DNA of 23,655 bases from a virus. Made by a program: the position numbers and the translations under genes. Location: the IMG/VR virus record IMGVR_UViG_3300021960_000516, positions 1-23,655 of that record; one strand, written 5' to 3'. This document shows positions 1 to 23,655 of this stretch, one piece after another. Positions within the stretch are counted from its first letter, which is position 1; every line of letters starts with the position of its first letter. The notes below the pieces were generated by a model. That model ran no database searches, had not been told where the DNA came from, and was given only the letters and a program-made list of their open reading frames with translations.

Positions 1-20
1 GGTCTCAAAATAGCGGGCGC

Positions 21-58
21 AAAAAAAAAACCCCGAGGGGCAAGCCCCCCGAGGTTTT
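21..58 (-). terminator. Intrinsic terminator of the leftmost minus-strand unit
   Basis: The arms GGGGC (37-41) and GCCCC (44-48) form a tight stem that extends outward, with single mismatches, to AAAACC/GGTTTT. Read on the minus strand the stem is followed by ten T residues (30 down to 21). It lies 8 bases beyond the stop codon of the 66-716 gene, as expected for a rho-independent terminator of that gene. Confidence 0.85.
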
Positions 59-65
59 GCATGGT

Positions 66-716
66 TTATTCGCCGTGTTTCCACGCTACCATAAACGCTA
101 CTTTTGCCTTGTTGAACCGATCAAGATCGGCAGTGGCATCGCCCCTAGATTTTGCGGATTTCAACCGATCAAAGGCATCAGTAAAAAATGCCTCGACATA
201 CTCCGAGAAATTCTTGTTAGCAGTACGCTTGCGCTCTTTGCCCTGATTGAGAATTTTCCGGCATTGGCGCTTGAGATCGCCCAACCGGTTGGAGCAATAG
301 GTTGAGGTTTTTTCCCTGATCTCTTTCACCAACTCATGCAGTGCCGCATTGGTGCTAGATAGTTTCCCAAACTCTTGGCTAGAGTATGAGAATGCATAGT
401 CAACCCCGATCTCTACCCGCTCTTGCTTGGGATTCTTGAGTTGATCTTCGGTTGGGGTCACATAATGACCATTGATAACCGCATAGGTTTTAGCGGGGTT
501 GATTTGAGAGAAACGCTTGCGATACCCCGCATAGAGTTTGTCCCTTGCCTCTTGGGGTACCTCATCGGGAAACCCTGCAATGTTATCAAGCGCATATTGC
601 GCTTGCCCAACTGATGCCTGATATGTTCCGGCTTGTTGGTAACCGAGATCCTCAAGATCTTTGATGATCAGAGGGGCGATACCCGCCTGAGCGGGATGGT
701 TTGCTTTAGTAGCCAT
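66..716 (-). CDS. Hypothetical phage protein, 216 aa
   Basis: I do not recognise this protein. The start at 716 (MATKANHP) is chosen because GAGG lies about 7 bases upstream; the open frame continues to 860, but that extension crosses the hairpins and repeated control box of the leader. The N-terminal half is mixed. The C-terminal half, from about residue 120, is strongly charged and predicted helical, with a basic stretch (LKRQCRKILNQGKERKRTANK, residues about 148-168), so nucleic-acid contact is possible but unproven. There is no signal peptide or membrane segment. It is the only gene of its transcription unit, with its own repeated upstream module and a strong terminator behind it. Its place among small minus-strand genes beside the structural block suggests an early or host-takeover role; that is inference. 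Confidence 0.75.
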   Translation of the reverse strand: MATKANHPAQAGIAPLIIKDLEDLGYQQAGTYQASVGQAQYALDNIAGFPDEVPQEARDKLYAGYRKRFSQINPAKTYAVINGHYVTPTEDQLKNPKQERVEIGVDYAFSYSSQEFGKLSSTNAALHELVKEIREKTSTYCSNRLGDLKRQCRKILNQGKERKRTANKNFSEYVEAFFTDAFDRLKSAKSRGDATADLDRFNKAKVAFMVAWKHGE

Positions 717-744
717 GATAAACCTCATAATGATGAGAGTTGAT

Positions 745-810
745 AAAACCCCTTGCGGGGACTGAATCGCTTGATTCAGTATTGGTAGAGTATCAGTTGA
801 GGGACTGATA
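745..810 (-). other. Three consecutive hairpins in the leader of the 66-716 gene
   Basis: Three inverted repeats stand side by side: CCCC/GGGG (749-752, 757-760), ACTGAATC/GATTCAGT (761-768, 773-780, perfect 8-bp stem) and TATCAGT/ACTGATA (791-797, 804-810, perfect 7-bp stem). On the minus strand the order is TATCAGT stem, ACTGAATC stem, then CCCC-GCAA-GGGG followed by TTTTAT, which looks like a short terminator or attenuator. They occupy most of the space between the control box at 808-829 and the ribosome binding site of the gene. An attenuating or RNA-stabilising leader is the simplest reading; operators for a dimeric protein are the alternative. Confidence 0.6.
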
Positions 811-829
811 AGTAAAGTTTCATGGTGGA
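808..829 (-). promoter_or_regulatory. Repeated 22-bp control box, copy 3 (upstream of the 66-716 gene)
   Basis: On the plus strand this reads ATAAGT, two variable bases, AGTTT, three variable bases, G, one variable base, TGGA. The same pattern occurs at 1899-1920 and 2558-2579. Sixteen of 22 positions are identical in all three. Each copy lies 68-91 bases upstream of the first gene of a minus-strand transcription unit; here the distance is 91 bases. A promoter or operator acting on the minus strand is inferred. It does not match a sigma-70 consensus well. Confidence 0.6.
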
Positions 830-835
830 GTGGGA

Positions 836-913
836 CACTATTTAGCGATCTCGCTCCCACGCGCCCGCTTCACGCGCCCGACAACAAATAACTGGTATCA
901 AAAGTGGTGGGCA
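836..913 (-). repeat. Distal upstream element, copy 2 (partner at 1927-1989)
   Basis: The shared blocks are CACTATTTAGCG (836-847), a GC-rich middle containing ACGCGCCCGAC, and the run ACAAATAACTGGTATCAAAA with its flank GTGG. Only two copies exist. Each sits directly behind a terminator and in front of a control box, so it belongs to the promoter region of a minus-strand unit. This copy is longer because CACGCGCCCG is duplicated inside it (858-867 and 871-880). On the minus strand TTGCCC, 17 bases, TTATTT could be a poor sigma-70 promoter. Confidence 0.6.
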
Positions 914-915
914 AT

Positions 916-937
916 AAAAAAAGGGGCCGAAGCCCCC
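916..937 (-). terminator. Intrinsic terminator behind the 942-1184 gene
   Basis: The stem GGGGC (923-927) / GCCCC (932-936) has a four-base loop that reads TTCG on the minus strand, the very stable UUCG type. It is followed on the minus strand by seven T residues (922 down to 916). It starts four bases after the stop codon of the preceding minus-strand gene. Confidence 0.9.
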
Positions 938-941
938 TTGA

Positions 942-1184
942 TTATTCTGGTACGGATGGTTTATCCGCATATGATGGGTGCAGTCTGAGTTTGTCCCCTG
1001 AGCATGGACATTCCCGCTCGCCTGGATCACCCTCAAAAAACAACGACCGGGCAAACCCGATTGCCCCGTCAAGTGTCATCACACCACCAATGTTTTTTGT
1101 TGACCAACGCAGGTGCGGGTGATCCATACAGATCACGCTGATATGCACTCCGTATGGGGCCTTGTCAGTAATTCTACCGTACAT
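942..1184 (-). CDS. Hypothetical small phage protein, 80 aa
   Basis: I do not recognise it. The start at 1184 (MYGRITDK) is preceded by GGAG seven bases upstream. A longer frame reaching 1268 would run through the terminator of the gene before it and is rejected. The first half looks like a small beta/alpha fold (YGRITDKAPYGVHISVICM). The C-terminal third is Pro/Cys/Asp-rich and probably disordered, with two cysteines in CPC spacing. There is no membrane segment. It is the third and last gene of the 1830->942 unit, but an intrinsic terminator stands just before its ribosome binding site, so its expression should be lower than that of the genes upstream unless that terminator is read through. 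Confidence 0.6.
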   Translation of the reverse strand: MYGRITDKAPYGVHISVICMDHPHLRWSTKNIGGVMTLDGAIGFARSLFFEGDPGERECPCSGDKLRLHPSYADKPSVPE

Positions 1185-1195
1185 GATTATCTCCG

Positions 1196-1217
1196 AAAAA
1201 ATGGGGGCCGAAGCCCC
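1196..1217 (-). terminator. Intrinsic terminator between two minus-strand genes
   Basis: The stem GGGGC (1204-1208) / GCCCC (1213-1217) has a TTCG loop on the minus strand, with six T residues near its 3' side. It stands five bases behind the stop of the 1222-1554 gene, and its T tract runs straight into the GGAG ribosome binding site of the next gene. It is therefore an intra-operon terminator, likely partial. Confidence 0.85.
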
Positions 1218-1221
1218 AAGG

Positions 1222-1554
1222 TTATAAGAAAGCCACTTGGCGAAAAAATGAACTATCCTCTTCGACATCTACTATTTTTGTGTCCTTTATTTTTTGTTTG
1301 ATGTCACTGAACCCTGATATATAGTCACCGCCTTCAAGCCCATAGCGAGCGCCAATGTAGCCACCCTTTGGATCAGTGATGTAAAACAAAACCCTATCAT
1401 GCTGCGTTGTCACTGCAATTAACATAAAGCGTCTCAAGCGCACCTCTATAGTGTGGGCACTGTTCGCCCATATCAGCATGTCATGTGGGAGCAGCTGTAT
1501 GCTGTTGGGCCATTCTGCCTTCTGAGCAGCCCATAGTCTTGTGAATGAAATCAT
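1222..1554 (-). CDS. Hypothetical small phage protein, 110 aa
   Basis: I do not recognise it. The start at 1554 (MISFTRLW) has GGAG about eight bases upstream. The sequence suggests a compact alpha/beta protein: a hydrophobic core strand (RRFMLIAVTTQHDRVLFYI), a Gly-rich turn region (PKGGYIGARYGLEGGDY) and an acidic, Lys-rich C-terminal part (SDIKQKIKDTKIVDVEED). It has no signal peptide, membrane helix or recognisable catalytic motif. It is the middle gene of the 1830->942 unit, flanked by a GC-rich hairpin upstream and a terminator downstream. The neighbours say only that it is one of a set of small accessory phage proteins. Confidence 0.65.
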   Translation of the reverse strand: MISFTRLWAAQKAEWPNSIQLLPHDMLIWANSAHTIEVRLRRFMLIAVTTQHDRVLFYITDPKGGYIGARYGLEGGDYISGFSDIKQKIKDTKIVDVEEDSSFFRQVAFL

Positions 1555-1572
1555 TTTGATTCTCCGGTTGGT

Positions 1573-1590
1573 GGGGGGCTTGTGCCCCCC
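1573..1590 (-). other. Perfect GC hairpin without a U tract, between two minus-strand genes
   Basis: GGGGGGC (1573-1579), loop TTGT, GCCCCCC (1584-1590) is a perfect 7-bp stem. It lies between the stop of the 1600-1830 gene and the ribosome binding site of the 1222-1554 gene. No T tract follows on either strand, so it is not a classical terminator. mRNA 3'-end stabilisation or a processing barrier is more likely. Confidence 0.5.
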
Positions 1591-1599
1591 GGTTGATAA

Positions 1600-1830
1600 T
1601 TAGATACGCTGAGGATCACCAATCTTCGCTTTGATTGATGCCTGTAGTCGGGATTTGAGATCCTCTCGCCCCTTCACTTCACGCTCCCACTCAGCGTGGG
1701 CATAGTTCAGCACTAGCACCATCATCCGCCACGCTTCAGCGGGTTTGGACATGTTGTCCGCGATGTCGGTAAGCTCTTCGATGCTTGCCGGGGTAACGAA
1801 CAGTTTGCTGTTCGGGAATGGATTATCCAT
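1600..1830 (-). CDS. Hypothetical small phage protein, 76 aa
   Basis: I do not recognise it. The ATG at 1830 (MDNPFPNS) is chosen because GGAG lies eight bases upstream. A GTG at 1929 would extend the frame, but that stretch is the repeated leader and control box, whose differences from the second copy are mostly amino-acid changing, so it is not coding. The protein is mainly helical: an acidic helix (ASIEELTDIADNM), a helix with an aromatic/Met face (AWRMMVLVLNYAHAEWE) and a basic tail (KSRLQASIKAKIGDP). It could be a small binding protein or antirepressor-like factor; nothing in the sequence decides this. It is the first gene of a three-gene unit, directly behind the best conserved copy of the repeated control module. 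Confidence 0.6.
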   Translation of the reverse strand: MDNPFPNSKLFVTPASIEELTDIADNMSKPAEAWRMMVLVLNYAHAEWEREVKGREDLKSRLQASIKAKIGDPQRI

Positions 1831-1843
1831 TTCAGTACTCCAA

Positions 1844-1898
1844 ATCTGCAAGGGCTCAGTTGCCTTGCATTGAGTACATCCTGACACATCAGCAGTGC
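1844..1898 (-). repeat. Shared leader, copy 1 (partner at 2503-2557)
   Basis: Aligned without gaps together with the adjacent box, 1844-1922 and 2503-2581 agree at about 63 of 79 positions (hand count). This copy ends 13 bases before the start codon of the 1600-1830 gene. Conserved parts include ATCTGCAAG next to the gene and TTGCATTGA in the middle. Changes fall mostly at first and second codon positions of the only open frame, so the conservation is of DNA or RNA, not of a peptide. Confidence 0.65.
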
Positions 1899-1920
1899 AT
1901 AAGTCCAGTTTGGCGTTGGA
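1899..1920 (-). promoter_or_regulatory. Repeated 22-bp control box, copy 2 (upstream of the 1830->942 unit)
   Basis: This copy has the same pattern as the boxes at 808-829 and 2558-2579 and differs from the latter at a single position. It lies 68 bases upstream of the start codon at 1830, between the shared leader and the distal element. A promoter or operator for the minus strand is inferred from its recurrence in front of every minus-strand unit. Confidence 0.6.
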
Positions 1921-1926
1921 GTCCGC

Positions 1927-1989
1927 CACTATTTAGCGCTCGCCCTACGCGCCCGACCACAAATAACTGGTATCAAAAGTGGAGGGCAC
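1927..1989 (-). repeat. Distal upstream element, copy 1 (partner at 836-913)
   Basis: It starts with CACTATTTAGCG (1927-1938), then a GC-rich middle with ACGCGCCCGAC, then CACAAATAACTGGTATCAAA and AGTGG. It sits between the terminator of the preceding gene and the control box of the next unit, the place of a promoter. It has one CGCGCCCG unit where the other copy has two. Confidence 0.6.
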
Positions 1990-2014
1990 AAAAAAAGGGT
2001 GGCTTGCGCCACCC
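1990..2014 (-). terminator. Intrinsic terminator behind the 2032-2481 gene
   Basis: A perfect stem GGGTGGC (1997-2003) / GCCACCC (2008-2014) has a GCAA loop on the minus strand and is followed on the minus strand by seven T residues (1996 down to 1990). It lies 17 bases behind the stop codon. Confidence 0.92.
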
Positions 2015-2031
2015 TTCCCGATCATCGCTGA

Positions 2032-2481
2032 TCAGTCGCACTCTATCCTATAGAGCGGCTCGGTTTTTGTCTCAACACCGATCACTACCTTCCGGCAAGT
2101 AGGACTGTCGGATTTCACATATGCGTTAACGCATACTGATATTCCCGATACATCATACCGGTATTCCCTGTTAAGGTATTCCGGCCAGTCCTTTGTGTTG
2201 GTCACTGTACCCATGGTATCCAGTGTCCAAAGCATGTTCATCAATGCAAGGCATTTAAATGACTCAAGTTTGTTCATAGTGATTTGAACATGCGGCTTGT
2301 CACCTACCATAAACAGATGCATGCTATCCGCTTCGCTCATGCACCCGGCGAGAGGCTTTGTGACTTTGCTAATGTCCTTCCGCATCTGAGTAAGCTTGAT
2401 TACTTCCGACCGGGCATGGCGGACAGTGGAGCGTGCTTGGCTTAGGGCACGGTTGAAAGCCAGAACATGAGTACTAGTCAT
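2032..2481 (-). CDS. Hypothetical phage protein, 149 aa
   Basis: I do not recognise it. The start at 2481 (MTSTHVLA) has AGGGGA about seven bases upstream. Residues 1-45 form a basic helical region (NRALSQARSTVRHARSEVIK). The remainder looks like an alpha/beta domain with alternating strands (MHLFMVGDKPHVQITM, SVCVNAYVK, CRKVVIGVE) and ends in LYRIECD. There are four cysteines but no CxxC pair, so a zinc site is not evident. It is the first minus-strand gene next to the divergent control region and forms its own unit with a strong terminator. By position it would be transcribed divergently from the late structural genes, which fits an early or regulatory product; that is inference. Confidence 0.7.
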   Translation of the reverse strand: MTSTHVLAFNRALSQARSTVRHARSEVIKLTQMRKDISKVTKPLAGCMSEADSMHLFMVGDKPHVQITMNKLESFKCLALMNMLWTLDTMGTVTNTKDWPEYLNREYRYDVSGISVCVNAYVKSDSPTCRKVVIGVETKTEPLYRIECD

Positions 2482-2502
2482 GTGGTTCCCCTTTCATGGG
2501 TT

Positions 2503-2557
2503 ATCTGCAAGAGCACTATTGCTTTGCATTGAATACATCTTGACAGATTGGTGATGG
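2503..2557 (-). repeat. Shared leader, copy 2 (partner at 1844-1898)
   Basis: This is the second copy of the leader found upstream of the 1600-1830 gene, ending 21 bases before the start codon at 2481. The best conserved parts are ATCTGCAAG and TTTGCATTGAATACATC. The two downstream genes are unrelated in sequence, so the leader was duplicated or maintained independently of the coding regions. Confidence 0.65.
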
Positions 2558-2579
2558 ATAAGTCCAGTTTGACGTTGGA
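2558..2579 (-). promoter_or_regulatory. Repeated 22-bp control box, copy 1 (upstream of the 2032-2481 gene)
   Basis: The pattern is ATAAGT, two variable bases, AGTTT, three variable bases, G, one variable base, TGGA, 76 bases upstream of the start codon at 2481. It differs from the 1899-1920 copy at one of 22 positions. Unlike the other two boxes it lacks the distal CACTATTTAGCG / AACTGGTATCA element behind it; C-rich sequence follows instead. Confidence 0.6.
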
Positions 2580-2598
2580 ATAGAGCATTTTCTGGCAT

Positions 2599-2625
2599 CC
2601 GGCACCCCCCAGCCCGGCACCCCCC
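2599..2625. repeat. 12-bp direct repeat with 15-bp period
   Basis: CCGGCACCCCCC occurs at 2599-2610 and again at 2614-2625. It is the start of a C-tract-rich stretch whose complementary strand carries G runs of three to six, and it may be a protein-binding site or a structured single strand. Confidence 0.7.
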
Positions 2626-2800
2626 AAACGCCATTTGGGTCCCCCTCGCGCCCCATACCCCAAGATCTACACAAATACCTCACCACATTTCCAACTTTTT
2701 CGTCGCGGCACCTACGAACATTACATATCTTTTCCTTATAAATCAACGACTTAGACCAAAAAAACTGAAAGCGGCAATAACTATCGTACCTTTCCCCTCC

Positions 2801-2830
2801 TTGACACCCCCCACCCCCTTGTGTTATGTG
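2801..2830 (+). promoter_or_regulatory. Candidate sigma-70-like promoter for the late (packaging/head) genes
   Basis: A perfect -35 hexamer TTGACA (2801-2806) is followed after 17-18 bases by TTATGT/TATGTG (2824-2830), a weak -10. The spacer is almost all C. The next gene starts about 100 bases downstream. The -35 match is good and the -10 poor, so the call rests mainly on position. Confidence 0.35.
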
Positions 2831-2931
2831 CTAGGACCACATTTATTTCTATTTGGAAACACCCCCCGTCATGGGACCCATACCTCCCCTTGTACAAAAA
2901 TAAATTTTTATGTTACATTTCAAAGCACAAA

Positions 2932-3546
2932 ATGTCGGAGACCCCCGCATACATGGAACAAATCGTGCCCAATATTGATGAAGATGTTTCCTTGCCAGCC
3001 AATGCCAAGGAAGCGTTTCCAGAACTCACTCCAGCCCAAGAATTGGAGATGAGAGCCAATACCATCAAGTTAATGTCTGATTTAACAGGCACGCCGCTTG
3101 TTCCTACTAAAGAGAATTCTGACGCGGCTGTTGACATTGCTAAGCAGATGGTCTCAAACCCTAAATTGCGTCCCGATTTTGCAAAATATCCCAATGAAAC
3201 ACTTGCCATGCTCGCTGGCATGGTTGCTCAGATGAACGTCTCCATCGTGGAAGAGTTGTCTGACTTTAAGTTGTATGTTGTTAATAAGCTTGTCCAAGAA
3301 GTAGAGACTGCAAAAGATTCAAAATCACGCATTGCAGCCATCCGTAGTCTTGGTGAAATTGATGGCGTAGACGCATTTAAGCGCCGCAGTGAGGTCACGC
3401 ACAAGATCATGTCGATTGAAGAGGTCGAAGAGGAGCTACTGCTCACTCTGAGTAACCTAGAGGACAAGATTATTGATGTCGAAGCACGAGATATCGTTGC
3501 ACAAGAAGTGAAAAATGGCCCAGGCACAACGCAAACTGACGCCTGA
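2932..3546 (+). CDS. Probable terminase small subunit, 204 aa
   Basis: The small terminase would recognise phage DNA and load the large subunit for packaging. The assignment rests mainly on place: it directly precedes and overlaps the large terminase by 32 bases. The protein is acidic and mostly helical, with a central helical stretch (residues about 65-130) and a charged C-terminal part (AIRSLGEIDGVDAFKRRSEVTHK, then IEEVEEEL) of a type I associate with small terminases of aquatic podoviruses. The start at 2932 (MSETPAYM) is the first ATG of the conserved-looking part; no clear Shine-Dalgarno precedes it. An in-frame GTG at 2821 would start inside the candidate promoter and is rejected. An alternative is an unrelated protein that happens to precede the terminase. 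Confidence 0.65.
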   Translation: MSETPAYMEQIVPNIDEDVSLPANAKEAFPELTPAQELEMRANTIKLMSDLTGTPLVPTKENSDAAVDIAKQMVSNPKLRPDFAKYPNETLAMLAGMVAQMNVSIVEELSDFKLYVVNKLVQEVETAKDSKSRIAAIRSLGEIDGVDAFKRRSEVTHKIMSIEEVEEELLLTLSNLEDKIIDVEARDIVAQEVKNGPGTTQTDA

Positions 3547-5041
3547 ACAGCTTTTTAAGCTGCGTCAGTCCTTAAAGACGCTGCCTGACAAGCAAAAACG
3601 CCGTACTTTAGAGCTAATTAAGCGCTATGACACCGAGATTACGCAAGAAATCGGCAAGGATTCGTTCCTAGACTTCGTTAAGCATGTCTATCCGGGCTAT
3701 AAAGTAGGTCCACACCACCTAAAACTGATTCAAATCTTTGAAGATATTGCTCGTGGGGTTAAAAAACGAGTGATTGTTAACATTGCACCGCGTCATGGTA
3801 AGTCGGAGTTAATTTCTTACCTCGCGCCTGCTTGGTTTTTAGGTAAGTATCCGAATAAAAAAGTGATCATGTCCTCTCATACTGCGGACTTGGCTGTTAA
3901 CTTTGGCCGTCGAGTGAGAAACTTAGTAGGATCTGATGACTATAAGGAAATATTCCCGCAAATTGAGCTGCAAGCGGACTCTAAGTCAGCGTCTAGGTGG
4001 GGTACTAACTTTAATGGTGAGTATTTTGCTATTGGTGTTGGAGGTGCTCTTGCTGGTAGGGGTGCTGATCTGTTCATCATTGACGATCCGCACTCTGAAC
4101 AGGAAGCTAAGACAGGGCGGCCAGAGGTTTTTCTCACTGCTTGGGAATGGCTCCAGTCCGGTCCCTTGCAGCGTCTTATGCCCGGGGGCGCAATCATTAT
4201 CGTGATGACTAGATGGTCTAAATTGGACCTGACTGGGATGATCGTCGACCAAATGGGGCGTGAAGAGGGGGTTGATCAGTGGGAAGTGGTAGAGTTTCCG
4301 GCGATCAAGGATGATGGAGAGCCTCTATGGCCAGAATTTTGGCCAATTGAGGAACTCTTAGCCAAAAAAGCTGCTCTGGACATCCGGTATTGGAATGCCC
4401 AGTACATGCAAAAGCCTACCTCTGAAGAAGGAGCGCTGATTAAACGGGAGTGGTGGAGGATCTGGGAGCAGGAAAGCCCACCTTCGTGCGAGTTTACTAT
4501 TATGAGTCTGGACGCTGCCCAAGAAGCCAATAATCGTTCAGACTACAATGCGCTGACTACATGGGGTGTCTTTTTTAATGAAGAAACCAACAACTACGCC
4601 ATTATTCTGCTCAATTCCATCAAGCGACGTCTGGAGTATCCAGACTTAAAAGCCATGGTGCTTGAAGAATATAAAGAGTGGCAACCAGACGCATTTATGG
4701 TCGAGAAGAAATCTTCTGGATCCGTGCTTTATCAAGAATTTCGCCGTATGGGTATCCCGGTATCTGAGTTTACCCCCGGCAAAGGGCAGGACAAAATAGC
4801 TAGGGTAAACGCCGTTTCTTCCCTTTTCCAGGGCGGAGTGGTGTATGCTCCAGATAGGCGTTGGGCTAAGGAAGTTGTGGAGGAATGCAACGACTTCCCA
4901 AGCGGGGCCAACGATGACTTAGTAGACTCCACCACCCTTGCGCTGTTAAGATTTAGGCAAGGTGGTTTTATTCGTCTGCCGACAGATGAACCAGAAGATA
5001 ATTTTCTCAATCGTCCTCGGCGTAAAGCTGCATATTATTGA
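3515..5041 (+). CDS. terL: Terminase large subunit (packaging ATPase and nuclease), 508 aa
   Basis: This is the motor that pumps DNA into the prohead and cuts it from the concatemer. The ATPase domain shows Walker A APRHGKSE (residues 91-98), Walker B LFIIDD (186-191) and a coupling motif IVMTRWS (about 229-235). The C-terminal nuclease domain shows the first acidic strand IMSLDAA (D333), FMVEKKSSG (E397) and the terminal acidic cluster GANDDLVDS (464-472), the RNase H-like arrangement of phage terminases. The length is normal for the family. It overlaps the preceding gene by 32 bases, so translation is probably coupled. The portal gene follows after eight bases, the usual packaging gene order. 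Confidence 0.97.
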   Translation: MAQAQRKLTPEQLFKLRQSLKTLPDKQKRRTLELIKRYDTEITQEIGKDSFLDFVKHVYPGYKVGPHHLKLIQIFEDIARGVKKRVIVNIAPRHGKSELISYLAPAWFLGKYPNKKVIMSSHTADLAVNFGRRVRNLVGSDDYKEIFPQIELQADSKSASRWGTNFNGEYFAIGVGGALAGRGADLFIIDDPHSEQEAKTGRPEVFLTAWEWLQSGPLQRLMPGGAIIIVMTRWSKLDLTGMIVDQMGREEGVDQWEVVEFPAIKDDGEPLWPEFWPIEELLAKKAALDIRYWNAQYMQKPTSEEGALIKREWWRIWEQESPPSCEFTIMSLDAAQEANNRSDYNALTTWGVFFNEETNNYAIILLNSIKRRLEYPDLKAMVLEEYKEWQPDAFMVEKKSSGSVLYQEFRRMGIPVSEFTPGKGQDKIARVNAVSSLFQGGVVYAPDRRWAKEVVEECNDFPSGANDDLVDSTTLALLRFRQGGFIRLPTDEPEDNFLNRPRRKAAYY

Positions 5042-5049
5042 GGTGATTC

Positions 5050-7584
5050 ATGGCCACAAATTTTGACAAAGCGCTTTATCAGGCTCCACAGGGTCTTGAC
5101 CAATTGGGTGAGCAAGAAATGCCAATTGAGATCGAGATTGAAGATCCTGAGGCAGTTGAGATAGGTATTGATGGCCAGCCCATCCTACGTATTGAGCATG
5201 ATGAGAATGCCAAGGAAGATTTCTATAAGAATCTTGCTGAGGATATGGACTCTCAGGCGCTTGCAACTTTGTCTGGCGAGTTGATCGGTGACTATGACGC
5301 AGACGTGGCTAGTCGTAAAGATTGGGTGCAGACCTACGTTGATGGGTTGGAACTCTTGGGGATGAAACTGGAGGAGCGTAGCGAGCCGTGGGAGGGTGCT
5401 TGTGGTGTGTATCACCCCATCCTTGCTGAGTCAGTGGTCAAATTCCAAGCTGAGACCATGATGGAGACGTTCCCCGCCGCTGGTCCAGTTAAGAGCAAGA
5501 TCATCGGCAAAGAGACCCCCGAGAAGAAAAAGGCGGCTGAGCGTGTTCAAGATGATATGAACTATCAGCTTACCGAGGTAATGGTTGAGTATCGTCCCGA
5601 GCATGAGCGGCTTTTGTGGGGCTTGGGATTGGCTGGTAATGCGTTCAAAAAGGTCTATTTTGACCCTTCAATTGACCGGCAAGTAGCCATGTACGTCCCG
5701 GCTGAGGACGTGGTGGTGCCCTACGGAGCCTCAAGTCTTGAGGCAGCTGAGCGTGTGACTCATGTGATGCGCAAGACCGAGAATGATGTGCGCAAGCTAC
5801 AGCATGAGGGGTTTTACTTAAATATTGACTTGGGTGAGCCTCAGCAGGTCTTGGACGAGGTGGAGAAAAAGATTGCTGAGCGGCTGGGCTTTAGAGCTAC
5901 TGAGGACAACCGCTTCAAACTCCTTGAGATGCACGTTGACTTGGTGCTGCCGGGCGATGAGCACAAGGATGAGGATGGGGAAGAGACCGGTATTGCGCTA
6001 CCCTATATTGTGACGATAGAGAAGGGTACTACGCGCATTCTGGCTATTCGTAGGAATTGGAAAGAAGACGATGAAACTCATCAAAAACGTCAGCATTTTG
6101 TCCACTATCCCTACATCCCGGGCTTTGGCTTTTATGCGTTTGGTTTGATCCATCTGATCGGGGCATTTGCCAAGAGTGGCACGTCTATCCTGCGTCAGCT
6201 TGTTGATGCGGGTACGCTTTCTAACCTGCCCGGGGGTTTCAAGACCCGTGGGTTGCGAACCAAGGGTGACGATACTCCCATCTCCCCCGGAGAGTTCCGA
6301 GATGTGGACGTTCCTTCAGGCACTATGCGTGACAACATCATGCCCTTGCCTTACAAGGAGCCGAGCCAAGTTCTGGCTACATTGATGAATCAGATTATCC
6401 AAGATGGTCGTCGTTTTGCTGGAACGATGGACTTACAGATCTCTGATATGGGTTCCGCCGCTGCCCCAGTGGGCACCACTTTGGCAGTTCTTGAGCGGAC
6501 TTTAAAGACAATGAGTGCTGTCCAGGCACGCATTCATTACTCCATGAAACAAGAGTTCAAACTCTTGAAGGAGCTTATTAGAGATAACACACCTCCTGAC
6601 TATGCCTACGAGCCAGATACGGGCAGTAGGGCGGTAAAACAGTCAGACTATGACCAAGTCGATGTGATCCCTGTAAGTGACCCCAATGCGGCTACTATGG
6701 CGCAGAAGGTAGTCCAGTATCAAGCGGCTCTACAGTTGGCGCAGACTGCCCCCAATCTGTATGACTTGCCGTTGTTGCATCGCCAGATGCTTGATGTACT
6801 TGGCATCAAAAATTACCAGAAATTGGTGCCGATGCAGGACGATATGAAGCCGCGTGACCCAATTACGGAGAACATGGATATTTTGAGGCAAAAGCCGGTC
6901 AAGGCCTTTTTGTTCCAAGACCACCGTGCTCATATTGCCGTACATATGGCCGCAGCGCAAGACCCCCATATCCAGCAGCTTGTTTCTCAAAGTCCGCAGT
7001 TGGCTCAAGGTATTCAAGCCGCGTTGTCTGCTCACGTAGCTGAGCATTTGGCTATGGAGTACCGCAAGCAGATGGAGCAGGTTATGGGTATTACGCTACC
7101 CGCCTACGAGGAAGACCAAGACGAGGACATGTTGCCGCCAGAAATGGAGGTACAAGTGGCCCAACAAGCCGCCCAAGCAGCTCAACAACTGCTCCAGCAG
7201 CATCAGCAAGAGGCTCAAGCAGCTAAGGCACAGCAGCAGGCTCAAGACCCGCTTATTCAGCTTCAGCAGCAAGAACTCCAGATCAAGCAAGGCGATTTGC
7301 AACGTAAGGTGCAAAAGGACCAAACCGATGCTCAGCTCAAGGCTGCTCAGTTGGCTATCGAGCAAGCCAGAATTACAGCGCAGCAAGAGGCCGAGGGGTT
7401 CAAAGCAGCTGTACAAATGGAGAAAAACAAAGAAGATAGGGACCATAAACATCAGTCTGAAGGTTTTAGAACCATGGCTGATATTCACAAGCTTGAAGCG
7501 CAGCAGCGTCATCAGATGCAACAGCAACGCATGCTGGAGCAGCGTCGTCAAGCACAGGAAAAACCGAAAGAGAAGGCTAAATGA
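5050..7584 (+). CDS. Portal protein, P22-like, 844 aa
   Basis: It forms the dodecameric ring at one head vertex through which DNA enters and leaves. The start at 5050 has GAGGTG six bases upstream. The N-terminal 60 residues are acidic. The central part resembles podoviral P22-type portals: EPWEGACGVYHPILAESVVKF (about 114-134), a lysine-rich segment after TFPAAGP, the YVPAEDVVVPYGA stretch and the long helix with GSAAAPVGTTLAVLER (about 468-483). From about residue 690 the protein is an exceptionally Gln/Ala-rich coiled coil to the C-terminus, comparable in place to the barrel extension of P22 gp1, but this protein is longer than P22 gp1 (725 aa). It lies between terminase and scaffold genes and overlaps the next gene by ATGA. 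Confidence 0.93.
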   Translation: MATNFDKALYQAPQGLDQLGEQEMPIEIEIEDPEAVEIGIDGQPILRIEHDENAKEDFYKNLAEDMDSQALATLSGELIGDYDADVASRKDWVQTYVDGLELLGMKLEERSEPWEGACGVYHPILAESVVKFQAETMMETFPAAGPVKSKIIGKETPEKKKAAERVQDDMNYQLTEVMVEYRPEHERLLWGLGLAGNAFKKVYFDPSIDRQVAMYVPAEDVVVPYGASSLEAAERVTHVMRKTENDVRKLQHEGFYLNIDLGEPQQVLDEVEKKIAERLGFRATEDNRFKLLEMHVDLVLPGDEHKDEDGEETGIALPYIVTIEKGTTRILAIRRNWKEDDETHQKRQHFVHYPYIPGFGFYAFGLIHLIGAFAKSGTSILRQLVDAGTLSNLPGGFKTRGLRTKGDDTPISPGEFRDVDVPSGTMRDNIMPLPYKEPSQVLATLMNQIIQDGRRFAGTMDLQISDMGSAAAPVGTTLAVLERTLKTMSAVQARIHYSMKQEFKLLKELIRDNTPPDYAYEPDTGSRAVKQSDYDQVDVIPVSDPNAATMAQKVVQYQAALQLAQTAPNLYDLPLLHRQMLDVLGIKNYQKLVPMQDDMKPRDPITENMDILRQKPVKAFLFQDHRAHIAVHMAAAQDPHIQQLVSQSPQLAQGIQAALSAHVAEHLAMEYRKQMEQVMGITLPAYEEDQDEDMLPPEMEVQVAQQAAQAAQQLLQQHQQEAQAAKAQQQAQDPLIQLQQQELQIKQGDLQRKVQKDQTDAQLKAAQLAIEQARITAQQEAEGFKAAVQMEKNKEDRDHKHQSEGFRTMADIHKLEAQQRHQMQQQRMLEQRRQAQEKPKEKAK

Positions 7585-7784
7585 GTTATGAAATCCTTCA
7601 AGCCACGGGTGTGGTCTTGAAACAAATTGACGAAAGAGTCAAACAACTCGAAGAAGCAATTGGGCGTAAAGCGGCCAAAAGCTTTGACGAGTATTGCGGG
7701 ATGTGTGGGGAAATTAAAGGTCTGCTCACCGCCCGCAACTTAATCACAGACCTTACAAAACGTATGGAGCAACTTGATGAGTGA
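7581..7784 (+). CDS. Small coiled-coil protein, 67 aa
   Basis: I do not recognise a family. The protein is almost entirely helical with two heptad-like stretches (VVLKQIDERVKQLEEAI and LITDLTKRMEQLDE) separated by a cysteine pair in CGMCGE (about 40-45). Its start overlaps the portal stop as ATGA and its end overlaps the GroES-like start, so it is translationally coupled to both. No separate ribosome binding site is needed. A small head-assembly or portal-associated factor is plausible from position. The CxxC alone is too little to call a metal site. Confidence 0.8.
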   Translation: MSYEILQATGVVLKQIDERVKQLEEAIGRKAAKSFDEYCGMCGEIKGLLTARNLITDLTKRMEQLDE

Positions 7785-8184
7785 AACACTCGATCTCAGC
7801 AGTGCTGTGGACTTGTCCCAGATACTGCACAAACGAGAAGAAGAGAAGGCACGACAACTACCAAAACCCACTGGGTACAAGATTCTCTGCGCCATTCCTG
7901 ATCAGGAAAAGGAGTATGAGAGTGGTCTGGTAAAGGCCGATCAAACCATTCGCTATGATGAACTGCTTACTACAGTGCTATTTGTAGTCGATTTGGGATC
8001 TGATTGTTACCTTGACAAGGCCAAATTCCCCACCGGTCCGTGGTGCAAGAAAGGCGATTTCATTTTGGTTCGCCCCAATTCTGGTACTCGTCTGGTGATT
8101 CATGGCCGCGAGTTTCGCATTATTAACGACGATTCTGTCGAAGGTATAGTGGAAGATCCTCGTGGTATTAAACGTTCTTCATAA
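7777..8184 (+). CDS. GroES-like co-chaperonin, 135 aa
   Basis: It probably caps host GroEL (or a phage-adapted GroEL chamber) and helps fold the major capsid protein, as gp31 does for T4. From residue 32 the sequence follows the Cpn10 barrel: PTGYKILCAIPDQ as first strand, ESGLVKADQT (about 48-57) at the place of the GroEL-binding mobile loop with its I-V-L type tripeptide, TVLFVVDLGSD for the V-x-x-V-G strand, then CKKGDFILVRPNSGTRLVI (90-108) and EFRIINDDSVEGIVED, matching the typical GDRVLF...GTEVKI...YLILREDDILAVIE order. It is longer than bacterial GroES (about 97 aa) because of a 30-residue N-terminal extension and an insertion near 75-88. The start is ATG 7777 with GGAG eight bases upstream. 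The call is from pattern only. Confidence 0.75.
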   Translation: MSETLDLSSAVDLSQILHKREEEKARQLPKPTGYKILCAIPDQEKEYESGLVKADQTIRYDELLTTVLFVVDLGSDCYLDKAKFPTGPWCKKGDFILVRPNSGTRLVIHGREFRIINDDSVEGIVEDPRGIKRSS

Positions 8185-8194
8185 GGAGACGACT

Positions 8195-9181
8195 ATGGCA
8201 ACGTTCAAAGGTGAAAATTTTAAATTTCCTGATGAAGATCAGGGTAAACCCGAAGAGGAATTGAAAATTGAGGTTGAAGGTGAGGGTGATGAAGACGATA
8301 TAAAGATTGAAGTCGTCGATACCACTCCCCCCGAAGATCGCAATGTCGAACCTCTCAACGAGGATATAAAGCAGGAGTTGGAAAAAGCAGATACTTCTGC
8401 TGATTACAGCCATAATGTCAAAACCAAGTTCAAGCAATATAAAAAGGCTTGGCACGATGAACGTCGTGCAAAAGAAGCAGCATTGCGTGAACAGCAGGAG
8501 GCTTTGACTGTTGCCCAAAAGATACTTGACGAAAACAAGCGTCTCAAGGGAATGCTTCAGACTGGTGAGAAAGAGTTACTTAGCACTTATAAGTCTTCGG
8601 CTAAGCTGGAGCTTGAGAAAGCTGAGCGCTCGTACTCAGAAGCGTACGATATGGGTGATAAAGATAAGCTAATTGAGGCCCAAAAAGAGCTTATCCGAGC
8701 CCAAAATAAGATAGATCAGGCAGAAAAGTTTAAACCAGCTTTACAAGAACCTGAAAATGATGTACAAATAGAGCAGAAGCAGGTTTCGCAAGAACCTCAA
8801 ATGGACGCCAAAGTGGCTGCATGGGTTTCTCAAAACCCCTGGTTTATGGATCCATCCAAGATCAGAATGCGCAGATATGCTGAAGGTGTTCATGAGGAAC
8901 TAGCAGGCCGCTACGGACGAGCCTTTATTGGCACGGACGAGTACTTTAAGGCAATTGACCGAGAAGTACGAACAGTATTCTCCAACGAGTTTGGAGGTAC
9001 ACAAAATGATGACGATAACCAAACGTCACAACGCCAGAAACCAAGCACGGTGGTTGCCCCTGCGAAGCGCAGCACTGCCCCTAAAAAGGTAACGCTCACT
9101 CGTGAGCAGGTCAGCTTGGCCAAGAAACTTGGAATCACCCCCGAGCAGTATGCCCGGGAAATGTCAAAATTGGAGGCCTAA
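8195..9181 (+). CDS. Capsid scaffolding protein, 328 aa
   Basis: It acts inside the prohead to direct capsid assembly and leaves or is degraded before DNA fills the head. The N-terminal 65 residues are extremely acidic (EVEGEGDEDDIKIEVVD). A long charged coiled coil follows (about residues 75-185), then a Gln-rich linker, a short conserved-looking domain (WVSQNPWFMDPSKIRMRRYA) and a basic C-terminal helix (KKVTLTREQVSLAKKLGITP), typical of scaffold C-termini that touch the capsid protein. The start at 8195 is chosen because AAGGAG lies eight bases upstream; the frame is open further upstream inside the previous gene. The order portal, co-chaperonin, scaffold, capsid supports it. Confidence 0.85.
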   Translation: MATFKGENFKFPDEDQGKPEEELKIEVEGEGDEDDIKIEVVDTTPPEDRNVEPLNEDIKQELEKADTSADYSHNVKTKFKQYKKAWHDERRAKEAALREQQEALTVAQKILDENKRLKGMLQTGEKELLSTYKSSAKLELEKAERSYSEAYDMGDKDKLIEAQKELIRAQNKIDQAEKFKPALQEPENDVQIEQKQVSQEPQMDAKVAAWVSQNPWFMDPSKIRMRRYAEGVHEELAGRYGRAFIGTDEYFKAIDREVRTVFSNEFGGTQNDDDNQTSQRQKPSTVVAPAKRSTAPKKVTLTREQVSLAKKLGITPEQYAREMSKLEA

Positions 9182-9182
9182 A

Positions 9183-9629
9183 ATGGGCGAAAACAGATTA
9201 GAACGCGAGATGGCTAGTCGGCAAAATTCAGAGCGGCCCAAGCAGTGGCAGCAACCTGAACTTTTGCCTGAACCTGACAAGGCTCCTGGCTTTGCGTACC
9301 GATGGATCCGTGTTGCAACTCTTAACCAGAATGATCCCCGCAACTTGTCGGCCAAACTCCGAGAAGGCTGGGAACCCGTTGGAATTGAAGAGCAACCGAA
9401 ATTTCAACTGCTAGTCGATCCCGATAGTCGTTTTAAAAACAATATTGAGATCGGCGGATTGTTGCTTTGCAAAACTCCGGTTGAGTTTGTTGAACAGCGT
9501 AATGCTTTTTATCAAAATCAGTCCGAAGCGCAGACCACTGCTGTAGACAACAATTTAATGCGCCAGAGTGACCCAAGGATGCCGATCTTCCAAGAACGGA
9601 AATCCTCGACTAGCTTTGGTAAAGGTTAA
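9183..9629 (+). CDS. Conserved head-region protein, 148 aa
   Basis: The precise role is unknown; by place it is a head or prohead component. The N-terminal 40 residues are charged and probably disordered. The core reads AYRWIRVATLNQNDPRNLSAK and then REGWEPVGIEEQP, a pattern I associate with a protein lying between scaffold and capsid genes in many aquatic podoviruses, followed by a GGLLLCKTPVEFVEQR segment and a Ser/Lys tail. The start at 9183 has GGAGG about seven bases upstream and begins just after the scaffold stop codon. An open frame from 9102 inside the scaffold gene is rejected. It has no membrane segment or enzyme motif. Confidence 0.85.
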   Translation: MGENRLEREMASRQNSERPKQWQQPELLPEPDKAPGFAYRWIRVATLNQNDPRNLSAKLREGWEPVGIEEQPKFQLLVDPDSRFKNNIEIGGLLLCKTPVEFVEQRNAFYQNQSEAQTTAVDNNLMRQSDPRMPIFQERKSSTSFGKG

Positions 9630-9649
9630 AAATCTTTTAGGAGCTTAAC

Positions 9650-10228
9650 ATGGCTTATCCCACCGTTAGCGCCCCTTACGGCTTCCGCCCCATCAATAGT
9701 ATTGGTGGCACTCCGTATGCGGGTTCTACTCGCCTAGTGCCGATTGACTCCGGCGCTATGTATACCGGCGATCTCGTCGAAATGCTGTCTAGCGGCAAAT
9801 GTAAAGTTGTTGCTGATGGTACCGCTGCCCCTCAAGCACTTGGTGTTTGTGTGGGTGTTCAGTACACCAACTCATCGGGTCAAACCGTTCAAGCCCAGTA
9901 CGCTCCGTCGTCTGGTGTGACCAACGCTACCGCCTATGTGGTTGATGATCCCCGCGCCCTGTTCCAAGTGGCTGTTGTGTCTTCTGGCACGACTATCGCT
10001 TCCTTGGGTCGCACTGCTGTTGGTCAGAACACTTCGGTGATTCTGAACGCTGGCAATGCCAACACCGGCGATTCTGCTCAGGCTATTGACGACACTACCG
10101 CTACCACCAATACGCTACCCATTCGTATTGTGGACGTTGTGCCTGCAACTGCTACCGGCAGCGATGCGTATGTGGAGATGGTCGTCAAGATCAACACCCA
10201 TACTTATAACAACACCACAGGCGTCTAA
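9650..10228 (+). CDS. Probable capsid-associated (decoration-type) structural protein, 192 aa
   Basis: The protein is rich in Ser, Thr, Gly, Ala and Val, almost without long helices, and looks all-beta, as expected for a capsid surface or cementing protein. The N-terminal part (APYGFRPINSIGGTPYAGST, then RLVPIDSGA...YTGDLVEM) is a pattern I recognise from proteins just upstream of the major capsid protein in aquatic phages. The ribosome binding site is AGGAG about eight bases upstream. Only 10 bases separate it from the capsid gene, which implies co-transcription and probably similar abundance. A head fibre or minor capsid protein is the alternative. Confidence 0.75.
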   Translation: MAYPTVSAPYGFRPINSIGGTPYAGSTRLVPIDSGAMYTGDLVEMLSSGKCKVVADGTAAPQALGVCVGVQYTNSSGQTVQAQYAPSSGVTNATAYVVDDPRALFQVAVVSSGTTIASLGRTAVGQNTSVILNAGNANTGDSAQAIDDTTATTNTLPIRIVDVVPATATGSDAYVEMVVKINTHTYNNTTGV

Positions 10229-10238
10229 GGAGTAAATC

Positions 10239-11147
10239 ATGGCAATTAGTCGCGCACAACTGCTCAAGGAATTGCTCCCCGGCCTGAATGCTTTGTTCGG
10301 CCTTGAGTACGCCAAGTATGGCGAAGAGCACAAGGAAATCTACGAAACCGAAACTTCGGAGCGTAGTTTTGAAGAGGAAACCAAGCTGTCTGGCTTCAGC
10401 GCCGCACCGGTGAAGAACGAAGGTTCTGCCATCGCGTACGACAATGGCCAAGAAGCCTGGACTGCTCGATATACCCACGAGACCATCGCTATGGGTTTCA
10501 GCTTGACTGAAGAGGCTATTGAGGACAACCTCTATGACTCTCTGTCGGCTCGTTACACCAAGGCGCTGGCCCGCTCGATGGCCTATACCAAGCAGGTAAA
10601 AGCTGCCGCTGTATTGAACAATGGCTTCTCTGCTAGCTACCCCGGTGGCGACGGAGTTGCTCTGTTCTCTGCATCGCACCCTCTGGTGTCTGGTGGTACC
10701 AACAGCAACATCCCCACTACCCCTGCTGACCTGAACGAGACTTCTCTGGAAGCCGCCGTTATTCAGATTAGCTTGTGGACTGATGAGCGTTCGCTGCTGA
10801 TCGCTGCTAAGCCCAAGAAACTGATTGTGCCCCCGGCACTCCAGTTCGTCGCTACCCGTCTGCTGGATACCGAACTCCGTGTTGGTACTGCTGACAACGA
10901 CATCAACGCACTGAAGAACAATGGTTCCATCCCTGATGGCTACACCATTAACCACTTCTTGACCGATACAAACGCATGGTTCCTGACCACTGACGTTCCT
11001 AACGGCATGAAGCACTTTGTGCGTACCCCGTTGCAGCAGTCTATGGACGGCGACTTCGATACCGGCAACGTCCGTTACAAGTCTCGTGAGCGTTACAGCT
11101 TTGGCTGGAGCGATCCGCTGGGCATGTACGGCTCTCAAGGAGCCTGA
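10239..11147 (+). CDS. Major capsid protein, 302 aa (Mu gpT-like type)
   Basis: It is the main shell protein. Length and pattern fit HK97-fold capsid proteins of the Mu gpT-like type: an N-terminal helix (LLKELLPGLNALFGLEY), the extended segment (ETSERSFEEETKLSGFSAAP), the long spine helix region (LTEEAIEDNLYDSLSARYTKALARSMAYTKQ), a central loop with LFSASHPLVSGGTNSN, then AKPKKLIVPPALQFVATRLL and the C-terminal YSFGWSDPLGMYGS. The start has AAGGAG about eight bases upstream. It is the last gene before a strong terminator and uses more G/C-ending codons than the downstream fibre region, consistent with high expression. It follows the scaffold and decoration-type genes. Confidence 0.9.
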   Translation: MAISRAQLLKELLPGLNALFGLEYAKYGEEHKEIYETETSERSFEEETKLSGFSAAPVKNEGSAIAYDNGQEAWTARYTHETIAMGFSLTEEAIEDNLYDSLSARYTKALARSMAYTKQVKAAAVLNNGFSASYPGGDGVALFSASHPLVSGGTNSNIPTTPADLNETSLEAAVIQISLWTDERSLLIAAKPKKLIVPPALQFVATRLLDTELRVGTADNDINALKNNGSIPDGYTINHFLTDTNAWFLTTDVPNGMKHFVRTPLQQSMDGDFDTGNVRYKSRERYSFGWSDPLGMYGSQGA

Positions 11148-11150
11148 TGG

Positions 11151-11180
11151 AAGGGGGGCCTTGTGCCCCCTTTTCTTTTA
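11151..11180 (+). terminator. Intrinsic terminator behind the major capsid gene
   Basis: The stem GGGGGC (11154-11159) / GCCCCC (11165-11170) has a five-base loop followed by TTTTCTTTT. It lies three bases after the capsid stop codon and closes the packaging/head unit. Confidence 0.92.
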
Positions 11181-11189
11181 GTGTATATT
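11161..11189 (+). promoter_or_regulatory. Candidate promoter overlapping the capsid terminator
   Basis: TTGTGC (11161-11166), 17 bases, TATATT (11184-11189): the -10 matches the sigma-70 consensus at five of six positions, the -35 at three of six. The -35 lies in the terminator loop and stem. It would restart transcription for the downstream structural genes. The call is weak and rests on spacing and place. Confidence 0.35.
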
Positions 11190-11237
11190 GCAATTATTCC
11201 GGGGTTTCCGGTGTTTCTGACAGTCCCGGCTGACGAC

Positions 11238-11273
11238 ATGCAGACAGAACACCCAAACATTACTCGCATGTGA
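11238..11273 (+). CDS. Possible leader mini-ORF, 11 codons
   Basis: ATG at 11238 opens MQTEHPNITRM and stops with TGA at 11271-11273. The stop overlaps the GAGG ribosome binding site of the next gene, whose ATG is at 11281. This spacing would couple translation of the next gene to that of the short peptide. There is no clear Shine-Dalgarno for the mini-ORF, so it may equally be untranslated leader. Confidence 0.25.
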   Translation: MQTEHPNITRM

Positions 11274-11280
11274 GGAAATA

Positions 11281-11469
11281 ATGGCTCAAACTACGTTTTC
11301 TGGCCCGGTAAACCTTGGCGTTTTCACCGTTGCCACCGCTCCCACTACCGCTTCTACTGGCTCTATTGCTTACTTTAGCAACGGTGCTGCTGGCTCCCCC
11401 GTGTTGGCTTTCTATAATGGAACCAACTGGCTGCGCGTAGATACTCTGGCTGCTATCTCGGCTTCTTAA
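11281..11469 (+). CDS. Small virion-type protein, 62 aa
   Basis: I recognise the style, not a characterised family. The C-terminal half (TGSIAYFSNGAAGSPVLAFY then NGTNWLRVDT) is the short beta motif seen at the tips of many phage fibre and head-fibre proteins, in which a small domain ends in a 'data/space available ... G-T-N-W' strand. The N-terminal part (TTFSGPVNLGVFTVATAPT) is a polar beta segment. The ribosome binding site GAGGAAA is clear. It is the first gene after the terminator and candidate promoter. Without its own long shaft it may sit as a small decoration or fibre component. Confidence 0.75.
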   Translation: MAQTTFSGPVNLGVFTVATAPTTASTGSIAYFSNGAAGSPVLAFYNGTNWLRVDTLAAISAS

Positions 11470-11482
11470 TTAGGAGCATCAA

Positions 11483-11758
11483 ATGATGCAAACCGACATA
11501 AAAACCGCAATAGCGTCTGGTAACGGCACTATTTATGCTGACCGAACTCGTGTTCGCGGCTTGCTTGTTGTTCCCGGCTCTAGCGTAGGCTTAATTGTTT
11601 TACGTGACGGCGGTGGTAGCGGCACAGTTATGTTCTCCATACCCACTCTTGCTAGTGGAACTCCTTTCTCGGTGCTTGTTCCGGGCGAAGGCGTTTTGTT
11701 TAGCACAGATGTTTATGGGGCAATGAGCAATGCTGCTGTAACGGTGATGTATGGCTAA
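11483..11758 (+). CDS. Small beta-rich structural protein, 91 aa
   Basis: The function is unknown. The protein is all-beta in character: TIYADRTRVRGLLVVPGSSV, then IVLRDGGGSGTVMFSIPTL and a C-terminal VLVPGEGVLFSTDVYGAM. I associate this pattern with small conserved virion proteins of aquatic phages. AGGAG stands about six bases before the first of two adjacent ATG codons (11483 and 11486); either could be used. Its stop overlaps the start of the next gene by eight bases, so the two are probably coupled. It has no signal or membrane segment. Confidence 0.75.
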   Translation: MMQTDIKTAIASGNGTIYADRTRVRGLLVVPGSSVGLIVLRDGGGSGTVMFSIPTLASGTPFSVLVPGEGVLFSTDVYGAMSNAAVTVMYG

Positions 11759-12005
11759 GTCCCCAGCATGGCAGAGGAAAGAAGGCAAGAATCCCAAGGG
11801 CGGCTTGAACGCCAAGGGACGAGCCTCTTACAACAAAGCAAACCCGGGGAAACCGGGCTTGAAACCTCCGCAGCCGGAAGGCGGCAGCAGGCGAGACTCT
11901 TTTTGCGCCCGTATGAGCGGGATGAAAAAGAAGCTAACGAGCGAAAAAACCGCAAAAGACCCCAATTCGAGGATTAACAAGAGCCTGCGGGCGTGGAACT
12001 GTTGA
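11751..12005 (+). CDS. Conserved small basic Cys-containing phage protein, 84 aa (DUF6321-like)
   Basis: The sequence from the N-terminus (SPAWQRKEGKNPKGGLNAKG) through PPQPEGGSRRDSFCARMSGM to KDPNSRINKSLRAWNC is a highly recurring pattern in tailed phages of water and soil; I believe it corresponds to DUF6321, from memory only. It is very basic, rich in Gly, Lys, Arg and Ser, and has two cysteines, one in the FCARM motif and one at the C-terminus. No function is established that I know of. Small size, charge and placement among structural genes suggest a virion DNA-binding or head-associated protein. The start lies inside the previous gene (eight-base overlap), implying coupled translation. 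Confidence 0.85.
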   Translation: MAKSPAWQRKEGKNPKGGLNAKGRASYNKANPGKPGLKPPQPEGGSRRDSFCARMSGMKKKLTSEKTAKDPNSRINKSLRAWNC

Positions 12006-12006
12006 A

Positions 12007-12261
12007 ATGGACATTCAACTAGCCGTCTGGAATATTCTGTTAACCACGTTTATCGGGTTGATAGGATGGAACATGCGTGAAAAATCAGAAGAATTGTCGC
12101 GTCTTTCTATTTTGCTGAACAAGACCCGGGAAGAAATTGCCCGGGATAACGTCACTCAAGCAGAAGTTGACAAGATTGTTAGCCATATTGATTCTCGCTT
12201 TGACAAGTTAAGTGACAAGCTTGATGCCTTTATCAAGGAGTCAAAAAGTGCCCTCCGTTAG
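12007..12261 (+). CDS. Small membrane-anchored coiled-coil protein, 84 aa
   Basis: One hydrophobic segment (about residues 5-22, AVWNILLTTFIGLIGW) is followed by a charged coiled coil (EKSEELSRLSILLNKTREEI and DSRFDKLSDKLDAFIKES). The topology, one N-terminal helix with a cytoplasmic or periplasmic coiled coil, recurs in small phage proteins near tail genes. It is also the shape of some holin-like and Rz-like lysis proteins. No endolysin gene is next to it, so a lysis role is only a possibility; an ejected or tail-associated membrane protein is another. No strong Shine-Dalgarno precedes the ATG, which stands one base after the previous stop codon. Confidence 0.7.
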   Translation: MDIQLAVWNILLTTFIGLIGWNMREKSEELSRLSILLNKTREEIARDNVTQAEVDKIVSHIDSRFDKLSDKLDAFIKESKSALR

Positions 12262-12676
12262 CAAGAAGCAACGCAATTTCATGGCAGCTGTGGCGCATAA
12301 CCCAGAATTTGCCAAGAAAGCTGGGGTACCCATGTCTGTGGGTAAAGAATTTAACCAAGCGGACAAAGGCCGCAAATTTGCAAAAGGTGGTGATATGAAA
12401 GACTCTAAAGCAATGGCTAAAAAAGAAATCTCGTTCATGGAAAAGAAGGGCGCACCTAAGTCCATGATTAAACACGAGAAGGCAGAGTACGGAATGAAGA
12501 AAGGTGGTATTGCCTCCTCTCTGAAAGCCCACGCTGCTGCTCCCGCTTCCAAAGCCCACGCAGGCATGAAATCCGGTGGTTTGGCGGCTGGTCATAAGTC
12601 CGCAGACGGCATTGTTTCTAAGGGCAAAACCAAGGGCATGCAAGTCACCATGAGGAAAGGCGGGATGTGCAAATGA
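12248..12676 (+). CDS. DUF3008-like basic protein with Lys/Gly repeats, 142 aa
   Basis: The N-terminus (VSKKQRNFMAAVAHNPEFAK through VGKEF) is the DUF3008-type pattern common in aquatic phages; the family has no firm function that I know of. The rest is Lys/Gly/Ala-rich: FAKGGD, KAMAKKEISFMEKKGAPKSM, YGMKKGGIA, GMKSGGLA, then the shared motif ADGIVSKGKTKG (119-130) and a terminal MRKGGMCK. A GTG start at 12248 is chosen because AAGGAG lies seven bases upstream; the open frame upstream overlaps the previous gene and lacks a ribosome binding site. It overlaps the previous gene by 14 bases and the next by ATGA. A strongly basic, low-complexity virion or DNA-binding protein is likely. Confidence 0.8.
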   Translation: MPSVSKKQRNFMAAVAHNPEFAKKAGVPMSVGKEFNQADKGRKFAKGGDMKDSKAMAKKEISFMEKKGAPKSMIKHEKAEYGMKKGGIASSLKAHAAAPASKAHAGMKSGGLAAGHKSADGIVSKGKTKGMQVTMRKGGMCK

Positions 12677-12915
12677 AAAAGTCTGCTGGCGCAGGGCGTG
12701 GGTTTGTAAATCCCCAACGGCTTGATGAGTCTGATGAAGACTACATTACCCCTAAACAGCGCTATGACATGGAAAAAGAAGTTGAAGAAAAGAAAAAATC
12801 TGAAGCTTCTGAATCTGCGTTTAACAAATCGCGGACTACCATGAGAAAAGGTGGTTACGTCCGTGCGGCTGATGGTATTGCTCAGCGGGGTAAAACTCGT
12901 GGGAAACTTGTATGA
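12673..12915 (+). CDS. Small protein with acidic helix and ADGI...GKTRG tail, 80 aa
   Basis: I do not recognise a named family. Residues 17-45 are charged and helical (ITPKQRYDMEKEVEEKKKSE). The C-terminal 24 residues (57-80) contain MRKGGYV followed by RAADGIAQRGKTRG, the same motif as in the genes starting at 12248 and 14566. The ATG at 12673 overlaps the preceding stop codon (ATGA), and a GGCGGG stretch lies about eight bases upstream. A GTG two codons earlier is less likely. The split into a family-specific body and a shared basic tail suggests that the tail is a common docking or nucleic-acid-binding element. Confidence 0.75.
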   Translation: MKKSAGAGRGFVNPQRLDESDEDYITPKQRYDMEKEVEEKKKSEASESAFNKSRTTMRKGGYVRAADGIAQRGKTRGKLV

Positions 12916-13160
12916 TGGCAAGCCGTGGTATGGGTGATATTAGAGCCAGTAAGATGCCTAAAGGCGTCCGAAAAGCTCGTCGAGATGATACCGATTTCAC
13001 TCAATACGCAGAGGGTGGAGAAGTAGGGCTGTATGCCAATATCAATGCAAAGCGTAAACGTATTGCTCAAGGCTCTGGCGAAAAGATGCGTAAACCCGGT
13101 GCAAAAGGTGCTCCAACTGCTGAGGCATTTATTCAATCGGCAAAAACCAAAATGAAGTAA
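12912..13160 (+). CDS. Small very basic phage protein, 82 aa
   Basis: The C-terminal two thirds (GLYANINAKRKRIAQGSGEK, then MRKPGAKGAPTAEAFIQSAK) is a pattern I have met repeatedly in small proteins of marine and freshwater phages, without known function. It is highly basic, with clusters RKARR and AKRKR, and has a YAEGGEVGLY segment in the middle. The ATG overlaps the preceding stop codon. A second ATG follows at once (12915). The gene is the fourth in a chain of overlapping small basic genes and ends three bases before the connector gene. Candidate roles are condensing DNA in the head or plugging the connector; neither is shown. Confidence 0.8.
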   Translation: MMASRGMGDIRASKMPKGVRKARRDDTDFTQYAEGGEVGLYANINAKRKRIAQGSGEKMRKPGAKGAPTAEAFIQSAKTKMK

Positions 13161-13163
13161 GAC

Positions 13164-14120
13164 ATGACCACTACAGGCACTTCAGTCTTCAACCTTGATG
13201 TTAACGACCTCATTGAGGAAGCGTTTGAACGTTGTGGGTTAGAGTTGCGTACCGGTTATGATTTTCGTACTGCACGCAGGAGCCTGAATTTGCTTACCAT
13301 TGAGTGGGCAAATCGTGGTATCAATTTGTGGACGATTGAAGAGGGGCAGATTCCTCTGTACCCAAATCAAGCTATTTATGCGTTGCCTAATGATACGATT
13401 GACCTACTTGATCAGGTGACACGTACCAATGCTGGTACGGGTACGCCTCAGATAGATATCAACATCAATCGCATTAGTGAGTCTACCTATTCGACTATTC
13501 CCAATAAGTACGCTCAAGGCCGTCCTATTCAGGTTTGGATAAACCGCCAGACAGGAGAACAGAACAGCACTGCTTCGACTACTTTAGCTCAAGCCATTAC
13601 AAGTAGTACTGATACAACAATCTATTTGGCTGATGTTACTGGGCTGGCTGCTGCTGGATTTGTCAAAATTGATAGTGAGCTAATCAGCTATAGCAACTTG
13701 ACTCAGACTGGCAATACTGCTGGCTACATCAGCTTTTGTGGTCGCGGGCAACAAAACACCGTTGCTACTACTCATAATTCGGGGGCAAGTGTGTATGTGA
13801 CACGTCCCCCTTCAATCAATATTTGGCCTATCCCAAATCAAGGATCAATAGGTAGTCCCTATTACATGTTTGTCTACTGGCGTATGCGTCGGATCCAAGA
13901 TAGTGGAAATGGTGTACGCACCCAAGACATTCCGTTCCGATTGGTTGAGTGCATGGTTGCTGGTCTGGCTTATAAATTGTCTATGAAGCTCCCGAATGTA
14001 GATGCAAATCGGGTGGCAGCGTTGAAGATGGAATATGAGCAGCAGTGGCAATTAGCCGCTGATGAAGACCGGGAAAAAGCATCCAACCGGTATGTGCCTC
14101 GTATCATGATTTATAGGTGA
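13164..14120 (+). CDS. Head-tail connector / tail accessory protein with an inserted beta domain, 318 aa
   Basis: The N-terminal part (VNDLIEEAFERCGLELRTGY, RTARRSLNLLTIEWANRGIN) and the C-terminal part (QDIPFRLVECMVAGLAYKLS and a helix with YEQQWQLAADEDRE) are helical and of the style of gp4- or gp11-like proteins that lie between portal and tail. Between them, residues about 145-212 form an inserted beta module: TTIYLADVTGL, VKIDSELISYS, FCGRGQQNTVATTHNSGASV. This 'identity-tag' motif (D-x-T-G, S-E-x-I-x-Y, R-G, H-x-x-G) is known from many phage virion proteins. Exact structural role and neighbours in the virion are inferred. The Shine-Dalgarno is weak. Confidence 0.75.
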   Translation: MTTTGTSVFNLDVNDLIEEAFERCGLELRTGYDFRTARRSLNLLTIEWANRGINLWTIEEGQIPLYPNQAIYALPNDTIDLLDQVTRTNAGTGTPQIDININRISESTYSTIPNKYAQGRPIQVWINRQTGEQNSTASTTLAQAITSSTDTTIYLADVTGLAAAGFVKIDSELISYSNLTQTGNTAGYISFCGRGQQNTVATTHNSGASVYVTRPPSINIWPIPNQGSIGSPYYMFVYWRMRRIQDSGNGVRTQDIPFRLVECMVAGLAYKLSMKLPNVDANRVAALKMEYEQQWQLAADEDREKASNRYVPRIMIYR

Positions 14121-14123
14121 TAC

Positions 14124-14555
14124 ATGGCAGGTCCAAAATACGCTTCTGGTAAATACTCAATTGCGGAGTGTGACCGCTGCGGGCAGAGGTACATGCTCAA
14201 GCAGTTGCGTAAGTTGACTATTAAGACCAAACAAGTCAGCATCAAGGTTTGTCCCGAGTGTTGGGAGCCAGATCAGCCACAGTTGCAATTAGGTATGTAT
14301 CCGGTCTATGACCCACAGGCTGTGCGTGAGCCTCGCCCGGACGTGAGCTATTATTTGTCTGGTACAAGTGGATTGCAGATTAGTACTAGCGGCGGAACCG
14401 GTCCAAATGCAGTTGGTACGCCTGAGGCTGGCAGTCGAGTGTTCCAGTGGGGCTGGAATCCTGTAGGCGGAGCTAGTTATTTTGACACTGCCCTAACGCC
14501 AAACAATTTGGTATTGGGTATATCTCTTGGTATAGTTACAATTGCAACGACATAA
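14124..14555 (+). CDS. Zinc-ribbon-containing structural protein, 143 aa
   Basis: Two CxxC pairs (C16/C19 in ECDRCGQ and C43/C46 in VCPECWE) are 23 residues apart and should bind one zinc ion as a small ribbon. A segment DQPQLQLGMYPVYDPQAVRE then PRPDVSY follows, then a Gly/Ser/Thr-rich part with RVFQWGWNPVGGASYFDTAL. This combination I recognise from a recurring virion-associated protein that sits next to connector genes in aquatic phages; its function is not known to me. It begins four bases after the connector gene and precedes the second group of small basic genes. Zinc binding is predicted from cysteine spacing only. Confidence 0.8.
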   Translation: MAGPKYASGKYSIAECDRCGQRYMLKQLRKLTIKTKQVSIKVCPECWEPDQPQLQLGMYPVYDPQAVREPRPDVSYYLSGTSGLQISTSGGTGPNAVGTPEAGSRVFQWGWNPVGGASYFDTALTPNNLVLGISLGIVTIATT

Positions 14556-14565
14556 GGAGCTAAAA

Positions 14566-14757
14566 ATGGCATACACACGCGCAGCAGATGGTATTGCTCA
14601 AAAAGGCAAGACCAAAGGTCGAAACCTTGGCAATGATGGTCCCACCGTTGGCATTCAAAGCGGTAAACCGACCAGCGGCAGCAGGGGTAAAACCAATGCT
14701 GATATGAAATCTATGGGTCGTAATCTGGCAAAAATTGCAGCACAGAAACGGGGCTAA
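14566..14757 (+). CDS. Small basic protein with ADGIAQKGKTKG motif, 63 aa
   Basis: The protein starts directly with the shared motif (YTRAADGIAQKGKTKGRNLG, residues 3-22), followed by a Gly/Ser/Lys-rich disordered stretch and a short basic helix (KSMGRNLAKIAAQKRG). It is strongly basic, without cysteine or membrane segment. The start at 14566 is supported by AAGGAG about seven bases upstream. At nucleotide level GATGGTATTGCTCA is identical to the motif in the 12673 gene, while the flanks differ. It begins 10 bases after the zinc-ribbon gene. It is probably co-translated with the next small gene, which starts two bases after its stop codon. Confidence 0.8.
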   Translation: MAYTRAADGIAQKGKTKGRNLGNDGPTVGIQSGKPTSGSRGKTNADMKSMGRNLAKIAAQKRG

Positions 14758-14759
14758 TC

Positions 14760-14984
14760 ATGGCAGTAAACAACAAAGCAGCATCAGCTTATGCCGCCCG
14801 CTATAAAGAGGGCATGGCAGACATGAACAGCAGGACAAACCGTAGCAAGCTCGACACCTACGACATGAGCGTTGGTGCTGTTAGCAAGGATGCTGGTAAT
14901 AAACCCACCAAGACCACCGGAATCAAAATCCGTGGGACTGGCGCGGCTACCAAAGGCACTATGGCAAGAGGCCCGATGGGTTGA
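14760..14984 (+). CDS. Small basic Gly/Thr-rich protein, 74 aa
   Basis: The function is unknown. The C-terminal motif TTGIKIRGTGAATKGTMARG and the final GPMG recur in small phage proteins of this type. The N-terminal half is a polar helix (KAASAYAARYKEGMADMNSR). It is basic overall, without cysteines. The ribosome binding site is weak (CGGGG), and the ATG stands two bases after the previous stop, so translational coupling is likely. The gene belongs to the same set of small basic proteins as those at 12248-13160 and is placed between two connector-type genes, three bases before the adaptor gene. Confidence 0.8.
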   Translation: MAVNNKAASAYAARYKEGMADMNSRTNRSKLDTYDMSVGAVSKDAGNKPTKTTGIKIRGTGAATKGTMARGPMG

Positions 14985-14987
14985 TAT

Positions 14988-15698
14988 ATGACCTATGATG
15001 AACTTGTAGCGGCAATTCAGAGCTACACAGAAAACCAATTCCCGGCGACTTACCTCGCTGACGGGAGTTCTGTGTCCTCGACTACGCAAATCAACACGTT
15101 CATTAAACAAGCTGAACAGCGTATCTACAACACGGTTCAGTTTCCGTCTATTCGTAAGAATGTGACAGGCGTTACATCTACTGGAAATAAATACTTATCC
15201 GCCCCAAACGACTTTCTGTCAGTCTATTCGCTGGCTGTGATAGATGGTTCGGGCAACTATGAGTATTTGTTGAACAAAGATGTGAACTTTATTCGGCAAG
15301 CGTATCCCAACCCAACAGATACAGCAATCCCGAAGTACTACGCTTTGTTTGGACCAACTACATCCAACGATCCAAGCCCTGTCATTACTGATGAATTGAC
15401 GTTTATTCTTGGACCAACACCTGACGCAAACTACAACGTAGAGTTGCACTACTATTACTATCCAGAGTCCATTACCGTTGCGGCTGATGGGCGTACATGG
15501 TTGGGTGATAACTTTGATTCCGTTATGTTGTATGGCTCTTTGGTAGAAGCCTATACGTTTATGAAGGGTGAGCCAGATATGGTGACACTCTATAACGGTA
15601 AATACCAAGAGGCTCTTGCGCTGGCTAAACGTCTGGGCGATGGTCTGGAGCGTGGTGATGCCTACAGAAACGGACAATACCGGCAGGCGGTGACTTGA
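14988..15698 (+). CDS. Head-tail adaptor-like structural protein, 236 aa
   Basis: It probably forms a ring between portal and tail. The sequence begins with a helical part (YDELVAAIQSYTENQF; INTFIKQAEQRIYNTVQFPS) followed by conserved-looking stretches: LSAPNDFLSVYSLAVIDGSG, then YEYLLNKDVNFIRQAYPNP, LTFILGPTPDANYNVELHYY and a helical C-terminus (FDSVMLYGSLVEAYTFMKGE, ALAKRLGDG). I recognise this pattern as the adaptor type found in podoviral genomes of the phage SU10 kind and related uncultured phages. The start follows the preceding stop by three bases with little Shine-Dalgarno signal. Its place between connector genes and virion proteins agrees. Confidence 0.8.
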   Translation: MTYDELVAAIQSYTENQFPATYLADGSSVSSTTQINTFIKQAEQRIYNTVQFPSIRKNVTGVTSTGNKYLSAPNDFLSVYSLAVIDGSGNYEYLLNKDVNFIRQAYPNPTDTAIPKYYALFGPTTSNDPSPVITDELTFILGPTPDANYNVELHYYYYPESITVAADGRTWLGDNFDSVMLYGSLVEAYTFMKGEPDMVTLYNGKYQEALALAKRLGDGLERGDAYRNGQYRQAVT

Positions 15699-15699
15699 T

Positions 15700-16122
15700 A
15701 TGGCTTTTACTGGAAACTTCTCCTGTAATGTGCTGCGCTCCAATATGGCAAGCGGTGGAATTAACTTTTCCTCCGACACCTTCTACATGGCGCTTTACAC
15801 AAACTCAGCCACCTTGGACGAGACAACTACCGCCTATACAACCACGGGTGAAGTTGTGGCGAGTGGGTACACCGCTGGCGGGCAAGTCATTACGGCGACA
15901 GTTGCCACGGAAGCTACCACCTCGGGCAGCATTGTGTACATTGACTTTTCCTCTCCCACATGGAACTCTGCCCTGACAGCGCGGGGGGCTTTGATTTATA
16001 AGCCCGGAGCTAATGGGGCGGTCTGTGTGTTGGACTTTGGAAACGACAAAACCTCAACAGCAACATTCACCGTTCAGATGCCTGCTAATACCAGCAGTTC
16101 TGCGCTTATTCGACTTTTGTAA
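15700..16122 (+). CDS. Conserved beta-rich virion protein, 140 aa
   Basis: The exact role is unknown. The protein is all-beta and poor in charged residues. Its order of motifs (FYMALYTNSATLDETTTAYT, GEVVASGYTAGGQV, SPTWNSALTARGALIY, VLDFGNDKTSTATFTVQMP) is one I associate with a virion protein very common in tailed phages, probably tail- or fibre-associated. The ATG stands one base after the stop of the adaptor gene, with GCGGTGA as a poor ribosome binding site, so coupled translation is likely. It has no collagen-like or coiled-coil shaft, which argues for a globular decoration or baseplate-like component and not a fibre. Confidence 0.8.
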   Translation: MAFTGNFSCNVLRSNMASGGINFSSDTFYMALYTNSATLDETTTAYTTTGEVVASGYTAGGQVITATVATEATTSGSIVYIDFSSPTWNSALTARGALIYKPGANGAVCVLDFGNDKTSTATFTVQMPANTSSSALIRLL

Positions 16123-16131
16123 GGAGCGACT

Positions 16132-16710
16132 ATGTTCATCGACAATGCAAATTCTTCTGACAGCCTTTCGGCTGGGCTGGTTGCTAAAACCGGTTTTTCT
16201 GAAAACAGCAAGGCGGGAGGTGTTTTTCACGTCCAATGCTTTGACAAAGATGGCAAGCTGAAATGGGAAGATCAGATGCACAACCTCGTTGTAAACGTAG
16301 GTTTGCAGGATATGAATACCCAGTATTTCAAGGGTAGTTCGTATACCGCCGCTTTCTATCTAGGTCTTGTGACTGGCCCGGGTTCTGGCACCACTTACGC
16401 CGCTGCGGATACGCTGGCTTCTCATGCAGGGTGGACGGAGTTCACTAATTATTCTGGTTCACGTAAAGCTGTTACATTCGGCACGGCTACCACTGCTGAT
16501 CCGTCTGTTATTAGCAATTCAGCTTCCCCCGCTCAGTTCAGTATTACTGGTGCTGGCGGTACGGTAGCTGGTGCGTTCTTGTGTACGGTGTCTAGTGGTA
16601 CTTCTGGCACACTGTTCTCTGAGGCAGATTTCCAATCTCCCGGGGATCGCGTAGTTGTGTCCGGTGATACTCTGAACGTAACCTACACTTTCAGCCTTGA
16701 CGCTGCATAA
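16132..16710 (+). CDS. Conserved virion protein, 192 aa
   Basis: It is structural by pattern, with no detailed role known to me. After a short variable N-terminus come FHVQCFDKDGKLKWEDQMHN and LVVNVGLQDMNTQYF, then YTAAFYLGLVTGPGSGTTYA, and at the end SGTLFSEADFQSPGDRVVVS and GDTLNVTYTFSLDAA. These segments recur nearly unchanged in many aquatic phage genomes beside tail genes, as far as I recall. The start has AAGGAG six bases upstream. The protein is mostly beta with few charges. Its neighbours are another beta-rich virion protein and the repeat protein, so a tail tip or fibre-network role is plausible. Confidence 0.85.
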   Translation: MFIDNANSSDSLSAGLVAKTGFSENSKAGGVFHVQCFDKDGKLKWEDQMHNLVVNVGLQDMNTQYFKGSSYTAAFYLGLVTGPGSGTTYAAADTLASHAGWTEFTNYSGSRKAVTFGTATTADPSVISNSASPAQFSITGAGGTVAGAFLCTVSSGTSGTLFSEADFQSPGDRVVVSGDTLNVTYTFSLDAA

Positions 16711-16722
16711 GGGTAAACCCTT
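16709..16722 (+). promoter_or_regulatory. Hairpin enclosing the ribosome binding site before a GTG start
   Basis: AAGGG (16709-16713), loop TAAA, CCCTT (16718-16722) forms a 5-bp stem whose 5' arm is the only Shine-Dalgarno sequence for the GTG start at 16723. The stem ends directly at the start codon. It also contains the stop codon region of the preceding gene (ends 16710), so ribosomes finishing that gene would melt it. This is a simple arrangement for coupling. Confidence 0.45.
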
Positions 16723-17577
16723 GTGTTCGGATTCACGCCGTTTGCAAACGTACCCTTCTCTTCGTTGGGTGGCGGAGCCATATTTGACACTGCTGTAGAA
16801 GAGTTTGTGTCTACAACCGCAGATGCGTTTTCTGCGGCGGCTGGTTTTGCTACGGATTTTTCCGATACGGTAGTTGGAACAGACCAAGCGTTTGTTGCGC
16901 CATCTGTATTTAGTGCAGATGCAGCAGATACGGCGCTTGGCTTGGATACGTCATCGTCTTTGGTTGATTTTGCAGTACTGACTATTGAACAAGTAGCTGC
17001 TTCAGAGACTACATTCACTTTAATTGATTTTGCTGTTTCTGTTCAAGAACAGAGCACTGGCAGTGAAAATTTCGCGGCTCTAGTAGACTTTATTGCTAGT
17101 TTGCCTGAAACGGCTACTGGAACGGATGCTTCTTCTGCTTCTGCGGTTTTCTCTGTATCTTTCTCTGATACAGCTACCGCATCTGAAGCATTAGACCCTA
17201 CCATAACCTATAACGTATTTATGGATGAAAGTGCGTCGGTTTCTGAAACCGTTGCCGCAAGAGCCGATTTTGCTCCTTTAATTTCCGAACTTTCTAGCGC
17301 CACTTTTACAACTTCTGTAGCCCCATCCATATTTAATGCACCAGTCAACGAAACCGCTGTAGCCGCTGACACTATATTGGCGTTCGCTGTGTTTTTTGCT
17401 ACCATTACAGACGGCGCAATTGGTGTTGATGAGATCACTGCTAGATTGTTGTGGGAGGTTATCAATGATGCACAAAATGCGGCGTGGGCGCAGTCAAATG
17501 ATGCACAGTCTCCCGGTTGGTCTACGATAAACGATTCGCAGGCAACCTCTTGGACTGTAGTCAAAACCCAATCGTGA
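16723..17577 (+). CDS. Tandem 20-residue repeat protein, 284 aa, probably virion surface
   Basis: The protein is built from a repeat of exactly 20 residues, with aromatic residues at 63, 83, 103, 123, 143, 163 (Tyr) and 183, and one-residue drift at 204 and 224. A typical unit reads SLPETATGTDASSASAVF: a small acidic turn (E/D-T-A-x-G-x-D) followed by a hydrophobic strand. It is almost free of Lys and Arg and very acidic. The C-terminus has a second repeat of period 11 with Trp at 255, 266 and 277 (INDAQNAAW, SNDAQSPGW, INDSQATSW). A beta-solenoid-like or extended stack is likely. The GTG start has its AAGGG ribosome binding site in a hairpin. It lies next to the tail fibre gene, so a fibre or spacer component is inferred. 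Confidence 0.75.
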   Translation: MFGFTPFANVPFSSLGGGAIFDTAVEEFVSTTADAFSAAAGFATDFSDTVVGTDQAFVAPSVFSADAADTALGLDTSSSLVDFAVLTIEQVAASETTFTLIDFAVSVQEQSTGSENFAALVDFIASLPETATGTDASSASAVFSVSFSDTATASEALDPTITYNVFMDESASVSETVAARADFAPLISELSSATFTTSVAPSIFNAPVNETAVAADTILAFAVFFATITDGAIGVDEITARLLWEVINDAQNAAWAQSNDAQSPGWSTINDSQATSWTVVKTQS

Positions 17578-17584
17578 GAATGTC

Positions 17585-20500
17585 ATGGCACTTGTTGTAA
17601 AAGACCGAGTTAAAGAAACCACCACCTCTACAGGTACAGGCACTATTACGCTTGGTGGCGCAAGTCCCGGGTTTCAGTCATTCGCCGTGATTGGTGATGG
17701 GAACACCACTTACTACACCATTAACGACCAACAAACTGGCGATTGGGAAGTTGGTATTGGAACCTACACTTCTTCCGGTACAACCCTGAGTCGTACTACC
17801 GTTCTTGAATCAAGCAATGCGGGCAGTCTGGTGAACTTTGGCGTAGGCTCAAAGGATGTTTTTGTTACTTACCCAGCAGAAAGATCGGTTTATTTAGATA
17901 CTGCTGGTTCGGCTGTTACGTTATTGGATATTGGTACTGCTGGAATTGGAACAGCAAATATCACTACCGCAAACATTACAAACGGCACGGTTTCTTCCTC
18001 TCCTACCAGCGGCAACGATATTGCCAATAAAACGTATGTTGATGCGTTGGCTGCATCAGGTGTGCATTACCACGCCCCTGTATATGTGGAAGTACCAAGT
18101 ACGACTGGGAATTTAAACGCTACGTATAACAACGGTTCTTCTGGTGTTGGGGCTACACTTACCAACGCAGGAACCCAAGCAGCTTTTACAGCGGATGGAA
18201 TTGCTGTTCCAATAAATAGCCGGGTACTTATTTATAACCAAACAAACGCCTACGAAAATGGTGTTTATACGCTTACAACTGTAGGTAGTGGCTCAACAAA
18301 CTGGGTTTTGACTAGGGCTACCGATGCGGATACCTACGACCCTTTTAACCCTAACTCTTTGGGTCAAGGGGATGCTTTCTTTGTTACCAATGGTAATACT
18401 GGTGCCGGTGAAACTTACATCTGCAACACGGTTGGAACAATTACATTTGGTACAACGGCAATTACTTTTGCTCAAATCAGCTCCGCTCAGATTTACTCTG
18501 CTGGCACCGGGCTGACCCTATCTGGTACGCAGTTCAGTATTACAAATACAGGCACTGCGGGGACTTACGGTTCTGCTTCTTCTGTCCCAGTACTGACGAC
18601 CAACGCCCAAGGACAAGTAACCTCTGTTACAGATACTGCGATTTCCATTGCTTCCGGCGCTGTTTCTGGGCTGGCGGCTTCAGCAACCACTGATACCACA
18701 AATGCAGCAAATATCTCTAGTGGGACGCTGCCAGCGGCGCGGCTGTCTGGCTCTTATACCGGAGTTACAGGTGTAGGAACCCTGACTGCTGGCACTTGGA
18801 ACGCTTCTACCCTTGATGCCTCTTATGGTGGTACTGGGCAATCGTCCTATGCAGTTGGCGATATTTTGTATGCGTCTACCACTTCGGCGCTGTCCAAATT
18901 AGCGGATGTTGCTACAGGTAATGCTCTAATCTCTGGTGGTGTAGGTACGGCTCCTTCTTGGGGCAAGGTAGGCTTAACGACCCATGTCAGTGGAACATTG
19001 CCTGTGGCAAGCGGTGGTACGGGGGCCACGACTCTGACGGGGTATGTGTACGGTAACGGGACTGGGGCGATGACTGCTTCCACCTCTATTCCAAACGCTG
19101 CTACGACTGCCACAAGTGCAAATACCGCTTCTGCTATTGTGGCCCGTGATGCGTCTGGTGACTTCAGCGCAGGCACTATTACTGCTAGTTTGTCTGGTAA
19201 TGCTACATCCGCTACCTCTGCTACTTCGGCTACTACCACAACAAATCTTGCCGGGGGTGTAGCTGGAGCCGTCCCATATCAGTCTGGCTCTGGAGCCACG
19301 GCTTTCTCCGCAGCAGGTACTTCAGGGCAGGTTTTGACCTCAGCCGGTACTTCAGCCCCAACTTGGACCACACCAGCTACCGTAAACAACGGTACGCTGA
19401 CAATGAATGTATCCGGTACGGGTTTATCCGGGTCCCAGACATTTACGGCAAACCAAGCTAGTGCAGCCACTTTTACCGTTACTTCAAACGCCACAAGCGC
19501 AAATACGGCATCTACGATTGTTGCTAGGGATGCTTCTGGTAACTTTAATGCTGGAACAATTACTGCTGCTCTTAGCGGTAATGCAACAACTTCTACAACC
19601 CTAGCTACTGGCAGAACCATTGGAATGACCGGGGATGTCACTTGGACATCTGCCTCATTTAATGGATCAGCCAATGTCACAGGAACTTCAACACTTGCAA
19701 ATAGCGGAGTAACAGCGGGGTCTTATACAACAGCAAATATTACAGTTGACGCAAAAGGTAGAGTAACGGCGGCATCAAATGGAACTCCTGTTTTACCTGC
19801 TGTTGTTCAGCCAGTAAATATCTCTCCAGCAAATGGATCAACTGGAGCAAATTATACAATTACATTAACTGCAACAGCTTTTGTTTCCCTTCAAGGCTTT
19901 ACTTTTGCAAATGCTCAATATCAAGTTTCTACTAGTAGTGGGTTTGGAACTACTGTAATTGATACCGGTACTTCTGGCGCGGCATCTACATCTTACAATA
20001 TAAGCAGTGGTCTTGCTAATAGCACTACATATTACTGGAGAGTACGTTATAAGGATTCAAATGGAACATGGTCTGATTATTCTTCAGCCACATCGTTTGT
20101 AACCGCAGCAGCATTTACTTATTCTATTGAATACTTGGTTGTTGGCGGTGGCGGTGGATCCATGAATGTAGTATATATCGCAGGAGCAGGAGGTGGTGGT
20201 GGCACTGCATCTACATCAGGAACAGTAACCGTTGGAACAACCTATGTTATGACTGTTGGGGGTGGTGGTTCACCCGGAGTTGCTGGAACTGCAAGTAGCA
20301 TTACTTATGGGCCAACAACAATGGCAACAGGTAATGGCGGTGGCTCGGCCAATGGCGCTACGGGGGGCCCTAGTGGTAATGGCTATGGCCCCGGAGGTGA
20401 CAATACTTGGTGTGCTGGCGGAGCTGGAGGTGCTGCACAATCAGGATTCCCTGCAACGGGATATAAAGGCAATGGCGGTGCTGGTGGTAATGGTATTCAA

Positions 20501-20815
20501 TGGTCAGATACCAATTATTATGGCGGCGGCGGTGGTGGTGGAACATATTCAACAGGTAGCCCCGGTTCTGGTGGACTAGGCGGGGGCGCAGGTGGTAGTA
20601 AATCTGCTCCGGGTGCTAATGGTTCAGCAAATACAGGCGGCGGTGCTGGTGGTAATGGTCGCTCTGCTTATTCTGCTCCCGGTTCATCTTCTGGTGGCTC
20701 TGGAATAATTATTATTCGATACGCAGGCGCACAGCGAGGAACCGGCGGTACTGTTACCTCTTCTGGGGGATATACATATCATACTTTTAATTCAACTGGG
20801 AATTATGTAGCATGA
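17585..20815 (+). CDS. Tail fibre protein with Fn3-like domain and glycine-rich adhesin tip, 1076 aa
   Basis: It should bind the host surface. Residues 1-105 are the virion-attachment type N-terminus (VVKDRVKETTTSTGTGTITL to DVFVTYPAERS). Residues about 145-300 form a second beta domain (NKTYVDALAASGVHYHAPVY to TAITFAQ). Residues 300-740 are shaft modules of types common in phage fibres (PVASGGTGATTL, SYAVGDILYAST, VDAKGRVTAASNG), with one module duplicated (509-544 and 636-671). Residues 741-841 resemble fibronectin type III (SPANGS start, TTYYWRVRYKDSNG). Residues 849-1045 are Gly-rich with many GGGG clusters, ending in SGIIIIRYAGA and GGYTYHTFNSTG. Base composition turns A+T-rich from about 19,660, so shaft and tip may have different origins. 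Confidence 0.92.
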   Translation: MALVVKDRVKETTTSTGTGTITLGGASPGFQSFAVIGDGNTTYYTINDQQTGDWEVGIGTYTSSGTTLSRTTVLESSNAGSLVNFGVGSKDVFVTYPAERSVYLDTAGSAVTLLDIGTAGIGTANITTANITNGTVSSSPTSGNDIANKTYVDALAASGVHYHAPVYVEVPSTTGNLNATYNNGSSGVGATLTNAGTQAAFTADGIAVPINSRVLIYNQTNAYENGVYTLTTVGSGSTNWVLTRATDADTYDPFNPNSLGQGDAFFVTNGNTGAGETYICNTVGTITFGTTAITFAQISSAQIYSAGTGLTLSGTQFSITNTGTAGTYGSASSVPVLTTNAQGQVTSVTDTAISIASGAVSGLAASATTDTTNAANISSGTLPAARLSGSYTGVTGVGTLTAGTWNASTLDASYGGTGQSSYAVGDILYASTTSALSKLADVATGNALISGGVGTAPSWGKVGLTTHVSGTLPVASGGTGATTLTGYVYGNGTGAMTASTSIPNAATTATSANTASAIVARDASGDFSAGTITASLSGNATSATSATSATTTTNLAGGVAGAVPYQSGSGATAFSAAGTSGQVLTSAGTSAPTWTTPATVNNGTLTMNVSGTGLSGSQTFTANQASAATFTVTSNATSANTASTIVARDASGNFNAGTITAALSGNATTSTTLATGRTIGMTGDVTWTSASFNGSANVTGTSTLANSGVTAGSYTTANITVDAKGRVTAASNGTPVLPAVVQPVNISPANGSTGANYTITLTATAFVSLQGFTFANAQYQVSTSSGFGTTVIDTGTSGAASTSYNISSGLANSTTYYWRVRYKDSNGTWSDYSSATSFVTAAAFTYSIEYLVVGGGGGSMNVVYIAGAGGGGGTASTSGTVTVGTTYVMTVGGGGSPGVAGTASSITYGPTTMATGNGGGSANGATGGPSGNGYGPGGDNTWCAGGAGGAAQSGFPATGYKGNGGAGGNGIQWSDTNYYGGGGGGGTYSTGSPGSGGLGGGAGGSKSAPGANGSANTGGGAGGNGRSAYSAPGSSSGGSGIIIIRYAGAQRGTGGTVTSSGGYTYHTFNSTGNYVA

Positions 20816-21168
20816 GCCATTTTGCAGAAGTAATAAACGGCATTGTGCAACGTGTTATTGTTGCCGAGCAGGAATTTATTGATACTGGAACTTTAGGTGA
20901 TCCAAAAAATTGGATACAAACATCATATAACACAGTTGCAAATTTTCATGTCGGTCCTGATTGGAAACCAGATGGAAAGGAACCTTTACGAGCAAATTAT
21001 GCAGGTATTGGGTATCATTATGATGCTGAATATGATGTTTTTTATCCTCCGAAACCACATCCAGAAGCAAAATTAGATAAAACAAAATGGCAGTGGTATT
21101 ATGATAAAATACCAATTTCTATTTTAGGAAATAATACTGCCTATAAAGATGGGTTGGAGTCATCATAA
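20812..21168 (+). CDS. Small fibre-associated protein, 118 aa
   Basis: The N-terminus (SHFAEVINGIVQRVIVAEQE) and the middle (NWIQTSYNT, then LRANYAGIGYHYDAEYDVFY) followed by PPKPHPEA and WQWYYDK make a pattern I know from proteins of cyanophages and other marine phages encoded right behind tail fibres; they may be fibre tips or assembly factors. No enzyme motif is seen. The start overlaps the fibre stop (ATGA). The gene is A+T-rich like its downstream neighbours: 22 of 60 bases are G or C at 21001-21060, against 32 of 60 at 10261-10320 in the capsid gene (hand counts). It probably serves the tip encoded just before it. Confidence 0.8.
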   Translation: MSHFAEVINGIVQRVIVAEQEFIDTGTLGDPKNWIQTSYNTVANFHVGPDWKPDGKEPLRANYAGIGYHYDAEYDVFYPPKPHPEAKLDKTKWQWYYDKIPISILGNNTAYKDGLESS

Positions 21169-21563
21169 TGAGTACACCAAAAGTTGCAATTAGCTGTGTA
21201 GCAAACCTTTTTAGTCGCATGATGCATTTTGAAAATGCTGGTGATATTGAAGAAGGTCATACACATGCTTTTGACCATTTAACACTACTTGCATCTGGAG
21301 GACTTGACGTAGAGGTAGAAGGAAAAACAACTCGATTTGTTGCCCCTCACATGATTTATATCAAAGCAGATAAATTTCATAAGTTAACGGCTTTAGAAGC
21401 AAATACTGTGGCTTATTGTATCCATGCCTTACGAACTGGCGAAAGAGTAGAAGATATTCTCGACCCAACAAGTATTCCAGATGGTGTTCATGCCATGAGC
21501 ATGTCAAAACCAATATCTAATGATTTTCGTAATCCGCACCCAACATATGAGAATCCGCTATGA
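21168..21563 (+). CDS. Cupin-fold protein, 131 aa
   Basis: The sequence EEGHTHAFDHLTLLASGGLD (28-47) is the first cupin motif, with H31, H33 and H37 as candidate metal ligands; the usual glutamate is replaced by H37. The second motif is VAPHMIYIKADKFHKLTALE (58-77), with H71. The length fits a single-domain cupin. The reaction is unknown; cupins include dioxygenases, isomerases and non-enzymatic binding proteins. The C-terminal 40 residues are polar and extended. The gene shares one base with its predecessor's stop codon and overlaps the next by ATGA, so the five genes from 20812 to 23173 are one coupled cassette with the oxygenase-like gene. Confidence 0.8.
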   Translation: MSTPKVAISCVANLFSRMMHFENAGDIEEGHTHAFDHLTLLASGGLDVEVEGKTTRFVAPHMIYIKADKFHKLTALEANTVAYCIHALRTGERVEDILDPTSIPDGVHAMSMSKPISNDFRNPHPTYENPL

Positions 21564-21841
21564 ACCAGTATTTTAAAGACTATTTTTCAGGCGAAATTTT
21601 CTGTTTGCCATATGAAAGTAAAGAAAAAAAATCAACTTTTGTTTCAATCTCTGTAGAAGAGTACACCCAAACAGCCGCAAAAAATGAGCAGATTAGACGG
21701 GATGGTCTCACCTATGCACAGCGCAGAGCAGAAGATTATCCAAGCATCCCAGATCAATTAGATATTATTTTTCATTCTGGCTTAGACGCTTGGAAAGCGG
21801 CTATACAAAGTGTAAAAGACAAAAACCCAAAGCCCACTTAA
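21560..21841 (+). CDS. Tail-associated protein with YPSIxDQLD motif, 93 aa
   Basis: The key stretch is LTYAQRRAEDYPSIPDQLDI (50-69), followed by FHSGLDAWKAAIQSVKDKNP. The combination R-A-x-x-Y-P-S-I-x-D-Q-L-D with a downstream W-K-x-x-I-x-x-V-K is widespread in small phage tail proteins, including the XkdW-type proteins of Bacillus phages and tail fibre assembly-like proteins. Its exact task is not settled. The N-terminal half (FKDYFSGEIFCLPYESKEKK) is variable. It overlaps the cupin gene by ATGA and the oxygenase-like gene by one base. A fibre assembly chaperone is a reasonable guess. Confidence 0.78.
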   Translation: MNQYFKDYFSGEIFCLPYESKEKKSTFVSISVEEYTQTAAKNEQIRRDGLTYAQRRAEDYPSIPDQLDIIFHSGLDAWKAAIQSVKDKNPKPT

Positions 21842-22437
21842 TGGAACTTCATTCCCCATTTGTCACAAATATTGGAGTACAGCATTTGCCATCACATTTG
21901 TATAGTACTGCAAAATGGTTTGATACCAACAACTTAAAGCCTAGCGGCAATGGGTTTGATACCACTTTAAATGAATATTATTCAAACGAATCTGTATTTT
22001 TAAATGAATGTGGAGTAGGAGAATTTGTTAGCGATATAGAAGAAAAGGCAAAGGAGTTTCTTGAACAGTTAGGATACATGACTGATGATTGGGTTCCAAA
22101 AATTCACAGACTTTGGTTAAATAGTATGCCTAGCGGATCACATCATCCTCGCCATGCACATTATGGATCTTGCTTATCTGGAACCTATTATGTTGAAATC
22201 CCCAAAGGATCAAATGAAATTGTTTTTATTAATCCAAACCAAAAAGATTGCAAACCAAACATCCCGATAAAAAACTATACGGTATCTAACTCTGATTCTT
22301 GGACTATGTACCCTAAAGAAGGAGATCTATTTATTTGGTTATCTGATTTGTCTCATGCAATTCCGGCATTGACTTTTGAAGGTTTAAGAAAAAGTATTGC
22401 GTTTGATTTTACATTAAAGAAAAAACAAAATGTTTAA
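21841..22437 (+). CDS. 2OG-Fe(II) oxygenase-like protein, 198 aa
   Basis: The double-stranded beta-helix core is visible: RLWLNSMPSGSHHPRHAHYG (90-109), LSGTYYVEIPKGSNEIVF (112-129), then WTMYPKEGDLFIWLSDLSHA (154-173) and GLRKSIAFDFTL. It fits the phage-rich 'putative 2OG-Fe(II) oxygenase' family, in which H-x-H/H-x-D and a distal His bind iron and an Arg binds 2-oxoglutarate. Candidates are H105, H107, H172 and R183. The acidic ligand of a classical HxD site is not evident, as is common in this family. The substrate is unknown; a protein or surface glycan is possible. The start at 21841 shares one base with the preceding stop codon. Confidence 0.75.
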   Translation: MELHSPFVTNIGVQHLPSHLYSTAKWFDTNNLKPSGNGFDTTLNEYYSNESVFLNECGVGEFVSDIEEKAKEFLEQLGYMTDDWVPKIHRLWLNSMPSGSHHPRHAHYGSCLSGTYYVEIPKGSNEIVFINPNQKDCKPNIPIKNYTVSNSDSWTMYPKEGDLFIWLSDLSHAIPALTFEGLRKSIAFDFTLKKKQNV

Positions 22438-23173
22438 GAAAAAACAAAAATTAGAATTTTTGACGTTAATTCCAGAAGTTCAAAAAACAATGCCCATAAT
22501 TCCAGCAAAAGAATTAAAACATGAGTGGCTTAGAAAAATGGCTATAGACTTTTCTGAACAAAGGAAAAAACCGGATTTTGGAACATTTCAATATTCACAT
22601 ACAAGCCGTTGCCCCGGGATTGTCAGTTTAATAAGGTCTGGATGGATTTTACGGGCATGGCAAGATGTTTATATCGAAAAAACAAGTGCTGATAGTCTTT
22701 TTTGGAGAACACCTTTAAACCAAAAAGACATGATAGGGATTGACCAGATAGAAATTCATAAACCAGAAGAATTTAAAAATTATTTTAACAACTGGAGTTA
22801 TTCCTTTAATGGGGTTTTGAAGTATCAATCACCTTGGTCAGTCATCATCCCTAAAGGATACTATTTGCTTGAAATACCCGTTGCATATTCTGACGATCCA
22901 AGGTTTGAAACTGCTACTGGATACCTTTCTTATGAGTACGGACAAGTGCCATTAAATCCTCAGTTTTTCTGGAAAACCCAAGAAAACAGTATGCTGATTG
23001 AAAAAGGAACTCCAATTGCTCAGTATATTTTGGTAAAAAAAGAGGAGGTTGAAATATCAATGAGGACAAGGCTACCAGAAGAGCGGAAATTGGAACAAGT
23101 AATTCTTGGATCAAAATTTGTGAAAAATATGCGTGAATACAAACAGGAAGTGCAAAATCTATACAAGAGATGA
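22430..23173 (+). CDS. Conserved hypothetical phage protein beside the oxygenase, 247 aa (possibly DUF6065-like)
   Basis: The role is unknown. Conserved-looking parts are TSRCPGIVSLIRSGWILRAW (about 58-77), YQSPWSVIIPKGYYLLEIPV and, near residue 190, MLIEKGTPIAQYILVKKEEV. I recall proteins of this pattern in cyanophages beside 2OG oxygenase genes; DUF6065 is my best but uncertain label. The fold is probably beta-rich, with a basic N-terminus and a helical, charged C-terminus (PEERKLEQVILGSKFVKNMR). The start overlaps the oxygenase stop by eight bases. It is the last gene of the A+T-rich cassette; no terminator follows in the 53 bases before the next gene. Confidence 0.7.
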   Translation: MFKKKQKLEFLTLIPEVQKTMPIIPAKELKHEWLRKMAIDFSEQRKKPDFGTFQYSHTSRCPGIVSLIRSGWILRAWQDVYIEKTSADSLFWRTPLNQKDMIGIDQIEIHKPEEFKNYFNNWSYSFNGVLKYQSPWSVIIPKGYYLLEIPVAYSDDPRFETATGYLSYEYGQVPLNPQFFWKTQENSMLIEKGTPIAQYILVKKEEVEISMRTRLPEERKLEQVILGSKFVKNMREYKQEVQNLYKR

Positions 23174-23226
23174 GACATTTACTCTGTACTTCATCTTAAA
23201 ATGCCGTAGTTACAAAGGAACCTACC

Positions 23227-23655
23227 ATGAGTACATACTCCCCGAACCTACGTATTGAGCTTATTACCACCGGTACGCAAGCCGGGGCGTGGGGCAATAC
23301 AACCAACGATAACCTGTCCACGGTTCTAGAGGCGGCTGTTGCAGGCTCGGTTTCAGTTACCACGGCATCAGCTAACCAAGCGCTTACCTATTTAAACGGG
23401 CCGACTGGGACCTCAAGTGCCAATCAGTCTGTACGGGCGATGCTGATTCTGGACACCGTCACAGGTGCCAACTTTGCCGTCTATGCCCCGCCGGTCAGTA
23501 AGCAGTACATCGTCAAGAACGCCAGCGCCTACACAGCCACGGTCTACAACTCCACGGTTATTGGCAATACCACGGCAGCGGGCACGGGCGCAGCGATCCC
23601 AGCGGGCAAAACCCTCCTAGTCTGGTCAGATGGAACCAACTTTGCTATCCCAGAC
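23227..23655 (+). CDS. Virion protein, 5' part only (runs off the window end)
   Basis: The frame opens at ATG 23227 with AAAGGA about seven bases upstream and stays open for 143 codons to the window edge. Translation begins STYSPNLRIELITTGTQAGA and continues WGNTTNDNLSTVLEAAVAGS; later stretches are AVYAPPVSKQYIVKNAS and ATVYNSTVIGNTTAAGTG, then IPAGKTLLVWSDGTNFA. This N-terminal pattern is very common in tailed phages, in fibre or tail-tip proteins. Base composition is again G+C-rich, unlike the five genes before it. The C-terminal part is not visible, so length and tip type are unknown. Confidence 0.85.
   Translation, partial: MSTYSPNLRIELITTGTQAGAWGNTTNDNLSTVLEAAVAGSVSVTTASANQALTYLNGPTGTSSANQSVRAMLILDTVTGANFAVYAPPVSKQYIVKNASAYTATVYNSTVIGNTTAAGTGAAIPAGKTLLVWSDGTNFAIPD

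Follow-up and report, generated by a model that had tools for sequence, protein, structure and literature searches.

Boxes repeated in front of the units of a minus-strand phage gene block probably represent the extended -35 regions of host sigma-70-type promoters that are followed by a 5'-terminal hairpin

A box is repeated in front of all three transcription units in a minus-strand block of small phage genes. Most probably (probability about 0.82), it comprises the -35 element and a lineage-specific upstream extension of promoters of the host sigma-70 type, which would belong to insulated cassettes with a 5'-hairpin. The comparison with related phages showed the box, its orientation, its confinement to one block, a -10 hexamer at a fixed distance and a covarying hairpin; from these sequence features we infer promoter activity. 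In the proposed mechanism the host sigma-70-type RNA polymerase would recognize the -35 and the -10 element, the latter sitting 17-18 nt further on, and the conserved upstream block would add strength or regulation. Transcription would start about 7 nt past the -10 element. A stem-loop would lie within about 2-5 nt of the RNA start, with the ribosome-binding site and then the gene after it, and each unit would be closed by an intrinsic terminator, with a further element, designated E, behind most terminators. The block would be a row of insulated promoter-gene-terminator cassettes.

The window, i.e. the whole stretch of 23,655 nt that was analyzed, is a virus record whose plus strand carries the structural genes (terminase from 3515, portal and others); a block of five small genes is located on its minus strand (66-2481). 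The large terminase of the window shares about 48-51% identity with those of Pelagibacter phage HTVC027P and phage DSL-LC04, while region 1-2960 as a nucleotide query had no match in annotated phage records. A sister contig is near-identical to the window across 11.3 kb and extends the sequence by about 10.9 kb on the left side. A terminase of 80-88% identity is encoded at 79 other loci. Unit 1 consists of the gene for P0001 (216 aa, 66-716), which is conserved in relatives. Unit 2 begins with P0004 (76 aa, 1600-1830) and continues with P0003 (110 aa, 1222-1554) and P0002 (80 aa, 942-1184). Unit 3 contains the conserved gene for P0005 (149 aa, 2032-2481). Most relatives whose sequence extends to the left of the terminase contain P0001, often in the form of two neighboring paralogues (47% identity in the sister contig). 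None of the five proteins was assigned to a significant family in PHROGs or Pfam, and P0001 and P0005 had no relatives among annotated phages. The AlphaFold model of P0001 was confident (pLDDT 93) but had no match in a Foldseek search against the PDB (best E 3.2). The model of P0005, likewise confident (pLDDT 91), showed a fold similarity to polymerase mu/beta-like proteins that was too weak (best E 0.004, low TM) for a safe assignment. A search for the host via P0001 in genome contigs yielded three short matches in gut MAGs (44% over 39 residues), which were unconvincing.

The three copies of the box at 808-829, 1899-1920 and 2558-2579 were exact matches to ATAAGTNNAGTTTNNNGNTGGA, and all serve minus-strand genes; in minus-strand reading, their consensus with the copies of relatives is TCCCCCRYSAAACTTTACTTAW. 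The initial annotation, made from the sequence of the window, was correct in that copies 2 and 3 are one base apart and that the boxes lie 68-91 nt in front of the start codons (91, 68 and 76 nt to the ATGs at 716, 1830 and 2481, respectively). With up to 3 mismatches, 0.24 matches would be expected by chance in the window, for a pattern that was built from the copies themselves. It had been stated that no further copies are found by eye. This holds within the window, where no fourth copy was found at up to 3 mismatches, but the sister contig contains two more. One of them precedes a P0001 paralogue and has 2 mismatches, and the other is weaker, with 3 mismatches. The proposed length of 22 bp had to be revised, as the boxes belong to a longer intergenic repeat, of which they are the best-conserved section. 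Copies 2 and 3 are alike over 77 nt (81%), and copies 1 and 2 over 48 nt (75%) and additionally in a 64-nt block farther upstream (86%). Such long common flanks, and the P0001 paralogue of 47% identity next door, would also be expected if the boxes were functionless remnants of a cassette duplication. This is highly improbable, because the copies otherwise precede unrelated genes, and because divergent phages, despite changes at other bases, show constraint on box, -10 element and hairpin.

The distribution of the box in relatives was analyzed with a weight matrix that had been trained on relatives, and reversed matrices, used as controls, yielded 0-1 matches per genome. Three genomes of 62-65 kb (G006, G007 and G008) had three true copies each, plus one coding match in G007. 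In all three, the true copies were located in a single block of 2-3 kb beside the terminase gene. They were not on the terminase strand but on the other one, each of them upstream of a gene with the same orientation. The search yielded the additional copies upstream of same-strand genes that had been predicted for a promoter or operator, and these were confined to one block. Copies inside genes or in random orientation, which had been named as evidence against such a function, were not found among the true copies in the relatives scanned. Boxes 1 and 3 had been flagged as lying inside genes; the flags were due to over-long open reading frames with GTG or TTG starts, and the homologues begin at an internal ATG. 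One relative was devoid of the box (G004) and another had only weak boxes (G012), and both retain the gene and element E. In two contigs (L022 and L026) one P0001 homologue has the reverse orientation, and its box is turned around with it. The inverted cassette (L022, 2970-4581; L026, 508-2119) results in divergent promoters with P0001 homologues on both strands.

Within the window, box 1 (TCCACCATGAAACTTTACTTAT) contains the -35 hexamer TTTACT at 816-811, and a -10-like hexamer, GATACT, follows after a spacer of 16 nt (789-794), as judged from the sequence and from relatives. Boxes 2 (TCCAACGCCAAACTGGACTTAT) and 3 (TCCAACGTCAAACTGGACTTAT) both contain the hexamer TGGACT, at 1907-1902 and 2566-2561, respectively. 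Each is followed after 18 nt by a -10-like hexamer that is preceded by TGT as in an extended -10 element, CAGGAT at 1878-1883 and CAAGAT at 2537-2542. The predicted transcripts would start near 782, 1871 and 2530, all on the minus strand. The -10 hexamers of the window are weak, with 4/6 matches to TATAAT for GATACT and 3/6 for the other two. A scan of the window with a strict sigma-70 rule detected nothing at the boxes because of these weak hexamers, and the promoters became visible only by comparison.

For this comparison, a hexamer was counted as -10-like when it had A at position 2, T at position 6 and at least 3/6 matches to TATAAT. A -10-like hexamer at a spacer of 17-18 nt was present in 47 of 55 non-redundant copies (other offsets: mean 6.4, maximum 17). 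A held-out set, which consisted of copies from further contigs found with two pattern searches, gave 32 of 38 (elsewhere: mean 4.2, maximum 16). An enrichment at spacer 22 probably stems from the conserved TATTCAATG of the type-1 leaders. Nine chance matches to the core outside of the family had a -10 element in 4/9 cases and were devoid of a clear hairpin signal. The hexamers 17-18 nt past TTTACT in the relatives were of the TATACT, TATAAT, CATTAT or TACAAT types. At the homologous place in distant relatives the combinations TTGACA-16-TAGAAT, TTGACA-17-TATTAT, TTGATT-18-TATAAC and TTGCTT-17-TAAAAT were found. The best sigma-70 score in 50 regions upstream of P0001 homologues had a mean of 8.46, compared with 7.52 (SD 0.12) for shuffled sequences. 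The -10 element at the fixed spacing and the hexamers TTGACA, TTGATT and TTGCTT in distant relatives indicate that the box corresponds to the -35 region of a promoter of the sigma-70 type, together with about 13 conserved bases on its upstream side. This contradicts the earlier view that it does not look like one. Most copies have TTTACT or TTGACT (4-5/6 matches to TTGACA), two window copies have TGGACT (4/6), and a -10 element follows 16-18 nt downstream, weak in the window copies. The weak -10 elements of the window and TGGACT as the -35 hexamer of boxes 2 and 3 count against the sigma-70 reading, and so does the conservation upstream of the -35 hexamer (AAAC, TCCCC), which is about as high as that of the hexamer itself and exceeds what a plain sigma-70 promoter needs.

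The main alternative explanation for these features would be a phage activator that binds to the box over the -35 position and acts together with the sigma-70 -10 element, like MotA at T4 middle promoters, where a MotA box and a -10 element are combined (PMC2988021). The missing G of TTGACA in most copies would fit as well, and both systems combine a -10 element of the sigma-70 type with a conserved box where the -35 element would be. However, the box differs in sequence from the MotA box, and relatives restore a good -35 hexamer, TTGACA or TTGACT, at the same spacing. This would fit a direct contact with sigma, as would TTGACT-17-TATAAT and TTGACT-17-TATACT in the sister contig, and a MotA-like promoter is thus regarded as unlikely. 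An additional regulator may bind to the conserved upstream half of the box.

It had also been proposed that the box is a phage-specific promoter or an operator for a phage regulator. It was retained that it is a promoter element that is common to separate minus-strand units and conserved in related phages. The geometry is of the sigma-70 type, and the relatives tested yielded neither a single-subunit RNA polymerase nor a sigma factor. The T7-like RNA polymerase domain (PF00940) was absent from seven records, the genome of the window itself being incomplete, and in a repeated search of G006, G007 and G008 the T7 enzyme, included as a positive control, was found. The sigma factor domain PF04542 was absent from the relatives tested. 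A phage-encoded polymerase or alternative sigma factor would account for the sharp consensus that is limited to one gene block, yet in view of these searches and of the fitting sigma-70 geometry it is a very improbable explanation.

The predicted transcripts of the window would begin with a hairpin. It was found by folding, and with covariation in relatives, at 761-780 (transcript 1, 8 bp, loop AAGC), 1847-1869 (transcript 2, TGCAAGG...CCTTGCA) and 2506-2528 (transcript 3), always on the minus strand. The hairpins begin at +3 of the predicted transcripts, which is consistent with a start 6-8 nt past the -10 element. The hairpin of unit 2 alone was not significant (z -1.1). Including the relatives, nearly every leader has a stem-loop at the predicted start, about 7 nt past the -10 element. 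The mean folding z was -2.54 for 57 leaders versus -0.43 for upstream controls, and -2.57 for the held-out copies. In an alignment of 18 type-2 leaders double changes occurred at all seven pairs, and the arms differed widely while the pairing was kept. Thirty cells were changed on both sides and still paired, compared with 10.1 in shuffled alignments (0/500), a control that overstates covariation for related sequences; with slid partners the signal collapsed. The type-1 leaders gave a weaker signal (11 cells versus 3.5, 0/500). The loss of the letters together with the preservation of the pairing argues for an RNA structure rather than a palindromic operator. The covariation thus revealed a conserved stem, which is placed at the 5'-end of the RNA relative to the predicted start. 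By analogy with the ompA and papA leaders, the hairpin probably guards the 5'-end and stabilizes the mRNA. Stabilizing stem-loops of this type are located at or a few nt from the RNA 5'-end (references in PMC3997798). In contrast to ompA and papA, the hairpin described here was predicted by comparison, and within a phage gene block it accompanies nearly all promoters.

Phage promoters of such a type are already known. The T4 early promoters have a -35 element GTTTAC (PMC1524935), which resembles (C)TTTACTTAW in the boxes, and an A-rich UP element (PMC2988021). They likewise occur in multiple copies in front of small unknown genes and show conservation beyond -35 and -10, and they use the host sigma-70 polymerase, as proposed for the boxes; both a GTTTAC-like -35 element and such extended conservation were found here. 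By analogy, the boxes are probably used early by the unmodified host polymerase. In contrast to T4, the upstream element (TCCCC..GAAAC) is C/G-rich rather than A-rich, there are about three copies per genome, nearly all of them are followed by a covarying 5'-hairpin, and the phages are unrelated. As the upstream block is C/G-rich and the timing is suggested by analogy, the boxes were not filed as T4-type early promoters. In mycobacteriophages of Cluster K, non-structural genes are preceded by short repeats, the SAS/ESAS, which are likewise a feature of one phage group (PMC3203893). With a distance of 3-7 bp to the start codon, the SAS look translational, whereas the boxes lie 68-91 bp upstream and have promoter geometry. 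With a few search terms, the consensus, the regular 5'-hairpin and the cassette layout with element E were not found described in the open-access literature. The consensus, checked on held-out copies, allows start sites to be found in a group of uncultivated phages without annotated promoters. The results suggest that 5'-terminal hairpins may belong to phage promoter cassettes as a regular component, and this makes the stabilization of mRNA by phages directly testable.

Intrinsic terminators were found for unit 1 at 27-58 and for unit 2 at 920-939, and a terminator-like stem (GGGTGGCGCAAGCCACCC) with a T-run lies behind unit 3 at 1988-2014, all on the minus strand. A sub-threshold match to NsiR1 over the unit 1 terminator, the sole match in Rfam, was taken as chance. 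Element E is a second element that is tied to terminators. It consists of TTGAKACCAGTTATTT and a GCGCG-rich tail, and the window has two minus-strand copies of TTGATACCAGTTATTT, one behind the unit 2 terminator and upstream of promoter 1 (886-901), the other behind the unit 3 terminator and upstream of promoter 2 (1961-1976). Altogether 103 copies were found in 44 contigs, and 103/103 were on the module strand. A T-run lies at most 45 nt upstream in 86/103 copies, compared with 18% of random segments, and a recognizable -35 core follows 66-107 nt downstream in 54/103. One copy is located behind the last unit without a box after it, which indicates that E belongs to the unit ends and not to the promoter.

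Upstream of box 1 lies TAAATAGTGTCCCA (831-844, minus strand), a half-site of another element, F (TAAATAGYGTCCCA), and a weaker version, TAAATAGTGGCGGA, lies upstream of box 2. F is half of the palindrome AATAGCGTCCCA...TGGGACGCTATT, and it is present at other genes of the same phages too. A nearby site for a regulator is therefore plausible, and the box might be an operator for a phage repressor or other regulator, i.e. a protein site merely overlapping the promoter. This is quite unlikely, as the box lacks palindromic symmetry and has a -10 element linked to it at a fixed distance. A wider version of the preferred cassette reading would comprise E, F, the extended promoter, the covarying hairpin, the gene and the terminator, with a phage regulator binding to the upstream half of the box and E as a protein site for insulating or exchanging cassettes; it is tentative and rather doubtful. 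In leaders of replication-side genes, F occurs as a hairpin-forming palindrome (e.g. TAGCGTCCCACGRCATCGTGGGA) between the promoter and the ribosome-binding site (7369, 9370 and 5218 in L093; 4653 and 6126 in G006). In the sister contig, near-perfect promoters are present at about 3.0 and 5.0 kb (TTGACT-17-TATAAT and TTGACT-17-TATACT), and their -35 element overlaps a palindrome of the TTGACTTATAAGTCAA type.

Directly upstream of the terminase-proximal box, G-tract DNA of the GGGGGGTGGGGGG type is found on the minus strand (2590-2640). Many relatives have a G-tract at this place, among them L027, L034, L037, L041 and L094, where it precedes the first box. Such DNA might fold into G-quadruplexes or indicate a site of packaging or replication. 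On the plus strand, a promoter-like sequence, TTGTAC-18-TACATT with a TGT extended -10 element, is located ahead of the structural genes (2890-2919), and its counterpart in G006, TTGCGC-18-TACATT, is conserved as judged by eye.
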